Shown piece by piece: positions 1 through 64,000 of a stretch of 64,000 nucleotides of DNA. The DNA lies in contig NZ_SOHL01000009.1 of NCBI RefSeq assembly GCF_004403985.1, forward strand, positions 96,580 to 160,579. Direction: 5' to 3'. Position numbers and translations under genes: made by a program. The notes beneath the pieces were generated by a model that was given only the letters and a program-made list of their open reading frames with translations, was not told the DNA's origin and did not search any database. Position 1 is the first letter of the stretch, and every line of letters starts with the position of its first letter. This DNA comes from Cryobacterium gelidum (GTDB lineage Bacteria > Actinomycetota > Actinomycetes > Actinomycetales > Microbacteriaceae).

Positions 1-164
1 GAGACCGCGCCGATCATGCGCATCGTCGTGGATTTTCCCGCGCCGTTGGGGCCCAGCAACCCGAAGGATTCCCCCGGCGCCACCTCGAAACTGATGCCGT
101 CGACGGCGACGAAATCCTGGTATCTCTTGATGAGATTCTGGGTGGCGATGACAGGCTCTGGCAC
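1..164 (-). CDS. ABC transporter ATP-binding protein, 5' part only
   Basis: Only the first 54 codons are present; the gene runs off the left edge. Read leftward from a GTG at 164, it shows the N-terminal strands of an ABC ATPase and a Walker A box GPNGAGKST at about residues 38-46, followed by TTMRMIG. That spacing is typical of DrrA/CcmA-type ATPases that pair with a separate permease. GGGGA lies just upstream of the GTG. It is divergent from the full-length exporter at 234, with a 69-bp gap. Substrate cannot be told from this fragment. Confidence 0.85.
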
Positions 165-233
165 AGTTCCCCACTGTAGACCGCACGGGTGACATTGGGG
201 ATTGTTCGCATCTTTGACGGTTAAGATTCATGA

Positions 234-2312
234 GTGACTACCGCTACCCGTGCGCCCGAAACCACCCCTGCATCCGCTTTCCCGGCCGCTGTGAAGTCGT
301 CGCGCGGCCGACGCGGCCGTCCGGCCCCCACCGGGCCACGCGCGAAGTTCAGCCAGCTGCTGCCCTACCTGGGCGAGCACAAAAAGGTGCTCGCCGTCGT
401 CATCGTGCTGAGCGTGCTCGGCGCCGCTGCAAGCCTGGCCCAGCCGCTGCTGGTGAGCCAGGTCATCACGATCGTGCAGGCTGGGGACCCGCTGGGGTCG
501 CTCGTTGGTCTGCTCATTGCCCTCGTGGTTATTTCGGGGCTGATCAGCGGCTACCAGCACTACCTACTGCAACGCACCGGCGAGGGTGTCGTGCTCTCGA
601 GTCGCCGCAAACTGGTGGGGCGCCTGCTGCGCCTGCCGATCAGCGAGTTCGACGCCCGTCGCACCGGAGACCTCGTCTCCCGCGTCGGCAGCGACACCAC
701 CCTGCTGCGCGCGGTACTCACCCAGGGGCTGGTCGAAGCGATCGGCGGATCGCTCACATTCATCGGCGCCCTTGTGGCGATGCTCATCATCGACCCGGTG
801 CTGCTCGGGCTGACCGTGCTCGTCATCGCGGTGTCGGTGATCACCGTCATCCTGTTGTCACGACGGATCCGCACGGCGAGCCAAGCGGCCCAGGCGAAGG
901 TCGGTGACCTCGCCGCGAGCGTTGAGCGTGCCATCAGCGCCATTCGCACCGTGCGTGCTTCCAATGCGACCGAGCGCGAAGTCGCCGTGATCGAAGGAGA
1001 CGCCCGCGGCGCCTGGCGCATGGGGATCAAGGTCGCCAAGATCAGCGCCCTCGTCGTGCCGATCGCCGGTATCGCCATGCAGGTGTCGTTTCTCGTGGTG
1101 CTCGGCGTCGGCGGCTTTCGGGTCGCCAGCAACGCCATCACGATCGCCGATCTGGTCGCGTTCATTCTGTTCCTGTTCCTGATGATCATGCCGCTCGGCC
1201 AGTTTTTCGGCGCCATCACCTCGGTCAACGCGGCGCTCGGCGCGCTCGGCCGGATTCAGGAGATCATCGACCTGCCCGCCGAAGACCAGTTCGACCGCGA
1301 TATCGCCCCGCTGGCCATGACGGTCGGCGCCGCCAACGAGAAGGTCAACCCCGAGGCCGCCGCAATCAGCTTCGAGAACGTGCACTTCGGCTACGCGGTG
1401 ACGCCGGTGGCGGTTGATGCTGAGGCAGAAGCTGAGGGTACCGCGGTAACGGATGCTGCCGGCCCAGCGGGCTCCGCCGCTGCTACCCCCGCCCCATCCA
1501 CCGCCGCCACCACCGCCGGTGCCGACTCGGCCGACTCCCCCGGTACCGCCACCGCCACCTCCACCGCCGGTGCCGACTCCCCCGGTACCGCCGGTGCCGA
1601 CTCGGCCGTCTCCCCCGCGTCCACAGAGCCCCGTCCGGTGCTCACCGGCGTCTCGTTCAGCGCTCCGCGCGGGCTGCGCACGGCGCTCGTCGGGCCCAGC
1701 GGCGCCGGAAAGAGCACGATCCTGGCCCTGATCGAACGGTTTTACGATGTCTCGGCGGGCACCGTGCGGCTCGGCGGGCTGGACATCCGCTCGCTGGATC
1801 GCACCGCGCTGCGCGCCCAGATCGGCTATGTCGAGCAGGACGCCCCGGTGCTCGCCGGGTCGCTGCGCGACAACCTCACCCTCGCGACTCCCGACGCCAC
1901 CGACGACGAGTGCATCGCCGTGCTGCACGCGGTCAATCTCGGCGAGGTGCTTGACCGCGACCCGGCCGGGCTCGATGCCGCGGTCGGCGAGTCGGGCGTG
2001 AAGCTCTCCGGTGGGGAACGCCAACGGCTCGCGATCGCGCGGGCGCTGCTCGCGGCCCCGCCGATTCTGTTGCTCGACGAGTCGACCTCGAGCCTCGACG
2101 GCAAGAATGAGCAGATGATGAGAGAGGCCATTGACGCCGTCGCGGCCGACCGTACTCTCATCGTGATCGCGCACCGCCTGTCGACCGTGGTGGATTCCGA
2201 CCAAATCGTGGTACTCGACCACGGCCAGGTCGTCGGTGTGGGCACCCACTCCGAGTTGGTCGTCTCGACGCCGCTCTACCGCGACCTCGCCAAGCACCAG
2301 CTCCTGGTCTAA
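234..2312 (+). CDS. ABC exporter, fused permease-ATPase (MDR type)
   Basis: 692-aa half-transporter that should dimerise in the cytoplasmic membrane and export a drug, lipid or peptide. Residues about 45-330 form six membrane segments. The ATPase domain has Walker A GPSGAGKS (487-494), signature LSGGERQ (591-597), Walker B ILLLDES (611-617) and an H-loop VIAHRLS. A stretch of about 65 low-complexity residues (Ala, Thr, Ser, Gly, Asp) sits between the first strand of the ATPase domain (FENVHFGY) and the next (VLTGVSF), where homologues have only a short turn. The GTG start at 234 is preceded by TAAGAT and six bases, fitting leaderless transcription; an ATG at 230 is in another frame. The gene converges on the alpha-mannosidase gene, their stop codons overlapping. 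Substrate unknown. Confidence 0.92.
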   Translation: MTTATRAPETTPASAFPAAVKSSRGRRGRPAPTGPRAKFSQLLPYLGEHKKVLAVVIVLSVLGAAASLAQPLLVSQVITIVQAGDPLGSLVGLLIALVVISGLISGYQHYLLQRTGEGVVLSSRRKLVGRLLRLPISEFDARRTGDLVSRVGSDTTLLRAVLTQGLVEAIGGSLTFIGALVAMLIIDPVLLGLTVLVIAVSVITVILLSRRIRTASQAAQAKVGDLAASVERAISAIRTVRASNATEREVAVIEGDARGAWRMGIKVAKISALVVPIAGIAMQVSFLVVLGVGGFRVASNAITIADLVAFILFLFLMIMPLGQFFGAITSVNAALGALGRIQEIIDLPAEDQFDRDIAPLAMTVGAANEKVNPEAAAISFENVHFGYAVTPVAVDAEAEAEGTAVTDAAGPAGSAAATPAPSTAATTAGADSADSPGTATATSTAGADSPGTAGADSAVSPASTEPRPVLTGVSFSAPRGLRTALVGPSGAGKSTILALIERFYDVSAGTVRLGGLDIRSLDRTALRAQIGYVEQDAPVLAGSLRDNLTLATPDATDDECIAVLHAVNLGEVLDRDPAGLDAAVGESGVKLSGGERQRLAIARALLAAPPILLLDESTSSLDGKNEQMMREAIDAVAADRTLIVIAHRLSTVVDSDQIVVLDHGQVVGVGTHSELVVSTPLYRDLAKHQLLV
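1515..1613 (+). repeat. Imperfect tandem repeats encoding the ATPase-domain insert
   Basis: The 14-mer GCCGGTGCCGACTC occurs at 1515, 1566 and 1590, interleaved with copies of CCCCCGGTACCGCC. Together they encode the Ala/Gly/Asp/Ser/Thr-rich insert of the ABC exporter. The units keep the reading frame, so copy-number change would alter loop length rather than switch the gene off. Confidence 0.75.
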
Positions 2313-5300
2313 CCGGCTGCCTTTCCATTGCGCGAGTCGACGTAGCGCAGGGTCACCAGCTGGAAGGGGCGTAACTCGAGCGTCAGGGCCGGGCCGTCAG
2401 TGGCGATAATGGCGGCCGGGGCGAGGGAACGCTCCAGCAGATCAGTCTCGCCGGCCGCCGCCGCCTCGAACGAGCGGATGACCCGGGCGCGGGCGCGGGT
2501 TCCGTGCGCCTCGTAGAGCCGCACGATCACGTCCCCGCTGCCGTCTTCGGCGAGTTTGACCGCCTCGATCACGACCGCCGGGTTGTCGACCGTGACCAGC
2601 GGCTCGATTGGCCGGGAGCTGACGCCGGTCACGGTGCGCACCGGCAGGTTCAATCGATAGCCTTCAGATACCGCATCGGGGATATCCGCCCCCACGCGCA
2701 GCGACACCCGCAGGTGGTGCTGGCCCTGATCGGCGGTCGGGTCGGGATAGATCGGCGCCCGGAGCAGGGACAGCGACACGGTGCTACCGACGTGGGCGGT
2801 AATTTCGACGTTCCCCGGAGCATCCGCTGCCCCGCTGGCGCCGGTGTCGAGTGACGTGGCAGCATCGGGTGCTGACGACGAAAAGACGGTGCGGCTGATC
2901 GCGTGGCCATAGGTGGAATCGTTGGCGACGGCCACGCCGAAGCCGGGCTCGCCGACGTGCACCCAGCGGTGCGCAACGGTTTCGAAGCGGGCCACGTCCC
3001 ACGAGGTGTTCGCGTGCGTCGGGCGGAATATATGGCCGAATTGAATCTCGGAGGCGGCCCGGTCCGCCTGCAGATCGAGCGCGAAGTTCAGCCGGAGCAG
3101 CTTCTGCCGTTCCTGCCAGTCGATGCTGAACGCGAGGTCGATAGCGCTCGACTCGCCCGCCAGGGTCACGTCCTCGATCAGCGAGGACGCGCCGAACCGC
3201 CGGGTGATGCGCACGCCGACCCGACCGGCCGGCAGCCCGTCGATTGTCTCGATCGACTCGGCGTCGGTGAGCGCTGTGCACGTGCGCGCGTGCGGGGTAT
3301 CGATGTCCCAGGCGTCCCATTGGGTGGGCGTATCGCGGTGCAACGTGAGCAGGTTGCCAGCGGCGCCGATGGGCACGACCTCGCGGTCGGCGTTCCGATC
3401 GCGCACCGAACTGAAAAGTCCGTCGTCGTTGATCGTGACGGACACGTGCGGGTTGCTCAGCACCCAGCCGGCGGGGGTGCGGGCGGCCCGGGCCAGACCG
3501 TCAACGGGCGTGTCGTCGACCGCGGGCGCTGCCCGGTGGAGCGGAAGATGCACCCCGCCGAGCGCTGGCACGTCGCCTCGCGCGTACGGCCCGGCGTTGA
3601 GCAGCACCCCTCCGTCACCGGGTCCGCAGAGCGCACGAACGGATGCCTCGATCACCCCCTCGAGCACCCCGGCGACCCGCGCATACTCGCGCTCCGCCTG
3701 TTGGTGCACCCAGGCGATCGACGACCCGGGAAGAATGTCGTGAAATTGGTGCAGTAGCACGGACTGCCAGGCCGTGTCGAGGGCCGCACGCGGATACTGC
3801 GTCCCCACCCGCACCGCGGCCGTCGTCGCCCACAGTTCCGCCTCCCGCAGCAGGTGCTCGCTGCGCCGGTTGCCCTGCTTGGTGCGGGCCTGCGAGGTGA
3901 GCGTGCCGCGGTGAAACTCGAGGTACAGCTCGCCCGACCACACCGGCGGCGCCGCATACTCGGCCTCCGCCGCCTCGAAGAACCGCCGCGGACTCGACAA
4001 CTCGACCGTGGGCGACCCCTCGAGCGACGCGGTGCGGCGGGCGGCGGCGATCATCTCCTCGGTCGGCCCGCCGCCGCCATCACCCCAGCCGAACGGCGCC
4101 AGCGACGTGTTCGCCGCGCCCTTCTCCGCGAACAGGCGCTCGGCCCTGGCCAGTTCGAGCCCGGAGAGCTGCCCGTTGTAGTCGGCGACCGGCGGAAAGT
4201 GCGTGAAGACGCGGCTGCCGTCGAGGCCCTCCCAGAGAAAGCTATGGTGCGGAAAGACGTTCGTGTCGTTCCAGGACAGCTTCTGCGTGAGGAACCAGCG
4301 GCTGCCGGCCGCCCGCACGATCTGCGGCAGCGCCGCCGAGTAGCCGAACGAATCGGGCAGCCAGACCTCGAGCGGTTCCACGCCGAATTCGGTCAGGAAG
4401 AAATTCTTGCCGGCCACGAACTGTCGTGCCAGCGCCTCGCCGCCGGGCATGTTCGTGTCGGATTCGACCCACATTCCGCCGACCGGCACGAAGTTGCCGG
4501 CCGCGACGGCCCGCTTCACACGCGCAAACAGCTGCGGATAGTGGTCTTTCAGCCAGGCGTACTGCTGCGCCGACGAGGCGGCGAACACGAAATCGGGGTG
4601 CCGGTCGATCAGGTCGAGCACGTTGGAGAAGGTGCGCGCGACCTTGCGCACGGTCTCGCGCACCGGCCAGAGCCAGGCGCTGTCGATGTGCGCGTGCCCC
4701 ACCGCGTGCACCCGGTGGGCGCTCGCGGTGGCCGGGCTTCTGAGCACGTTGGCGAGGGCGGCTCGACCGGCTGCGGCGGTGCCGCCCACATCGTCGGGGT
4801 CGAGCACATCGACGCAGCGTTCGAGAGCGCGCAGTATGTTCGCCCGCCGCGGCGACGCGGCCGGAAGCTGCTGGCGCAGGCCGTCGAGCGTGCACACGTC
4901 TTGCGCGAGGTGCCAGACCTGCGTGTCGCGCTGGGCGACATCCGCTTGGCGTAGCACGTAGAGCGGCGCGCTGCCGGCGGTCGCGAGGTCACCGAGCGGG
5001 GTGGGGGCGAAGCTGAAGTCGGCGGCGATGTTGGGGTTGGCGGCGGCCTCGACGTAGATATCGATGGCGCCACCGGTAACGGTGACCGTGCGGTTCAAGG
5101 ATTCGATGCCCTTGATGAGACGACCGTCGGAGCCGTACGCGGTGCCCTCGGCTTGAAACCCCGGCACGGCCGCAGTGAAGCCCAGGTCAACGACGACCTC
5201 GATGCGCATGTCGGCCATGCCCACCCATTCCAGCGGCACCGTTCCCGTGAGGTGAAACCATACGGTGCCCCACGGCCGGCCCCACGCCTCGCCCACCACG

Positions 5301-5467
5301 AACGGCGTAAACGGATGCGAGACCGCCTCGGCAAACGATACTGGCTCCCCCTCCGCCGCCCAAGCGGTGACCGTGAGCGGCGCGGTGGCCCGATAGAACG
5401 CCGGCTGCAGCCGTTCGCGAACGAACCGGTTCAGCCGAGCCTCAACGAGTGCGCTGTCGTCATGCAT
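2309..5467 (-). CDS. Alpha-mannosidase, glycoside hydrolase family 38
   Basis: 1052-aa cytoplasmic-type retaining glycosidase expected to release alpha-linked mannose. The N-terminal galactose-binding-like part is followed by the GH38 catalytic domain. Its metal-binding motif is HAHIDSAWLWP. The block MWVESDTNMPGG holds the probable catalytic Asp in SDTN. A beta-rich C-terminal half follows. No signal peptide is seen. Length fits bacterial and plant-type GH38 enzymes. No Shine-Dalgarno precedes the ATG; TAGGAT plus six bases does, which suggests a leaderless mRNA. The gene follows pckG on the same strand but a strong hairpin lies between them. Exact linkage specificity cannot be read from sequence. 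Confidence 0.93.
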   Translation of the reverse strand: MHDDSALVEARLNRFVRERLQPAFYRATAPLTVTAWAAEGEPVSFAEAVSHPFTPFVVGEAWGRPWGTVWFHLTGTVPLEWVGMADMRIEVVVDLGFTAAVPGFQAEGTAYGSDGRLIKGIESLNRTVTVTGGAIDIYVEAAANPNIAADFSFAPTPLGDLATAGSAPLYVLRQADVAQRDTQVWHLAQDVCTLDGLRQQLPAASPRRANILRALERCVDVLDPDDVGGTAAAGRAALANVLRSPATASAHRVHAVGHAHIDSAWLWPVRETVRKVARTFSNVLDLIDRHPDFVFAASSAQQYAWLKDHYPQLFARVKRAVAAGNFVPVGGMWVESDTNMPGGEALARQFVAGKNFFLTEFGVEPLEVWLPDSFGYSAALPQIVRAAGSRWFLTQKLSWNDTNVFPHHSFLWEGLDGSRVFTHFPPVADYNGQLSGLELARAERLFAEKGAANTSLAPFGWGDGGGGPTEEMIAAARRTASLEGSPTVELSSPRRFFEAAEAEYAAPPVWSGELYLEFHRGTLTSQARTKQGNRRSEHLLREAELWATTAAVRVGTQYPRAALDTAWQSVLLHQFHDILPGSSIAWVHQQAEREYARVAGVLEGVIEASVRALCGPGDGGVLLNAGPYARGDVPALGGVHLPLHRAAPAVDDTPVDGLARAARTPAGWVLSNPHVSVTINDDGLFSSVRDRNADREVVPIGAAGNLLTLHRDTPTQWDAWDIDTPHARTCTALTDAESIETIDGLPAGRVGVRITRRFGASSLIEDVTLAGESSAIDLAFSIDWQERQKLLRLNFALDLQADRAASEIQFGHIFRPTHANTSWDVARFETVAHRWVHVGEPGFGVAVANDSTYGHAISRTVFSSSAPDAATSLDTGASGAADAPGNVEITAHVGSTVSLSLLRAPIYPDPTADQGQHHLRVSLRVGADIPDAVSEGYRLNLPVRTVTGVSSRPIEPLVTVDNPAVVIEAVKLAEDGSGDVIVRLYEAHGTRARARVIRSFEAAAAGETDLLERSLAPAAIIATDGPALTLELRPFQLVTLRYVDSRNGKAAG

Positions 5468-5510
5468 GCTGGCATCCTACGGCCGCACCGTACACCGCGC
5501 AGGGAAGCAC

Positions 5511-5544
5511 AGACGGCCCCGGCACCGAGGTACCGGGGCCGTCT
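5511..5544 (-). terminator. Hairpin terminator after pckG
   Basis: Two 16-base arms (5511-5526 and 5529-5544) pair with a single mismatch around a 2-base centre. The hairpin starts 10 bases past the pckG stop and lies before the mannosidase start. It probably ends the pckG transcript. There is no clear T-run. Confidence 0.75.
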
Positions 5545-5554
5545 GCTGCAGGAA

Positions 5555-7405
5555 CTAGTCCTTGAGGTGGTAACGCACGCTTGCGAGCTCGGCGCGGAGC
5601 GCCGCCGGTACCTTGTCACCGAACTTATCGAAGTATTCCTCGGTCAGGTCGCACTCGGCGAGCCAGCTGGTCTGGTCGATCGCGAACAGCTGCTGCACGG
5701 CTTCCTCCGACAGGTCGAGACCGTCGAGGTTTAAGCCGTCTTCGGCCGGGAGCAGGCCGATCGGAGAGTCGACGGCGTCGACGGTGCCCTCGATGCGGCG
5801 AATCATCCATTCGAGCACGCGCGAGTTCTCGCCGAATCCGGGCCAGATGAAGCTACCATCCGGACCCTTGCGGAACCAGTTCACCTGGAAGATCGCCGGG
5901 GCGTTGGTGCCGAGTTCCTTGCCGACCTTGAGCCAGTGACCCCAGTAGTCGGCCATGTTGTACCCGCAGAAGGGGAGCATCGCAAACGGATCGCGGCGCA
6001 GCTCACCGACGATGCCGTCAGCGGCGGCGGTCTTCTCCGACGAGATCGTGGCGCCCATGAAGACGCCGTGCTTCCAGCTGCGGGCCTGCGCCACCAGCGG
6101 AACGTTGGTCGCCCGACGGCCACCGAAGACGATGGCGTCAATCGGCACGCCGCCGGCGGCCTCCCAGTCGTCGGCGATCGATGGGCACTGGGCGGCCGCA
6201 ACGGTGAAGCGGGAGTTGGGATGCGCGGCGGTACGGCCGGAGGTGGGCGTCCAGTCCTTGCCCTGCCAGTCGATCAGGTGGTCGGGGGCCTTGTCGGTGA
6301 GGCCCTCCCACCAGACATCTCCGTCGTCGCGCAGGGCGACGTTGGTGAAGATGGTGTTGCCCCACATGGTGGAGACGGCGGTCGGGTTGGTGGTTTCTCC
6401 GGTTCCGGGGGCGACTCCGAAGAAGCCGGCCTCGGGATTGATCGCCCAGAGACGGCCATCTTCGCCCTGGCGCAGCCAGGCAATGTCGTCGCCGATGGTC
6501 TCGACCTTCCAGCCCGGAATGGTCGGGCGCAACATCGACAGGTTCGTCTTGCCACACGCCGACGGGAACGCGGCGGCGACGTGGAACACGCCGCCGGTGG
6601 GCGAGATCAACTTGATAAGCAGCATGTGCTCGGCCAGCCAGCCCTCGTCGCGACCCATGACGGAGGCGATGCGCAGCGCGAAGGACTTCTTTGAGAGCAG
6701 GGCGTTGCCGCCGTAGCCGGAGCCGAAGGACCAGACTTCACGGCTGTCGGGGAACTGCACGATGTACTTCTCATCGTTGCAGGGCCATTCGACGTCGGGA
6801 CGGGTGATGCCCGAGGCGTCAACCAACGGGTATCCGACACTGTGCACGGTGTGCACCCACGGGTCGCCGGCCTCGATCATGGTCAGCACGGTTTCGCCCA
6901 TGCGCGTCATGATGCCCATGTTGAGCACGACGTAGGGGGAGTCGGTGATCTCGACGCCGAGCTGCGAGATGGGGCCACCGAGCGGGCCCATCGAGAACGG
7001 CACGATGTACATGGTGCGCCCGCGCATGCTGCCAGCGAAGACGCCGCGTAGTTCGGCGCGCATGGCGGACGGTTCGGCCCAGTTATTGGTGGGGCCGGCA
7101 TCCGCTTCATCGTTGGAGCAGATGAACGTGCGATTCTCGACGCGGGCGACGTCTTTCGGGTTGGTGCGCGCGAGGAAGCTGTTGGGGCGCCATTCCGGAT
7201 TGAGGCGAATGAGCTGGCCGGAGGCGACGAGCAACTTGGAGAGCTCGTTGGCTTCGCGCTGGGAGCCGTCGCACCAGACGATAGCGTCGGGTTCGGTCAG
7301 GCGGGCGATCTCATCGACCCACGCCTGCAGATTGGGGTCGGTGCTCCCCGTACGCGTCGGGTACGCGTCCCCATCGGTCTGGAATGAAGATTTGATGAGG
7401 GTCAT
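5555..7405 (-). CDS. pckG: Phosphoenolpyruvate carboxykinase (GTP)
   Basis: 616-aa enzyme converting oxaloacetate and GTP to phosphoenolpyruvate, GDP and CO2, the entry step of gluconeogenesis; cytoplasmic. The P-loop region [15 protein letters not shown] is intact, and the N-terminal block (ALVDASG-like [23 protein letters not shown]) is typical of the GTP-dependent family. Length is normal for actinobacterial enzymes. The ATG at 7405 has AAAGG about ten bases upstream. It is divergent from a RamB/PrpR-like regulator, and paired half-sites lie in the 194-bp gap. This suggests, without proving, control by acetate or fatty-acid status. Confidence 0.97.
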
Positions 7406-7536
7406 ATGCTGGCCTTTCCGCCGAGACGTAGTTGAAACGTTGCTGAGGAGGTGTCGTCACGGTGGATGCGTGGCGCGTCCTTGCTGTCAGACGTTGTGGA
7501 CACCGTGATTTCGCCTACAAATACAGAATGGCCCCG

Positions 7537-7560
7537 TTTTGCTCATAGATGTGCAATTTT
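7537..7560. promoter_or_regulatory. Candidate regulator site between pckG and the RamB-like gene
   Basis: TTTTGC (7537-7542) and GCAATTTT (7553-7560) face each other across a 10-base spacer in the divergent promoter region. RamB and PrpR regulators are known to bind TTTGC/GCAAA-type sequences, so this is a plausible site for the adjacent regulator. The match is to half-sites only. Confidence 0.35.
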
Positions 7561-7599
7561 CTGTATTAAGAATCACCGTTCTTTAGATATTCTTAAGGA

Positions 7600-9042
7600 A
7601 TGTCGCCTCAAGCTTCCGATCTGATCACCCTCGGCCATCGCGTCCGCCACTTTCGAAGCGAGCGCGGCCTCACCCTCGACCAGCTGGGTGCACGCGTGAG
7701 CCTCGCCGGCAGCCAGCTGTCGCTGATCGAGAATGGCCGCCGCGAGCCGAAACTCTCGACCCTGCAGGACCTCGCGATCGCACTGTCGGTCGACCTGGCC
7801 GAGCTGCTGCGTCGAGAGGCACCGAACAATCGGGCGGCGCTGGAGATCGAACTGGATCGAGCCCAGAAGAATCCGCTCTACCGAGCGCTTGGATTGCCGA
7901 TGGTGAAGGTGACCAAGGGAATGCCGCTGCCGGCCGTCGAATCGCTGCTCGGCCTGCACCGCGAACTGTCCCGCCGAGCCAGTGAAGCCAGCGCGACCCC
8001 CGAGGAAGCGCGCCGCGCGAACACCGAGCTGCGCGAGCGGATGCGGGAGCAAGGCAACTACATGCCCGAGATCGAAGAACTCGTCGAGGAGCGGGTGCGC
8101 GCGAGCGGGCATGTCTCGGGCGCCCTCACCCACCGTGAGGTGAGCGTCATGGCCGATCAGCTCGGATTCAGCCTGATCTACGTGAACGACCTGCCTGACT
8201 CCACCCGGTCGGTCACCGACCTCGCCAACGGTCGCATCTATCTGCCGCCGGCCTCCATTCCCGGCGGGCACGGCCTGCGCTCGATGGCATTGCAGGCGAT
8301 GGGCCACCGCCTCCTCGGGCACGAACGGCCAGGCAGTTACGCCGAGTTTCTCTGGCAACGGCTCGAGATCAATTATTTCGCGGCGGCCTGTTTGATGCCG
8401 CGCGAGGCATCCGTCGCCTTTCTGTCCCATGCCAAGCAGGAGCGCGAACTGGCCGTAGAAGACTTTCGCGACGCCTTCGGCGTGACCCACGAGGCGGCCG
8501 CACTGCGGCTGACCAACCTCGCCACCTCACACCTCGACATGACGCTGCACTTTCTGCGGGTCAACGGCAACGGCGCCCTGCAAAAAGGGTACGAGAACGA
8601 CGACCTGCCGTTTCCGGTGGACGTCACGGGGTCGATCGAGGGCCAGTACGTTTGCAAACAGTGGAGTGCGCGCAGCGCCTTCACGCACACCAACCGCACC
8701 ACCGAGTATTACCAGTACACCGACACCCCGGCCGGCACCTTTTGGTCGGCGACCCAGACCGGGTCGACGGATGCCGGTGAGTTCTCGATCAGCGTCGGCG
8801 TTCCCTTTGCCCAGGCCAAGTGGTTTCGCGGGCGGGAGACGACCCAGCGCACGGTGTCGCGCTGCCCCGATGAATCGTGCTGCCGTCGGCCCGATTCGGA
8901 CGCCGCCGCGCGGTGGGCCGGCCGCGCGTGGCCGAGCGCCCGACTGCACGCGCACGTACTGTCGCCGCTGCCGTCGGGAACCTTCCCGGGCGTGGACGAC
9001 TCGGAGGTGTATGCGTTCCTGGAGGCACACGCGGCCGAGTAG
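7600..9042 (+). CDS. RamB/PrpR-type XRE regulator with ImmA/IrrE-like domain
   Basis: 480-aa transcription factor. Residues about 10-65 form a Cro/C1 helix-turn-helix (LGARVSLAGSQLSLIENGRR). The middle is an IrrE/ImmA-like domain; its HExxH zinc motif is not conserved here (the local sequence is GHRLLGH), so protease activity is unlikely. The C-terminal part is the short-chain fatty acyl regulator domain, with Cys at 352, 422, 427 and 428. The family includes RamB (acetate metabolism) and PrpR (propionate metabolism, which binds acyl-CoA and an Fe-S cluster). The ATG follows TATTCT plus six bases, so the mRNA is probably leaderless. Its position opposite pckG suggests control of carbon flow. 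Which acyl-CoA it senses is unknown. Confidence 0.9.
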   Translation: MSPQASDLITLGHRVRHFRSERGLTLDQLGARVSLAGSQLSLIENGRREPKLSTLQDLAIALSVDLAELLRREAPNNRAALEIELDRAQKNPLYRALGLPMVKVTKGMPLPAVESLLGLHRELSRRASEASATPEEARRANTELRERMREQGNYMPEIEELVEERVRASGHVSGALTHREVSVMADQLGFSLIYVNDLPDSTRSVTDLANGRIYLPPASIPGGHGLRSMALQAMGHRLLGHERPGSYAEFLWQRLEINYFAAACLMPREASVAFLSHAKQERELAVEDFRDAFGVTHEAAALRLTNLATSHLDMTLHFLRVNGNGALQKGYENDDLPFPVDVTGSIEGQYVCKQWSARSAFTHTNRTTEYYQYTDTPAGTFWSATQTGSTDAGEFSISVGVPFAQAKWFRGRETTQRTVSRCPDESCCRRPDSDAAARWAGRAWPSARLHAHVLSPLPSGTFPGVDDSEVYAFLEAHAAE

Positions 9043-9133
9043 CCGTCAGGTTTCAGCGCGACGGCAACGACGCGGCGATGGGGGTGTCGGCCAGGCACGC
9101 CGAGAAGTACGACGCCCGGGGCGCCGATCCTGG

Positions 9134-9763
9134 CTAGGTCGCCGCAGGATTGAGCGCGCCGGCTGCCAGGGCGAGCTCGTGCTCGACGATGGTGCGCACA
9201 AGGGATTGCTGGGTGCGGGCGTCGCCGTAGCGCACGGTGGCGTGGGCCGTGAGGCCGTCAATGATTCCGAGCAGCTGCCAGGCCAGGGCGGGGGCGTCGT
9301 CGACGACGAATTCGCCGCGGCCCACGCCTCCTCGCAGCAGGGCAACCAGAAAGCCCTGCCAGGCATCCATTTGACGGCCCACCTCCGCTGCGAGGGCCGG
9401 ATTGCGTCGACCGAGGCTCCAGGCATCGAGCCAGATTGCGGTGACCGCGCTGCGCTCCGGGCTGAGCAGGGTGTCGATCAGGGCGCCAAGGGCGTGCACC
9501 GACGTGGGGCAGGCCGCGAGTTCGGCAGCCACCTCGTGGATCTCGGCCGCTACGATCGCGCCAAAGGCGCTCGCGACCAGCACATTCATGTTGGGCTGGT
9601 AGTGCGCGACGAGCGCAGGGGCCACCCCGACGCGGGCGGCGACGGCGCGCACCGTGAGGGCAGCCAGCCCATCGGTCAGGGCAATCTGGCGGGCGGCCAG
9701 CGCAATCTCCGCGGCCCGCTCGGCGGGGGTTTTGCGCCGGTTACGGGCGGAAAGCGTTGACAT
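9134..9763 (-). CDS. TetR-family repressor of the agmatine genes
   Basis: 209-aa regulator. The N-terminal helix-turn-helix (LTVRAVAARVGVAPALVAHYQPN) covers residues about 30-60, and the all-helical ligand domain follows. I chose the ATG at 9763 (MSTLSARN) rather than the longer frame to 9805, which would run through the palindromes. The gene is divergent from aguB-aguA, with two inverted repeats in the gap, so it most likely represses that operon and itself. Agmatine or N-carbamoylputrescine is a reasonable guess for the inducer; nothing in the sequence shows it. Confidence 0.88.
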   Translation of the reverse strand: MSTLSARNRRKTPAERAAEIALAARQIALTDGLAALTVRAVAARVGVAPALVAHYQPNMNVLVASAFGAIVAAEIHEVAAELAACPTSVHALGALIDTLLSPERSAVTAIWLDAWSLGRRNPALAAEVGRQMDAWQGFLVALLRGGVGRGEFVVDDAPALAWQLLGIIDGLTAHATVRYGDARTQQSLVRTIVEHELALAAGALNPAAT

Positions 9764-9782
9764 GGGACCCCAGTGTATATAG

Positions 9783-9813
9783 CTTGATGTCAAGTTGTTG
9801 ATCATTTGATCAA
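9783..9813. promoter_or_regulatory. Two adjacent operator-like palindromes
   Basis: CTTGA-TG-TCAAG (9783-9794) and the perfect TTGATCA-TT-TGATCAA (9798-9813) lie between the TetR gene and aguB. Their centres are 17 bases apart, both share a TTGAT core, and both sit where promoters for the two divergent genes should be. This is the usual layout for a TetR dimer-pair operator. Confidence 0.7.
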
Positions 9814-9835
9814 TAAGAGTTACCGGGAGAGCAGC

Positions 9836-10819
9836 ATGCGCCTGATCGAGGCCCCGTCCAGTCCGGCGTCACCCACCCGCGTGCGCGAACCCACCCGTCT
9901 TCCCCTGCGCGTCGGCCTCGTGCAGCATCGCTGGCACGCGCACGCGGGGACACTGGAGGCGGAGCTGGGCGAGGGCATCCGTTTGGCGGCAGAGGCGGGC
10001 GCCCGCCTGGTGTTTCTGCCCGAATTGACCCTCAGCAAATACCCGGGTCACGTGCCTGCCACCGGGACGCCCAAAGCGGATGCCGAGCCGCTGACGACCG
10101 GCCCAACCTTCGCGTTCGCGGCCATTCAGGCTCGGCTGCACAACGTCATCGTGCACGCCTCGCTGTTCGAGAAGCCGGACGACGATGACGCTCCGCTCGA
10201 TGGCCGCGGCTACAACACGGCCATTCTGGTGTCGCCCACCGGCATACTGCTCGGCCGCACCCGCAAGACCCACATTCCCATCAGCGCCGGATACTACGAA
10301 GACACCTACTTTCGGCCGGGTCCCGCCGACGACGCCTACCCGGTCTACACCGTCGCTGGCGCACGCCTCGGCCTCCCGACCTGCTGGGACGAGTGGTTTC
10401 CCGAGGTTTCCCGGCTGTACGGGCTCGGCGGCGCCGAAATTCTGGCCTACCCCACCGCCATCGGTTCGGAACCGCTGTTTCCCGATTTTGACACCCAGCC
10501 GATCTGGCAGCAGGTCGTGGTGGCCAACGGCATCACGAGCGGACTGTTCATGGTCGTGCCGAACCGGCACGGCGACGAGGGTGACCTCACCTTCTACGGT
10601 TCATCGTTCATCTCCGATCCGTTCGGACGCGTGCTCGTGCAGGCCCCGCGCGGCGAGTCCGTGGCGCTCGTGGCCGATCTCGATCTGGCCCAGCGTGACG
10701 AGTGGCTCGGCCTCTTTCCATTCCTGCTGACGCGCCGGCCCGACAGCTACGCTGGGCTGACGGCGGCGGTCGACCCGGGGCATCCGTTTGGCGGGGCCGC
10801 GGCCGGGGCGGTCGCATGA
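9836..10819 (+). CDS. aguB: N-carbamoylputrescine amidase (nitrilase family)
   Basis: 327-aa carbon-nitrogen hydrolase that should convert N-carbamoylputrescine to putrescine, CO2 and ammonia. The nitrilase triad is visible as Glu63 (LPELTLSK), Lys144 (RTRKTHIP) and Cys183 (PTCWDEWFPE). The CWDEWFPE block is characteristic of the AguB subgroup. I chose ATG 9836, with GGGAGA seven bases upstream, over a TTG at 9806 inside the operator. Its stop overlaps the aguA start (ATGA), so the two are translationally coupled. They form the two consecutive steps of agmatine breakdown. Confidence 0.93.
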   Translation: MRLIEAPSSPASPTRVREPTRLPLRVGLVQHRWHAHAGTLEAELGEGIRLAAEAGARLVFLPELTLSKYPGHVPATGTPKADAEPLTTGPTFAFAAIQARLHNVIVHASLFEKPDDDDAPLDGRGYNTAILVSPTGILLGRTRKTHIPISAGYYEDTYFRPGPADDAYPVYTVAGARLGLPTCWDEWFPEVSRLYGLGGAEILAYPTAIGSEPLFPDFDTQPIWQQVVVANGITSGLFMVVPNRHGDEGDLTFYGSSFISDPFGRVLVQAPRGESVALVADLDLAQRDEWLGLFPFLLTRRPDSYAGLTAAVDPGHPFGGAAAGAVA

Positions 10820-11844
10820 CCTGGCGGATGCCGGCTGAAACCGCGCCGCAAGACCGAGTCTGGATGGCGTTCCCGGCGGGCGGCTATACCCTCGGCGACA
10901 CCGCAGGGTCGGCGCACGAGGCGCGCCGCACCTGGGCCGCCGTCGCGCACGCCATCGCCGATTTCGAGCCGGTGACGATGGTCGTCGACCCGGCTGCCCG
11001 CGCCGATGCCGCCCGCTACCTGGGCAACGAGATCGAGGTCCTGGCGGCGCCACTGAACGACAGCTGGATGCGGGACATCGGCCCAAGCTTCGTGCACGAC
11101 GACGTGGGCCGCCTCGGCGCCGTCGATTGGACCTTCAACGGCTGGGGCGCCCAGGACTGGGCCGCGTGGGAGAAGGACGCCGCGGTCGGCCGCTTGGTGG
11201 CGGATGCCGCCGGGGCGGTCGTGGTCTCGTCGGCGCTCGTGAACGAGGGCGGCGGGATCCACGTCGACGGTGAGGGCACCGTGTTGGCGACGCGCAGCGT
11301 GCAGCTCGACCCGGGACGCAATCCCGGCGCCTCGCCGGCTTCGGTCGAGGCGGAACTGCGACGCACGATCGGTGCGGAACACGTTGTGTGGCTGCCACGC
11401 GGCCTCACCCGCGACCACGACCGGTTCGGCACCCGTGGGCACATCGACATGGTCGCCGCGCTACCGTCGCCGGGCACGATCTTGCTGCACGCGCAGAACG
11501 ATCCGGGGCATCCCGACTACCCGCTCACCCGCGAATTTCGCGCGCTGCTGGCCCAGGCACACGATGCGGCCGGGCGATCGTTTGCGATCATCGATCTGCC
11601 GGCGCCCGCGACTCTGCGCGATGACGAGGGGTTCGTGGACTACAACTACGTCAACCATCTCGTCGTCAACGGCGGCGTCATCACCGGCAGCTTCGGCGAG
11701 GAACGGGCTGATTCCCTGGCTCGCGACGTGCTCACCGCCGCCTACCCGGGGCGCCGCGTGGTCTCGGTCGACGCGCGCGCGCTGTTCGCGCGTGGGGGCG
11801 GCATCCACTGCATCACCCAGCAGCAGCCGTCAACGCCGGCCTGA
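10816..11844 (+). CDS. aguA: Agmatine deiminase
   Basis: 342-aa member of the amidinotransferase/deiminase fold, hydrolysing agmatine to N-carbamoylputrescine and ammonia. Family marks are NDSWMRDIGP near residue 80, NEGGGIHVDG, the GTRGHIDM block, and GGGIHC near the C terminus with the nucleophile Cys332. The ATG overlaps the aguB stop. No arginine decarboxylase or agmatine transporter is in the window, so agmatine is probably taken from outside or made elsewhere. The gene converges on a small membrane protein gene four bases later. Confidence 0.94.
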   Translation: MTWRMPAETAPQDRVWMAFPAGGYTLGDTAGSAHEARRTWAAVAHAIADFEPVTMVVDPAARADAARYLGNEIEVLAAPLNDSWMRDIGPSFVHDDVGRLGAVDWTFNGWGAQDWAAWEKDAAVGRLVADAAGAVVVSSALVNEGGGIHVDGEGTVLATRSVQLDPGRNPGASPASVEAELRRTIGAEHVVWLPRGLTRDHDRFGTRGHIDMVAALPSPGTILLHAQNDPGHPDYPLTREFRALLAQAHDAAGRSFAIIDLPAPATLRDDEGFVDYNYVNHLVVNGGVITGSFGEERADSLARDVLTAAYPGRRVVSVDARALFARGGGIHCITQQQPSTPA

Positions 11845-11848
11845 CCAC

Positions 11849-12148
11849 TCAGCTCGCGGCGGCGACCCGCCGATTGTGCCAGGCCCGAATCACGATGAAC
11901 GGCACGAGAACGGCCGCGATGAGCAGCGCAAAGGCCCAGGCTCCAATCTGGGGCGTCATGATATTCGCGCCCCAGATGACCAGGGCGATGGCTCCGACGT
12001 TCAGGAGAACGGAGGCCCGCGGCCGGCTCGGCGGGTTGGCGAACAGGGGCAATGGCGTCGTCGGGTTCGCCCAGGCGAGGCGCAGAACGTAGAAGATTCC
12101 GCAGACGAAGCCGGCTAGAACGAGAATCGTGCCGAAAATCACTGCCAT
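11849..12148 (-). CDS. Small membrane protein of unknown function
   Basis: 99 aa with three predicted membrane helices: an N-terminal one (VIFGTILVLAGFVCGIFYVL), a middle one around VGAIALVIWG, and a third around AFALLIAAVLVPFIVI. The tail is basic (HNRR). The ATG at 12148 has GGAG ten bases upstream. A longer frame to 12259 exists but its extra N terminus has no membrane or domain character. I do not recognise the family. It sits alone between convergent aguA and the co-directional dehydrogenase gene. Confidence 0.7.
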   Translation of the reverse strand: MAVIFGTILVLAGFVCGIFYVLRLAWANPTTPLPLFANPPSRPRASVLLNVGAIALVIWGANIMTPQIGAWAFALLIAAVLVPFIVIRAWHNRRVAAAS

Positions 12149-12191
12149 GCGATGGTGCTCCCTGGTCGGTCGTTCCTTCGACCCTACAGTC

Positions 12192-12974
12192 CTACTTCGG
12201 CTGCATCCGAATCGCGCCGTCCAGACGGATAGTTTCCCCATTGAGCATGGGATTTTCAACGATATGCCGCACCAGGAAAGCGAACTCGTCCGGGTCGCCG
12301 AGCCGGGACGGATGCGGCACCTGGGCTCCGAGGGAGTCTCGTACCGGCTGCGGCAGCCCCTGCAACATCGGCGTGTCGAAGATGCCGGGCGCGATCGACA
12401 TCACCCGAATCAGGCTCTGCGCGAATTCGCGGGCGAGGGGCAGGGTCATCGCGGCGACGCCGCCCTTGGACGCGGCGTAGGCCGCCTGCCCGATCTGCCC
12501 GTCGAACGCGGCGACCGAGGCCGTATTGACGATGACGCCACGTTCGGCGCCGCCCTGACGGTCACGGGCACCCAGGGGTTCGTTGCTCTGCATCGCGGCG
12601 GCGGCCAGTCGTACGACGTTGAACGTGCCCACAAGGTTGATACGAATCGCGCGTTCGAACTCCTCGAGCGGCAGTGGGCCGTCGCGACCGACCGTGCGAG
12701 CGCCGGGCGCGATGCCGGCGCAATTGATCACGATGCGCAGCGGCGCTAGAGCCACCGCGGCGTCGACGGCGGTCTGCACGTCGCCGGCACGTGTCACGTC
12801 TCCGGCCACGAATCGGGCCCGGAGGCCGAGCGCGGCGGCGATCTCCCCTCCGGGGGCGCCGGGCAGGTCCAGGAGCACCACGGATGCGCCGGCCTCGTGC
12901 AGCGAGCGAACGCAGGCCAGGCCGAGGCCGGAGGCGCCGCCGGTGATGAGGGCGGAACATCCGTTTATCTGCAT
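12192..12974 (-). CDS. Short-chain dehydrogenase, 3-hydroxyacyl-CoA dehydrogenase type
   Basis: 260-aa SDR with the Rossmann motif GGASGLGLA near residue 12, NCAG, the catalytic Ser of NTASVAAF and YAASKGG. The C-terminal block SIAPGIFDTPMLQGLP and the overall pattern match the type II 3-hydroxyacyl-CoA dehydrogenase (HSD17B10-like) branch, which oxidises 3-hydroxyacyl-CoA with NAD. The ATG at 12974 has AAGGA six bases upstream; the longer frame to 13028 is rejected. A thiolase gene lies 82 bp upstream on the same strand, so the pair could carry out the last two steps of a beta-oxidation round. Confidence 0.88.
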   Translation of the reverse strand: MQINGCSALITGGASGLGLACVRSLHEAGASVVLLDLPGAPGGEIAAALGLRARFVAGDVTRAGDVQTAVDAAVALAPLRIVINCAGIAPGARTVGRDGPLPLEEFERAIRINLVGTFNVVRLAAAAMQSNEPLGARDRQGGAERGVIVNTASVAAFDGQIGQAAYAASKGGVAAMTLPLAREFAQSLIRVMSIAPGIFDTPMLQGLPQPVRDSLGAQVPHPSRLGDPDEFAFLVRHIVENPMLNGETIRLDGAIRMQPK

Positions 12975-13056
12975 GAGATCCTTCCGATCCGGTGAGTTGC
13001 GGTGGTCGTGCTCGGTCGGGCGGAGCATCCGCCTCGGAACAGAATCCGCGTCTGCA

Positions 13057-14241
13057 TCAGAGTCTCTCGATCAGGGTGGCGTTGGCCATGCCGCCGCCCT
13101 CGCACATGGCCTGCAGGCCCCAGCGGCCGCCGGTCATCTCGAGGTGGTTGACCAGGGTGCCGAGCAGGCGGGTGCCCGAGGAACCGAGTGCGTGGCCGAG
13201 GGCGATGGCGCCGCCGCGCGGGTTCAGACAGTCGGGGTCTGCGCCCGTCTCGTGCAGCCAGGCCAGCGGCACGCTCGCGAAGGCTTCGTTGATCTCGTAG
13301 GCGTCGATGTCGTCGATGCTCAGGCCGGCCCGCGAGAGGATGCGCTGGGTCGCCGGAATCACGCCGGTGAGCATGAGTAGTGGGTCGCTGCCCACGACGG
13401 TGAAACTGTGAAAGCGGGCGCGCGGGTTCAACCCGAGCTGTGCGGCCCGCTTGGCGCTCATGATCAGGGTCGCCGAGGCGCCGTCGGTGAGCGGCGAGGA
13501 ATTGCCGGCCGTAACGTGCCAGCCGAGTTTCGGAAAGCGTGCCGCGAGCGCGTCGGTGCGAAAGGCCGGGCGCAGGCCGGCGAGCGAGGCATGCGAGGTG
13601 CCGGGGCGAATGGTTTCGTCCTCGTCGATAACGCTGCCGTCCGCCCGGGTCACGGCCACGATTTCGCCGGAGAAGTCGCCCCGTTCGGCGGCCGCCGCAG
13701 CGAGCCGGTGGGAGCGGGCCGCGTAGCTGTCGAGGGCGTCGCGGCCGAGGTTCCATTTCTGGTTGATGAGTTCGGCAGAGACTCCCTGGCTGACGAGGCC
13801 GTCGGGATAACGCGCGTGCATGAGGGTGCCGAAGGGGTCCTGCCCGCCGGCGGAGGACCCGAGCGGAACCCGGCTCATCGACTCGACGCCACAGGCGATG
13901 ACCACGTCGGCGCTGCCGCTCATCACGGCCTGGGCGGCGAAGGCGGCGGCCTGCTGGCTCGACCCGCACTGGCGGTCGATCGTGGTGCCGGGCACGGTGT
14001 CGGGAAAGCCGGCGCTGAGCAGGGCGGTGCGCGTGACGTTGCTGCTCTGCTCGCCGCTCTGGCTGACGCAGCCGCCGATGACGTCGTCGATCAGTGTCGG
14101 GTCGAGGTTGTTGCGGCTGACCAGTTCGCGCAGCACGGTAGCCAGCAGGTCGGCCGGGTGGACGCCGTCGAGGGCTCCCCCGGGCTTACCCCGGCCCGAC
14201 GGGGTGCGCAGAACGTCGACGATGACAGCCTCATTGCTCAT
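13057..14241 (-). CDS. Acetyl-CoA acyltransferase (thiolase)
   Basis: 394-aa thiolase cleaving 3-ketoacyl-CoA with CoA. The acyl-accepting Cys92 lies in DRQCGSS, His350 in GGAIALGHALG and Cys380 in MCEGGGM, so all catalytic residues are present. NEAFA, also conserved in thiolases, is seen. The substrate range (fatty acid, steroid or dicarboxylic) cannot be fixed; DRQCGSSQQA is the variant seen in many actinobacterial degradative thiolases. It is transcribed leftward with the SDR gene downstream. TrmH lies 51 bp upstream on the same strand. Confidence 0.93.
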   Translation of the reverse strand: MSNEAVIVDVLRTPSGRGKPGGALDGVHPADLLATVLRELVSRNNLDPTLIDDVIGGCVSQSGEQSSNVTRTALLSAGFPDTVPGTTIDRQCGSSQQAAAFAAQAVMSGSADVVIACGVESMSRVPLGSSAGGQDPFGTLMHARYPDGLVSQGVSAELINQKWNLGRDALDSYAARSHRLAAAAAERGDFSGEIVAVTRADGSVIDEDETIRPGTSHASLAGLRPAFRTDALAARFPKLGWHVTAGNSSPLTDGASATLIMSAKRAAQLGLNPRARFHSFTVVGSDPLLMLTGVIPATQRILSRAGLSIDDIDAYEINEAFASVPLAWLHETGADPDCLNPRGGAIALGHALGSSGTRLLGTLVNHLEMTGGRWGLQAMCEGGGMANATLIERL

Positions 14242-14292
14242 AACCCCAGCCTAGGCCCGCAGGGGCGACAGCAGCGGTCCGGCGGTGCCCGG

Positions 14293-15099
14293 TCAGCCGG
14301 AGAGCGCCCACATGGCAACGGCACTCGCCGCGGCGACGTTGAGCGAGTCGATGCCGTGCTTCATCGGAATCTGCACGACGCTGTCGGACGCTGCGAGCGC
14401 CTCGGGCGTGAGCCCCTCTCCCTCGGCGCCGAGCAGCAGGGCCAGATGCTCATGCCCGGTGCCATCGAAATCGCGCAGGCTGACCGCATCGGCGGTCAGG
14501 GCGAGGGCGGCCATATGGAACCCGTGCCGGGTGAGCAGGGCGCGGGTTTCGGTCCAGTCGCCCACGCGGGTCCACGGTACCTGCAGCACGGTGCCCATCG
14601 AGACGCGGATGGCCCGACGGTAGAACGGGTCGGAGCAGCGGGGCGTGACCAGAATGGCATCCGCTCCGATTGCGCCGGCTGAGCGAAAGATGGCGCCGAC
14701 GTTGGTCGGATCCGACACGTTTTCGAGAATGACGATGCGACGCGCACCGGCCAGTACTGTGTCGGCGGAGGGCAGCTCGGGCCGGTGCATCGAGGCGATC
14801 AGGCCGCGGTGCAAAATGTATCCGGTGAGTTCAGCGAGCATTTCCCCTGGGCCCACGAACACTGGAACCTCGGCCGCGTAGTCGCCGAGCACGGCGAGAG
14901 CCTCGTCGGCCGTGTTGCCGAGCGCGAGCACCGACCGCGGAACATGCCCGGCGCGCACAGCCCGTTCGAGTACGAGCGCCGATTCGGCGATATAGAGTCC
15001 GTGCTCGGTGCCGCGGGCCTTCTTCAGGGCCACGTCGGTGAGGTGGGCGTAGTCGACCAGTCGCGGGTCGTTCAGGTCGTCGATCGCGATCAGGGGCAT
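14293..15099 (-). CDS. TrmH/SpoU-family RNA 2'-O-methyltransferase
   Basis: 268-aa SPOUT enzyme. An N-terminal substrate-binding domain (residues about 5-95) is followed by the knotted methyltransferase domain. Its motifs are ENVSDPTNVGAIFRSA (motif 1), LLLGAEGEGLT (motif 2) and IPMKHGIDSLNVAAASAVAMW (motif 3). It should methylate a ribose in rRNA or tRNA using S-adenosylmethionine; the target nucleotide is not deducible. The ATG at 15099 is preceded by TAGACT and six bases with no Shine-Dalgarno, so it is probably leaderless. A TTG two codons upstream is less likely. Confidence 0.93.
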   Translation of the reverse strand: MPLIAIDDLNDPRLVDYAHLTDVALKKARGTEHGLYIAESALVLERAVRAGHVPRSVLALGNTADEALAVLGDYAAEVPVFVGPGEMLAELTGYILHRGLIASMHRPELPSADTVLAGARRIVILENVSDPTNVGAIFRSAGAIGADAILVTPRCSDPFYRRAIRVSMGTVLQVPWTRVGDWTETRALLTRHGFHMAALALTADAVSLRDFDGTGHEHLALLLGAEGEGLTPEALAASDSVVQIPMKHGIDSLNVAAASAVAMWALSG

Positions 15100-15176
15100 C
15101 CGCAAAGTCTAGCCAACGGCCCTGACGGGCTCCGGCCCGCGCCCGGGCGGGTGCCCCTATCGGCCCGCGCCATTCT

Positions 15177-15273
15177 GCGCATAACTCCTGCAATTTGCCG
15201 GCCGAGGCCGTTCGACCCCCGGAATTTCCGGGGGTCGAACGGCCACCCGCCGCGGATTGCAGGAGTTATGCGC
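15177..15273. repeat. 97-bp nested palindrome
   Basis: The element is symmetric about position 15225. Perfect 18-base outer arms (15177-15194 and 15256-15273) flank perfect 19-base inner arms (15206-15224 and 15226-15244). The two 11-base stretches between outer and inner arms do not pair well. It lies between the DUF4397 gene stop (15308) and the TrmH start (15099). It could end the DUF4397 transcript, but it is far larger than a terminator needs and has no T-run. It may belong to a dispersed palindromic repeat family. Confidence 0.9.
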
Positions 15274-15307
15274 CACGGTGGCTCGGGCTGGCGCAGCGGA
15301 GGCGGAG

Positions 15308-16618
15308 CTACTTCGTGCGCACCGACTGCACGGCCAGGGCGAGGTTGCCGTCGGCGAGGCTGCCCCAGGCATACACGATGGTATTCGTGCGCGCGGCGAT
15401 GTGCACGTCGGCCGGACCGATGAGCGCTGCGGTGGTACCGGCCGCCGCGACCGCAGCCGAGATCGTGCCGACCGGCAGTACGAGCACAGACTCGTTCGGG
15501 TTGGTCAGGCCGGTAATAGCCGGGACGCCGTTGGCGAGCACGTCGACGGCGGGTGCAGCAGCGACGTGGCGCACCGTCAGTCGGCCCTGTCCATATCCGG
15601 GTGCGGAGGTATCGTTCGTGAAGAGGGCCGCGGTCGGATCTCCAGCCTCGCTCAGGTGAGCCACAGCCGTGTAGTTCATCCCGGACGCGACCGTGAGGTC
15701 GACCGGGCCGATCACGGGAGCACTCGCGTCAGCGGCATCCGCTGCGGTGATGGCGAGGGTGTAGGTGCCAGCCGCAATACGGAACGTCTTCGTGAGGGTG
15801 CCGGGTTCGAAGTTGTCGATGACCCGCTTGTTGTCGACGTACACGTCAACCACGACGCCGGGGATCGCGTGCAGCACCGAAACGGATGCCGGCGCTGCGG
15901 CCCGTGTGCGTACCGTCTGCACGAACAGGGCGAGGTTTCCCTTGGCGAGGCTACCCCAGGCGTACACGATGGTGTTGGTACGCGGGGCGATCGTGACATC
16001 AGCTGGGCCGAGCAGCGGCGCCGTGGTTCCGGCGGCGGCGACCACGGCACTGATCGTGCCGACCGGCAGGTCGAGCATGGCCTGCGCAGGGTTGGTCAAG
16101 CCGGCGACGGCCACTGCACCGTTCGCGAGCACGTCGACGGCGGGAGCGGCCGCAACGTGGCGTACCGTGAGACGGCCCTGCCCGGCAGCCAGCGGCGTGG
16201 TGTCGTCGTTGAACAGGGTGGCGGTGGGAATGCCGGTGTCGCCCAGGTGGGCGACGGCCGTGAAGCTGCGGCCAGCCGTGAGGGTCACGGTGGTCGAGCC
16301 GCTGAGTGCGATGTCGACCATGGGCGAGCCGTTGGCGCTGCCGCCGAGCACGAGGGGGTCAGTGGGAGAGATCTTGACGATGTGCGTGCCGGCCGCCAGT
16401 TTCAGCGGGCCGAGCAGTGTTCCCGGCTTGAAGTCGTCGACAACGACACGGCCGTCCACCGAAATGTCGAGGATCAGGCCGGGAATGGCGTGTAGCACCG
16501 ACACCGAGGCGGTGCCCGGTGCCGCGGATGCCGCGGGAACAGCCGCCTGCGCCGGCGCGAGCCCGGCGAAAGCGACGAGAAGGCCGGCGGAGATTCCGAC
16601 GGCTATGAACTTGCGCAT
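15308..16618 (-). CDS. Secreted protein with two DUF4397 domains
   Basis: 436 aa. A Sec signal peptide (basic start, hydrophobic core AVGISAGLLVAFAG, AQA cleavage site near residue 26) leads to two copies of a DUF4397 module, at about 37-235 and 243-436. Both begin ASVSVLHAIPG and contain GQGRLTVRHVAAAPAVDVLANG and TNTIVYAWGSL, so the protein arose by internal duplication. DUF4397 proteins are cell-surface or secreted and of unknown function. GGAGGAAGC precedes the ATG. It follows the sigma/anti-sigma pair on the same strand, so it is a likely target of that sigma factor. This parallels SigK-RskA loci, which sit beside secreted antigens. Confidence 0.9.
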   Translation of the reverse strand: MRKFIAVGISAGLLVAFAGLAPAQAAVPAASAAPGTASVSVLHAIPGLILDISVDGRVVVDDFKPGTLLGPLKLAAGTHIVKISPTDPLVLGGSANGSPMVDIALSGSTTVTLTAGRSFTAVAHLGDTGIPTATLFNDDTTPLAAGQGRLTVRHVAAAPAVDVLANGAVAVAGLTNPAQAMLDLPVGTISAVVAAAGTTAPLLGPADVTIAPRTNTIVYAWGSLAKGNLALFVQTVRTRAAAPASVSVLHAIPGVVVDVYVDNKRVIDNFEPGTLTKTFRIAAGTYTLAITAADAADASAPVIGPVDLTVASGMNYTAVAHLSEAGDPTAALFTNDTSAPGYGQGRLTVRHVAAAPAVDVLANGVPAITGLTNPNESVLVLPVGTISAAVAAAGTTAALIGPADVHIAARTNTIVYAWGSLADGNLALAVQSVRTK

Positions 16619-16728
16619 TGCTTCCTCCAGTGGGTCGTTGCGGAAGGCAGCGGTGCCTCCCTGGTTACAACTTCCCCGGCCTGGGGCGTTTCGGATGCAC
16701 TGTCACAAACTATTTCGCGACTCTCCGC

Positions 16729-17610
16729 TCAGAGCGCGTGTAACCGGCCGCGCACGATCGAATCTCCAGAGTGTGCCGGGTCGCCGTCGGCGGGCCCGGC
16801 CGACACATCCACGAGCGGGTACTGGGTGAGGTCGACGTTGGCGGGGATAGTGAAGCGACCAGACGCCCCCTCGAAGAATCCGATGCCGACCAGGCCGGAC
16901 GCATCCGCTTTCAGCAGCCTTACCTCGCGCAGGCTCGTGGGCGGGGAGGTCTGCGCCTCGAGGTCGACGACGACCGAGCGACGGCCGTCCGCAGATTCCT
17001 CGACCCGCGCCGATCCGCTCGCGGTCCAGCCGGGCAGCGCGTCGAGGACAGCTTCGGCCACGACCTGCTCGCGGGGCGGGCCCATGCCGCTTCCCACGCC
17101 GATGGCGATGCCGCCGACCAGCCCGATCACGCCGGCGGCCGCCGCGAATGATGCCCAGGGGCGGCAGCGGGGCAGCGAGTGAGCCGGTGCGATTATGGAT
17201 GCGCCCATCGCGCCCGGATGCGCCAGAAGATCGGCGGGTGCGGCTGATTCCCGGCCGTCAAGCAGCTCCGCCGATAGGTCCGACGGGGCCGCAATATCCG
17301 TCAGGGCCTTGATCGGCCCAAAGCGTCGCGGCGTGCGCACCGCGTCGCTCAACCTGAGTTCAGCGTGGATGCTCGCCCAGATTCCCGCGGGCGGCGTCAG
17401 CACGCGGTCGACCCCGGCAGCGCGCCCGAGTTGCACGACCCGCCATAGGTCCAGGTATTCGCCGGCGCACGCACAGCAGACCGCGAAGTGGGCGCGCTCC
17501 CGGGCACTCGCTTCTATCTCGGCGAGGGCGAGCAAGTGCAGGTCGTCGCCACCGATGTGCACGCCATCAATGCGGGGGGTACCGATGCGGGCGGCATCAA
17601 TGGGAGTCAT
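16729..17610 (-). CDS. RskA-like anti-sigma factor
   Basis: 293-aa membrane protein expected to hold the adjacent ECF sigma factor inactive. The cytoplasmic N-terminal part has a zinc-type motif H41-x3-C45-x2-C48. One membrane segment (about 158-178, AAAAGVIGLVGGIAIGVG) follows, then an extracytoplasmic RskA-type domain. Its start overlaps the sigma gene's 3' end by 14 bases, the usual translational coupling that keeps the two proteins in balance. Release presumably needs regulated proteolysis at the membrane; no protease gene is nearby. Confidence 0.85.
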   Translation of the reverse strand: MTPIDAARIGTPRIDGVHIGGDDLHLLALAEIEASARERAHFAVCCACAGEYLDLWRVVQLGRAAGVDRVLTPPAGIWASIHAELRLSDAVRTPRRFGPIKALTDIAAPSDLSAELLDGRESAAPADLLAHPGAMGASIIAPAHSLPRCRPWASFAAAAGVIGLVGGIAIGVGSGMGPPREQVVAEAVLDALPGWTASGSARVEESADGRRSVVVDLEAQTSPPTSLREVRLLKADASGLVGIGFFEGASGRFTIPANVDLTQYPLVDVSAGPADGDPAHSGDSIVRGRLHAL

Positions 17611-18151
17611 CGGATACCTCCAGCCGGGTGCGTAGGCGGGTCAGACTGCGCCGCATGTGGCTCTTGACGGTACCGAGAGGCAGCCCGAGGCTATCGGCGA
17701 TCTGCACCTGGGTGAGATCGCCGAAGAAGGCCAGGCGCACTACCTGCCGCGGGACGGGCTCGAGCCGGTCGATTTCGTCGCCGACCAGCACCCGGTTGAC
17801 GACGCCGACGCTGTCGTCAAAGCGGTGCTGCGGCATGGTCAGGGCGAGCGATTCCTCAAGCCGCCGCTGCCGGCTCCGTGCCTCATGGGTGTCGGCGACC
17901 ACGTGCCGGGTGATGCCGATCAGCCAGGCCGGCACCCGAGATCGGGCCGGGTCGAACCCGGCCCGTCCGCGCCACGCCGCGATGAACACTTTCTGGGTGA
18001 CGTCTTCAGCGTCGGCTGCATTGGCGAGCGAGCGCACGGCGATCGTGAAGACCAGCGGAGACCAGCGCGCGTAGGCTACGGCTAAAGCGCGCTCGTCGCC
18101 GCCGCGAAAGGCGCGGGCCAAGGCCTCGTCATCGTCGGTGGGTGCACTCAC
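17597..18151 (-). CDS. ECF sigma factor, SigK-like
   Basis: 184 aa. Region 2 is seen in AEDVTQKVFIAAWRGR and region 4 in QVQIADSLGLPLGTVKSHMRR, with no region 3, as in extracytoplasmic-function sigma factors. The GTG at 18151 has GAAGGA nine bases upstream. The open frame continues to 18343, but the extra 64 residues have no sigma homology and are rejected. Pairing with an RskA-type anti-sigma factor puts it in the SigK/SigL group. It probably drives its own operon and the DUF4397 gene. Confidence 0.9.
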   Translation of the reverse strand: MSAPTDDDEALARAFRGGDERALAVAYARWSPLVFTIAVRSLANAADAEDVTQKVFIAAWRGRAGFDPARSRVPAWLIGITRHVVADTHEARSRQRRLEESLALTMPQHRFDDSVGVVNRVLVGDEIDRLEPVPRQVVRLAFFGDLTQVQIADSLGLPLGTVKSHMRRSLTRLRTRLEVSDDSH

Positions 18152-18282
18152 GTCGGTGTGGGTCCTTCGGGCCGAAACACGAATTGGGCAAAAACGCGTC
18201 GACCGGGCACCTCGGGCGCCGACCTCCGCGCGCACCAGCATAGTGAGTTTCCTTCGACTTGCGTGCGCTCTCCGGGCGGCGA

Positions 18283-18332
18283 GGGGCCACGGCAGCACAT
18301 CTGACGTCGCATACCGTGGCCCCCGAAGGGGG
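18283..18332. promoter_or_regulatory. Competing hairpins upstream of the sigma gene
   Basis: GGGGCCACGG (18283-18292) and CCGTGGCCCC (18314-18323) are perfect 10-base arms around a 21-base loop. The right arm overlaps a second hairpin, CCCCC-GAA-GGGGG (18320-18332). Only one can form at a time. The site is 71-120 bases past the gabD stop and 132-181 bases before the sigma start, on their shared strand. It may end the gabD transcript or act as an attenuator. Confidence 0.5.
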
Positions 18333-18402
18333 AACCAGTCCAATTACTACCTCTCTCAGCGCGGGCGAAACGGATGCACCCGGCCGCGATTTCGCGCGCC
18401 CG

Positions 18403-19884
18403 TTACGGGTTCGGCGTGAGCGTATATTTCGTCGAGAGGTATTCCTGGATGCCTTCGAGCCCGCCCTCACGCCCGAGACCGGACTGCTTGACGCCGCCGA
18501 ACGGTGCGGCCGCGTTCGATACGACGCCGGTGTTCAGGCCCATCATGCCGGTCTGCAGCTTGTCGATCATGCGCTGGCCACGAGCAAGGTCGGTCGTGTA
18601 TATGTAGCTGATCAGGCCGAACTCGGTGTCGTTGGCGAGGCGCACGGCATCCACTTCGTCACTGAACGTGCTGATCGCCAGCACCGGGCCGAAGATTTCG
18701 TCGCGGAGAATGTCACTGCCCGGCTGCACATTGGTGAGCACGGTCGGCGAGTAGAACGTTCCTTCGCGTTCGATCGCCGCGCCGCCGGTGAGCAGGTTCG
18801 CGCCCCGGGTGATCGCATCCTGCACCAAGGCGTCGGCCTTGTCGACTGCTTTTTTATCGATCAGCGGGCCAATCGTGATTCCGGTCTCGGTGCCACGCCC
18901 GATCTGGAACGCTTCGACGCGTTCGGTGACCCGGCGGGCGAATTCGGCGGCGACGGACTCGTGCACGATGAAACGGTTGGCCGCGGTACAGGCCTGGCCG
19001 ATGTTGCGGAACTTCGCGAGGAGTGCACCATCGACGGCTTTATCGAGGTCGGCGTCGGCGAAGACGACGAACGGGGCGTTGCCGCCGAGCTCCATCGACG
19101 TGCGAAGCACGTTTTCGGCGGAGAGCTTGATGAGCGACTTACCAACCTCGGTCGACCCGGTGAAGCTGAGCTTGCGGAGGCGTCGGTCGGCGATGATCGG
19201 CTCGGTCACCGCACCGGACTGTGACGTCGTGATGACGTTGACGACACCGGCGGGCAGGCCGGCCTCTTCGAGCAGGGCCACGAAGTGCAGGGTGGTCAGC
19301 GGCGTAAGAGCGGCCGGCTTGACGACGACGGTGCAGCCGGCGGCGAGCGCCGGTGCGATCTTGCGGGTCGCCATGGCCAGCGGAAAGTTCCACGGGGTGA
19401 TCAAGAGACAGGGTCCTACCGGGTGTTGGGTGACGATCGTGCGACCGGTGCCCTCAGGATTGGTGCCGTAGCGACCACTGATGCGCACGGCCTCTTCGCT
19501 GAACCAGCGCAAAAACTCGCCGCCGTAGGCGACCTCGCCGAGCGCCTCGGGCAGCGGCTTGCCCATTTCGATAGTCATGAGCAGGGCGAACTCCTGCTTG
19601 CGTTCCTGCAGCAGGTCGAAGGTGCGGCGCAGAATTTCTCCGCGTACGCGGGCCGGAGTCGCTGCCCAGTCGGCCTGCGCGGCGTCGGCGGCGTCGAGGG
19701 CTGCAGCGCCATCGGCCACGCTCGCGTCGGCGATGGTCTTGATGACACGGCCGGTGGCCGGGTCGATGACATCGAGGGTGCGCTCGCCGGTGGCGGCAAC
19801 CCACTGCCCGTTGATGTAGAGCTGGCCCGGCACGCGCGCGAGCAGCTCGGATTCGGTTGTGCCTGCGTCGGTAACAGCTGTCAT
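18403..19884 (-). CDS. gabD: Succinate-semialdehyde dehydrogenase
   Basis: 493-aa aldehyde dehydrogenase oxidising succinate semialdehyde to succinate. The nucleophile lies in NIGQACTAANRF and the general base in MELGGNAPFVVF; ITPWNFPLAM and the C-terminal block FGGVKQSGLGREGG are typical of GabD. The ATG at 19884 has GGGAGA six bases upstream; a longer frame to 20133 is rejected. It is divergent from an IclR regulator and 1.1 kb from the homoprotocatechuate genes, whose aldolase step releases succinate semialdehyde. It therefore probably serves that pathway, though GABA breakdown is an alternative. Confidence 0.93.
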   Translation of the reverse strand: MTAVTDAGTTESELLARVPGQLYINGQWVAATGERTLDVIDPATGRVIKTIADASVADGAAALDAADAAQADWAATPARVRGEILRRTFDLLQERKQEFALLMTIEMGKPLPEALGEVAYGGEFLRWFSEEAVRISGRYGTNPEGTGRTIVTQHPVGPCLLITPWNFPLAMATRKIAPALAAGCTVVVKPAALTPLTTLHFVALLEEAGLPAGVVNVITTSQSGAVTEPIIADRRLRKLSFTGSTEVGKSLIKLSAENVLRTSMELGGNAPFVVFADADLDKAVDGALLAKFRNIGQACTAANRFIVHESVAAEFARRVTERVEAFQIGRGTETGITIGPLIDKKAVDKADALVQDAITRGANLLTGGAAIEREGTFYSPTVLTNVQPGSDILRDEIFGPVLAISTFSDEVDAVRLANDTEFGLISYIYTTDLARGQRMIDKLQTGMMGLNTGVVSNAAAPFGGVKQSGLGREGGLEGIQEYLSTKYTLTPNP

Positions 19885-19995
19885 TGCATCTCCCAATAGT
19901 TCGTCTACCCATCGATCGGACGGTAACAGCCTAGCTGCGCGCACCGCTCTGACCGCCCGACGGTTGCTCCTGCCCGACCGGTCGACCTGATCGTT

Positions 19996-20808
19996 GTGTC
20001 CGACGTGGGCGACGGCGAGAACGGATGCGAGAATACCAAGGTGTCGATTCCTGAGTTCGCCGCCGCGACCGACGAGGATGCGACCGCGGAAGCCGCGGCG
20101 CCGGAGCCTCACGCGCCCGCAGCCCACTCGCAAACCTTGTCACGCGGCATCCGCCTATTGGAGATTCTCGCCGAAACCGACGAACCGATGACCATCGTCG
20201 AACTCGCCGCCGCGCTCGTCGTGCACCGCTCGATCGCCTATCGCATCCTGCGTACCCTCGAAGATCACGGCCTCGTTATTCGCGATTCGGCCGGACTCGT
20301 GCGGCTGGGCCCGCGCCTGGCCGCGCTGGCTCGCGCGGTGTCTCGCGACCTGCAGGCCGCTGCCCTGCCCGTGCTCACCCGCATCGCCAACGAGCTCGGC
20401 ATGACAGCGTTTGTCGCCGTACTCGACCGGGGCGAGGTGGTCACGCTCGTGAGCATCGAGTCGCGGCAAGCCCACGCTACGGTCGCGCAGCGGCCGGGCA
20501 CGCGGCATCCACTGCAGTGGGGCGCACCCGGAATCGCCATCCAGTCCGGCCTGAACGCATCAGAGTGGGCCGCGCTCGGGCACGCCGACGCCCGCCGGAG
20601 CCAGGCCGGTGAGGTCGCTGGCATCGGCTACGCCTCCAGTCACGACGAGGTCATTCCCGGTCTGTCGTCGATCGCCGTGCCGCTGCTCGTGCCCGGGGAA
20701 TCACCCGCTGCCCTCGCGGTCGTGTACATCTCGAGCCTGCACTCCCCCGCCGACATCGGCGCCGCGCTCACCGCGGCTGCGCGCGCCATCACCGCCGAAC
20801 TCGGCTGA
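19996..20808 (+). CDS. IclR-family transcriptional regulator
   Basis: About 270 aa. The winged helix-turn-helix (SRGIRLLEILAETDEPMTIVELAAAL, YRILRTLEDHGLV) is followed by an IclR effector domain (TAFVAVLDRGEVVTLVSIES). The N-terminal 45 residues are Ala/Glu-rich and probably unstructured. The start is uncertain: GTG at 19996 gives the longest form, and GTG at 20041 is an alternative; neither has a clear ribosome site. It is divergent from gabD and upstream of the aromatic-acid uptake gene. IclR members often sense aromatic intermediates, so it could control either side. Confidence 0.88.
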   Translation: MSDVGDGENGCENTKVSIPEFAAATDEDATAEAAAPEPHAPAAHSQTLSRGIRLLEILAETDEPMTIVELAAALVVHRSIAYRILRTLEDHGLVIRDSAGLVRLGPRLAALARAVSRDLQAAALPVLTRIANELGMTAFVAVLDRGEVVTLVSIESRQAHATVAQRPGTRHPLQWGAPGIAIQSGLNASEWAALGHADARRSQAGEVAGIGYASSHDEVIPGLSSIAVPLLVPGESPAALAVVYISSLHSPADIGAALTAAARAITAELG

Positions 20809-21030
20809 CTACCCGGTCATACCCAGGCGCTGCAGCTCACCCGGACCCTAGCAGGGCGCAATTTCGCACGCCGAAACGCTGACGAGTCATGACGCACACA
20901 ATACTGACCAATAGGTAGGTAATCTTCAGTTTTGATGCCATACTGCCCCCGTGCTGGTTTCTTCGCACGATGCACACACTTTGCAGCAGCACCCGACTTA
21001 GCACCGCAGTGAGATACAAGGGAGTATTCC

Positions 21031-22377
21031 ATGGCATTGACGACCGAGCGCAGGCAGGCCAAGAGCGCTAAACGCAGCGAAGAACGGCGGGTTCTCGCCG
21101 GCACCATGGTGGGCACCACCATCGAGTGGTACGACTTCTTCATCTATGCCCAAGCCGCCGGTCTCGTGCTGGCCGGGCTGTTCTTCGCGCCGCTGGCCGG
21201 GGAGAACGAACCGCTCGCCCAGCTCATCGCCTGGGCCTCGCTGGGCATCAGCTTTCTGTTCCGCCCGCTCGGCGCCATTATCGCCGGGCACCTCGGCGAC
21301 CGGATCGGTCGGAAGGCGATGCTGGTCTTCACCCTCGTCATGATGGGCGCGGCCACCGCACTCATCGGTCTGCTGCCGACCTTCGACCAGATCGGCGTCT
21401 GGGCGCCCATCCTGCTCATCGTGCTGCGCATCCTGCAGGGCTTCTCCGCCGGCGGCGAGTGGGGCGGTGCCGCCCTCATGTCCGTCGAGCACGCGCCGGT
21501 GAACAAGCGCGGCTTCTTCGGTGCCTACCCGCAGATCGGCGTTCCGGTCGGCCTCATCCTCGCCACCGGCGTCATGATCCTGGTGACCGCCTCGATGAGT
21601 GAAGAAGCCTTTCTCAGCTGGGGCTGGCGCATCCCGTTCCTGGTCTCCGTGCTGCTCATCGTGGTCGGCTGGGTCATCCGTCGCGCGGTCGCCGAAAGCC
21701 CGGTCTTCAAGGAGATGCAGACCCGCAAGAAGGAATCTGCCGCCCCGCTCAAGCAGCTGTTCCAGAACCACTCGCGTCAGGTCATCCTCACCGCGCTCAT
21801 CTTCATCGCCAACAACGCGGCCGGCTACATGCTCATCGCGTTCTTCAACTCCTATGCCACCAAGCCCGCTGAAGCCGGCGGACTCGGCATGGAGCGCACT
21901 CCGGTGCTCATCGCGAGCACCATCGCGGCCGTATTCTGGCTCGCGTCGACCATGCTCGGCGGCATCCTCTCCGACAAGATCGGCCGCGTGCGCACGTTCC
22001 AGTTCGGCTACGCCTTTCTGTTCATCTGGGCCATCCCGATGTTCCTACTCATCGACACCGGCGACATCGCCTGGTTTGCGCTCTCCCTCATTGTTCTGGC
22101 GAGCGGGCTCGGCTTCTCCTACGGCCCGCAGGCGGCACTCTACGCCGAGATGTTCCCGGCCCAGGTGCGCTACTCGGGAGTTTCGATCGGCTACGCCCTC
22201 GGGGCGATCCTCGGTGGCGCCTTCGCCCCGTTGATCGCGCAACTGCTGCTCGATAAGACCGGCCACTCCTTTTCCATCGGCATCTACCTCATGGGCCTCG
22301 CCACGATCTCCTTTGTGGCGGTCACCCTCGTGAAGGAGACCCGCGGACTTCCGCTGGGCATCAGCACGCACGAGTAA
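21031..22377 (+). CDS. MFS transporter, metabolite:proton symporter type
   Basis: 448 aa with about 12 membrane helices. The family motif GDRIGRKAML follows helix 2, and WGWRIPF near the middle marks the MHS (metabolite:H+ symporter) branch, which imports organic acids. EWYDFFIYA near the N terminus is also typical. AAGGGAG precedes the ATG. It heads the homoprotocatechuate gene set, separated from the FAH-RraA gene by 85 bp. It is therefore the likely uptake system for 4-hydroxyphenylacetate or 3,4-dihydroxyphenylacetate. Confidence 0.9.
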   Translation: MALTTERRQAKSAKRSEERRVLAGTMVGTTIEWYDFFIYAQAAGLVLAGLFFAPLAGENEPLAQLIAWASLGISFLFRPLGAIIAGHLGDRIGRKAMLVFTLVMMGAATALIGLLPTFDQIGVWAPILLIVLRILQGFSAGGEWGGAALMSVEHAPVNKRGFFGAYPQIGVPVGLILATGVMILVTASMSEEAFLSWGWRIPFLVSVLLIVVGWVIRRAVAESPVFKEMQTRKKESAAPLKQLFQNHSRQVILTALIFIANNAAGYMLIAFFNSYATKPAEAGGLGMERTPVLIASTIAAVFWLASTMLGGILSDKIGRVRTFQFGYAFLFIWAIPMFLLIDTGDIAWFALSLIVLASGLGFSYGPQAALYAEMFPAQVRYSGVSIGYALGAILGGAFAPLIAQLLLDKTGHSFSIGIYLMGLATISFVAVTLVKETRGLPLGISTHE

Positions 22378-22402
22378 TTTCCGGTGACTCCCACCCGTGG
22401 AT

Positions 22403-22425
22403 CGTATATGTTTTCCGATATCACG
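22403..22425. promoter_or_regulatory. Candidate operator/promoter before the catabolic operon
   Basis: CGTATAT (22403-22409) faces ATATCACG (22418-22425), an inverted repeat broken by one extra base, in the AT-rich 85-bp gap before the FAH-RraA gene. GTATAT/GTATAC-like cores are common in operators of FadR-type GntR regulators, and such a regulator is encoded in this operon. TATATG could also be a -10 box. Confidence 0.3.
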
Positions 22426-22462
22426 ACTCGCCTGACCGTACGCACCGACGCGATTGGACACC

Positions 22463-23929
22463 ATGACCCTTGCACCCCTGCCAGATCTGGGTCGTCCCGG
22501 CAAGGTGATCGCCGTGCACACCAACTACCCTTCCCGGGCCGCGCAGCGCGGGCGCACCCCCGAGCAGCCGTCGTACTTCTTGAAACCCTCGACGAGCGTC
22601 GCGGCCAGCGGCGCCACCATCGTTCGCCCGAACGGATGCGAATTGCTCGCCTTCGAAGGCGAAATCGCGTTGGTCATCGGTCGCTCCCTGCGCGGTGTGA
22701 GCGTCGAAGACGGCTGGAGCGGCGTCGCCGGGGTCACGGCGGCCAACGACTTCGGCGTCTACGACCTGCGGCATGCCGACAGGGGCTCCAACCTGCGGTC
22801 CAAGGGCGGAGACGGTTTCACCCCCCTTGGTCCGCGCGTGATCGTGGCTGAGACCATCAACCCCGCCCAACTGCGCATTCGCACCTGGGTCAATGGTGAG
22901 CTCGTGCAGAGCGACACCACCGCCGATCTGCTATTCAGCTTCGGTCGCCTCGTCGCCGATCTGTCCCAGCTGATCACGCTCGAACGCGGCGATGTCATTC
23001 TCACCGGAACCCCGGCCGGCGCCTCCGTCGTGGTGCCGGGCGATGTGGTGGAGGTCGAGGTTGACGCGCCGACCATGCCCGGCGCACCGAGCACCGGCCG
23101 CCTGGTCACGACGGTGGCCGCGGGCACGACACCGCTCGGCGCGTTCGGCGCCGGTCCAAGGCTCGACGACCTGCAGCGGGCCGAAGCCTGGGGCTCAGCC
23201 GAGGAGGCCGGTCTGGCGCCCGAAACGACGTTCCTGCTGACCGCTGAACTCAAGGCACGCATCAACAGCGTCGGCACCGCCACGCTCAGCTCGCAGCTGC
23301 GCAAACGCGGACTCGACAACGTGTCGATCGACGGCCTGCAGTCCACCCGCCCGAGCACCCGGCTGGTCGGGCGCGCCCGTACCCTGCGTTTCATTCCCAA
23401 CCGAGAAGACCTCTTCACGGCGCACGGTGGCGGCTACAACGCCCAGAAGCGTGCGTTCGACGGCCTCGGCGTTGATGACGTGCTCGTGATCGAAGCCCGC
23501 GGCGAAACCGGCACCGGAACGGTCGGCGATATCCTCGCCCTGCGCGCCCAGGTGCAGGGCGCCGCCGGAATCGTCACCGACGGCGGTGTGCGCGACCTCG
23601 CCGCGGTCAGCGCGCTCGAGCTGCCCACCTACCACCGCGGCGGCCATCCGGCCGTGCTCGGCCGCCGCCACGTTCCGTGGGACGTGGACCTGACGATCGC
23701 CTGTGGCGGGGCATCCGTTCAGCCCGGCGACATCATCGTCGGCGACGCCGACGGCTTGCTCGTCATTCCGCCGCACCTCATCGAACAGCTCGTCACCGAC
23801 AGCATCGAGCAGGAGCGCGAAGAGACCTTCATTGCCGAGATGGTCGGCGCCGGCGAGGGCGTCGACGGCCTCTATCCGATGAATGCCGCGTGGAAGGAAA
23901 GGTATCGCGCATGGCTCACCCAGCAGTAA
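22463..23929 (+). CDS. FAH-family isomerase/decarboxylase fused to an RraA-family aldolase domain
   Basis: 488 aa in two domains. Residues about 1-205 are a fumarylacetoacetate-hydrolase domain: YFLKPS, metal ligands in FEGEIALVIG, RSKGGDGFTPLGP and LTGTPAG. This is the HpaG type, which decarboxylates 5-oxopent-3-ene-1,2,5-tricarboxylate. Residues about 245-480 are an RraA-family domain with Gly355-Asp356, a 20-residue gap and Arg377-Asp378, the motif of class II pyruvate aldolases (HMG/CHA aldolase). It overlaps the GntR gene by 19 bases. I chose ATG 22463 with TTGGA upstream; TTG 22454 is an alternative. One polypeptide could thus cover decarboxylation and an aldol or decarboxylase step. 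Confidence 0.9.
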   Translation: MTLAPLPDLGRPGKVIAVHTNYPSRAAQRGRTPEQPSYFLKPSTSVAASGATIVRPNGCELLAFEGEIALVIGRSLRGVSVEDGWSGVAGVTAANDFGVYDLRHADRGSNLRSKGGDGFTPLGPRVIVAETINPAQLRIRTWVNGELVQSDTTADLLFSFGRLVADLSQLITLERGDVILTGTPAGASVVVPGDVVEVEVDAPTMPGAPSTGRLVTTVAAGTTPLGAFGAGPRLDDLQRAEAWGSAEEAGLAPETTFLLTAELKARINSVGTATLSSQLRKRGLDNVSIDGLQSTRPSTRLVGRARTLRFIPNREDLFTAHGGGYNAQKRAFDGLGVDDVLVIEARGETGTGTVGDILALRAQVQGAAGIVTDGGVRDLAAVSALELPTYHRGGHPAVLGRRHVPWDVDLTIACGGASVQPGDIIVGDADGLLVIPPHLIEQLVTDSIEQEREETFIAEMVGAGEGVDGLYPMNAAWKERYRAWLTQQ

Positions 23930-24636
23930 ATTCAGCAGCGCAGATGGATGCCGCGCCTCCCGCCATCGGCAAAGCCCAGTTCGCCTACGCCTGGCTGAAA
24001 ACCCGCATCGACGATGGCACCTTCGGCCCCGGTTTTCGACTGGTCCTCGACCAGATCGCCCGGGACACCTCGATGAGCCCGGTTCCCGTACGGGAAGCGA
24101 TCCGCCGCCTCGAAGCGGAGGGACTCGTGACCTTCGTCCGCAATGTCGGGGCGCAGGTGGCCATGCTCGACCCCACCGAATATCGGCACACCATGCAGAC
24201 ACTCGGCCTGGTCGAGGGCGCCGCGACAGCGCTGTCGGCGCCGACCCTGAGCGTGGAAGCCATCGCTCGGGCCCGGCAGATCAACGCGCAGATGCGCGAC
24301 ACACTGCGCCACTTCGACCCGACACGCTTCACAACGCTCAACCGCGACTTTCATTCCGAGCTCTACAGCACCTGCCCCAACCCGCACATTCTCGACCTCG
24401 TGCACCGCGGCTGGAACCGTTTATCGGTGTTGCGCGAATCGACCTTCGGCTTCGTGCCGGGGCGCGCGGCCGAATCGGTGGCCGAGCACGACCAGATTCT
24501 CGACCTGGTTGAGCAGCGGGCATCCGCTCATGACATCGAACACGCTGCGCGCGACCATCGGCAGGCCACCCTGAACGCGTTTCTCTCGTCTCGCGCACCG
24601 ACCCATCACGTTGGCCCCCAGGAAGGCACCTCATGA
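23911..24636 (+). CDS. GntR-family regulator (FCD domain)
   Basis: 241 aa. The winged helix-turn-helix (QIARDTSMSPVPVREAIRRLEAEGLV) spans residues about 40-80. The FCD ligand domain follows, with His residues (NRDFHSELY, AEHDQILD) in positions that usually bind a metal and a carboxylate effector. The ATG at 23911 has GGAAAGG upstream and lies inside the end of the fusion gene; its stop overlaps the next start (ATGA). Being inside the operon, it probably controls it in response to a pathway acid. Confidence 0.92.
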   Translation: MAHPAVNSAAQMDAAPPAIGKAQFAYAWLKTRIDDGTFGPGFRLVLDQIARDTSMSPVPVREAIRRLEAEGLVTFVRNVGAQVAMLDPTEYRHTMQTLGLVEGAATALSAPTLSVEAIARARQINAQMRDTLRHFDPTRFTTLNRDFHSELYSTCPNPHILDLVHRGWNRLSVLRESTFGFVPGRAAESVAEHDQILDLVEQRASAHDIEHAARDHRQATLNAFLSSRAPTHHVGPQEGTS

Positions 24637-25583
24637 AGTTCCGCGGTAATCCGAACCAGATTCGCGGGTCCATCGCCGCGCTGATGACCCCGTTCACCGC
24701 CCGCGGAACCATCGACCATGCCGGCTTGACCAACCTGGTCAACTGGCAGATCGCCTCCGGCTCGCACGGCATCTCGATCGGCGGGTCGACCGGTGAACCG
24801 AGCTCGCAGACCATCGCCGAGCGCGCCGCCGCCATCCGCACCGTCGCGACGGCGATCGGCGAGCGCGTGCACTTCATGGCCGGAACCGGCTCCACCAGGC
24901 TCGACGAGACCCTCGAACTGACCGCGGCCGGCCGCGATGCCGGCATCGACGCCGCGCTCATCATCACGCCGTACTACGCTCGCCCCACCCAGGAGGCGCT
25001 CTACGTCTGGTACAAAACCGTCTGCGAAGAATTTCCCGACCTGCCGATCGTGGCCTACAACGTGCCGAGCCGCACCGCCGTCGACATCGCGCCCGAGACG
25101 GTCTACCGCCTCTTTCGCGATCTCGATAACTTCGTCGGAGTCAAGGAGACCACCAAGGACTTCGAGCACTTTTCCCGCGTGTTGCACCTGTGCGGCCCCG
25201 ATCTGCTGGTCTGGAGCGGCCTCGAACTGCTCTGCCTGCCACTCATGGCCCTCGGCGGTGCCGGGTTCGTCAGCGCCACGAGCAACATCGCGCCGGCCGC
25301 CGTCGCCCAGATGTTCGAGGCCTGGGAAGCCGGCGATTTCGTCACCGCCCGCACGATTCACTACGGCCTGCACCCGCTCGTCGACCTGCTGTTCGTGGAA
25401 ACCAACCCGGCACCGGGCAAGTGGGTCATGGCCCAGCGCGGCCTGATCGAGAGTGGCTTCGTGCGCCCGCCGCTGATCGAACCGACCCCCGGCGGCCTGG
25501 CCAAAATGCGCGTGCTCCTGGACGCCGGCTCCGAGTACCTCACGTCGACCGCCGGCTTCATCCTGACCGGTGCCTCCAAATGA
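24633..25583 (+). CDS. DapA-family lyase/aldolase of aromatic-acid catabolism
   Basis: 316-aa member of the dihydrodipicolinate synthase/N-acetylneuraminate lyase superfamily. The Schiff-base Lys lies in FVGVKETTKD and the proton-relay Tyr in IVAYNVPSRT; GGSTGEPSS replaces the GTTGE pyruvate-carboxylate motif of true DapA. The location between hpaG-like and hpaE genes argues against lysine synthesis. It more likely makes or breaks a C-C bond to pyruvate, or acts as a hydratase-aldolase, on the ring-cleavage product, where HpaH and HpaI act in enterobacteria. GGAAGG lies 7-9 bases before the ATG; the ends overlap both neighbours. Confidence 0.88.
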   Translation: MKFRGNPNQIRGSIAALMTPFTARGTIDHAGLTNLVNWQIASGSHGISIGGSTGEPSSQTIAERAAAIRTVATAIGERVHFMAGTGSTRLDETLELTAAGRDAGIDAALIITPYYARPTQEALYVWYKTVCEEFPDLPIVAYNVPSRTAVDIAPETVYRLFRDLDNFVGVKETTKDFEHFSRVLHLCGPDLLVWSGLELLCLPLMALGGAGFVSATSNIAPAAVAQMFEAWEAGDFVTARTIHYGLHPLVDLLFVETNPAPGKWVMAQRGLIESGFVRPPLIEPTPGGLAKMRVLLDAGSEYLTSTAGFILTGASK

Positions 25584-27103
25584 TCGAATCCAGCACGCAG
25601 GCGCACTACGTACCCGCTGACCTGCCCACCAGCCTCCGTCATTTCATCGGTGGCGAATTCGTTGACAGCCTCGGCGGCGAGACTTTCGACGTGCTCGACC
25701 CGGTCTCGAACCAGACCTACGCCACCGCGGCGGCCGGCCAGCAGGCCGACGTCGACCTGGCCGTCGCCGCCGCCAAGCACGCCTTCGATACCGGACCCTG
25801 GCCGCGCATGCTCCCCCGCGTCCGCGCCAGGGTGCTGCACCGCATCGCCGACGCGGTCGAGGAGCAGGATACCCGGCTCGCCGAACTCGAAACGTTCGAC
25901 ACCGGGCTGCCCATCACGCAGGCGCTCGGCCAGGCGCAGCGCGCGAGCGAGAACTTTCGCTTCTTCGCCGACCTGATCGTGGCGCAGGCCGACGACACCT
26001 ACAAGGTGCCGGGCAAGCAGATCAACTACGTCAACCGCAAGCCGGTCGGTGTCGCCGGGCTGATCACCCCGTGGAACACCCCGTTCATGCTGGAAAGCTG
26101 GAAGCTCGCGCCCGCGCTCGCCTCCGGCTGCACCGTCGTGCTGAAACCGGCCGAATTCACGCCGCTGTCGGCGAGCCTGTGGGCGGAGATCTTCGCCGCC
26201 GCCGGGGTACCCGACGGCGTGTTCAACCTGGTCAATGGTCTCGGCGAGGAGGCCGGCGATGCGTTGGTCAAGCATCCGGATGTGCCGCTCATCTCGTTCA
26301 CCGGCGAGACGACCACCGGCCAGACCATCTACCGCAATTGCGCCGCGCACCTCAAGGGCATGTCGATGGAACTCGGCGGCAAGTCGCCCGCCGTCGTCTT
26401 CGCCGACGCCGACCTCGACGCCGCGATCGACTCGACCCTGTTCGGCGTGTTCAGCCTCAACGGCGAGCGCTGCACGGCGTCGAGCCGCATCCTGGTCGAG
26501 CGCTCCATCTACGACGAATTCTGCGCCCGCTACGCTGCCCGCGCTGCGAGCATCGTGGTCGGCGACCCGCACGACCCGACAACCGAGGTCGGTGCTCTCG
26601 TGCACCCCGAGCACTACGCCAAGGTCATGAGCTACGTCGAGATCGGCAAGACCGAGGGACGTCTGCTCGCCGGCGGCGGTCGCCCGGCCGGGCTACCCGA
26701 GTGGTTGGCACAGGGCAACTACGTCTCCCCCACGGTGTTTGCCAACGTCGCGCCGACCGCCCGCATCTTTCAGGAGGAGATCTTCGGCCCGGTCGTGACC
26801 ATCACGCCCTTCGAAACGGATGCCGAAGCGCTCACCCTGGCCAACGGCGTGAAGTACGGGTTGGCTGCGTACATCTGGACCACAGACCTCGTTCGCGCGC
26901 ACAACTTCGCGCAGTCGGTCGATGCTGGAATGGTCTGGTTGAACTCGCACAACGTGCGTGACCTGCGCACCCCGTTCGGCGGCGTCAAGGCCTCCGGCCT
27001 CGGCCACGAGGGCGGCTACCGGTCCATCGACTTCTACACCGATTCGCAGGCCGTGCACATCACGCTCGCTCCCGTGCACACGCCCCGTTTCGGCGGCAAG
27101 TAG
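25580..27103 (+). CDS. hpaE: 5-carboxymethyl-2-hydroxymuconate semialdehyde dehydrogenase
   Basis: 507-aa aldehyde dehydrogenase. Motifs include ITPWNTPFML, MELGGKSPAVVF (general base Glu), NGERCTASSR (nucleophile Cys) and FGGVKASGLGHEGG. The RDLRTPFGG block and TDSQAVHI ending fit HpaE, which oxidises the semialdehyde formed by HpaD with NAD. The ATG at 25580 overlaps the stop of the DapA-like gene (ATGA), so translation is coupled. HpaD follows 43 bp later. Assignment rests on family resemblance plus the adjacent dioxygenase. Confidence 0.93.
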   Translation: MIESSTQAHYVPADLPTSLRHFIGGEFVDSLGGETFDVLDPVSNQTYATAAAGQQADVDLAVAAAKHAFDTGPWPRMLPRVRARVLHRIADAVEEQDTRLAELETFDTGLPITQALGQAQRASENFRFFADLIVAQADDTYKVPGKQINYVNRKPVGVAGLITPWNTPFMLESWKLAPALASGCTVVLKPAEFTPLSASLWAEIFAAAGVPDGVFNLVNGLGEEAGDALVKHPDVPLISFTGETTTGQTIYRNCAAHLKGMSMELGGKSPAVVFADADLDAAIDSTLFGVFSLNGERCTASSRILVERSIYDEFCARYAARAASIVVGDPHDPTTEVGALVHPEHYAKVMSYVEIGKTEGRLLAGGGRPAGLPEWLAQGNYVSPTVFANVAPTARIFQEEIFGPVVTITPFETDAEALTLANGVKYGLAAYIWTTDLVRAHNFAQSVDAGMVWLNSHNVRDLRTPFGGVKASGLGHEGGYRSIDFYTDSQAVHITLAPVHTPRFGGK

Positions 27104-27146
27104 CTCGTTTTCAGTCCCGCGGCCACCGATCAGCGAGGAGAACCCC

Positions 27147-28220
27147 ATGACAATCCCGATCCCGACCCCCACCCAGGCCCCGCCGGATATTCTGCGCTGC
27201 GCCTACATGGACATCGTCGTGACCGACCTCGCCACGTCGCGCGAATTCTACGTCGACATTCTCGGCCTCGTCGTCACCGAGGAGAGCGACACCGAGATCT
27301 ACCTGCGCAGCTTCGAGGAATTCATCCACCACAACCTCGTGCTGCGCCGGGGGCCCATCGCCGCCGTCGCCGCGATGGCCTTCCGGGTGCGCAGCCCCGA
27401 AGATGTCGACCTGGCCGAGGCCTACTATCGGGAACTCGGCTGCCGCACCGAACGCCGCCCCGAGGGCTTCATCAGGGGCATCGGCGACAGCGTGCGCGTC
27501 GAAGACCCGCTCGGGTTTCCCTATGAATTCTTTTACGCAACCACCCACGTCGAGCGCCTCGCCTGGCGCTATGACCTGCAGGGCCCCGGCGCGCTCGTGC
27601 GGCTGGACCACTTCAACCAGGTCACCCCCGACGTCGGCCGCGGCCGTAAATACCTCGAAGATCTAGGCTTCCGCGTCACCGAAGACATCCAGGATTCCGA
27701 CGGCGTCACCTACGCAGCCTGGCTGCGCCGCAAGGACACCGTGCACGACACCGCCCTCACCGGCGGCAACGGCCCGCGTATGCACCACATCGCCTTCGCC
27801 ACCCACGAGAAGCACAACATCATCTATATCTGCGACAAGCTCGGCGCGCTGCGCAAGAGCGACCTGATCGAGCGCGGACCTGGTCGGCACGGCGTCTCGA
27901 ACGCGTTCTACCTCTACCTTCGTGACCCCGACGGCCACCGCGTCGAGATCTACACGCAGGACTATTACACCGGTGACCCCGATAACCCCGTCGTCACCTG
28001 GGACGTGCACGACAACCAGCGCCGGGACTGGTGGGGCAACCCCGTCGTACCCAGCTGGTACACGGACGCGTCGCTCGTGCTCGACCTCGATGGCAAGCCC
28101 CAGCCTGTGCTCGAACGCACCGAGTCGAGTGAAATGGCCGTGACCGTCGGCGCTGACGGATTCTCCTACACCCGCAAGAACGACGAGCTTGCCGGCTTCA
28201 AACTCGGTACCACCCTCTAG
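27147..28220 (+). CDS. hpaD: 3,4-dihydroxyphenylacetate 2,3-dioxygenase (homoprotocatechuate dioxygenase)
   Basis: 357-aa type I extradiol dioxygenase (vicinal oxygen chelate fold) that opens the homoprotocatechuate ring next to the diol. Metal ligands fall at His155, His214 and Glu267, and second-shell His200 and Tyr257 are present. These are the same numbers as in the well-studied Brevibacterium fuscum enzyme, so the protein is collinear with it and should be active. Whether it uses Fe(II) or Mn(II) cannot be told. GAGGAG lies six bases before the ATG. It is the last gene of the operon. Confidence 0.96.
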   Translation: MTIPIPTPTQAPPDILRCAYMDIVVTDLATSREFYVDILGLVVTEESDTEIYLRSFEEFIHHNLVLRRGPIAAVAAMAFRVRSPEDVDLAEAYYRELGCRTERRPEGFIRGIGDSVRVEDPLGFPYEFFYATTHVERLAWRYDLQGPGALVRLDHFNQVTPDVGRGRKYLEDLGFRVTEDIQDSDGVTYAAWLRRKDTVHDTALTGGNGPRMHHIAFATHEKHNIIYICDKLGALRKSDLIERGPGRHGVSNAFYLYLRDPDGHRVEIYTQDYYTGDPDNPVVTWDVHDNQRRDWWGNPVVPSWYTDASLVLDLDGKPQPVLERTESSEMAVTVGADGFSYTRKNDELAGFKLGTTL

Positions 28221-28389
28221 ACCTCTGCAGCGGGCCGATTTGCGGCTGGGCCCGCAATCGCCCGGCGGCCGGGTACCGCAGATATGGCCGTCCGCGCTAC
28301 AGGTTTCAGTGCCGCACAGGCATCCCGCAACGAGACCTGGCCTGCAGCACACGCTCGCCCCTCCGCTCTCGCCCGCCGCCTCGGAAGGC

Positions 28390-29121
28390 TCAGGCCAGAA
28401 ACTCCAACGCCGCCTGCTTGAACTCGCGCGCGGTGAGCGCGTTGAGGTGGGTGCGGCCGGGCAGCTCGAGGTACCGGGCGCCGCGCTCGGCCGCCAGAGC
28501 GGCCACCCCCGCCGGAATCGAGTCGGCCCCACCCGCCACAAACAGCTGCGGGATGCCCGCCGGCACGTCGAGCGTGCAGCCCGCGACGCCTTGTACGCAC
28601 GCCACCAGCGCCTCCCGGTCGGCACCCGCCGCAATCGCCGGTCCGAGCACCGCGGCGATGGTCGGGTCGGCCGGATGATCGCCAGATCCCACGAAGCGGT
28701 TGATGGCGTTGAGATCCCAGGTCTCGAAAAGTTCGAGCGGGCCCGCCCCGCCGAGCACGAGGCGTCGCACGCGTTCCGGAGCAAGCTGGGCCAGGGCGGC
28801 TACGACTCGCGACCCCATGGAGTAGCCGATCAGGTCGACCTGCTCGAGTCCGAGGGTGTCGAGTACGGCCACCAGGTCGGCGGCAAGCTGCCTCGGTGCG
28901 TAGTCGGCGGCGCGATGCGGTTTGTCGCTGCGGCCGTGGCCGCGCAGGTCGGGCGTGATCGCGCCGCGCCCGGCCTCGCCGAGCGCGCGCACCCAACCGG
29001 AATCGACCCAGGTGAGCGCGGCGGTCGACGCGAAACCGTGCACGAGCACCACCGGTCGCTCCCCCGGTGCGGCGTCAAAGGCGATGCGCACGCCGTCGAG
29101 GCGCCGGGCGAACTCGGTCAC
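28390..29121 (-). CDS. Alpha/beta hydrolase
   Basis: 243 aa, cytoplasmic. The oxyanion region is VLVHGFAS, the nucleophile elbow GYSMGS and the catalytic His is in GRTHLNAL; LRGHGRSD is typical of the family. GGGGAGG precedes the GTG start. It converges on hpaD, which makes it part of another transcript. pncA lies 58 bp upstream on the same strand. Substrate unknown; a role on an ester or lactone of the neighbouring pathway is possible but not supported by operon structure. Confidence 0.88.
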   Translation of the reverse strand: MTEFARRLDGVRIAFDAAPGERPVVLVHGFASTAALTWVDSGWVRALGEAGRGAITPDLRGHGRSDKPHRAADYAPRQLAADLVAVLDTLGLEQVDLIGYSMGSRVVAALAQLAPERVRRLVLGGAGPLELFETWDLNAINRFVGSGDHPADPTIAAVLGPAIAAGADREALVACVQGVAGCTLDVPAGIPQLFVAGGADSIPAGVAALAAERGARYLELPGRTHLNALTAREFKQAALEFLA

Positions 29122-29179
29122 GACACCTCCCCGGTCGCTGCGACGCTAAGAAACGCGTGGGTGACCCCGGTGACACCGA

Positions 29180-29770
29180 TCACTCGACGGCGTCGCTCGC
29201 GGTGAATACCGCGCCGGCGTGGGCCATCTCGGCGAGGGCGGTCGCGGTGGATTCGGCGGCGACACCGGCGACCAGATCGGTCAGCACGCGCACGTGCTGG
29301 CCGTGTTCGAGGGCGTCGAGGGTGGAGGCCCTTACGCAGTAGTCCGTCGCCACACCGACGATATCGATGTTCGTCACCCCGTGCTCGCTCAGCAGCGCCG
29401 TCACGGTCTGGCCAGCTTCGGTGGTGCCCTCGAAGATGGAGTACGCGGGCTGGCCCTGACCCTTGCGAATGTGGAAGGTCACGGCATCCGTTTTCAGGGC
29501 GGGGTGGTATTCGGCGCCCGCAGTGCCGGCCACACAGTGCACCGGCCAGGTCGTGACATAGTCGGGGGCCGTGTCACGGGCGAAGTGGCCCCCGTTGTCG
29601 TTGCCGATATCGTGCCAGTCGCGCGAGGCGAACACATACTTGTAGGCGAGCGGATGCTGCGCGAGCAGCGCGCTCACGCCCGCCGCGACGGCCGCCCCGC
29701 CGTCGACGCCGAGCGCGCCGCCCTCGGTGAAGTCATTCTGAACGTCGATGATGAACAGTGCACGGGTCAC
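29180..29770 (-). CDS. pncA: Nicotinamidase
   Basis: 196-aa isochorismatase-fold enzyme deaminating nicotinamide to nicotinate in NAD salvage. The triad Asp9, Lys103 and Cys145 (TDYCVRAS) is complete, and metal ligands Asp51, His53, His62 and His78 can be placed (DWHDIGN, GGHF, PVHC). GGAGGAGAC precedes the GTG start. The carboxypeptidase gene ends 24 bp upstream on the same strand. Confidence 0.93.
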   Translation of the reverse strand: MTRALFIIDVQNDFTEGGALGVDGGAAVAAGVSALLAQHPLAYKYVFASRDWHDIGNDNGGHFARDTAPDYVTTWPVHCVAGTAGAEYHPALKTDAVTFHIRKGQGQPAYSIFEGTTEAGQTVTALLSEHGVTNIDIVGVATDYCVRASTLDALEHGQHVRVLTDLVAGVAAESTATALAEMAHAGAVFTASDAVE

Positions 29771-29794
29771 GAGGTCTCCTCCGATATTCGAGTG

Positions 29795-31267
29795 TCAGTT
29801 ATTGGACAGGTTATCGCCGCAGTGGAAAAACCCGGTGGCCAGCGAGTCGATGGCGATTTTCGCATTCGAACTCACGGTGCCGATGGCATAGATGGCGAAG
29901 GTGAGCGGGGTGCCGTCGGCGGCATGGATAATGCCGGCAAGCGTATAGCCGGTGTCGATCCAGCCGGTCTTGGCGAAGACGGCACCGTCGGCGGCGGCGT
30001 TGGCACCGGCGAAGCGGTCGCTGTAGGAGAGGGAGCCACGCGGTCCGCCGGCAATCGGCAGGCCGTCGAACAGCACGCCCAGATTGCCCTCGCGAGCGTT
30101 GACCTTGAGGAACAGGGCGGTCAGATAAGCCGGCGACACGGCATTGTGGGGGCTGAGGCCCGATCCGTCCTTGATGATTATGCCGGTTGTGTCGATGCCG
30201 TAGGCGGCCAGGCCACCAACGATGCCCTGTTGCAGTGCGGAGAAGGAGTTTCCGGCGCCGTTTTCAATGGCCACGAGTCGGGCGAGCATCTCGGCGATGG
30301 TGTTGTCGCTCACGATGAGGGACTGCTCGATGAGGGTCGACACCGTCGCGGACTGCACGGCACCGAGTTGGGCGGCACCGGCCGGGGCGGTGGCCCGACT
30401 GAGGGTGAGCCCGCCGCCGAGCGCATCGGCAAAGGCCTGGCCGGCCCGAGCCACCGGGTCTTCGCTGCGAGCGGAGGTGCTGCGGGTGGGGTCGTTGCGG
30501 TCGCCGTCCACCATGAGAGCGGTGATCTCGGGCATAGAGCCGAGGCCGAGTTCGGTGCGGGCCCAGCCCTCGTCCCAGTCGGGGCCCGAGAAGTACGAGG
30601 AGTCGAGCACGAGCGAGGTGATCGGCGGGTTGGCCGGATCGACGGCCCAGGCGGCCCTGGTCTGAGCGGCGAGGTCGTCCAGGTGGGCAGCGCCGGTATA
30701 GAACGGTTCCTGGCCGGTGGGCAGCCGTGAGAGAGTGAGGTCTCCGCCGCCGACGAGCACGACCTGGCCGGGCTCGGCACCCTTCACGACGCGGGTCGTC
30801 GCCCGGTAGTCGCTACCGAGCACGTTCAGCGCGGCGGCAGAGGTGAGCACCTTCATGACGCTGGCCGTGCGGGAGGCGGACGTTCCACCCCGGTCGAACA
30901 ACACCTCGCCGGTGGTGGCGTTGACAACCCGCGCCTGAAATTCGGCGAGGCGGGTGTCGGCGGCGAGCCCGGCCACCGAGCAGCTGCGCAGCCCCCTGGC
31001 TGTCGTCGGCTCGGCGGGCACCGGCCGGGCAGGGTCGACGGTCGTCGTTGGGCTCGGCGTCGCTGTGGGTGTGACCGCAACGGATGCCGCCGCCGGCTCA
31101 TTCGTGCCGGTCTGGGTACCGGCGAAGACGGCTCCGCTGCACAGCAGCACGAAGACGAGGGCCGCGATCAGGGCAGCCCGGCGGCGCTGGGCGAACACGG
31201 CTGCAGTTCCGCCGCGAGGGGCGCGGCCGACGTCAGCGTCCACGGGTGACTGCTCTGCTTGGTCCAC
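29795..31267 (-). CDS. dacB: D-alanyl-D-alanine carboxypeptidase (PBP4/S13 family)
   Basis: 490-aa class C penicillin-binding protein trimming cell-wall peptides. A signal-anchor helix at about 30-50 is followed by a Pro/Thr-rich linker. The catalytic domain has SxxK (SVMK), SDN (VSDNTIAE) and KTG (AKTGWID). GGAGG directly abuts the GTG start, too close to act as a Shine-Dalgarno; TACCAT plus six bases upstream fits leaderless transcription instead. It lies 33 bp after the Gfo/Idh gene on the same strand. Confidence 0.93.
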   Translation of the reverse strand: MDQAEQSPVDADVGRAPRGGTAAVFAQRRRAALIAALVFVLLCSGAVFAGTQTGTNEPAAASVAVTPTATPSPTTTVDPARPVPAEPTTARGLRSCSVAGLAADTRLAEFQARVVNATTGEVLFDRGGTSASRTASVMKVLTSAAALNVLGSDYRATTRVVKGAEPGQVVLVGGGDLTLSRLPTGQEPFYTGAAHLDDLAAQTRAAWAVDPANPPITSLVLDSSYFSGPDWDEGWARTELGLGSMPEITALMVDGDRNDPTRSTSARSEDPVARAGQAFADALGGGLTLSRATAPAGAAQLGAVQSATVSTLIEQSLIVSDNTIAEMLARLVAIENGAGNSFSALQQGIVGGLAAYGIDTTGIIIKDGSGLSPHNAVSPAYLTALFLKVNAREGNLGVLFDGLPIAGGPRGSLSYSDRFAGANAAADGAVFAKTGWIDTGYTLAGIIHAADGTPLTFAIYAIGTVSSNAKIAIDSLATGFFHCGDNLSNN

Positions 31268-31300
31268 CTCCGTATGGTATCCGACGCGCCATCGGGCAGG

Positions 31301-32287
31301 CTATTCGCCCGGGTAGCGCAAGCCGATCTGCGCCCGCACCGCGTCGAGGGTGTGCATGATGGCAACCGACTCCTCGGCCGGCATGATATCGCTCGAGACC
31401 TTGCCAGCACGGATCAGCGTCTCGGCTTCGACCGCCTCGAACTGCATGCCGCGGCCGGTGAATTCGGCCGCAACGAAGGTTTCCAGCACGGCACCGAGAT
31501 TGTCGAGCACCCGAAATCCAGTCGGTGAGTACCAGACCGCGTCGAGGTCGATGCGCCCGTGTGTGCCGATGATCGACGCAGTGGTGGGGCCGAGGGTGTC
31601 GCTGGCCGAGAAGGTCGTGGCAATCTGCCCGCCCGCATAACGAAAAATGGTCGCGACCTGGGCATCCGCTCCGGTCGCTTTGAAGGACGCGCTGGCCAGA
31701 ATCGTCTCGGGGGTTCCAAAGACGGCGTGCGCGAAGTTCACCGGGTAGACGCCGAGATCCAGCAACGCGCCACCGCCGAGGGCGAGCGAGTTCAGTCGGT
31801 GTGTCGGATCGTCTGGCAGGTCCTGGGTGTGGTCGGCGTGCATGCTGCGCACGTCGCCGAGCGTGCCGGCGGCGAGAATCTCGCGGATGCGCGCCATGTG
31901 CGGCAGAAACCGGGTCCACATGGCTTCGAGCACGAGCAGGTTCTTGCTCGCGGCGAGGTCGACGATCTGTCGGGCTTCCCGGGCGTTGACCGCGATCGGC
32001 TTCTCGACCAGCACGTGCTTGCCGGCGTTCAGCGCGAGCGTGGCGTGCTCGGCGTGGAACGGGTGCGGCGACGATACGTAGATGACGTCGACCTCGGGGT
32101 CGTCGACCAGCGCTTCGTAGCTGGCATGCGCGGTAGGGATGCAGAATTCGGCGGCGAAGGCATCCGCTGACGCCTGGCTGCGCGACCCGACGGCCTGCAC
32201 CGTATGGCCGTTCTGCACGAGATCGTTGGTGAACAGGTGGGCGATACCGCCGGTGGCCAGAATTCCCCAGCGAATGAGAGCAGTCAT
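31301..32287 (-). CDS. Gfo/Idh/MocA-family oxidoreductase
   Basis: 328-aa NAD(P)-dependent sugar or polyol dehydrogenase-like protein. The N-terminal Rossmann domain (WGILATGGIAHLF) and the family motif EKPIAVN, with the catalytic Lys, are clear; the C-terminal alpha/beta domain includes GGGALLDLGVYPV. The start overlaps the stop of the upstream MFS gene (ATGA), so the two are coupled. The substrate is not identifiable. Confidence 0.9.
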   Translation of the reverse strand: MTALIRWGILATGGIAHLFTNDLVQNGHTVQAVGSRSQASADAFAAEFCIPTAHASYEALVDDPEVDVIYVSSPHPFHAEHATLALNAGKHVLVEKPIAVNAREARQIVDLAASKNLLVLEAMWTRFLPHMARIREILAAGTLGDVRSMHADHTQDLPDDPTHRLNSLALGGGALLDLGVYPVNFAHAVFGTPETILASASFKATGADAQVATIFRYAGGQIATTFSASDTLGPTTASIIGTHGRIDLDAVWYSPTGFRVLDNLGAVLETFVAAEFTGRGMQFEAVEAETLIRAGKVSSDIMPAEESVAIMHTLDAVRAQIGLRYPGE

Positions 32288-33666
32288 CCCTGCAGCTTAT
32301 CTGCCGGCACCACCCGCGGATTCTGGATGCCGAGGCCCGAGATGATTCCGCCTCCGACCAGCAGGATTCCGGTGACGATCGCGGCGCGATGGAACCCGTC
32401 GAGGTCGAGCACCGGGCCCACGATGATGCTTGCCGCCGCGATGGCGACGAGGCCGGCGACACGAGAGAGCGCGTTGTTGACGGCGGAGGCGATACCCGCC
32501 CGGTCGGGTTCGATCGCACCGAGAATTGCGGAGGTCAGCGGCGCGACCGTGATCGTCAGGCCCAGGCCGAAGATGATGACGCCGGGCAGGACCTGGCTGG
32601 AATAGGTGACACTCGAGTCGATGCGCAACATGACGAAGAACCCGATTCCGGCGATGATCGGCCCGACGCACATGAACAGGCGCGGGCCGAACCGGCCGGC
32701 CAGACGACCGATGACGGTGGACAGCGCGATGCTCAGGATGCTCACGGGCAGCAGGGCCAAACCGGCGAACGTTGCACTGTACCCGCCGACCTGTTGCAAG
32801 AAGACGGCAAGCAGGAACGTGCCGAGCGACAGGGCAGCGTAGATGAAGGTCGTCGCCACGTTTCCCACCCAGAAGTTGCGCACCCGAAACAGGCTGAGCG
32901 GCATCATCGGCGCTTTCGTGCGATTCTCGTGCCAGAGGAACGCGGCGAAACTCAGAAAACCCACGACGAGCGGAACCAGGATAACCGGGCTGCCCCACCC
33001 GAAGTTGGCCTGTTCGATCAGCGCGAAGACGGGCAGGGCCAGTCCGAATACTCCGAGCACCGCGCCCACGACGTCGACGCGGGTCGCGGCATCCGCCGTC
33101 CGATCATTCGGCAGCCGCGCCAGCAGAACCAGCGTCGCCGCGATGGGCACGATGTTGATAGCGAACACCAGCCGCCAGGAAGACAGATCGACCAGCAGAC
33201 CGCCGATGAGCGGGCCGGCGATGAAGGCGGTGCTGGTCCAGGCAGTCCAGGCGCCGATCGCCCGGGCCTGGCGAGCGCCGGAAAAGGTACTGAAGATGAG
33301 GGCGAGGGAGCTCGGTACCAGCAGGGCGCCAGCCACACCCTGCAGCGCACGCGCGCCAATCAGAAAGGGAGCGCTCGGAGCCACAGCACAGAGAACGGAT
33401 GCCGCGGCGAACCCCAGCAGACCCCAGAACAAGACCCGCTTGCGCCCGAACGCGTCGGACAGGGAGCCCGCGAGCAGAATAATGCCACCGAGCGTGATGA
33501 GGTAGGCATCGACGACCCACTGCTGGGTCGCAATGCCCCCGCCGAGCTCGCGGGTGATCGCCGGGAGGGCCACATTGATGACGGTGCCGTCGAGAAAGGC
33601 GATGAACGAGGCAAGCACCGCGATCACAAGAACGAGCCGTTGGGTCGCGGTCGGTGGACGAGTCAT
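32284..33666 (-). CDS. MFS transporter, DHA2 drug-export type (14 helices)
   Basis: 460 aa with about 14 membrane segments. FLDGTVINVALPAI in helix 1 is the DHA2 signature (motif D1), GSLSDAFGRKRVL is motif A and ALQGVAGALLVP follows. It should export a drug or metabolite using the proton gradient. I chose the ATG at 33666; GTG 33684 is possible. Neither has a good ribosome site, though TATTAT at 33704-33709 (minus strand) is a fair -10 box. An inverted repeat overlaps that promoter. Confidence 0.9.
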   Translation of the reverse strand: MTRPPTATQRLVLVIAVLASFIAFLDGTVINVALPAITRELGGGIATQQWVVDAYLITLGGIILLAGSLSDAFGRKRVLFWGLLGFAAASVLCAVAPSAPFLIGARALQGVAGALLVPSSLALIFSTFSGARQARAIGAWTAWTSTAFIAGPLIGGLLVDLSSWRLVFAINIVPIAATLVLLARLPNDRTADAATRVDVVGAVLGVFGLALPVFALIEQANFGWGSPVILVPLVVGFLSFAAFLWHENRTKAPMMPLSLFRVRNFWVGNVATTFIYAALSLGTFLLAVFLQQVGGYSATFAGLALLPVSILSIALSTVIGRLAGRFGPRLFMCVGPIIAGIGFFVMLRIDSSVTYSSQVLPGVIIFGLGLTITVAPLTSAILGAIEPDRAGIASAVNNALSRVAGLVAIAAASIIVGPVLDLDGFHRAAIVTGILLVGGGIISGLGIQNPRVVPADKLQG

Positions 33667-33706
33667 GACTTGAGTCAACCGCACAGGCCGCCGCGTCGTG
33701 CAAATA

Positions 33707-33726
33707 ATAGGTCAGACTAGACCAAT
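33707..33726. promoter_or_regulatory. Operator-like inverted repeat over the MFS promoter
   Basis: ATAGGTC (33707-33713) and GACCAAT (33720-33726) pair at six of seven positions across six bases. The repeat overlaps the -10 candidate of the leftward MFS gene and the start codon of the rightward small gene. No regulator gene is adjacent. Confidence 0.4.
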
Positions 33727-33994
33727 GATCACCCTGCAGCAGGATGCCGATGGCTTCATCCGCATGAACCGCCACTTTCCCCACAACTCGCTCATTAGCA
33801 TCAGCTTCACCGCAGGGGCGGCGGAGCAATTCACCGGAGCCCAGCTGAACGCCGTCTTCGACGACGCACTGGCCGAGTTTCGCGGGCAGAACCGCCTCGA
33901 GGGAGCGAAGGGATTCTCCCGTGCGCCCGCGAAAACCGTGCAGCCCACGAAGAACATCACCTTCGTCAAGGTGCGCCCCGGAATGGCTGGCTAG
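33725..33994 (+). CDS. Small hypothetical protein
   Basis: 89 aa with no membrane segment or recognised motif; a charged, mixed alpha/beta-looking sequence. It is the only sizeable rightward frame between the MFS gene and the thioredoxin-like gene, and it is divergent from the MFS gene. The ATG at 33725 has no ribosome site. Codon choice is GC-rich and gene-like. I do not recognise the family. Confidence 0.5.
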   Translation: MITLQQDADGFIRMNRHFPHNSLISISFTAGAAEQFTGAQLNAVFDDALAEFRGQNRLEGAKGFSRAPAKTVQPTKNITFVKVRPGMAG

Positions 33995-34162
33995 CCCCGC
34001 CGGCTCACGGCAACCCCCGACGGCACCGGTCAGCACCTGTCCCGGTGGCGCCCCAGCGCAACGCGCAGCCCTTACCGGCGGCAGATCCAGGCGTCGGAGT
34101 CTCCGAATGCGTGCAGGCGCCGGTGCGGGAGCGCACAGTCGCAACGGGAGCAGCGGAGGACC

Positions 34163-34471
34163 TCAGCCACGAGCGGCAATCGCCTCACGAAGTTGCTCCC
34201 CCGTCGGCCATCCCAAAAGCCCGCCGGGTGTCGAGTAGACCCGGCAGGCCAGCTGCTCGATGCGCCCCGCCGACGGAAACAAATCGGTGCCGTCGATCAG
34301 GATGGTCGGCGACCCGGCAAACCACACCTCCGCCGCCGCGGCGGGTGAGTCGATCAGCGTGTGGGTGATGGCGGCGGTCTGGTGGCCAGTCGCGTCCAGT
34401 GCTGCCCGAAGCAAACGTGCCGCTTCACGCCCGCCCGCACAATCAACGATGTGCAAAATTTCTGCCTGCAT
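34163..34471 (-). CDS. Small thioredoxin-fold-like protein
   Basis: 102 aa. An N-terminal strand ending in VDCAGG, the block AGSPTILIDGTDLFP, then ACRVY and GWPTGEQLREAI resemble the small thioredoxin-like, alkylmercury-lyase-like proteins of actinobacteria. Only one Cys (VDCAGG) is near the expected active site, so no CxxC redox centre exists. The ATG at 34471 has GGAG close upstream. The 291 bp before it hold no gene that I can support. Confidence 0.65.
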   Translation of the reverse strand: MQAEILHIVDCAGGREAARLLRAALDATGHQTAAITHTLIDSPAAAAEVWFAGSPTILIDGTDLFPSAGRIEQLACRVYSTPGGLLGWPTGEQLREAIAARG

Positions 34472-34762
34472 AGTCTCCAGAATACGCACACGTCCCTGAC
34501 TGCCGGCGAGATCAAATCAGGCTGGTTGCGGCGCCAGCGCGGCGAGCGCAGCATCCGGCATCCTGCCCGGAGGAGTGTGCGCTGGCACTGCACTGTCTGT
34601 ATCGGTCTGAAACAGGGTGCAGAGTGCCGGTGGCCCCTCATATTGCAGCCTTGAGCTTGAGAAATTCCGGTGGCAGGGCCGCCAGTCGCCATTTTGAGGC
34701 AAGTGGGTATCGAAAGGATCGAACTACTTTTAAAACGAGATGCGGATTCGTACCCTCATCAA

Positions 34763-35296
34763 TCAATCTTCCGGTGGGTACCAAACGCGGTCACCATCGA
34801 CCTTCGCGAAGCTGGTCATGGTGTGCGGCTTGGTCGAGGTCGGGCTCATGATGTCGGCAACCTGAAGGCCCCGAGCCAGCAACGCGTCTCCGATCAGCGA
34901 CCGGTGACAACGCCAGGGCACAGCCTCGGCACACATGATCGCCACCATCTGCTTCTTCGCCAGCGCCGTCAACTCCTCGACGCCGACAACGAACTCGGAG
35001 GTTTGCATGTAGTCGGCGTAGTTGCGGAAGCTCCTGTTACGCCACGCTTCGTTGATCGATGCTTCCGCTGCCGGTGTATGCCGTAAGCCTCCGAGCTTTG
35101 GGAGTCGCTGATAGTCGATTCCGTGCTCCGGCATGCTTGTGACGAGTTCGTGTTCCCCGAATTGCGGGTTGTGACGAGACCCCGGAACGGTGCGCACGTC
35201 GATGAGTCGTTCGACACCGTGTGCTTTCAACATTCCAACGAACTCATCAATCGGATGAGTCGAATGCCCGATCGTGTACACCCAGGTTTCGGCCAT
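34763..35296 (-). CDS. DUF488-family protein
   Basis: 177 aa. The family marks are YTIGHSTHPIDEF at the N terminus, LIDVRTVPGSRHNPQF and the C-terminal block CAEAVPWRCHRSLI. DUF488 proteins are widespread and uncharacterised; the conserved Cys and His suggest a catalytic or metal site. The ATG at 35296 has GAGAG upstream. It is the last chromosomal gene before the left end of the tRNA-Thr island. Confidence 0.88.
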   Translation of the reverse strand: MAETWVYTIGHSTHPIDEFVGMLKAHGVERLIDVRTVPGSRHNPQFGEHELVTSMPEHGIDYQRLPKLGGLRHTPAAEASINEAWRNRSFRNYADYMQTSEFVVGVEELTALAKKQMVAIMCAEAVPWRCHRSLIGDALLARGLQVADIMSPTSTKPHTMTSFAKVDGDRVWYPPED

Positions 35297-35832
35297 GCTC
35301 TCATTGAACCGTACATGCTCGAGCCCGCATCAGGAATGTCAGATTTGCGCGCCCACACCGTGCTCCTCAATAACGTGCGGGAGGGCCTCGCATGCTGGCC
35401 GACACCGTGTCGACTCCGCCGCTGAGACGATTTTGGACACTGACTCCGACCAGGATTTCTAGTGGAGCCGCCTGTCAGAATCGAACTGACGACCTTCTCA
35501 TTACGAGTGACCGATGGGCGCCCAGAAACGGGCGTTGCGGCGTCGAAATCGTTGATTTCACGGGCTTATTGAGTTTGATGTGATCACCCATAACAGCGTC
35601 CTTTCCGTTCAAATGTGGGCAAATTGTGGGCAAGAAAATGATCCGCTCACTCTAAGAATCTGTGATGTATCAGGACATCTTTTACGAATCTGTATCAGGT
35701 GAATCGTCGAGAGCGGGTACCGACCTGCGCCCCCGGTCCAGGTTGGTGGCGGACGTCGGCAAGAGTTCGTCACCTACCTGGCGTTCCGCAAGCCGTAGCG
35801 GACCGACACGGCTCGTCGCTATTCTCACCCCC
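35297..35832. other. Gene-free stretch spanning the left island boundary
   Basis: No convincing gene. It holds the left attachment repeat (35439-35510). The 19-mer at 35610-35628 is also found at 40833-40851 inside the integrase tail, so a second piece of integrase-like sequence may lie here. Short open frames have no domain character. Confidence 0.6.
35439..35510. repeat. Left attachment repeat (attL)
   Basis: 72 bases identical to 40901-40972. The first part (35439-35462) encodes the last residues of the integrase tail (TDSDQDF and a stop); the rest is the 3' 48 bases of tRNA-Thr, including the T-arm and part of the anticodon arm. It ends mid-tRNA, so this copy is not a functional tRNA gene. 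Confidence 0.9.
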
Positions 35833-36297
35833 ATGACGGACTCTTCTGACGCCGCCCGAGTCGCTGCCGTGAAACTGTCGTCCCCGCCAATTTGCGACGA
35901 ATGCGAGCTGCCGCAGGAACAGATCACGCACAGTTATGTCTGCTAATGTGCGTGCGCGACCGACGGCTTCGCCAAACGCTTCCACCCCACTTTCGAGGAG
36001 CTCACCGAGCCTGACTTGCTCATCATCATGGGCCTGCCTCTCTGCAACCGCTGCCACCAGCGTCGAGAGATGACGCGCATCGGTAACATCATGCGTTTCG
36101 AGTGTGGAAACCCGGCCTGTAACGAGCTGGTCCACCTCATCAGTGCCAAGTCCGCGCAGGCCAATAAGCTGCGGCCTGTGGCAGCTCTCCAGCTGGCGCG
36201 CCTCACGCTCGTGCTTTCCGAACCCCGGATTGACCCGACACTACCGCCCGGGCGAGGTCGCTCTACGTTGTCGGGGGTGCCCCCGCAGGACAGTTAG
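35833..36297 (+). pseudogene. Cys-rich zinc-ribbon-like gene with an in-frame TAA
   Basis: One reading frame runs from ATG 35833 to a stop at 36297, broken once by TAA at 35944-35946 (codon 38). Before the stop is ICDECELPQEQ and HSYVC; after it CACATDGFAKRF, PLCNRCHQRREM and FECGNPACNELVHL. The CxxC pairs on both sides look like two halves of zinc-binding modules. This suggests a once-continuous protein of about 154 residues. A downstream start (36016 or 36028) could still make the C-terminal half. Family not recognised. Confidence 0.6.
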
Positions 36298-36623
36298 CTG
36301 GTCGGCGCGCCAGAAAGATCGAATCCGGGCCGATGTCGATTATGTCAGCTTGTAACGTATTCATCCGCCCTTCATGCAGAAAGATATAAATCGTGGGTGC
36401 ACTGGCTGATAACGACCGGTGGTTTTGCATGCCTCGATGCTCGACTGACGGCTCTGGACAACGCCGGCAAGTCGACAGATCCGTCATCCTTCCCAAACGC
36501 GCCGTCGCTTCAACTCCAGCCAGGAACCGGCGCTGCGACGAGACATCCCCCAATCAAGCGGGACGTAACCGACTGCCTTACGGGAAGGCCTGAGCCTTCT
36601 GGCTGCTTCAGCGAGAAGCGTGC
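36298..36623. other. Stretch with no supported gene
   Basis: Composition is mixed and somewhat AT-richer than the chromosome. A 76-codon frame (36397-36627) has no motif, ribosome site or gene-like codon pattern. Probably decayed island DNA. Confidence 0.5.
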
Positions 36624-36767
36624 GTGACCGTTTCGCAAGTCAATTCGACCAATAACGGCGAACCGAGAGCGGTCCTGAATCGCCTGCACGAAGCAGTCGA
36701 GCGATCGGACGGCGTCCGCAGCGCGCGGACAGGAGCAATCCGCACCAACCCCGGCTGGCGTTCATGA
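36624..36767 (+). CDS. Possible 47-codon ORF next to the IS
   Basis: GTG to TGA, 47 aa, hydrophilic (LNRLHEAVERSDGVRSART). A weak GAGAAG lies upstream. It ends 25 bases before the left inverted repeat of the IS. It may be a short gene or a fragment of a gene that has been deleted. Evidence is only the open frame and its non-random composition. Confidence 0.25.
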   Translation: MTVSQVNSTNNGEPRAVLNRLHEAVERSDGVRSARTGAIRTNPGWRS

Positions 36768-36792
36768 CGAAGCTATCCTGGTTAGCACTGAC

Positions 36793-36818
36793 GGGACTGC
36801 CCCAGGTTCAGTTGACTC
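36793..36818. repeat. IS left inverted repeat
   Basis: 26 bases beginning GGGACTGCCCCAGG and ending GTTGACTC. It is the partner of 38018-38043, with three mismatches. Confidence 0.85.
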
Positions 36819-36833
36819 AGAGGGTTAGTGGTT

Positions 36834-37696
36834 TCAGGCGGCCTTGAGGGCCATGTGTATTGTCACAAACTCGATCGGGGTGAGCTTGCCGAGGCGGCGT
36901 TGCCGGCGCTCGCGGTGGTAGGTCCGCTCGATCCAAACCACCATCGCCAGGCGCAGTTCCTCTCGGGTTGACCACCGCTGCCGGTCGAGGACGTTCTTTT
37001 GCAGCAGCGCGAAGAAGGACTCCATCGCGGCGTTGTCGCCACACGCGCCAACGCGGCCCATCGATCCAGTGATGCCGTTGTTCTTCAGCACCCGCAGGAA
37101 CGCGTGGGAACGGAACTGAGACCCGCGATCGCTATGCAGAATCGTGCCATCGATGTGGCGTTGGCCGATCGCGTTGCGCGCCGCAGCCACCGCCAGGGAC
37201 GCCGTCATCCTGGAGTCGATGGAGTACCCGACGATCTTGTTCGAGTAGACGTCCTTGATCGCGTAAAGGTATATCTTGCCTTCGTCAGTGCGGTGCTCGG
37301 TGATGTCGGTGAGCCAGAGCTGGTTCGGGCGCGTCGCGGTGAGCTTCCGTTTAACGAGGTCGTCATGCACCGGCGGCCCGGCCTTGCAGGTCAGGCCACG
37401 CTTCTTCGCGAACACGCTCCACAGCCGCTGCTGGGAACCAGCCGCCAGACTCAGTTCTCACCCGCCGCGAGGCCCGCGCGGCCCAGTTCGTCGGAGATGA
37501 ACCGGTAACCGAACGCGGGGTCGTTCTGGTGGGCGTCCAAGGCGGCGTTGGTGAGGTGCGCGTCATCCCAGTCGCGCTGGGAGACGGGGTTGCGCTTCCA
37601 TTGGTAAAACGCTTGTGTGGAGAAACGCAACACCCGGCAGGTCACCGTGACAGGGATCCTGTCGACGGCCAGTTCACGGACCAGCGGGTACATCAT
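36834..37696 (-). pseudogene. IS3-family transposase OrfB, frameshifted
   Basis: The N-terminal part reads from MMYPLVRELAVDRIP to the HTH_21-like block YRFISDELGRAGL, then meets TGA at about 37455. A few codons later the frame shifts, and the catalytic core resumes (SVFAKKRGLTCKAGPP, LTDITEH, HSDRGSQ, NAAMESFF, giving the D-D-E triad). Both a stop and a frameshift separate the halves, so full-length transposase cannot be made. It starts at ATG 37696, overlapping the orfA stop. Confidence 0.85.
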
Positions 37697-37977
37697 TTTG
37701 GGTTGACGTCCCGGGAAAGATAGGCGACGGCCCGGCGCATGACCTCGGCTTCTTGCTCGAGCAGCCGGATACGTTTCTTCGCATCTCGCAGTTCTGCGGA
37801 CTCCTTCTCGGTCAGGCCCGGCTTGACGCCGTCCTCGACGTCGGCTTTTTTCAGCCAGTTCATCAGGCAAGACTCCGAAATTCCAAAGTCTTTCGCGATC
37901 TGGTTCAGCGGGGCTTCGTGCTTCCAGGCGACCGCGACAACATCACGGCGAAACTCGGGTGGGTAGGGCTTGGGCAT
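37693..37977 (-). CDS. IS3-family transposase OrfA
   Basis: 94 aa. A helix-turn-helix of the HTH_8/HTH_29 type (PPEFRRDVVAVAWKHEAPL, AKDFGISESCLMNWLKKA) is followed by a leucine-zipper-like helix (LRDAKKRIRLLEQEAEVMRRA) that mediates multimerisation. It normally makes OrfAB by programmed frameshifting into orfB near CCAAAATGATG. Because orfB is broken, this protein alone is probably inert. Confidence 0.85.
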   Translation of the reverse strand: MPKPYPPEFRRDVVAVAWKHEAPLNQIAKDFGISESCLMNWLKKADVEDGVKPGLTEKESAELRDAKKRIRLLEQEAEVMRRAVAYLSRDVNPK

Positions 37978-38017
37978 GATGACATCTTTCCAGTGAAGAC
38001 GAATCTCCACAGGTCAG

Positions 38018-38043
38018 GAGTCAACCAAACCGGGGGCAGTCCC
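38018..38043. repeat. IS right inverted repeat
   Basis: 26 bases ending GGGGGCAGTCCC. It is the reverse complement of the left end with three mismatches and lies just upstream of orfA. Confidence 0.85.
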
Positions 38044-38440
38044 TGGGGCGACCCGGTCGCCTGGGCCGCCCCGATGCACTTCGGCTATGTCCGGCCTTCC
38101 CACCCGGCATCGGCCCACACCCGGTGTCTCACCTCCGACTACTGCACGACAGTTCACCATGAGACGGCGACAAAGCGGCGATGCCTGGCCGCTGAAATTA
38201 TCGTCAACGAGCTGCAAAGACACCCCACCGACGCCTGGTAACGCCGACTCGGACAGATCCACGCGCTGGCACACCTCGGCAGTGTCTTCAACGCCTCGCT
38301 CGTCGCCGCCCGCATAACGTCCACTATCGTTATCATCAGCCGGTGGCTTCGTAGACGAACCCACTAATTCGGCTGCCGAATGCCCGCAGCAGATCACAGA
38401 GGCTGTTCGGTGAACAACACGATGATTCTGGGGGTTGCTT
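38044..38440 (+). other. Remnant coding-like stretch between the IS and the GGDEF gene
   Basis: One frame starting at the IS edge stays gene-like through CLAAEIIVNELQRHPTDAW, meets TAA at 38239-38241, and continues in the same frame as RRLGQIHALAHLGSVFNASLVAARI until a TAA near 38367. This looks like the 3' part of a gene whose 5' part is gone. I do not recognise it. The last 70 bases are the leader of the GGDEF-EAL gene. Confidence 0.35.
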
Positions 38441-40750
38441 GTGAAGACATCCGTGCGAGCGAGCTCGAACGCGCACTCCGTGGGCGTTCAGCGCCGGGCC
38501 AGTTCGTGGGTGATGTGTTCCATGTGGCTGATCGTGGGTGCCTACGTCATCGGGCTTGCAGTTCCGGATGATGGGTTCAATCCGGTCGTGGACGGGTGGC
38601 TGCGGACGATCGCTCTGTGCATGCCGACTGTGGTGTGTGTAATGGCATTTTTCCGGGCTAGATTGCGGCGGGCACAACTTGCCTTTGCAGCAGCCGCCGC
38701 CGCATCCTTCGCACTCGCCGACACCTACTCAGTTTTCATGCTTTCTAGAAACCAAGCACTGACCTTCCCGTCGTCTGCTGATGTCGGGTTTATTTTCTTT
38801 TACCTCTTTGCACTGGTTGCGCTCAGCGCGCTGGTGCACAGCCAATTGCGGCGGCCGTCGTGGCCTATCCTCATTGATAGCGCGGTGGGAGCGCTGAGCG
38901 CGGCTTCGGTTTTAGCGGTATTGCTAAACCCGGTGTTGGAGTCGTCGCTGCTAGGACCGGTGTCGCTCGAGACCGTGGTTACCGTCAGTCGCCCCTCGCT
39001 TGATCTGGTGGTACTTGCTGTGGTTGTTGGGGTTTCCGCGACCGGGCTGGATTCGGGTCGGCGTTGGAGCTTTCTGGTGGCCGGACTGTTGGTGCTCACC
39101 GCATCGGACCTTGCCTTTTCGGCGCAGGTATTTAGTGACGGCGGCTACGTCATCGGATCTGTCCTCGACGCTGGGTGGCCTGTCGCGTTTGCCTTGATGG
39201 CTGTGGGCGTGGATGGTACGGTCCTTCTCGACGACGCGATGAGCCGGCCGAGAACGTCCGGCTGGACGCTGGTCGTGCCGGCGCTCGCTACGGCTGCGGG
39301 GCTGGGAGTGTTGATCGTGAGCAGTCAGATCAGGTTGTCGTGGCTGGCAATATCGTTGGCGAGCCTCGCCCTCGTCGCGGCGGCGGTACGCACGCACCTG
39401 GCCTATCGCCAGCTCCTAAAAATGGCCGACCTGCGTAATCAGACTCGTACGGACGACTTGACCGGGTTGCTGAACCGGAGGGCCTTCTACACCGATGTCC
39501 CGAACCGGCTGGCAGTCTTACACAACCAACCGGGTGCACTGCTGCTGCTAGATCTTGACAGGTTCAAGGAAGTCAACGACAGCTTGGGGCATGATGTCGG
39601 CGACCGGCTGCTCGTGCAGGTAGGGCAGCGCCTCACCGAACAATTGCGCGCAAACGATCTGCTCGCCCGGCTGGGCGGGGACGAATTCGCGGTGCTTCTA
39701 AGCGACACCCATCCCGAGCAAGCGGTTGTGGTCGCCACCAAGGTGCGGGCGGCCTTGGCCCAGCCATTCACCCTGGAGGGCATTGCCCTGCAGGCTAACG
39801 CCAGCATTGGGATTGCGCTTTTTCCGGACCATGGCCAAGATTTGAAGGGCTTGCTCCGGAAAGCCGACATGGCAATGTATGCGGCCAAGGCGGCACGCTC
39901 CGGACACCAGATTTTTGCCGAAAACAAAAGCAGCGAGGATCGACTGCACCTGCTGCAGGAACTACGCGGCGCCTCTCTCGAAGATGAGTTGATCCTCCAT
40001 TACCAGCCCAAAATCGATCTGGCCACCGGCGGTGTGTGCGGGGTCGAGGCCCTTGTTCGTTGGAATCATCCCGGTCGAGGCCTGCTGTACCCCGACAAGT
40101 TCCTCGCCTTGGTTGAGGAGGCTGGGTTGATGCACGACCTGACCTTTGCTGTGCTGGAGAAGGCGTTGGATCAGGCCGCGACATGGCAGGCGCGCGGGGA
40201 GCCGTTGACAATGGCAGTCAATCTGTCTGCCAGCTCCCTCATTGACGCTAGCCTCCCCACCCGCATCGACACCATGATCGCGGCACGCGGCTTGCCAGCT
40301 TCAGCGCTTGTGTTGGAGATCACGGAAGATGTTCTGATGGCCGATCGAGAACGGGCGCACACCATCCTTGCGCGATTGCGGGACAGCGGCATTCAAATTG
40401 CCATTGACGACTTCGGAACTGGCTACAGCTCGTTGTCCTATCTGCGTGACCTGCCTATCGATGAACTGAAACTTGATCAATCATTCGTGATGAGTATGGG
40501 CGACAATGCCCGGGCCGCCAAACTGGTGTCGTATACCGTCGCGCTAGCCCATGGTCTTGGGCTGCGCATCGTGGCCGAAGGCGTGGAATGCCAGAACGCT
40601 TACAAAGAGCTGGCCCGCCTAGGCTGCGATCAAGCTCAGGGATACAGTATCTCTCGCCCTCTGCCGATCGTTGAACTGGATCGATGGATCAAGCGGCGTC
40701 CCGTGCCCACAAACCAGCGTGTTGGTGCGTTTGCTTCACCTATCATTTAA
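38441..40750 (+). CDS. Membrane diguanylate cyclase/phosphodiesterase (GGDEF-EAL)
   Basis: 769 aa. About eight to ten membrane helices fill residues 20-300. The GGDEF domain follows, with GGDEF intact (412-416) and an inhibitory RxxD site (RAND) five residues earlier. The EAL domain has EAL (536-538), NLSASS, ITEDVL, IDDFGTGYSSL, KLDQSFV, AEGVE and QGYSIS. Both catalytic sets look complete, so it may both make and degrade c-di-GMP. I chose GTG 38441 because GGGGG lies six bases upstream; TTG 38435 is too close to it. Codon use is less GC-biased than neighbours, fitting acquisition with the island. Confidence 0.93.
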   Translation: MKTSVRASSNAHSVGVQRRASSWVMCSMWLIVGAYVIGLAVPDDGFNPVVDGWLRTIALCMPTVVCVMAFFRARLRRAQLAFAAAAAASFALADTYSVFMLSRNQALTFPSSADVGFIFFYLFALVALSALVHSQLRRPSWPILIDSAVGALSAASVLAVLLNPVLESSLLGPVSLETVVTVSRPSLDLVVLAVVVGVSATGLDSGRRWSFLVAGLLVLTASDLAFSAQVFSDGGYVIGSVLDAGWPVAFALMAVGVDGTVLLDDAMSRPRTSGWTLVVPALATAAGLGVLIVSSQIRLSWLAISLASLALVAAAVRTHLAYRQLLKMADLRNQTRTDDLTGLLNRRAFYTDVPNRLAVLHNQPGALLLLDLDRFKEVNDSLGHDVGDRLLVQVGQRLTEQLRANDLLARLGGDEFAVLLSDTHPEQAVVVATKVRAALAQPFTLEGIALQANASIGIALFPDHGQDLKGLLRKADMAMYAAKAARSGHQIFAENKSSEDRLHLLQELRGASLEDELILHYQPKIDLATGGVCGVEALVRWNHPGRGLLYPDKFLALVEEAGLMHDLTFAVLEKALDQAATWQARGEPLTMAVNLSASSLIDASLPTRIDTMIAARGLPASALVLEITEDVLMADRERAHTILARLRDSGIQIAIDDFGTGYSSLSYLRDLPIDELKLDQSFVMSMGDNARAAKLVSYTVALAHGLGLRIVAEGVECQNAYKELARLGCDQAQGYSISRPLPIVELDRWIKRRPVPTNQRVGAFASPII

Positions 40751-40768
40751 TCGGGATTCCTGAAACCC

Positions 40769-40924
40769 ATGGGTGGCTTCGAAGACGACTTAGACGCCGT
40801 TGCAGACACCCTCAATAACCGCACACTTCGAACAAATGTGGGCAAATTGTGCGCGAATGTGGCAAATTCGGACAAACATACCACTGATACGGTTTCGGAA
40901 ACTGACTCCGACCAGGATTTCTAG
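40769..40924 (+). pseudogene. 3' fragment of a tyrosine integrase
   Basis: About 51 codons ending at TAG 40922-40924, immediately beside the tRNA 3' end. FEDDLDAVADTLN is the typical tail seen after the catalytic Tyr in actinobacterial phage and island integrases. The final residues TDSDQDF are encoded by the attachment repeat itself. The catalytic domain is missing; the GGDEF-EAL gene ends just upstream, so a deletion probably removed it. Confidence 0.65.
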
Positions 40925-40972
40925 TGGAGCCGCCTGTCAGAATCGAACTGACGACCTTCTCATTACGAGTGA
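40901..40972. repeat. Right attachment repeat (attR)
   Basis: 72 bases identical to 35439-35510. It covers the end of the integrase tail and the 3' 48 bases of the intact tRNA-Thr gene. Identity stops abruptly after GAGTGA, where the chromosomal tRNA continues to its 5' half. Confidence 0.9.
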
Positions 40973-41000
40973 GATGCTCTACCAACTGAGCTAAGGCGGC
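40925..41000 (-). tRNA. tRNA-Thr (anticodon CGT)
   Basis: 76 nt including encoded CCA. The acceptor stem GCCGCCT/AGGCGGC, D-arm (AGCTCAGTTGGTAGAGC), anticodon arm with CGT and T-arm (GTTCGATTC) all fold. It decodes ACG. It serves as the integration site of the island to its left; the intact copy was kept. Confidence 0.96.
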
Positions 41001-41243
41001 GTTACCGAAGCGCCCCATGAGGCACTCGGTGACACAGCTCTCAAGCCTAGTCGTTTCTGCGAGTGATTCTGTACACCTCGGCGAATGAGGCAGTGTGGCG
41101 AGGCGCAGGTCGAACGGATAGGCGTTTCCTGCAGGACCCCGTGGCGAGGCTTGAACTCACGCCGTCCGGGCACTTCGGTTTCGATCGAAATGCTCCAAAT
41201 ATTTCACCGCGCCTTGTCACACCTCACAGACCTGCCCCTTCGA

Positions 41244-42779
41244 CTAGCACTGTGGGTCGGCAGCCGGCACTACTCCGTCAACAAGATAGGAATCGACGGC
41301 GTCGTTCACACACGAATTCGACTTGTTGTACGCCGTGTGCCCTTCGCCGGCGTAGGTCACGAGGGTGCCGCTGGTGAGTTGCGCGGCCAGCTGCTGCGCC
41401 CAGACGTACGGGGTGGCCGGGTCGTTGGTGGTGCCGACAACGAGAATCGGTGCCGCTTTGTCCGCGTGGATCTCCGTGCGCTCTCCGGTGAATTTGTAAG
41501 GCCAGTTGGCACAGCCGATGTCGCCGTAGCTCATGAACATGCCGATCACGGGCGCAGCAGCCTCGAGCTCGGCGGCCTCGGCCCGCATCGAGGCCGGGTC
41601 GGCGTTGTAGGCGTAGTCGATGCAGTTGATGGCCACGAACGACTCGGTCGAGTTATCGGTGTAGTTCCCGTCGGCGTCGCGGCCGTTGTAGGCATCCGCG
41701 AATTGGAACGCGCCCTCGGCGCTGCCCTTCAGCACGGTGTCAAACATGATGCTCAGTTGCGGCCACGCGGTGGCCTGGTAGAGCGGGTAGATGATCGCGG
41801 TGAGCAGCGCGTTTCCGCCGAGCTGGCGGCCATCCGTGGCCGTGATGGGGCTCGCGTCGACGGATCTCAGCAGCGCGCCAATGGTCGTCATCGCGCCGTC
41901 GACGCTGCCGCGGAACGGGCAGTCCTTACCAGCGAGACAGTCCGTGAGATAAGCGCGCAGGGCATTTTCGAAGCCCACCGCCTGGGTCTTGGTCACCTCG
42001 AAGTTACTGGTCGACGGGTCGACGGCGCCGTCGAGCACGAGACGGCCGACCTTTTCAGGAAAGAGCTCGGCGTAGGTGGCACCGAGGTAGGTGCCGTAGG
42101 AGAAACCCAGGTAGTTCAAGTGGGTGTCGCCAAGCACAGCGCGCAGCAGGTCGAGGTCACGGGCCGCGCTCTTGGTATCGACCGTGCCGAGCAGCGGCCC
42201 GGTCTGCTCGGCACAGGCCGCCGCGAAGGCAGCGGAGGAGGCCGAGAGCTCGGCGATCCAGGCGTCCGTGCCACGGTCGGCCGTGGTCAGCCCGTAGACG
42301 TACTCGTCCATCTGGGACGAGTCATAGCAGGCGACTGCCGAGGAACGCCCGACGCCCCGGGGGTCGAAACCGACGACGTCGAAGCTCGCCTGCAGGGTGT
42401 CGTCGGTGGCGTAGTCGAGGGAATCCTTGATGAAGTCGTACCCGGAACCACCCGGTCCGCCGGGGTTGACGAGCAGCGAGCCGATCCGGTCGCCACCGGT
42501 GGCGACGTGGCGGATCAGGGCCAGCGACACGTTGCCGGCGGCCGGGTCGGTGTAGTCGAGCGGCGCGGTGGCCTTTGTGCATTGCAGGCCGTCCCCGCAG
42601 TCCTCCCACTGCAGCACCTGGCTGTAGAACGGGTCGAGGCCAGCAGACACCTGTTCGCCGGTGGGGGTGGAAACGGCGGGGCCAGCGTCCTTCGCGAACC
42701 AGGTCGCGCATCCGCTGAGAGCGAGCGTGAGGGCCACAGCGGCGGCAGTGAGGCTAGTGGCGCGAATGCGTCGATTCAA
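41244..42779 (-). CDS. Exported lipoprotein peptidase, TAP-like alpha/beta hydrolase
   Basis: 511 aa. A signal peptide ends in the lipobox ALSGC (Cys near 24), so the mature protein should be lipid-anchored outside the membrane. The fold has NPGGPGGSG (oxyanion), nucleophile elbow GFSYGT, Asp in TNDPATP and His in GEGHTAY, and a C-terminal TAP-like domain. Relatives are tripeptidyl aminopeptidases of Streptomyces. Several Cys pairs suggest disulfides. The TTG start has GAGGAAC just upstream. holB lies 63 bp upstream on the same strand. Confidence 0.92.
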   Translation of the reverse strand: MNRRIRATSLTAAAVALTLALSGCATWFAKDAGPAVSTPTGEQVSAGLDPFYSQVLQWEDCGDGLQCTKATAPLDYTDPAAGNVSLALIRHVATGGDRIGSLLVNPGGPGGSGYDFIKDSLDYATDDTLQASFDVVGFDPRGVGRSSAVACYDSSQMDEYVYGLTTADRGTDAWIAELSASSAAFAAACAEQTGPLLGTVDTKSAARDLDLLRAVLGDTHLNYLGFSYGTYLGATYAELFPEKVGRLVLDGAVDPSTSNFEVTKTQAVGFENALRAYLTDCLAGKDCPFRGSVDGAMTTIGALLRSVDASPITATDGRQLGGNALLTAIIYPLYQATAWPQLSIMFDTVLKGSAEGAFQFADAYNGRDADGNYTDNSTESFVAINCIDYAYNADPASMRAEAAELEAAAPVIGMFMSYGDIGCANWPYKFTGERTEIHADKAAPILVVGTTNDPATPYVWAQQLAAQLTSGTLVTYAGEGHTAYNKSNSCVNDAVDSYLVDGVVPAADPQC

Positions 42780-42842
42780 CGGGTTCCTCTTTCATGGCGC
42801 GAAGCGGATGCTGCGCTTCAGGCTACCGACAGCGGCTGGGAA

Positions 42843-44051
42843 TCACTGTGGACGACGGATCGCCGACACGAGCATCGCCTCGAGGGCGAGCGCCGGTGCC
42901 ACGTTGGATTGGATGCGCTGGCGGGCAACGGCAATCGCGTCTATCGTGGCGACCGTCGCGGCGGGCGGGCCGGCCGCACTCGCGGCGCGCAGTTCGGCGA
43001 GCAGTTCGAGGTTGATCACGGTCCGTTCGCGCCCGAGCTGCACCATGATCACGTCGCGGTAGAGCGATGCGAGGTCGACCAGGATTCGATCGATCCCGTC
43101 GCGCAGGCTGCGCACGGCCCGGCGTTTCTGGTCATCTTCGAGGGCCTTGATCTGGCTGCGCAGCCCCGGCGGCACGGACTGCCCGGCCTCGACGCCGAGT
43201 GAGCGCAGCATGCCGTCGCGCTCCGCTGCGTCGAGTTCGAGGGTGATCGCCTTGGCGTCGTCGCCGGCGATCGCGAGCAGTCGCGCCGCCGCGTTGACGG
43301 CCGATGATACCGAACGGATGCCGAGGGCCGTGCGCAGGGTCTCCTCGCGCCGTGCCCGCGCCTCGGCACTGGTCGCGAGCCGCCGGGCCATACCGATGTG
43401 GCTTTGCGCCAGGCGGGCGCTCAGTTCGGCGATGATCGGGTCGACGCCGTTGCGCCGCACGAGCAGGTCGGCGACATCGGCGACGCTCGGTACGCGCAGG
43501 CGCACGGTCCGTACGCGCGAGCGGATGGTGGGGAGCAGGTCGGCTTCACTCGGCGCGCACAGTATCCACACGGTGCGTTCCGGCGGTTCTTCAAGGGCTT
43601 TGAGCAGCACGTTGGAGGTGCGCTCGACCATGCGGTCGGCGTCTTCCACGACGACGACGCGGTAGCGACCGACCGACGGCGAATACTGCGAGCGGGCGAC
43701 GGCCTCCTTGACGGATTCCATCTTGATAATGACGCCCTCGGTGGTGAGCACGCTGAGGTCGGGGTGGGTGCGCGCGTCGACCTGACGAGCGGCCGCGCGG
43801 TCACCGTCGGGAGTGCCCGGGCTGAGCAGGGCCGCAGCGAAGGCGAAGGCGAGGTTGGAGCGGCCGGAACCGGGTGGCCCGGTGATGAGCCAGGCGTGCG
43901 TCATCGAGGTCGACTCGACGGTGGAGACGCTACTACCAATCGCGCCGGTATCCGCCTTGACGGTATCGACGCCGGAGGGTACCCGTTGCGCCGCTGCCCG
44001 GAAGATGGCGATCGCGTCGGCCTGTCCCGTTAGGTTGTCCCACACTGCCAT
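42843..44051 (-). CDS. holB: DNA polymerase III subunit delta'
   Basis: 402-aa clamp-loader subunit. The AAA+ P-loop is GPPGSGRSN near residue 59. VVVVEDADRMVERTSNVLLKALEEPPE is the Walker B/SRC-type region of delta'. The three-domain length is normal for actinobacteria. About 30 extra residues (Ser/Val/Thr-rich) sit between the first helix and the P-loop. The ATG has no Shine-Dalgarno; TACCCT plus six bases precedes it, suggesting leaderless expression although it follows tmk by only 48 bp. Confidence 0.94.
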   Translation of the reverse strand: MAVWDNLTGQADAIAIFRAAAQRVPSGVDTVKADTGAIGSSVSTVESTSMTHAWLITGPPGSGRSNLAFAFAAALLSPGTPDGDRAAARQVDARTHPDLSVLTTEGVIIKMESVKEAVARSQYSPSVGRYRVVVVEDADRMVERTSNVLLKALEEPPERTVWILCAPSEADLLPTIRSRVRTVRLRVPSVADVADLLVRRNGVDPIIAELSARLAQSHIGMARRLATSAEARARREETLRTALGIRSVSSAVNAAARLLAIAGDDAKAITLELDAAERDGMLRSLGVEAGQSVPPGLRSQIKALEDDQKRRAVRSLRDGIDRILVDLASLYRDVIMVQLGRERTVINLELLAELRAASAAGPPAATVATIDAIAVARQRIQSNVAPALALEAMLVSAIRRPQ

Positions 44052-44099
44052 GAGTCAAGGGTAACCCGCGCCACCGACACCGCACGCGCTCCGGGGCCG

Positions 44100-44717
44100 C
44101 TACAGGAGGGGGGACACTCGGCCTCGGATGGTGGCGGCGATCTCGGCGGCGGGGGCGGCGGCGTCGACGACGAGAAAACGGTCGGGTTCTGCCGCGGCGA
44201 GCTCGAGGAACGCAGCGCGCACTCGGGCATGGAAGTCGTTCTTCTCGGCTTCGAGCCGGTCGAAGACCTTGTCATCGGCGTCGAGCCGAGCCCGCGCGGT
44301 TACCTCGTCCAAATCGAGCAGCACGGTCAGGTCGGGCAGCAATCCTTCCGCCGCCCACAGTGACAGGTCGCGCACCTCGGTGGCGCCGAGCACACGCCCG
44401 GCACCCTGGTAGGCGACGGAGGAGTCCAGGTAGCGGTCCTGCACGATCACGTCCCCGCGGGCGAGCGCCGGCCGCAGCTTGGTACCCACGTGCTGGGCTC
44501 GGTCGGCGGCGTAGAGCAGAGCCTCGGCGCGCGGGTCGACCTCCCCGCGGTGGTGCAGCACGATCTGCCGAATCTCCACCCCGACATCTGTTCCGCCGGG
44601 CTCACGCGTGCGCACGACGGTGCGCCCCCGTTCCTCGAGCCAGTCGGTGAGCAACTGCGCCTGTGTGGTCTTTCCGGATCCGTCGCCGCCCTCGAGGGTG
44701 ATGAAAAGGCCGGTCAC
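44100..44717 (-). CDS. tmk: Thymidylate kinase
   Basis: 205-aa enzyme phosphorylating dTMP to dTDP. P-loop EGGDGSGKTTQ, DR(Y) motif QDRYLDSSVAYQG and the LID region are present. The GTG start overlaps the topA stop by four bases, so translation is coupled. The order topA-tmk-holB is common in actinobacteria. Confidence 0.96.
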   Translation of the reverse strand: MTGLFITLEGGDGSGKTTQAQLLTDWLEERGRTVVRTREPGGTDVGVEIRQIVLHHRGEVDPRAEALLYAADRAQHVGTKLRPALARGDVIVQDRYLDSSVAYQGAGRVLGATEVRDLSLWAAEGLLPDLTVLLDLDEVTARARLDADDKVFDRLEAEKNDFHARVRAAFLELAAAEPDRFLVVDAAAPAAEIAATIRGRVSPLL

Positions 44718-47700
44718 TCCGGGCGCGCAGCCTTCGACGCGACCGTCGTCGTCGCGGCGGATTCAGCGACCGAACTGGCTGCCGTTTTCACCGGTGCCTT
44801 CTTCACCGGTGTCTTCTTGGCAGCGGGCTTCTTGACCGCAGTCTTTTTGGCCGCGGTCACAGGTGCGACCGTGCCGTTCAACGCGGCCTTGGCCGCCGCG
44901 TTCGCGGCTCGGGTAGCGGCCGCCTTCTTGGCGGTAGCCGCCTTTGCGGCCGCAGTCGGCGCCTTCTTCACGGCCGGCTTCTTCACGGCTGGCTTCTTGA
45001 CCGTGGCCTTCTTGGCCGGTGCCTTCGTACGCGGCGCGGCCGGACCCTTGGCCCGTTTGTCGGCGAGCAGCTCCACGGCCCGGTCGAAGTCGATCTCCTC
45101 GATGTCCTCCGACTTGGGAATGGTCGCGTTGGTGACCCCATCGGTCACATAGGCACCGAACCGACCGTCCTTGATCTTGATCGCCTTGCCGCTCTCGGGG
45201 TCAGGCGCTTCGAATTCCTTCAGGGCGCTCGACGCACGGCGGGCACCGTACTTGGGTTGGGCGTAGAGCTCGATCGCGCCCGGCAGGTCGATTTCGAAGA
45301 TCTGGTCTTCGCTCGTGAGCGACCGGGTGTCGATCCCCTTCTTCAGGTACGGGCCGAACTTGCCGTTCTGGGCCAGAATCTCGGTGCCGGTTTCCGGGTC
45401 GAGCCCGACCGTGCGCGGCAGGGCGAGCAGCCGCAAGGCCGTGTCCAGGTCGACCGTGGCCAGATCCATAGATTTGAAAATGGATGCTGTGCGCGGTTTG
45501 TCCGCGGCGGCCACCTTTTTCGCGGCCGGCTTGCGCTTCGGCTTGGGCACGGTGACCTCGCCGGTGGAGGGATCGATAGTTTCGACCGGTGCGGCGATGG
45601 CCGGAACATCGGGCTCGGCCGGGGCTGGCGCGAGCTCGGTGACGTACGGTCCGAACCGGCCGTCCTTCGCAACGATCTCCTTACCGTTCTCCGGGTTGAG
45701 TCCGATGACGCGATCGGTGACGATCGGGGCGTCGATGAGCTCGCGGGCTTTGGTCGCGGTCAGTTCGTCGGGGGCGAGTTCCGGCGGAATGTTTACGCGG
45801 CGGGGCGGGGCATCCGCTGCGGCGTCGGGGTCGACGACCTCGAGGTAGGGACCGTACTTGCCGATGCGCAGGGTGATGTCGTCGCTGATGGTGACCGAGT
45901 TGATCACGCGCGGGTCGATCTCACCGAGGTTGTCGATGACCTGTCGCAGGCCGCGATGCTTGTCGCTGCCGAAATAGAAGCTGTTGAGCCAGTCGAGGCG
46001 GTTGGCTTCGCCGCCGGCGATGCGGTCGAGGTCGTCCTCCATCTCGGCGGTGAAGTCGTATTCGACCAGGTCGCTAAAGAACTCTTCGAGCAGACGCACC
46101 ACCGAGAAGGCGATCCAGTTGGGAACGAGCGACTGGCCGCGCGGCGTGACGTAGCCGCGCTCGGTGATGGTCGAGATGATCGACGCGAACGTCGAGGGGC
46201 GGCCGATGCCGAGCTCTTCGAGCTTCTTGACCAGGCTGGCCTCGGTGTAGCGAGCAGCCGGGGTCGTCTCGTGGCCCTTGGCCTCAAGATCGAGCAGGGT
46301 CAGCGTCTGGCCCTCTTCGAGCGGCGGCAGCTTCGACTCGGTCGCGTCGGTCGACGCGTTGCGCTCCTCGTCCTTCGACTCCTCGTAGGCGAGCATGAAG
46401 CCGCGGAAGGTGATGACCGTTCCGCTGGCTCCGAATTCGGCGAGCGCACCCGACGCGGAGGGGTGCTCCGTCGTGCCGGTCGGACCGGCCGCGATAGTCA
46501 CTGAAGCGGTCGAGCCAGTGGCGTCCTTCATCTGTGAAGCGACGGTGCGCTTCCAGATCAGGTCGTAGAGCTTGAAGTCGTTGCCGCGCAGGCTCGAGGC
46601 GAGTGAAGCCGGGGTGCGGAAGGTGTCGCCGGAGGGACGAATGGCTTCGTGCGCCTCCTGCGCGTTCTTGCTCTTGCCCTTGTAGGCGCGCGGAGCATCC
46701 GGAACGGTCTCGGCGCCGTACAGCGCAGCCGCCTGGGTGCGGGCGGCTGTGAGGGCCTGCTGACCGAGCGACGGGGAGTCGGTACGCATATAGGTGATGT
46801 ACCCATTTTCGTACAGCGACTGGGCGACGCTCATGGTCTGCCGGGCGGTGAAGCGCAGCTTGCGCGCCGCTTCCTGCTGCAGGGTCGAGGTCGTGAACGG
46901 TGCGGCCGGGCTGCGCCGGTAGGGCTTCGAGGTGACCTTGCTGACCTCGAGCTTGACGCCGGGGGTCCGCAGCGCGATCGTCAACGCCTGGGCAGCGGAA
47001 GCGTCGAGGGTGACGGCCTTCACGGCGGGTTTGAGTGCACCGGAGTCATCGAAGTCGCCACCGGTGGCAATGCGCTCACCGTTCAGACGCACGAGCTTCG
47101 CGTCGAACGCCTGGTCAGTTTCTGAAGCGGATGCTGCCAGTCGCGCCAGCAGGTCCCAGTAGCCGGCGGAGACGAATGCGAGGCGCTCCTTCTCCCGGTC
47201 GACGACGAGGCGGGTCGCGGCGCTCTGCACGCGTCCGGCGGACAGGCCGGGGCCGACCTTGCGCCAGAGCACCGGGGAAATCTCGTAGCCGTAGATGCGG
47301 TCGAGGATGCGCCGGGTCTCCTGCGCGTCGACGAGGGCGGTGTCGAGTTCGCGGGTGTTGTCCTTGGCGGCGAGGATGGCGTCCTTGGTGATCTCGTGAA
47401 ACACCATCCGCTTCACCGGTACCTTGGGCTGCAGCACCTGCAGCAGGTGCCAGGCGATTGCCTCGCCCTCGCGGTCCTCATCAGTTGCGAGCAAGAGTTC
47501 GTTCGCATTCTTGAGTGCCCGCTTGAGTTCGCTGACGGTCTTCTTCTTGGCGTCGCTCACCACGTAGTACGGTTCAAAGCCGTTTTCGACGTCGACCGAA
47601 AAGCGGCCGAGTGCGCCCTTTTTCAGCTCGGGGGGCAGGTTTTTCGGCTCGATCAGATCGCGAATGTGACCGACCGAAGACAAAACCTCGTAGCCGTCGC

Positions 47701-47770
47701 CGAGATACGCGGCGATCGACTTCATCTTGGTCGGTGATTCAACAATGACCAGCTTCTTAGTGCCTGGCAC
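44714..47770 (-). CDS. topA: DNA topoisomerase I
   Basis: 1018-aa type IA topoisomerase relaxing negative supercoils. The TOPRIM domain has LVIVESPTK and DEDREGEAIAWH; the catalytic Tyr is in GYITYMRTDS. Repeated C-terminal topoisomerase modules (GKFGPYL, DGRFGAYV) follow, and the end is a Lys/Ala/Pro-rich basic tail of about 90 residues, as in actinobacterial TopA. I chose GTG 47770 with GAGGAG upstream; the open frame runs to 47890 but the extra residues have no homology. Confidence 0.96.
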   Translation of the reverse strand: MPGTKKLVIVESPTKMKSIAAYLGDGYEVLSSVGHIRDLIEPKNLPPELKKGALGRFSVDVENGFEPYYVVSDAKKKTVSELKRALKNANELLLATDEDREGEAIAWHLLQVLQPKVPVKRMVFHEITKDAILAAKDNTRELDTALVDAQETRRILDRIYGYEISPVLWRKVGPGLSAGRVQSAATRLVVDREKERLAFVSAGYWDLLARLAASASETDQAFDAKLVRLNGERIATGGDFDDSGALKPAVKAVTLDASAAQALTIALRTPGVKLEVSKVTSKPYRRSPAAPFTTSTLQQEAARKLRFTARQTMSVAQSLYENGYITYMRTDSPSLGQQALTAARTQAAALYGAETVPDAPRAYKGKSKNAQEAHEAIRPSGDTFRTPASLASSLRGNDFKLYDLIWKRTVASQMKDATGSTASVTIAAGPTGTTEHPSASGALAEFGASGTVITFRGFMLAYEESKDEERNASTDATESKLPPLEEGQTLTLLDLEAKGHETTPAARYTEASLVKKLEELGIGRPSTFASIISTITERGYVTPRGQSLVPNWIAFSVVRLLEEFFSDLVEYDFTAEMEDDLDRIAGGEANRLDWLNSFYFGSDKHRGLRQVIDNLGEIDPRVINSVTISDDITLRIGKYGPYLEVVDPDAAADAPPRRVNIPPELAPDELTATKARELIDAPIVTDRVIGLNPENGKEIVAKDGRFGPYVTELAPAPAEPDVPAIAAPVETIDPSTGEVTVPKPKRKPAAKKVAAADKPRTASIFKSMDLATVDLDTALRLLALPRTVGLDPETGTEILAQNGKFGPYLKKGIDTRSLTSEDQIFEIDLPGAIELYAQPKYGARRASSALKEFEAPDPESGKAIKIKDGRFGAYVTDGVTNATIPKSEDIEEIDFDRAVELLADKRAKGPAAPRTKAPAKKATVKKPAVKKPAVKKAPTAAAKAATAKKAAATRAANAAAKAALNGTVAPVTAAKKTAVKKPAAKKTPVKKAPVKTAASSVAESAATTTVASKAARPE

Positions 47771-47977
47771 CAGACTCCTCTTTATACATAGTGACCGAAT
47801 CATGGGCCAAGGCACACCATACACACCGGAATGGAGTGCCCGCCTAATCGACGGGCGCGTCTCGGCGCGTCCCGCTCGCATACACGGCACTCCCAGCCAT
47901 TGCTCAGTTCACTCTCGGTGCTCATCACGACAATCCCAAACCCTTGATGTTTGCCTGACCGAGTGCAGAATAGTCCT

Positions 47978-48214
47978 ATGGGTACAATGACGGCCACATA
48001 CACCGCGAAGTTGACGGACGGGCCCCTTCAGGGCAAGACAATCACGACGACTTTCCTCGACTCGGGTGATCCTCAGCCCCGCATCGAGATTCCGGCCGAC
48101 TCCGGCAAGCGCTATCTCTATGCGCGCGGCGCCGGCCTGGAGTTCGAGGGTTCCGATTCCCCCGGTCGCCCGAGCGCGGTCGAGTACCGCTACCTCGAGG
48201 CGCTCCTCCCCTAA
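47978..48214 (+). CDS. Conserved-looking small hypothetical protein
   Basis: 78 aa, no membrane segment. A beta-rich pattern with GPLQGKTITTTFLDSGDPQPRI and YLYARGAGLEFE reads like a folded small domain rather than a chance frame. It is divergent from topA. The start may be 47978 or 47987; neither has a clear ribosome site. Function unknown. Confidence 0.6.
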   Translation: MGTMTATYTAKLTDGPLQGKTITTTFLDSGDPQPRIEIPADSGKRYLYARGAGLEFEGSDSPGRPSAVEYRYLEALLP

Positions 48215-48269
48215 ATCGTTCGTCCACGAGTTCGCTGCGGGGCGTCAACCGACCGCGCTCGGGCGCGCG

Positions 48270-48665
48270 CTAACCGGCCGGCGGCCCGGCCCGGGCACTC
48301 GCGGAGATATCGATGCCGTGCACCCGGCGCCGGACCGAAACGGATGCGACCAGCCCGATCACCATGCACTGCGTGACGGCCGTCTCGTTCAGCGTCGCCA
48401 CGGCTTCCGCTGCTTCGCAGGGGAAGCCGGCGATTGCGCCGGAGGCGGTGTCGGCAGCAGCGAGGGCGGCGGCGTCGGCCGCGTTTGCTACAGACCGTGC
48501 GTCGGCGAGCAGGGCGAGGACCGCCACGACGAGGCTCGTCAACAGCACGGTCGCAGCGAGCACCGCCAGGGCGAGGATTGACCCCGCTCCCCGCTCGCTG
48601 CGCCTGATCTCGGCGGTTCCGATCCCGGCGGCCCCGATCGCGGGATTATCATCGTGCGCGCTCAC
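48270..48665 (-). CDS. TadG-like pilus locus protein (Rv3654c type)
   Basis: 131 aa. A single N-terminal membrane helix (ILALAVLAATVLLTSLVVAVLALL) follows RRSERGAGS, the pattern of TadE/TadG-like pseudopilins. The GTG start overlaps the TadE-like stop by four bases (GTGA). It is the last gene of the tad cluster. In mycobacteria the equivalent small protein follows the TadE-like protein in the same order. Confidence 0.8.
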   Translation of the reverse strand: MSAHDDNPAIGAAGIGTAEIRRSERGAGSILALAVLAATVLLTSLVVAVLALLADARSVANAADAAALAAADTASGAIAGFPCEAAEAVATLNETAVTQCMVIGLVASVSVRRRVHGIDISASARAGPPAG

Positions 48666-49057
48666 AATCCACCGGCCAGGGCGCAGGAGCGCGCTTCGAG
48701 GGTCAGGCCCGCGAATATGCCGGTCAGGCCGGGGGCAGTGACTCGGGCACAGACAAACTCGCCGCGCCCTTCCGTGGACAGGCTGGCCCCCGATACCGCC
48801 TGCTGCACCAGCATCGCGGCACGCCCCGGACTGTCGCCGCGGGCGAGCGCCCGCGCGGCGGTTGCGGCAGCATCCGTCAACCGCACCTGAACTCCGACGA
48901 CCTGCACGGCACCAAGGCAACAGGCCAGAACGAGTACGACCGCTGGCAGCGCCGTGGCGAATTCGGCGGTCGTACTCCCCCTGCTGTCGAGACGCCGCGC
49001 ACTCGTCCGATTCGCAAAAAACGATCGGCCCGCCCGGCTATCCCACGCTGAGGGCAC
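48662..49057 (-). CDS. TadE-like pseudopilin
   Basis: 131 aa. STTAEFATALPAVVLVLACCLGA is the TadE motif: a short basic leader, a Glu five residues into the hydrophobic stretch, then one helix. The start is uncertain. GTG 49057, inside the end of the DUF4244 gene, is the nearest in-frame start codon and implies translational coupling. A longer frame reaches 49156 but lies wholly in the DUF4244 gene. Confidence 0.75.
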   Translation of the reverse strand: MPSAWDSRAGRSFFANRTSARRLDSRGSTTAEFATALPAVVLVLACCLGAVQVVGVQVRLTDAAATAARALARGDSPGRAAMLVQQAVSGASLSTEGRGEFVCARVTAPGLTGIFAGLTLEARSCALAGGL

Positions 49058-49253
49058 GTCGCACCAGATCGGTGAGCATTCCGCGCACCTCGTCGCTGCG
49101 CAGAATGACGATGAGCAGTCCGGCGAACCCGACCGCGGCCATCGTGGCCACCACATATTCCGCCGTCGCTGCTCCGGCCTCGTCCGCCAGCCGTCGCAGT
49201 GCGGTTGTTTTTGGTACTTCAGTTTTCGTGGTCACCGCGATCTTTGTATTCAC
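49038..49253 (-). CDS. DUF4244 protein, Flp-pilin-like major subunit
   Basis: 71 aa. The core is DEAGAATAEYVVATMAAVGFAGLLIVIL: a prepilin-like processing region with Glu followed by one helix, as in Flp pilins. I chose GTG 49253 because GGAGA lies eight bases upstream; an ATG eight codons earlier (49277) has none. It is probably the main pilus subunit. A prepilin peptidase is not in the window. Confidence 0.82.
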   Translation of the reverse strand: MNTKIAVTTKTEVPKTTALRRLADEAGAATAEYVVATMAAVGFAGLLIVILRSDEVRGMLTDLVRRALSVG

Positions 49254-49362
49254 AGACTCGTCTCCTTCTGCGTCCATTGACGCGGGTTGGGCGGCACGAG
49301 CAGGTTCACTCTGCCCGGACCTGGCGGCGCACGCCGCCGCATCCGCTCATCAGTCGATAGAT

Positions 49363-50499
49363 TCAGAAGGTCGTCAGTGTGGAGGAGAGCACGCTGATCA
49401 GCAGCGGCACCACGCCGACCAGCATGAACGCGGGCAGCACACACAGCCCGAGCGGTAGCATCAGCGTCACCGACAGCGTCGCGGCACGGCGCTGCCCGGC
49501 ACTGCGAGCATCGCGCCGCAACTGTTCAGCCTCGCTGCGGAGCAGTTCCGCCGCCGGAACGCCCGCCCGTGACGACAGGTCAAGCACCCGGTCAACCGGG
49601 TCGTCGCCGTCGGCACGGACGCCTGCATCTGCACCTGCATCTGCATCTGCACCTGCACCTGCACCTGCACCTGCACCGGGCGCAATACCAAAGCGCTCGG
49701 CTGCTGCACGCACCAGCGCTCGCGAACGGTCGATGGACCCGCCGCCGGACATGGCAATAGCCATGAGTTCGAGTCGCAGCCCCGGGGTCAGATCGGTCGG
49801 GGCCGCTCGGCGAACCAGCGCGCGGTTCCAGCTTGCGGCGGCGAGCATCAACAGTGCGCCACCGCCCAGGCAAACCAGTCCCGGCAGGGTTGCGAACAGG
49901 GTGTGTAGGGAATCGAATCCCATGAGGCTGCCGAAGACGATTCCGATCACCGGCAACACCATCACCAGTCGGGCCGTCGCCCGTGGGGCGGCCAGCGCCA
50001 CCTCGAGATCACGCTGCACCTGGGCGAGTTCGCGCAGCGACGCGGCAAGCTCACGCAAGCACCCGGCCAACGGTGCACCGGCCTGAGTGGCCACCTGCCA
50101 GGCCGCGGCAAGTCCGAGCCAGGCGCGCTCGGCCTGAACGGCCGCGTCGCCCCGCCGCCGGGCGCGGCCTGCAACTGCCGCGCGCGCGGAGCCGCCCGCC
50201 ACCTGCTTCTCTCGAGCCTGTCGATGTGCCTGCCCAGCGATCGCGTCGGCCACGCTGTCGCCACGGGCCGCAGCCCTGGCCGCGGCCCGCAGAATTCGGG
50301 TCGTCGCCGCAGCCTGCGGCGACCCGACTCCGCTTTTAGCCGCGCTCGGCGCAACAGCCGGCATCACCGCCCCGGCCCGCGCCGGCATGAGATACCCCCA
50401 CGCCGACACCGGGGAGACGCCGGCCGAGAGCAGCACGGCAAGTCGCTGCGTCACCGCCGCGACCTCCTCGATCGGCGGCACCACGTCACCGCGCCGCAT
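49363..50499 (-). CDS. Tad pilus inner-membrane protein (TadB/TadC type)
   Basis: 378 aa. Two T2SSF-like regions are visible: VTQRLAVLLSAGVSPVSAW near the N terminus and a second around LRLELMAIAMSGGGSIDRSRALV, with membrane helices at about 185-240 and 345-375. Most actinobacteria have separate TadB and TadC genes; here a single gene seems to cover both. The region between the halves holds a nine-unit hexanucleotide repeat. ATG 50499 has GGGGAG about nine bases upstream. Confidence 0.82.
   Translation of the reverse strand: MRRGDVVPPIEEVAAVTQRLAVLLSAGVSPVSAWGYLMPARAGAVMPAVAPSAAKSGVGSPQAAATTRILRAAARAAARGDSVADAIAGQAHRQAREKQVAGGSARAAVAGRARRRGDAAVQAERAWLGLAAAWQVATQAGAPLAGCLRELAASLRELAQVQRDLEVALAAPRATARLVMVLPVIGIVFGSLMGFDSLHTLFATLPGLVCLGGGALLMLAAASWNRALVRRAAPTDLTPGLRLELMAIAMSGGGSIDRSRALVRAAAERFGIAPGAGAGAGAGADADAGADAGVRADGDDPVDRVLDLSSRAGVPAAELLRSEAEQLRRDARSAGQRRAATLSVTLMLPLGLCVLPAFMLVGVVPLLISVLSSTLTTF
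49624..49677 (-). repeat. Hexanucleotide microsatellite in the TadB-like gene
   Basis: Nine tandem copies of TGCACC or TGCATC (plus strand) encode alternating Gly-Ala and Asp-Ala pairs. The units are six bases, so slippage would change a flexible linker without shifting the frame. Confidence 0.9.
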
Positions 50500-50556
50500 G
50501 GCCGGACGCTCCCCCCGCAAAATAGTGGCCGATCGAGGCTGTCGACCCGGGTCGCA

Positions 50557-51744
50557 TCAGACCTCCTCGATCGAGAGTCGGTCTCGGTCGCTGAGGGTGA
50601 ACCGTCCGACCGCCTCGAGCCGGCGCACCCCGGCGGTACGCTCCAGATGCAGCACGAGCCCAATCGCGCTCACCGTCTGCCGAGCCACGGCCGCGGCGCT
50701 CATTCCAGCGAGAGCTCCGAGCGCCTCCAGCCTGGCGGGCACATCATCGAGCGAATTGGCGTGCAGCGTGCCAGCTCCCCCGTCGTGCCCGGTATTGAGG
50801 GCGGCAAGCAGCTCCCGAATCTCCGACCCGCGGCACTCGCCGAGCACAAGCCGGTCCGGGCGCATGCGCAACGCCTCCCGCAGCAGCGCCTCGAGGCCGA
50901 TGCGGCCGGCCCCCTCCAGATTGGCCTGCCGAGCCTCCAGGGCGACCACGTGCGGATGCCGAATGCGCAGCTCCGCGACGTCTTCGATCGCGACAATGCG
51001 CTCGTCGGCCGGCGCCTCGCCGAGCAACGCGGCTAGCAAGGTGGTCTTTCCGCTGCCGGCGGCACCGGTGATGAGCAGATTCTGGCGCCCGAGCACTGCA
51101 GCACGCAGTCGATTCACGCGGGCAGCGGATGCCTCCCCCACGCCGAATAGACCGGCGTCAGCGAGCGCACCGAGACTTCGATTCGCCGCGTGCGGCAGCC
51201 GAATGGAGAGCAGCGTTCCCGTGCTTGACACTGGCGGTAGCACGGCGTGCACTCTGATGCCGTCGGCCAGACGCACGTCGACGCAGGGGCTCGCCTCGTC
51301 GATGTGCCGCCCACCCAGCGCGATCAGCCGCACCGCCAACTCGCGCACCTCGGATTCACCGACCCGCCAGGCCGGCGCGAAGGTGAGGCCGTGCCCGGCA
51401 TCGATCCAGAGCCCTGACCCCCCATTGACGAACAGGTCTGTGGTTTCAGGGTTCGCGGCATAGCCGGCCAGTGGGCCGAGCGCGCGTACGTCGAGGCGCA
51501 CGCTCCCGCCTGGGGCCGGGACTGCGCCCGGTGCTCCGGTGTGCGGCACGGCGCCAGCGGCATCCATTGTTGCCGAGCGATGCCGAGGGAACTTCGGCGG
51601 CAATGGTGCCGATACCGGCCGGGCATCGAACGGATGCGCCACAGCCGGGCTTGTCCACGGCGCAGCCCACGGGGCTGCCGCTCCTGCCGAAGGGGAAGGG
51701 GAAGCAACTGTGTAAGACGGAACGGCGACGAAGGGCTGACCCAT
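50557..51744 (-). CDS. Tad pilus assembly ATPase (TadA/CpaF family)
   Basis: 395-aa secretion ATPase that powers Flp pilus assembly. Walker A is LLITGAAGSGKTT and the Asp box is IVAIEDVAEL; Walker B lies in RPDRLVLGECRG and the His box in GTLHANS. The N-terminal 75 residues are Pro/Ala/Ser-rich. The ATG is preceded by TAGCGT plus six bases and no usable Shine-Dalgarno, so it is probably leaderless. The TadB-like gene follows after 57 bp. No TadZ/Ssd homologue precedes it, unlike in mycobacteria. Confidence 0.92.
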   Translation of the reverse strand: MGQPFVAVPSYTVASPSPSAGAAAPWAAPWTSPAVAHPFDARPVSAPLPPKFPRHRSATMDAAGAVPHTGAPGAVPAPGGSVRLDVRALGPLAGYAANPETTDLFVNGGSGLWIDAGHGLTFAPAWRVGESEVRELAVRLIALGGRHIDEASPCVDVRLADGIRVHAVLPPVSSTGTLLSIRLPHAANRSLGALADAGLFGVGEASAARVNRLRAAVLGRQNLLITGAAGSGKTTLLAALLGEAPADERIVAIEDVAELRIRHPHVVALEARQANLEGAGRIGLEALLREALRMRPDRLVLGECRGSEIRELLAALNTGHDGGAGTLHANSLDDVPARLEALGALAGMSAAAVARQTVSAIGLVLHLERTAGVRRLEAVGRFTLSDRDRLSIEEV

Positions 51745-51884
51745 GCTCCGACGCTAGAGCCAGCCAGCGCCGCACCAACTCGCCCTGCAGAATCTGTGGA
51801 GAGCGTGGCGCCCGATGGGACTGGGGAGGGACAAAACAGATGCGGTGCGCGAGCCGTGACGGCGCGACCTTGTGAGCGCACGCT

Positions 51885-51987
51885 TAAACAGAAGGGGCGG
51901 CACCTATTGGGGGGAACAGGTGCCGCCTAGCACCGCGCAGATTGGGGGGAACCGTACGCGATGCCGGTCAAAACTTTCGTTCAGACG
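51885..51987 (-). ncRNA. 6C small RNA
   Basis: Two stem-loops each expose six C residues in the loop. Hairpin 1 pairs 51957-51964 with 51930-51937 (eight pairs, one G-U), with CCCCCC opposite 51944-51949. Hairpin 2 pairs 51918-51927 with 51896-51905 (ten perfect pairs), with CCCCCC opposite 51909-51914. This is the diagnostic form of the actinobacterial 6C motif (B11 in mycobacteria), a trans-acting sRNA using its C-rich loops on G-rich mRNA. Location beside the tad cluster matches mycobacteria. Ends are estimated from the promoter and the T-rich stretch after hairpin 2. Confidence 0.88.
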
Positions 51988-51993
51988 TTGATT

Positions 51994-52021
51994 AGTTTAC
52001 GCAGCCCGCGACAAAATGCAA
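51994..52021 (-). promoter_or_regulatory. Promoter of the 6C RNA
   Basis: On the minus strand TTGCAT (52016-52021) and TAAACT (51994-51999) are separated by 16 bases. Transcription would start near 51987 and give an RNA of about 100 nt ending after hairpin 2, close to the known size of the mycobacterial RNA. Confidence 0.65.
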
Positions 52022-52045
52022 GTCCAATGTCCTCATTTGAGAGGA

Positions 52046-52103
52046 CCCTCGCCTGGGGGGTATGAAATCACCTTCCCGCGAGGGCGAATTCCCCATTTTT
52101 TTT
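52046..52103 (+). terminator. Hairpin with T-run in the acsA leader
   Basis: CCCTCGC (52046-52052) pairs with GCGAGGG (52078-52084), followed at 52096-52103 by eight T residues. No rightward gene lies upstream. If transcription of acsA starts before 52046, this could work as an attenuator; otherwise it is idle. The stem is short and the T-run is 11 bases away, so it is a weak case. Confidence 0.35.
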
Positions 52104-52104
52104 G

Positions 52105-52118
52105 CTCTGTATACAGAG
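52105..52118. promoter_or_regulatory. Perfect palindrome upstream of acsA
   Basis: CTCTGTATACAGAG is a 14-base perfect palindrome 79 bases before the acsA start. Its 10-base core CTGTATACAG recurs exactly inside acsA at 53259-53268. GTATAC-centred palindromes are typical GntR/FadR-type operators. Confidence 0.5.
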
Positions 52119-52196
52119 ATTGGCCGCGAACCGGTAGGGTTCAATTGAGCTGGCAATGTCCCGCATGCACGTACCGCAAAGGAGCGAACTACACAT

Positions 52197-54170
52197 ATGA
52201 CGGTTAAAATTGACACCCTTCTGCACGAAACGCGTCGATTCGCGCCCACCCCGGAGTTCGCCGCACAGACAGCGGCGACACCAGACCTGTATACCGAGGC
52301 ACAGAAGGACCCTGCCATGTTTTGGGCTGATCAGGCCCGTAATCTGCTGCACTGGCATAAGCCGTTCACCAAGACCCTCGACTGGACCAACCCACCGTTC
52401 GCCAAGTGGTTTGAAGACGGCGAACTCAACGTCGCCTACAACTGCCTCGACCGCCACGTTCTCGCCGGCAACGGCGATCGCGTCGCGCTCTACTTCGAGG
52501 GCGAGCCGGGCGATTCTCGCAGCTATACCTACGCCGAACTGACCACCGAAGTCAAAAAGGCCGCGAACGTCCTGCTCGGGCTCGGCGTCACGGCCGGCGA
52601 CCGCGTGGCCGTCTACCTCCCAATGATTCCCGAGGCCGTCATCTCCATGCTCGCCGTCGCGCGCATCGGCGCCGTGCACTCCGTCATCTTCGGCGGATTC
52701 AGCGCCGAAAGCCTGCGCTCGCGCATCGACGACGCCAACGCCGTGCTCGTCATCACGGCCGATGGCGGCTACCGCAAGGGCAAAATCAGTGCCCTCAAGC
52801 CCGCCGTCGACGCCGCACTGCAGACCAATGACTCCTCGGTGAAGAACGTGCTCGTCGTCAAGCGCACCGGCCAGGACGTGCAGTGGAACGACCGCGACAC
52901 CTGGTGGGCCGATGCCATGGAAACCGCTTCCCCCGACCACGAAGCGCAAAGTTTTCCGGCCGAGAACCCGCTCTTCATCCTGTATACATCCGGCACGACC
53001 GGCGCGCCCAAGGGCATCTTGCACACCAGCGGCGGCTACCTGACGCAAAACGCGTTCACCCACCAGACTGTGTTTGATCTCAAGCCCGAAACGGATGTGT
53101 ACTGGTGCACCGCCGACGTCGGCTGGATCACCGGACACAGCTACGTGGTCTACGGACCACTTGCCAACGGCGCAACCCAGGTGCTCTATGAGGGGACCCC
53201 CGACTCCCCCCACACCGGCCGTTGGTGGGAAATCATTGAGAAGTACAAGGTCTCGATTCTGTATACAGCGCCGACGGCTATCCGTACGTTCATGAAACTC
53301 GGCCGTCAGATTCCGCAGAAGTTCGACCTGTCGAGCCTACGCGTGCTCGGTTCGGTGGGCGAGCCCATCAACCCCGAGGCCTGGATGTGGTACCGCGAAG
53401 TCATCGGCAACAACCTCACGCCGATCGTGGACACCTGGTGGCAGACCGAGACCGGATCGATCATGGTCTCGGCTCTCGCGGGCCTCACGCAGACCAAGCC
53501 GGGCGCTGCCCAGGTTCCAGTTCCGGGTATCACCGTTGACGTGCTCGATGATGACGGCGTGCATGTTGGCCATGGCAATGGCGGGCTCCTGGTGGTCACG
53601 CAGCCCTGGCCGGCCATGCTTCGCGGCATCTGGGGCGATCCGGAACGCTTCAAGGAGACCTACTGGGACAAATTCGAGGGTACGACCGGCGCGAAGGACG
53701 GCCCGCTGTACTTCGCCGGCGACGGCGCCCGTCTCGACCACGACGGTGACATCTGGTTGCTCGGCCGCGTCGACGACGTGATGAACGTGTCGGGCCACCG
53801 CCTGTCCACCGCCGAGATCGAGTCGTCCCTGGTTGCGCACTCGCTCACGGCTGAAGCCGCCGTGGTCGGTGCAGCCGACGAGACGACCGGCCAAGCCGTC
53901 GTCGCGTTCGTCGTGATCAAGTTCAGCCAGGCTGAGATCGCTTCCCACGAGGACATCGCCGGCATTCTGCGGGCCCACGTCGCCCAACAGATCGGTGCAA
54001 TCGCCCGCCCGCGTGACATCTTCATCGTCGACGAGCTGCCGAAGACCCGGTCGGGCAAGATCATGCGGCGCCTGCTGCGCGATGTGGCCGAGGGCCGCGA
54101 GGTCGGCGACACGACGACCCTCGCCGACACCATGGTGATGAACACCATCGCAGCGCAGATTAGAAAGTAG
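52197..54170 (+). CDS. acsA: Acetyl-CoA synthetase
   Basis: 657-aa enzyme activating acetate with ATP and CoA. YTSGTTGAPKG is the AMP-binding P-loop and WWQTETGS the acyl-adenylate motif; PKTRSGKIMRR near the C terminus carries the Lys that is acetylated for control. AAAGGAG precedes the ATG at a rather long spacing of about 12. It stands alone, rightward, opposite the tad/6C transcripts. A palindrome and a hairpin lie in the leader. A RamB-type regulator is encoded at 7.6 kb, but no clear site for it is seen here. Confidence 0.97.
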   Translation: MTVKIDTLLHETRRFAPTPEFAAQTAATPDLYTEAQKDPAMFWADQARNLLHWHKPFTKTLDWTNPPFAKWFEDGELNVAYNCLDRHVLAGNGDRVALYFEGEPGDSRSYTYAELTTEVKKAANVLLGLGVTAGDRVAVYLPMIPEAVISMLAVARIGAVHSVIFGGFSAESLRSRIDDANAVLVITADGGYRKGKISALKPAVDAALQTNDSSVKNVLVVKRTGQDVQWNDRDTWWADAMETASPDHEAQSFPAENPLFILYTSGTTGAPKGILHTSGGYLTQNAFTHQTVFDLKPETDVYWCTADVGWITGHSYVVYGPLANGATQVLYEGTPDSPHTGRWWEIIEKYKVSILYTAPTAIRTFMKLGRQIPQKFDLSSLRVLGSVGEPINPEAWMWYREVIGNNLTPIVDTWWQTETGSIMVSALAGLTQTKPGAAQVPVPGITVDVLDDDGVHVGHGNGGLLVVTQPWPAMLRGIWGDPERFKETYWDKFEGTTGAKDGPLYFAGDGARLDHDGDIWLLGRVDDVMNVSGHRLSTAEIESSLVAHSLTAEAAVVGAADETTGQAVVAFVVIKFSQAEIASHEDIAGILRAHVAQQIGAIARPRDIFIVDELPKTRSGKIMRRLLRDVAEGREVGDTTTLADTMVMNTIAAQIRK

Positions 54171-54184
54171 CGCGCACCACCCGC

Positions 54185-54224
54185 AAAAAACTGAGGCCGC
54201 TATCCACCCGGACGGCGGCCTCAG
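54185..54224. terminator. Hairpin after acsA
   Basis: Perfect 10-base arms CTGAGGCCGC (54191-54200) and GCGGCCTCAG (54215-54224) with a 14-base loop. An A-run precedes the left arm (54185-54190), giving a T-run on the minus strand only. It begins 14 bases after the acsA stop. Confidence 0.65.
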
Positions 54225-54272
54225 TCGTGCGGCGCACCCCCGAGACTGAGCTTTCCGCCCTACTGTGCGGGC

Positions 54273-54764
54273 ATGACTCGAGCAGCGGTACCCGTGCGGG
54301 GTCGCCCCGGCCGGCTCGATGCTCTGCGCGGGGTGGCCGCCATCATTGTGCTGGTACACCACGTGTCTCTATGACGGTGCCGCAGATCGCCACAGCCTAC
54401 GAGTCGAGTGGCGGCGTGAGGCTGTGCTCCGTTGGCTGGTGGGCCACGCTGTCCCCGTTGCAGGTTCTGCTCGCCTGGCGCTGCGGGTGGCCGGCGCCTG
54501 TGTGATTGTGGCTACGGTCGCCTTCTGGCCGCGTGCGCGCACGCCCAAATTTCCAGCCATCCAGCGAGAGGGCACCTATTAGCCTGGCTCGGCTCGGTCA
54601 GCTTCAGTCTGTATCTCGTGCGTTTCCCCATCGTGGTGGCGGGCGCGCTGCTCGCCCAGCTGATCACCATGTGGGTCGAACAGCCGGCGCAGAAATACGG
54701 CACGCGGGCCGGGGTATCCGTTTCATGGCGGATGCCCCGGCCCGCGCGGCCGACGCGCGTCTAA
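54273..54764 (+). pseudogene. Remnant of an acyltransferase-3 (OafA-like) gene
   Basis: The first 33 codons from ATG 54273 read like the start of an acyltransferase 3 (RLDALRGVAAIIVLVHHVSL) and end in TGA. In another frame further on, LAWLGSVSFSLYLVRFPIVV and MWVEQPAQKYG match the C-terminal end of the same family. The catalytic middle, several hundred residues, is gone. This is an internally deleted, frameshifted remnant. Confidence 0.72.
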
Positions 54765-54779
54765 ACGCCCCCTGAGGCG

Positions 54780-55250
54780 TTAAGCGAACGCGACGACGAG
54801 CTCGACTTCGACCGGGGCGTCGAGCGGTAGCACCGCAACGCCGACGGCTGACCGCGCGTGCCGACCGATGTCGCCGAAGATCTCGACGAGTACATCGGAG
54901 GCGCCGTTGACGACGGTCGGCTGGCCGGTGAACGACGGATCGGAGGCGACGAAGCCGGTGACCTTGACCACCTGGGTGATGCGGTCGAGCGATCCGATCA
55001 CGCTCTTGATGGCGGCGAGGCCGTTGAGCGCGCAGGTGCGGGCATAGTCCTGTGCGTCAGGGGCGGGAACGAGGCCGTGGCCGTCGCCGACCTTGCCGGT
55101 GGCGGGCAACGCCCCCGCGACCATGGGCAACTGACCAGCGGTGTAGACGAACCCGTTGCTGATCACCGCGGGCAGGTAGGCGGCCACCGGAGGCACGACG
55201 CTCGGCAGCTCAATGCCCAATTCGGCCAGGCGTGCTTCGATGTGCGACAC
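54780..55250 (-). CDS. ridA: RidA/YjgF-family deaminase
   Basis: 156 aa. The pattern VVPPVAAYLPAVISNGFVYTAGQLP, then NGLAAIKSVIGSLDRITQVVKVTGFV and PLDAPVEVELVVAF, is the long actinobacterial form of RidA, which hydrolyses reactive enamine/imine intermediates. The usual catalytic Arg position near the C terminus is not obvious, so activity is uncertain. The GTG at 55250 begins two bases after the stop of the DUF4177 gene. The pair is co-transcribed leftward. Confidence 0.9.
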   Translation of the reverse strand: MSHIEARLAELGIELPSVVPPVAAYLPAVISNGFVYTAGQLPMVAGALPATGKVGDGHGLVPAPDAQDYARTCALNGLAAIKSVIGSLDRITQVVKVTGFVASDPSFTGQPTVVNGASDVLVEIFGDIGRHARSAVGVAVLPLDAPVEVELVVAFA

Positions 55251-55252
55251 GC

Positions 55253-55420
55253 TTATGCCTCTTGCCTGGGCGCCAGCGGGCGCTTCAAGTAAGCAACCAG
55301 GCCACCCTCTGGGCCGGCTACGACCTGGACGAGTTCCCACCCATCAGAGCCCCAGTTGTTCAAAATGGCGGCCGTATTGTGGATCATCAACGGCGTTGTG
55401 AGGTATTCCCAGGTGGGCAT
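55253..55420 (-). CDS. DUF4177-family small protein
   Basis: 55 aa: TWEYLTTPL at the start, then WGSDGWELVQVV, the DUF4177 signature. TAGGAG lies four bases before the ATG. It is tightly coupled to ridA. A small DUF4177 protein next to RidA is also found in the equivalent mycobacterial position. Function unknown. Confidence 0.85.
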   Translation of the reverse strand: MPTWEYLTTPLMIHNTAAILNNWGSDGWELVQVVAGPEGGLVAYLKRPLAPRQEA

Positions 55421-55470
55421 GTGGCTCCTATTGAGGCGGGCATTCAGATTTGTCGCTTAAGCTCAATTCT

Positions 55471-58083
55471 ATGTCTGCCAAAAATCGAACCGTGAGCGGG
55501 GCTCTGGGGGGTTTCCTGGGTCTCGTCGGGATGAGTGCCGTCGCCGGCATTCTCGTGACCGCCGCCGTCGCCCCAGCCGTTGCCCTCTCTGGCATGGCTG
55601 CTACGAACACCATCAACGTGTTCGACAGCCTGCCCGAGTATCTCTCCATCGATCGGCTCTCTCAGAAAAGCAACATCTACGCGTCGACCAACGCCGAGGA
55701 TCCGGTGGGTTCTCGCGTGCTCCTCGCCTCGTTCTACGAGCAGAACCGGGTCGACGTGGCGTCCGACGCGATCAGCCAGTTCGCCAAGGATGCGGCGATT
55801 GCTGGCGAAGATCCCCGCTTCATGGAGCACGGCGGCGTGGACATTCAGTCCAGCTTCAACGGCGCCGTGCAAACCCTGGCCGGCGGCGGAACCCGTGGTG
55901 GCTCGTCGATCACCCAGCAATATGTCAAGAACGTGCTCGTTCAAAAGTGCGAGGTCATGACCGATGTCGACGCGGCCAAGGCCTGCTATAGCGATGCCAC
56001 CAAAACGACGGCTGACCGCAAGTTGCGCGAGATGCGTCTGGCCATCGGCATCGAGAAGAAGTACGAGAAGGCCGACATCCTTCGCGGCTACCTGAACATC
56101 GCCGGCTTCGGCGGATCGGTCTACGGCATCGAAGCCGCCGCGAGCTATTACTTCAACACCACCGCGCTGAACCTGACGCTGCCGCAGGCGGCCAGCCTGG
56201 TAGCGATCGTGAACAATCCGGTGAAGTTCCAGCTCGATCGCCCGGATAGCGAAACCAACGGCGCGGCCAACGGGTATGCCGCCAATAAGGGGCGTCGCGA
56301 CTACATCCTCGATGAGATGCTCAAGCACGACAAGATCGCCCAGGTCGACTACGACGCCGCCATCGCAGCGCCGATCGAGCCGGTCATCACCGTGCCGAGC
56401 ACCGGCTGCCAGACGGCCGGAGGCAGCGCCTACTTCTGTGACTACGTCACCAAGATCCTGAAGTCCGATCCCACCTTCGGCGAGGATGCTGACACGCGCC
56501 TCGCGAATTTCCAGCGCGGCGGATTTGACGTGTACACCACGCTCGACCTCGACCTGCAGGCTGCCGCGGAGACTTCCCTCAACAAGTACGTCCCCAAGAC
56601 GTATCCCGGCTGGGATGTGGGCGGGGTGGTTTCGAGCGTCAAGGTGGGAACCGGCGAGGTGCTCGCCATGGCGCAGAACAAGGACTACAGCCAGATGGAG
56701 CAGCCCGCCGGCAGCACCTTCACCAGCATCAACTACAACACAGACCGCGCCACGGGCGGTTCCGGCGGCTTTCAACCCGGTTCAACCTATAAGGTCTTCA
56801 CACTAGCCGAGTGGCTCAAGGAGGGGCACGCCCTCACCGAACGGGTCAACTCTCGAGTCAAGTCAAACTGGGGAACATTCCAGGACAGCTGCTTCGGGCC
56901 GCAGAACTATGACGCCCAAGGGTTCAGCCCGCGCAATGACGGCGGCGAGGGTGGCCCCAATGAATCGGCGCTGAACTCGACCACCCGGTCGATCAACACC
57001 GGCTTCATCGGTATGGCCAAAAAGCTCGACCTCTGCGGAATTCGTAAGACCGCTGAGGCCTTCGACGTGCACGCGGCAAGCGGCGGCGAACTCGGCCAGA
57101 ACGCCTCATCGGTAATCGGCACGAACTACATCGCCCCGCTTTCCATGGCGGTCGCGTTCGCCGGCATCGCCAACAACGGCATGACCTGCACCCCTGTCGT
57201 TATTCGCAGCATGATCAGTTCCGACGGAGCCGAGCTGCCGATCCCCAAGTCGACGTGCACGCAGTCGGTGTCACCGGAGGTGGCCGCTGGAATGCAGTAC
57301 GCCATGCAGACCACGACAACCGGCAATGGAACAGCCGCCGCCTCGGGCCGGCGCACCTCGCCCCGGGAACCGATCATCGGTAAGACCGGAACCACCGACA
57401 AGGCCAAAGACACCTGGATGAGCGGTGCCAGCAGCAAGGTTGCCACCGTCGTCGGCGTGGTCAACGTGAGCGGCCCGTTCAAGAATCAGCGCTTCACTAC
57501 CCTCAACGGCGTCCGCGCGTCCGAGATCCGCCACTACGTCTGGCCCGACGTCATGAGTGTCGCCAACGCCAAGTACGGCGGCGAGGCCTTTCCCGAAGCC
57601 TCCTCCAGCGTGATCAACGCGGTGGCCGTTCCGGTTCCCGATGTGCGCGGCGAGTCAATGGCCCGAGCCAAGAGCACCGTCGAGGCGGCCGGATTCCTGT
57701 TCGTCGACGGCGGCGTGACCAGCTCAGCATTGCCCGCCGGTACGGTGGCCAGTACGGACCCGGCCGGCGGCTCGGCATCTACTCGCGGTGCCACCGTCAC
57801 GGCATTCTCGAGCGACGGCACCGGCGTGACCGTTCCCGACGTCATCGGCAAGAGTGAAACGGATGCCCGCGGCACACTCACCGGGGCTCCGTACACCTTC
57901 ACCGTGGCCAAGACCGAACAGCCGACCACCGACAAAGCCCAGGACGGCAAGGTGCTTGCGATTCAGCCCGGAGCGGGAACGGCCAGCCGCCCTGGGGACA
58001 CCGTGACCATAGTCATCGGCAAGTTCACCGCGCCCGCCCCAGCCGCGCCCGACAAGGGCAACAACAACGGCGAGAACGGATGA
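55471..58083 (+). CDS. Class A penicillin-binding protein with PASTA domains (PonA2-like)
   Basis: 870-aa bifunctional peptidoglycan synthase. An N-terminal membrane anchor (residues about 15-45) is followed by the GT51 glycosyltransferase domain (AGEDPRFMEHGGVD, GGSSITQQYVKN, ILRGYLNIAGFG). The transpeptidase domain has SxxK in PGSTYKVF, SxN in TRSINTGF and KTG in GKTGTTD. Two PASTA repeats (VPVPDVRGESM, VTVPDVIGKSE) close the protein. I chose ATG 55471, with TAAGCT and seven bases upstream, over 55450. Its stop overlaps the start of the phosphoesterase gene. Confidence 0.95.
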   Translation: MSAKNRTVSGALGGFLGLVGMSAVAGILVTAAVAPAVALSGMAATNTINVFDSLPEYLSIDRLSQKSNIYASTNAEDPVGSRVLLASFYEQNRVDVASDAISQFAKDAAIAGEDPRFMEHGGVDIQSSFNGAVQTLAGGGTRGGSSITQQYVKNVLVQKCEVMTDVDAAKACYSDATKTTADRKLREMRLAIGIEKKYEKADILRGYLNIAGFGGSVYGIEAAASYYFNTTALNLTLPQAASLVAIVNNPVKFQLDRPDSETNGAANGYAANKGRRDYILDEMLKHDKIAQVDYDAAIAAPIEPVITVPSTGCQTAGGSAYFCDYVTKILKSDPTFGEDADTRLANFQRGGFDVYTTLDLDLQAAAETSLNKYVPKTYPGWDVGGVVSSVKVGTGEVLAMAQNKDYSQMEQPAGSTFTSINYNTDRATGGSGGFQPGSTYKVFTLAEWLKEGHALTERVNSRVKSNWGTFQDSCFGPQNYDAQGFSPRNDGGEGGPNESALNSTTRSINTGFIGMAKKLDLCGIRKTAEAFDVHAASGGELGQNASSVIGTNYIAPLSMAVAFAGIANNGMTCTPVVIRSMISSDGAELPIPKSTCTQSVSPEVAAGMQYAMQTTTTGNGTAAASGRRTSPREPIIGKTGTTDKAKDTWMSGASSKVATVVGVVNVSGPFKNQRFTTLNGVRASEIRHYVWPDVMSVANAKYGGEAFPEASSSVINAVAVPVPDVRGESMARAKSTVEAAGFLFVDGGVTSSALPAGTVASTDPAGGSASTRGATVTAFSSDGTGVTVPDVIGKSETDARGTLTGAPYTFTVAKTEQPTTDKAQDGKVLAIQPGAGTASRPGDTVTIVIGKFTAPAPAAPDKGNNNGENG

Positions 58084-59072
58084 CCGCGCATCGTCGCTTC
58101 GGTGACGGCGGACAGCTCATCGGCGCGACGCTCGCGGCTGTTGGCGCCGTCGGCCTCGCCGCCTTCGCCTGGGGTGCGCTCGTGGAGCGCACCCGGTTCA
58201 CCCTGCGTGAGGTGAGCGTTCCGGTGCTCGCGCCGGGTTCGGCTCCCATCCGGGTGCTGCACCTCTCCGACCTGCACATGGCTCCGTGGCAGAAAAACAA
58301 GCAGGAGTGGGTGCGCAGCCTCGCCGCGCTGGAGCCCGACCTCGTAGTCGACACCGGCGACAATCTTGGGCATAAAGACGGCGTCAGTGGCATCGAGTAT
58401 GCCCTCGCGCCGTTCCGGGGCATTCCCGGTGTATTCGTCAACGGTTCCAACGACTACGTCGCGCCGCAGTTGAAGAACCCGTTCACCTACTTCGGCGGCC
58501 CGTCGCGTTTGCGCGCCGTGCGTCGGGATGAGCTCGACACCGACGCCTTACGCCGGGTGTTTACCGATCTCGGCTGGACCGACATCAATAATGCGGCCGA
58601 GTCCCTTGATCTTAGAGACACCCACGTGGAGTTCTTCGGCGTCGACGACCCGCACATCGGGCGTGACCGGCTCGATTTGATCACGCGCGCGATCGACGAT
58701 CTTCGGGCCAACGATCCGCTCGGCGACGACGTCTGGCCCGACCCGGAAGAAGCCGCGGCCCCGCGGTCCACGCTCACGGTTGGTGTCGCGCACGCACCGT
58801 ACCAACGTGTGTTGAACTCCTTCGTGAATCACGGCGCACAGCTGATTCTGGCCGGCCACACCCACGGCGGCCAAGTTTGCGTGCCCGGTTTTGGTGCGCT
58901 CGTGACCAATTGCGATATTCCGCGGCGCCAGGTGAAGGGTTTGAGCACCTGGAACCACGGCTTGCGCACCGCGTTCCTGAACGTCTCGGCGGGCCTCGGC
59001 ACCTCGATTTACGCGCCGGTTCGCTTCGCCTGTCCGCCCGAGGCGACCCTGCTCACCCTGACTGCCAGCTAA
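58080..59072 (+). CDS. Membrane-associated metallophosphoesterase
   Basis: 330 aa. An N-terminal helix (about 14-34) is followed by a calcineurin-type domain with DLHM, DTGDN, NGSND and GHTHGGQ, a full two-metal site. The ATG overlaps the PBP stop (ATGA). PBP-phosphoesterase pairs are conserved in actinobacteria, where this protein is thought to act on an envelope substrate such as a lipid phosphate; the substrate is not known here. Confidence 0.92.
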   Translation: MTAHRRFGDGGQLIGATLAAVGAVGLAAFAWGALVERTRFTLREVSVPVLAPGSAPIRVLHLSDLHMAPWQKNKQEWVRSLAALEPDLVVDTGDNLGHKDGVSGIEYALAPFRGIPGVFVNGSNDYVAPQLKNPFTYFGGPSRLRAVRRDELDTDALRRVFTDLGWTDINNAAESLDLRDTHVEFFGVDDPHIGRDRLDLITRAIDDLRANDPLGDDVWPDPEEAAAPRSTLTVGVAHAPYQRVLNSFVNHGAQLILAGHTHGGQVCVPGFGALVTNCDIPRRQVKGLSTWNHGLRTAFLNVSAGLGTSIYAPVRFACPPEATLLTLTAS

Positions 59073-59135
59073 CTGCTCCCTCAATTCGTTGCGGGAGGCG
59101 TAGTGCGCCTATACTGATTGAGGCCCACGGGCCAT

Positions 59136-59209
59136 CGGGGTATGGCGCAGCTTGGTAGCGCGCGTCGTTCGGGACGACGAGGTCGCAGGTTCAAATCCTG
59201 TTACCCCGA
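59136..59209 (+). tRNA. tRNA-Pro (anticodon CGG)
   Basis: 74 nt without encoded CCA. The acceptor stem CGGGGTA/TACCCCG, D-arm, anticodon arm CGTCG-TTCGGGA-CGACG with CGG, and T-arm with loop TTCAAAT all fold. It decodes CCG. Confidence 0.96.
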
Positions 59210-59220
59210 CAGCAGTAGAT

Positions 59221-59263
59221 ACAACACAACCCCCCACTCCATTGGAGTGGGGGGTTGTGTTGT
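59221..59263 (+). terminator. Perfect hairpin after tRNA-Pro
   Basis: Two perfect 20-base arms (59221-59240, 59244-59263) with a 3-base loop ATT, starting 12 bases after the tRNA. The right arm ends GTTGTGTTGT. It is very stable and should block transcription in both directions. Confidence 0.9.
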
Positions 59264-59335
59264 AGGATCGCCTGTCGGCATCAGCGTTGCTCCTGCCGAG
59301 GATCGCCGGGAGACCGGCGCGAATGGATCCCGCGC

Positions 59336-60877
59336 ATGACTTCTACCCCCGTTCCCGGCGCTTCTCCCGGCGCTCCACGCCGGGCTTGGCAGGCACTGAT
59401 AGTGCTACTCGCCGGCATGTTCATGGCACTGCTCGACACCACGATCGTGAACGTGGCGCTGCCGAGCATCCGCACGAGCCTCGACGCCAGCGAGGCGACG
59501 CTGTCGTGGATCATCTCCGGCTACGCCCTCGCCTTCGGCCTCGCGCTCATTCCGGCCGGCCGGGTCGGCGATCGTTTCGGCCACAAATGGGTGTTCTTCA
59601 CCGGCCTGGCTCTGTTCACGCTCGCGAGCCTCGCCTGCGGCCTCTCCCAGAACGACCTGCAACTCATCATCGCCCGCGTCGTGCAAGGTTTGGCCGGGGG
59701 CATGTTCGTGCCCGCGGTGACCGCCGTCATTCAGCTGATGTTCCCGCCGGCAGTCCGCGGCAAGGCCTACGCGATCATGGGCTCGGTCATCGGTGTCTCC
59801 ACCGCACTCGGCCCGATCGTCGGCGGCCTCATCATCGAGGCCTTCGGCGTCGAGAACGGCTGGCGTCTGGTGTTCTGGGTGAACCTGCCAATCGGCATCC
59901 TCGCCCTGATCGCCACGGTCTTTCTCCTGCCCGGCGGCGTCGCGCTCCCCCAAACGACGCAGGTTTCGCGCACGGGCGTCGACTGGCTCGGACTCGTGCT
60001 CATCTCGGCCGGCCTGGTGGCGCTTTTGGTACCACTGATCGAGGGCCAGGACCAGGGCTGGCCACTCTGGACCGTGTTCACTCTCGCGGCCGGAGTGCTC
60101 CTCGTGGTTGCTTTCGGCGCTTGGGAAGTGTCCGTGGCCAAACGTGACGGCAACCCGCTCGTTCCCCCTCACCTCTTCTCGCACCCGGCATTCACCGGCG
60201 GCGTCGTTCTCGCGCTGGTCTATTTTGCAGCATTCACCAGCATTTTCTTTACGATTTCTATTCTCTGGCAGGCGGGTCTTGGGCGCAGTGCGCTCGAGTC
60301 GGGCCTCGTCTCCATTCCGTTCGCTATCGGCACGATTCTTGGCGCGTCGCAGAGCGACCGACTAGCCAAACGCCTCGGACGCACCATCCTCGTCGTCGGC
60401 GTGGCCCTCGTCACGATCGGCCTGATCTGGATCTGGCTGGTCATGCTGCTGACCACTCCGGGTGACCTGACCAACTGGCATCTGCTTCCACCTCTGTTCC
60501 TCGCGGGCCTCGGCAGCGGATTCTTCATCGCCCCCAACGTGTCGTTCATCGTCGCGACCGTCGACCGATCCGAGGCCGGCGGCGCAAGCGGCGTGGTCGG
60601 CGTGATGCAGCGCGTCGGCAGCGCGGTCGGTATTGCCGTGATCGGCAGTGTGTTCTTCGGCACGCTGACCGTGACCGGCCCCGGAGCGGATGCCCTGGCC
60701 ACGGCCTTCACGCACAGCGCCACGATGGCCATGGCGGTGAGCGCCGGTTTCGCCATTCTCGCTCTCGCGCTCGTGTTCGCCCTGCCCAGGCGCGTCGCCG
60801 GTAACGGTTCGGTTCCAGCGGCCGAGGAGCGAATGACGGGAGCAGGCGACCCGATTCCGGCTACCCGATCCGATTGA
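59336..60877 (+). CDS. MFS transporter, DHA2 family (14 helices)
   Basis: 513 aa with about 14 membrane helices. ALLDTTIVNVALPSI in helix 1 and GRVGDRFGHKWVF (motif A) mark a DHA2 proton-driven exporter (EmrB-like). I chose ATG 59336 (MTSTPVPG); the ribosome site is weak. Its end overlaps the convergent exported-protein gene by 17 bases. Substrate unknown. Confidence 0.9.
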   Translation: MTSTPVPGASPGAPRRAWQALIVLLAGMFMALLDTTIVNVALPSIRTSLDASEATLSWIISGYALAFGLALIPAGRVGDRFGHKWVFFTGLALFTLASLACGLSQNDLQLIIARVVQGLAGGMFVPAVTAVIQLMFPPAVRGKAYAIMGSVIGVSTALGPIVGGLIIEAFGVENGWRLVFWVNLPIGILALIATVFLLPGGVALPQTTQVSRTGVDWLGLVLISAGLVALLVPLIEGQDQGWPLWTVFTLAAGVLLVVAFGAWEVSVAKRDGNPLVPPHLFSHPAFTGGVVLALVYFAAFTSIFFTISILWQAGLGRSALESGLVSIPFAIGTILGASQSDRLAKRLGRTILVVGVALVTIGLIWIWLVMLLTTPGDLTNWHLLPPLFLAGLGSGFFIAPNVSFIVATVDRSEAGGASGVVGVMQRVGSAVGIAVIGSVFFGTLTVTGPGADALATAFTHSATMAMAVSAGFAILALALVFALPRRVAGNGSVPAAEERMTGAGDPIPATRSD

Positions 60878-61337
60878 GCTCCGTGAACGACATGGTGGCA
60901 CTCGAGCCGTCACGACAGGTCTGGTAGAGCAGATCGAAGCCGTGCGGAATGGACGCGGCGTTGTCGGTGGCCGCGTTCAGCACGACGGCGACCGGCCCAA
61001 CCCGAAAAGTCCCGGTGACGGCGCCGGTGAGGGTGATCGTGCTGCCCTCCCCGGGAAAAAGGGAACCACCACAGAACCAATGCTCGGCAATGACCGGGGT
61101 TCCGTAGTGGTGGCCAACGTCGACCGCACCCCGACAGGCGTCGATCTCGCCCTGCCACCCGGCGGTCCAGACGACCGCGGAGTAGTCGACGGGTGCCACC
61201 CCGGTCGTCTCCGCCGCGGTAATAATGGGCATGCCATCAACGATCGCGAACGGCAACACGGTGCTAGCTGCCAGGCCGATTATCGCCACGATGCCCACGA
61301 GCCGACGCTGAAATGCACGGTGCACTGCTTTGACCAC
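60861..61337 (-). CDS. Exported protein of unknown function
   Basis: 158 aa. A signal or anchor helix (RLVGIVAIIGLAASTVLPFAIV) at about 14-35 is followed by a small extracellular domain. Three Cys (DACRG, FCGGSLF, YQTCRDG) could form a disulfide. I chose GTG 61337 with AGAGGG upstream; the frame is open to 61532 but the longer N terminus lacks signal-peptide character. Family not recognised. Confidence 0.65.
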   Translation of the reverse strand: MVKAVHRAFQRRLVGIVAIIGLAASTVLPFAIVDGMPIITAAETTGVAPVDYSAVVWTAGWQGEIDACRGAVDVGHHYGTPVIAEHWFCGGSLFPGEGSTITLTGAVTGTFRVGPVAVVLNAATDNAASIPHGFDLLYQTCRDGSSATMSFTELNRIG

Positions 61338-61577
61338 GACAGCCCTCTTTCGGGACAGGAGCAGAAAACCCCCGGGCAAGTTGTCATTAAACATGCGCTC
61401 GCCGGCGCTGACCACCCTCCGATGGCATAGACCGGGAGTTGGCCGGCACAATCGTGGCAGGTCGCCATCCTCAGACTGAGCGCAGTCTGGCCCACGCCGC
61501 AGCGTTCCCCGCGCACGATCGAGCCAAGACAATACTCGAGTTGGACGTCATCGATTCTGTCTGCTACCTTCTCCAGC

Positions 61578-62456
61578 ATGGATCGTCGAGGGTTTCTCAC
61601 GTTGTCAACTGCTGGCGCAGCCACGCTCGGTTTCGGTGCGTTCGGTGCGCCCGCCGCTTTCGCTGCCACCGCTCCGAAGCTACCCGGAGAGGTGTCGCGC
61701 CTGTCAAATGTGCTCACCCAGAAGGGCAGGAACCTCTACGACAATGTCGAAGTGGACATCGGCGGCGATCGAGCACGTCTGTTCATCCCGCAGTCGATCT
61801 CGATGAAGTCGGCAGCCTCGGTAGGTGCGGTGTGGTTCTATCACGCGGCCTCCAGCTCGCACAACGCGCTCAACGGCGGCTTCAAGTACCCCGGCGAACT
61901 TGTCGTCGACCAGAACACCATTGCCATCTGCATCAACGCTGGCGGCACCCAATACACAAATTCCATCGCCACGACCGCCCAGAAGAACGCTTGGACGTAC
62001 CTGAACTCGCTCTACACCGTGCGCCGCAACTTTCTCCGAGCCACCTCCTTTGGCGGATCTCTCGGCTGCTACACCTACGGCAAAAAGCTCATACCGTACA
62101 TTCGCGGCCTGTACATGGTGAACGGACTCTACGACAACGAGTGGCTCTACGCCTACGACACCAAGAACCAGGCGCGCGTGGGTGATGCCTACGGCAACGA
62201 TCTCACTTTGATCAAGGGCACCAACCCGGCACGCATCAGCGCTACACCGTGGACCAACAGCCGGGTCAAGGTGCTCGTCTCCGATAGCGCACACCCCGAC
62301 GACGTTGTCGTGCCCAGCAAGAACGGCCTGGCGTTGATCGCCAAGATCGCGTCGGTGGCCGCCGACACCCAGGTCATGTACCACACGCTCGGACACGAGA
62401 CTCCGGGCTTTGCCCACACCGACATGATCAAAACCTTCTCGCAGTGGTCGGTCTAG
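61578..62456 (+). CDS. Tat-exported alpha/beta hydrolase-like protein
   Basis: 292 aa. A twin-arginine signal peptide (RRGFLTLS, hydrophobic stretch, AFA site near 29) opens the protein. SFGGSLGC looks like a nucleophile elbow, DSAHPDDVVVP could supply the acid and HTLGHETPGFAHTDM the His, so a serine hydrolase or esterase fold is likely. TACCTT and seven bases precede the ATG with no Shine-Dalgarno. It lies 14 bp before the acyltransferase gene, so the two may act on the same surface glycan or lipid. Confidence 0.78.
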   Translation: MDRRGFLTLSTAGAATLGFGAFGAPAAFAATAPKLPGEVSRLSNVLTQKGRNLYDNVEVDIGGDRARLFIPQSISMKSAASVGAVWFYHAASSSHNALNGGFKYPGELVVDQNTIAICINAGGTQYTNSIATTAQKNAWTYLNSLYTVRRNFLRATSFGGSLGCYTYGKKLIPYIRGLYMVNGLYDNEWLYAYDTKNQARVGDAYGNDLTLIKGTNPARISATPWTNSRVKVLVSDSAHPDDVVVPSKNGLALIAKIASVAADTQVMYHTLGHETPGFAHTDMIKTFSQWSV

Positions 62457-62470
62457 CCGGGAGGTACTGA

Positions 62471-63619
62471 GTGAGCACAGGGGCAGCGGTCGAGCGAACC
62501 CGGGTCGATTGGGTCGACGGCGCGAAGGGCATCGCCATTCTGCTCGTCGCCCTCGCGCACGCGGTGCAGTGGACGGTGCTTTCCGGCCTCGCCCCTGAGC
62601 TGTGGAACAAGATCAACCTGGTCTTCATCGTGTTTCGCATGCCGTTGTTCTTCCTGGCCTCCGGTCTGTTCGCCGCCTCGATCATCAGACGCACCTGGCC
62701 CACACTCTGGCGCACCCGGCTGAGCCTCCTGGTCTGGGCGCTGCTCCTCTGGACGCTCATCCGCTTCGGGTATTTCTCCCTGTTCGCAAATCCTGCCGGC
62801 TTCGACGAGACCAACCCGATCGACCTGCTGCTCGCCCCGGTGCGGCCCAGCAACGGCCTCTGGTTCCTCTACGCCCTCGCCCTGTTCTTCGTCGCCGCCA
62901 AACTCATGAGCAACCGCGTCGACTGGCGGGTGCAAATCGGCGGCGCTGCCATGCTGTCGGTATTGTTCTTCGCCCGCGCCGACACCGGCAACATCGCCTG
63001 GAACGGCATCGGTCGCTACTTCTTGTTCTTTCTGCTCGGTTGCTATCTGCGGGAGTGGATCCTCTCCTTCATCGACCGGCCCAGCCGCTTCGGCGCCCTC
63101 GGGCTCGGCCTCGGTTTCGGCGTGGCGTTCCTCGTGCTGGCCGGCGTCATTCTCACCGTCGACGCGGGGATGCCGTTCATCACTGGCACACTGGTGCTGG
63201 TGAGCCTGCTCGCCCTGGGCGCTGGCCTTCTTGTAGCACGATTTCTGGTCGGTTATCGGGCAATGACCTGGCTGTCCTACGTCGGCCGCAACACTCTGCC
63301 GATCTACGTCGTTCATGTTCTGTTCGTCTCGGCCCTGACCAGCCTGCTGCTTCTCGCGCGCGGCCAGACGTGGCTCGACCGCCTCGGCCCAGCGCTCCCC
63401 CTGCTCGTGGCCGGTGGCGCGGTCGCCGCCTCGCTGCTGGTCTGGCGCCTCGTGCGCGACCTGCCGGTGCTGCGCTACGGGTTCGCCGTGCCGACCTGGT
63501 TCTCCGGTCGTGCGCCGGCGAGGGAGGTGGCGGCGAGGGAGGTGGCGGCGGGGACCGCAGCATCCGTTTCAGCGGCGTCAGCAGATGCAGCAGAGCCGGT
63601 GCTGCCGCGCAACGAGTGA
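62471..63619 (+). CDS. Acyltransferase-3 family membrane protein
   Basis: 382 aa with about 10 membrane helices. RVDWVDGAKGIAILLVALAHAV carries the conserved His of helix 1, and RMPLFFLASGLF is the family's second motif. Such proteins transfer acetyl or other acyl groups to cell-surface carbohydrates. GGGAGG precedes the GTG start. The tail (residues 345-382) is Ala/Glu-rich with a direct repeat, AREVAAREVAAG. Its stop overlaps the next start (GTGA). Confidence 0.9.
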   Translation: MSTGAAVERTRVDWVDGAKGIAILLVALAHAVQWTVLSGLAPELWNKINLVFIVFRMPLFFLASGLFAASIIRRTWPTLWRTRLSLLVWALLLWTLIRFGYFSLFANPAGFDETNPIDLLLAPVRPSNGLWFLYALALFFVAAKLMSNRVDWRVQIGGAAMLSVLFFARADTGNIAWNGIGRYFLFFLLGCYLREWILSFIDRPSRFGALGLGLGFGVAFLVLAGVILTVDAGMPFITGTLVLVSLLALGAGLLVARFLVGYRAMTWLSYVGRNTLPIYVVHVLFVSALTSLLLLARGQTWLDRLGPALPLLVAGGAVAASLLVWRLVRDLPVLRYGFAVPTWFSGRAPAREVAAREVAAGTAASVSAASADAAEPVLPRNE

Positions 63620-64000
63620 CATCGCCCCACCGATCTGCCCGGCGTCGGCAGCGCGCGCTCGTGGTGGTCACCGGCCTGGTACTGCTGACCGTCGGCCTGC
63701 TGGCCGTCACCACTCGAACCGTCATGTTTCCGCGGGAAGACCAACCGATCCCCGTCGATGTCATCGTGGTGCTCGGTGGGCTCGGCAGCGCCGCTGTTGT
63801 TCAGAAAGCCGTAGCTCTCGCCGAAGCCGGCTACAGCGGGCGCATCCTGATCTCGGACGCCTTCGGCAGCGATACCCGCCCGGCGCATCTGTGTGCACGC
63901 CCGGTGCCGGTGCCGGGCACGGCGATCCAAGTGGAGTGCTTCCGCCCGCACCGCACGTCGACCAGCGGCGAGGGCGAAGCGATTGCCGCGTTCGCGATCG
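63616..64000 (+). CDS. YdcF/ElyC/SanA-family (DUF218) protein, truncated by the window end
   Basis: 128 codons are visible. A membrane helix (about 13-31) is followed by VDVIVVLGG, KAVALAEAGYSGRILISD and STSGEGEAIAAFA, the DUF218 pattern of envelope proteins linked to glycan or cell-wall steps. The GTG overlaps the acyltransferase stop, so they form one operon. The 3' end lies beyond the window. Confidence 0.8.
   Translation, partial: MTSPHRSARRRQRALVVVTGLVLLTVGLLAVTTRTVMFPREDQPIPVDVIVVLGGLGSAAVVQKAVALAEAGYSGRILISDAFGSDTRPAHLCARPVPVPGTAIQVECFRPHRTSTSGEGEAIAAFAI

Follow-up and report, generated by a model that had tools for sequence, protein, structure and literature searches.

The DNA analysed here, a window of 64,000 nucleotides from Cryobacterium gelidum, carries a set of genes for homoprotocatechuate degradation. 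The genes, with the family models they match, are:

18403..19884, minus strand: aldehyde dehydrogenase, probable succinate-semialdehyde dehydrogenase (SSADH), last step (TIGR01780, 547 bits, cut-off 646)
19996..20808, plus strand: IclR-family regulator (PF09339, PF01614)
21031..22377, plus strand: MFS metabolite/H+ symporter, candidate importer (TIGR00883, 405 bits, cut-off 443 not reached)
22463..23929, plus strand: FAH-RraA fusion (NF009399, 827 bits, cut-off 444)
23911..24636, plus strand: GntR/FCD regulator, within the operon (PF00392, PF07729)
24633..25583, plus strand: DapA-family protein (PF00701; TIGR02313, 327 bits, cut-off 397 not reached)
25580..27103, plus strand: HpaE, CHMS dehydrogenase (TIGR02299, 658 bits, cut-off 638)
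27147..28220, plus strand: HpaD, homoprotocatechuate 2,3-dioxygenase (TIGR02295, 421 bits, cut-off 321)

The operon runs in the order FAH-RraA, gntR, dapA-like, hpaE, hpaD, with overlapping reading frames at three junctions (fusion/gntR, gntR/dapA-like and dapA-like/hpaE). The SSADH-like gene, the IclR regulator and the MFS transporter lie upstream. HpaD and HpaE are as clear as the original prediction had stated, both being above their curated cut-offs (421.1 versus 321.4 bits and 658.2 versus 638.35 bits, respectively). The gene set as first described, with HpaD, HpaE, the FAH-RraA fusion and the DapA-family protein, is confirmed. The first gene list was incomplete, omitting the GntR/FCD regulator between the fusion and the dapA-like gene and the MFS transporter (21031-22377) between the IclR gene and the fusion. 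It correctly placed an SSADH and an IclR gene nearby, but the distance from SSADH start to fusion start is about 2.6 kb and not 1.1 kb. The SSADH matches the TIGR01780 family below the cut-off, so its substrate is assigned at the level of the family. A relative with more than 70% identity was observed 5′ of the cluster in at least 12 of 19 Cryobacterium loci, some of them represented by short stretches.

The fusion scores 826.5 bits against a cut-off of 444 for the PRK12764 FAH-RraA family. Its FAH half is nearest to the C-terminal half of HpaG (42% identity to E. coli). Assignment to HpaG calls for a pair of FAH domains that both exceed their cut-offs; the fusion has one FAH domain, which reaches 150 of 276 bits with TIGR02303 and 109 of 229 bits with TIGR02305. 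In an alignment of 58 rows (57 of the 60 references listed, out of 72, and Embleya), E65, E67 and D96 of the FAH half and D356, R377 and D378 of the RraA half are invariant. We take the latter three to be the D-X20-R-D metal/enolate motif of RraA-like pyruvate aldolase/decarboxylase. For the RraA-like HMG/CHA aldolase, the available excerpt of a published study describes oxaloacetate decarboxylase activity and an Arg-Asp pair for enolate and metal (PMC5065237). This pair is kept in the fusion as R377 and D378. Unlike that aldolase, the RraA half of the host is fused to an FAH domain, and the fusion scores only 74 and 63 bits with the HMG/CHA aldolase NCBIfam models (cut-offs 179 and 304.5). 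By similarity, the FAH half belongs to HpaG's own family, and only the RraA half is foreign.

The host genome (3.47 Mb, rated 100% complete) was searched as a whole. No match to HpaH (TIGR02312) or HpaI (TIGR02311) was observed at E<=0.001. The absence of HpaF, claimed alongside, stands less firmly: PF02962 gave no match in the host genome or in any of 40 genomes, but 0 of 14 control genomes matched either, and the support for it is that E. coli HpaF itself is detected by this model (171 bits). In the excerpt available of the Corynebacterium aurimucosum paper (PMC2830990), the authors assign hpaF to a chromosomal gene outside the hpa cluster; an unrecognised isomerase is thus possible in the host too. 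HpaB-type hydroxylase (PF03241) was also not found in the host genome. Growth on 4-hydroxyphenylacetate, the substrate first suggested, is therefore uncertain, and homoprotocatechuate is the safer test substrate. The description of the set as a complete pathway with replaced classical enzymes is partly supported: the operon looks like a complete lower pathway and HpaH and HpaI are gone, but HpaG was left out of that account, though it is an FAH-family enzyme of the classical pathway.

We compared 73 fusion-bearing loci: 48 have hpaH and hpaI without a DapA-like gene, 16 carry a DapA-like gene without either, none carries both, and 9 have neither in the stretch, with HpaH and HpaI elsewhere in those genomes. 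The DapA-like gene and hpaH+hpaI exclude each other in all 64 fusion loci holding either. The fusion had been grouped with the DapA-like gene as one replacement set. Since hpaH and hpaI lie beside it in 48 of the 73 loci, it is not tied specifically to that gene, and a role as its specific partner was rejected (57 of 73 fusion loci lack the DapA-like gene). It seems instead to occupy the place of HpaF and the two-domain HpaG in both arrangements alike. Whole-genome searches covered 40 genomes: the 16 of the DapA type, the 9 with neither, and 15 of the 48 with hpaH+hpaI. HpaH (at least 324 bits) and HpaI (at least 293 bits) were each found in 24/24 genomes without the DapA-like protein versus 1/16 with it, and the DapA-like protein itself (E<=1e-60) in 16/16 DapA-type genomes and 0/24 others. 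In the sole exception (G483), HpaH and HpaI sit in a second cluster (L129). HpaH is also missing where the DapA-like protein occurs with a lone FAH (4/4 genomes) or a lone RraA (1/1 genome); of the proteins that could perform the middle steps, these genomes have the DapA-like one in common.

Counting supported branches alone, exchanges between the two arrangements number at least 3 to 7, the figure varying from one gene tree to another. In the concatenated tree, built without L068 and L121, nine changes of arrangement were observed, with seven independent pairs on supported branches. Single-gene trees gave 4 (FAH-RraA), 5 (HpaE), 3 (GntR) and 7 (HpaD) supported independent swaps; with fewer than six pairs in the first three, a sign test is unable to reach 0.05. 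Changes of the DapA/HpaHI type numbered 5, 9 and 11 in the FAH-RraA, HpaE and HpaD trees. Columns separating the types above 0.6 were found at 18 of 472 positions in the fusion, 1 of 492 in HpaE and 1 of 353 in HpaD (the Embleya locus was left out of the single-gene trees and of this comparison). At fusion position 471, Tyr occurs in 16/16 DapA-type rows; HI-type rows have Phe in 47/55 and Tyr in 8/55. Compared with HpaE and HpaD, the fusion thus tracks the type better, and some of the change may reside in it.

The best NCBIfam match of the DapA-like protein is TIGR02313 (HpaI-NOT-DapA), yet at 326.7 bits it stays under the cut-off of 396.7. The Schiff-base lyase residues K171 and Y142 are present in 21/21 aligned rows. 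The lysine-feedback residues were considered and set aside as uninformative: all 21 rows differ from E. coli at two of these positions, but so does the host's own dihydrodipicolinate synthase (DHDPS), and two further feedback positions are unchanged. Together with the observed gene content, layout and conservation, the exclusion pattern suggests that this is a compact homoprotocatechuate meta-cleavage operon in which the DapA-like protein probably replaces both HpaH and HpaI, acting as a Schiff-base hydratase-aldolase on 2-oxohept-3-enedioate (OHED). Its status as a substitute enzyme, as first proposed, would then hold, but for two enzymes rather than one. HpaD would open the ring, and HpaE would oxidise the semialdehyde to 5-carboxymethyl-2-hydroxymuconate (CHM). 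The fusion would convert CHM to OHED by isomerisation and decarboxylation, the RraA half being weakly favoured for the latter. The DapA-like protein would form a Schiff base with OHED via Lys171, add water at C4 and split the hydrated adduct by retro-aldol cleavage to pyruvate and succinic semialdehyde, which SSADH would take to succinate. The proposed cleavage is the aldol step of DHDPS reversed, with succinic semialdehyde replacing aspartate semialdehyde. NahE-type hydratase-aldolases, also of the DapA family, carry out a hydration of the kind proposed and both hydrate and cleave 2-oxo-3-enoates; their substrates are aromatic, and similarity to them is remote (24% over 156 residues). In the excerpt available of the published pathway, OHED is the substrate of HpaH (PMC3053370). 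That one protein both hydrates and cleaves is inferred from HpaH and HpaI being lost together. TIGR02313 already implies DapA for HpaI; the joint loss of HpaH is new here. Against this reading, NCBI assigns TIGR02313 proteins the aldolase step only, and the host protein falls below the cut-off. A further genome (G338) may also count against it: HpaD over its cut-off and an FAH gene lie on a 6.5-kb contig, and the best HpaH match in the genome reaches 38 bits. In open PMC papers, a search joining homoprotocatechuate or 4-hydroxyphenylacetate to dihydrodipicolinate, hydratase-aldolase or Thermus HpaI found nothing relevant.

Alternatively, the DapA-like protein could replace HpaI alone while the fusion hydrates. 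HpaH is itself of the FAH family (E. coli HpaH matches PF01557 with 34 bits), the TIGR02313 name fits such a division, and the fusion co-varies with the type, as at position 471. However, the fusion is found in all 48 loci retaining hpaH and hpaI, Tyr471 is shared by some HI-type rows, and HpaH is missing beside the DapA-like protein even where only FAH or only RraA accompanies it. We consider this division unlikely, though it deserves attention. That hydratase and aldolase are unrecognised enzymes elsewhere in the genome, with another operon role for the DapA-like protein, is compatible with searches that covered named families only. It appears quite improbable given the lack of HpaH and HpaI family matches in the host genome and the exclusion in 64 of 64 loci. 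Finally, an ordinary lysine-pathway DHDPS located here by chance is hardly credible: the protein does exceed the curated DHDPS cut-off (TIGR00674, 274.6 versus 206 bits) and retains the DHDPS active-site Lys, two Tyr, Arg and Thr, but a separate DHDPS over the cut-off, only 32% identical to it, is present in the host genome, and its best 80 named relatives lie beside hpaE in 79 and hpaD in 78 cases, with hpaH or hpaI adjoining none of the 80.

The hydratase-aldolase reading can be extended, tentatively and with more doubt than conviction, to a pathway in which four enzymes take homoprotocatechuate all the way to pyruvate and succinic semialdehyde. The fusion would cover the three HpaF/HpaG steps, its RraA metal-enolate site serving as vinylogous decarboxylase. 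A DapA-family hydratase-aldolase for an open-chain dicarboxylate would have been repeatedly exchanged with HpaH/HpaI.

Compared with the E. coli hpa/hpc system (HpaD, E, F, G, H, I), HpaE (47% identical) and the FAH half are similar and the same products, pyruvate and succinic semialdehyde, are expected. By contrast, HpaF, the second FAH domain of HpaG, HpaH and HpaI were not found in the host, its operon adds an RraA domain and the DapA-like protein, and host HpaD gave no tblastn match to the E. coli hpa region at E<=1e-20. Proteins of TIGR02313 are likewise DapA-family members among homoprotocatechuate genes, filed as 2,4-dihydroxyhept-2-ene-1,7-dioate aldolase. Two relatives from lone-FAH clusters exceed the cut-off (406 and 398 versus 397), whereas the host protein and those of L061, L001, L002 and L046 score 312-347 bits, all five below it; loss of HpaH is absent from the model name. 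The plasmids pTC2 of Paenarthrobacter aurescens and of Rhodococcus NBC_00297 share the order fusion, GntR regulator, hpaE. In the latter hpaD comes next after hpaE; for pTC2 no gene is listed in that gap. Unlike the host, both keep hpaH and hpaI, as does C. aurimucosum with its hpaGLEDHI-gabD2 cluster, according to the excerpt available (PMC2830990).

According to the excerpt available (PMC3534580), homoprotocatechuate supports growth of Arthrobacter sp. Rue61a, and among sequenced strains A. aurescens TC1 is its nearest relative; clusters of the FAH-RraA type are therefore likely functional, presuming that Rue61a carries the fusion. Our reading would assign functions to proteins filed as lysine-pathway synthase by model cut-offs and as menaquinone methyltransferase in old records. 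Such proteins occur in Cryobacterium, Amycolatopsis, Streptomyces, Arthrobacter and others. If true, this would be a clean case in nature of one enzyme taking over from two unrelated ones.

The homoprotocatechuate operon, its upstream neighbours and a second region of the window carry the following features.

22463-23929, + strand, FAH-RraA fusion (NF009399, 827 bits, cut-off 444)
23911-24636, + strand, GntR/FCD regulator
24633-25583, + strand, DapA-like protein (best match TIGR02313)
25580-27103, + strand, HpaE (over curated cut-off)
27147-28220, + strand, HpaD (over curated cut-off)
upstream of the operon, MFS transporter and IclR regulator
upstream of the operon, on the opposite strand, SSADH-like dehydrogenase
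36834-37415, rve integrase-core gene
38435-40750, GGDEF-EAL protein
40925-41000, tRNA-Thr

Operon genes 1-4 (fusion, GntR, DapA-like, HpaE) are joined by overlapping reading frames. The original prediction called HpaD and HpaE clear, and the curated models bear this out. Reference proteins were taken from E. coli BL21. The FAH half of the fusion most closely resembles the C-terminal portion of HpaG, with a sub-threshold score of 150 bits (cut-off 276) and 42% identity to the same portion of the E. coli protein, and the RraA half exceeds the NF006093 cut-off (225 bits vs 208). For the DapA-like protein, a putative hydratase-aldolase, the top match is TIGR02313, 'HpaI-NOT-DapA' (327 bits, below the cut-off of 397). 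It also exceeds the DHDPS model cut-off (275 bits vs 206), so that automatic annotation could label it a lysine-pathway synthase. Its counterparts in Cryobacterium sp. Y50 and C. levicorallinum show 94% identity, so that the host most probably belongs to this genus. Elsewhere in the window, G+C is at its minimum (0.60-0.62) between 34000 and 42000, where the integrase-core gene, the GGDEF-EAL protein and the tRNA-Thr are also found; this region may be a mobile island.

In the window's own genome (3.47 Mb, 30 contigs, completeness rating 100%), neither HpaH nor HpaI gave a match at E<=0.001, and their predicted absence thus extends genome-wide. HpaF, likewise predicted to be absent, gave no match either, but its model, which does recognise the E. 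coli HpaF protein, was also silent in the control genomes. This genome encodes a further DHDPS, also scoring above the cut-off, at C24:331355-332197.

Of the 199 genomes searched in the host's family, 71 have a fusion-family match above the cut-off. Stretches of ~20 kb around the fusion (shorter at contig ends) were taken from these and from two genomes found via HpaD (G008, G343), and gene content was assigned by tblastn (E<=1e-8, best match per place). Among the 73 loci with both fusion domains, 48 carry hpaH and hpaI without the DapA-like gene (HI-type), 16 carry the DapA-like gene without hpaH and without hpaI (DapA-type) and nine carry neither in the stretch; the DapA-like gene was found together with hpaH/hpaI at none of the 73. 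HpaF or the N-terminal half of HpaG was the best match at no place in these stretches. Whole-genome searches covered 40 genomes (16/16 DapA-type, 9/9 with neither, 15/48 HI-type). HpaH at >=324 bits and HpaI at >=293 bits were each present in 24/24 non-DapA genomes vs 1/16 DapA genomes, and the DapA-like protein at E<=1e-60 in 16/16 DapA-type genomes vs 0/24 others. At these scores, the anticipated loss of hpaF, hpaH and hpaI wherever the fusion/DapA-like set occurs holds for HpaH and HpaI in 15 of the 16 DapA-type genomes and fails in one, G483, which carries both in a separate cluster (L129). Weaker HpaH-family matches occur in DapA-type G414 (top 211 bits) and as additional copies in G483, and weaker HpaI-family matches (105-162 bits) in DapA-type G477, G404, G423 and G497. 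Since the HpaI model cut-off of 369 was reached by no match across the 40 genomes (top 331), HpaI was identified by place and score gap. G459 has two fusion genes ~15 kb apart (L068), only one of them adjoined by hpaE within the stretch. In G413 (L131), HpaD, HpaE, GntR, RraA, hpaI and hpaH are present and the FAH half was not detected in the stretch; the fusion may be split, lost or decayed.

In named genomes, 522 proteins are related to the DapA-like protein; the best 80 were surveyed with up to 8 kb on each side and come from Cryobacterium and other Microbacteriaceae, Amycolatopsis and kin, Streptomyces, Arthrobacter, Aeromicrobium and others. In these best 80, hpaE adjoins 79, hpaD 78 and both fusion domains 78, and hpaH or hpaI adjoins none. 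The misses L179, L189 and L209 lie at contig ends; L187, from Leifsonia sp. SCN 70-46, does not, and there fusion, GntR, DapA-like and HpaE (66%) are present and HpaD was not found within ~8 kb. On Paenarthrobacter aurescens pTC2, the fusion (L218:7028-8440) is recorded as 'putative Dimethylmenaquinone methyltransferase'.

Across the phylum, HpaD exceeded its cut-off in 13 of 396 sampled genomes, the window's among them. Six of the 13 hold HI-type fusion clusters (G008, G225, G257, G268, G316, G343), four hold a lone FAH gene with a DapA-like gene (G081, G032, G058, G111), one a lone RraA with a DapA-like gene (G109), and one, G338, an FAH gene without DapA-like or hpaH/hpaI in its 6.5-kb contig. 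In the four lone-FAH clusters (L042-L045) the DapA-like protein occurs with an FAH protein (its match split into two pieces in L042), HpaB, HpaC, HpaE and HpaD. Against TIGR02303 (cut-off 276), the two of these FAH proteins that were scored reached 300 and 274 bits. HpaH had no match in any of the four genomes, and no RraA exceeded the NF006093 cut-off, with weak 95-101-bit matches elsewhere in two. In G109 (L046), the lone RraA and DapA-like genes lie next to a dioxygenase of a second type (38% with HpaD); FAH was not detected in the stretch, nor HpaH in the genome. Five further clusters (L126-L130; e.g. L128:8006-12800) combine a similar dioxygenase (38-39% HpaD-like) and a lone RraA with hpaH and hpaI, and the exchange of DapA-like for HpaH and HpaI seems to occur in this second setting too. 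SSADH adjoins two of the five, and a LysR regulator was present in both clusters examined for one. As hpaE was not detected in these stretches, the ring-cleavage substrate would have to yield an acid directly or need another dehydrogenase.

The sole middle-step candidate common to the HpaH-less clusters is the DapA-like protein, which is the main argument for its putative role in hydration as well. Alternatively, it would replace HpaI only and the fusion would act as hydratase. The co-variation with the DapA-like type leaves room for this: the fusion follows cluster type more than HpaE or HpaD do, with 18 of 472 columns separating the types above 0.6 vs 1/492 and 1/353, respectively. Residue 471 of the fusion (window:22463-23929) is Tyr in 16/16 DapA-type and Phe in 47/55 HI-type rows. 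This pattern may reflect adaptation or, because fusion and DapA-like gene are close, linkage. Both fusion halves look catalytic by their motifs, as E65, E67 and D96, presumably the FAH metal ligands, and D356-X20-R377-D378 are invariant across 58 rows. In HMG/CHA aldolase, which also has oxaloacetate decarboxylase activity, Arg-123 and Asp-124 serve the enolate and the metal (PMC5065237); R377-D378 would be the equivalent pair. For the HpaF step in C. aurimucosum, the authors name a gene outside the cluster (PMC2830990), so an isomerase of another kind may exist in the window's host.

The DapA-like protein itself is read as a TIM barrel from its predicted structure (mean pLDDT 89.9, alternating strands and helices). 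In E. coli DHDPS numbering, its family keeps T45, Y133, R138, K161 and G186 in 21/21 rows and Y107 in 20/21, and T44 is Ser in 17/21. Being common to DHDPS, the kept residues indicate a working Schiff-base site and do not separate the two functions. R138, the residue that holds the far carboxylate in DHDPS, would suit a substrate with a terminal carboxylate. On two Rhodococcus plasmids (L002, L003, 8001-9760), a DapA-like gene of the same group (65-66%) adjoins a lone FAH gene; HpaD and HpaE were not detected within 8 kb, and the enzyme may serve a different pathway there.

On the concatenated FAH-RraA, HpaE and HpaD tree (72 rows), the cluster type requires nine changes, and supported branches force seven of these. 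The window's DapA-type locus groups with HI-type G473 and G534 of the same genus (support 100%). The single-gene trees (71 rows each) gave 5 changes with 4 supported independent pairs (FAH-RraA), 9 with 5 (HpaE), 11 with 7 (HpaD) and 8 with 3 (GntR), and thus 3 to 7 swaps on supported branches. A sign test gives p 0.016 at 7 pairs (concatenated and HpaD trees); 0.05 is out of reach on the FAH-RraA, HpaE and GntR trees. The trees give no order as to whether DapA-like or HpaH/HpaI is older.

HpaB (PF03241) had no match in the window's own genome, with 4/14 control genomes positive, and 4-hydroxyphenylacetate may therefore not be used. HpaB-like genes adjoin the cluster in some DapA-type relatives. 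An amine oxidase and an FAD monooxygenase adjoin the Rhodococcus cluster, and a phenylacetaldehyde dehydrogenase and an FAD monooxygenase the Paenarthrobacter cluster; going by these neighbours, the pathway may be fed by aromatic amines or by a PheA/TfdB-type hydroxylase. Amines have been proposed to feed into hpaGLEDHI of C. aurimucosum (PMC2830990). The replacement of HpaI by a DapA-family protein is already represented by a database model, and the FAH-RraA fusion is a model family with no assigned function in the database; our limited literature search found no description of a joint HpaH and HpaI replacement or of the fusion's role. We rate the operon as a known pathway in altered form, the new part being that one protein would stand in for both HpaH and HpaI.
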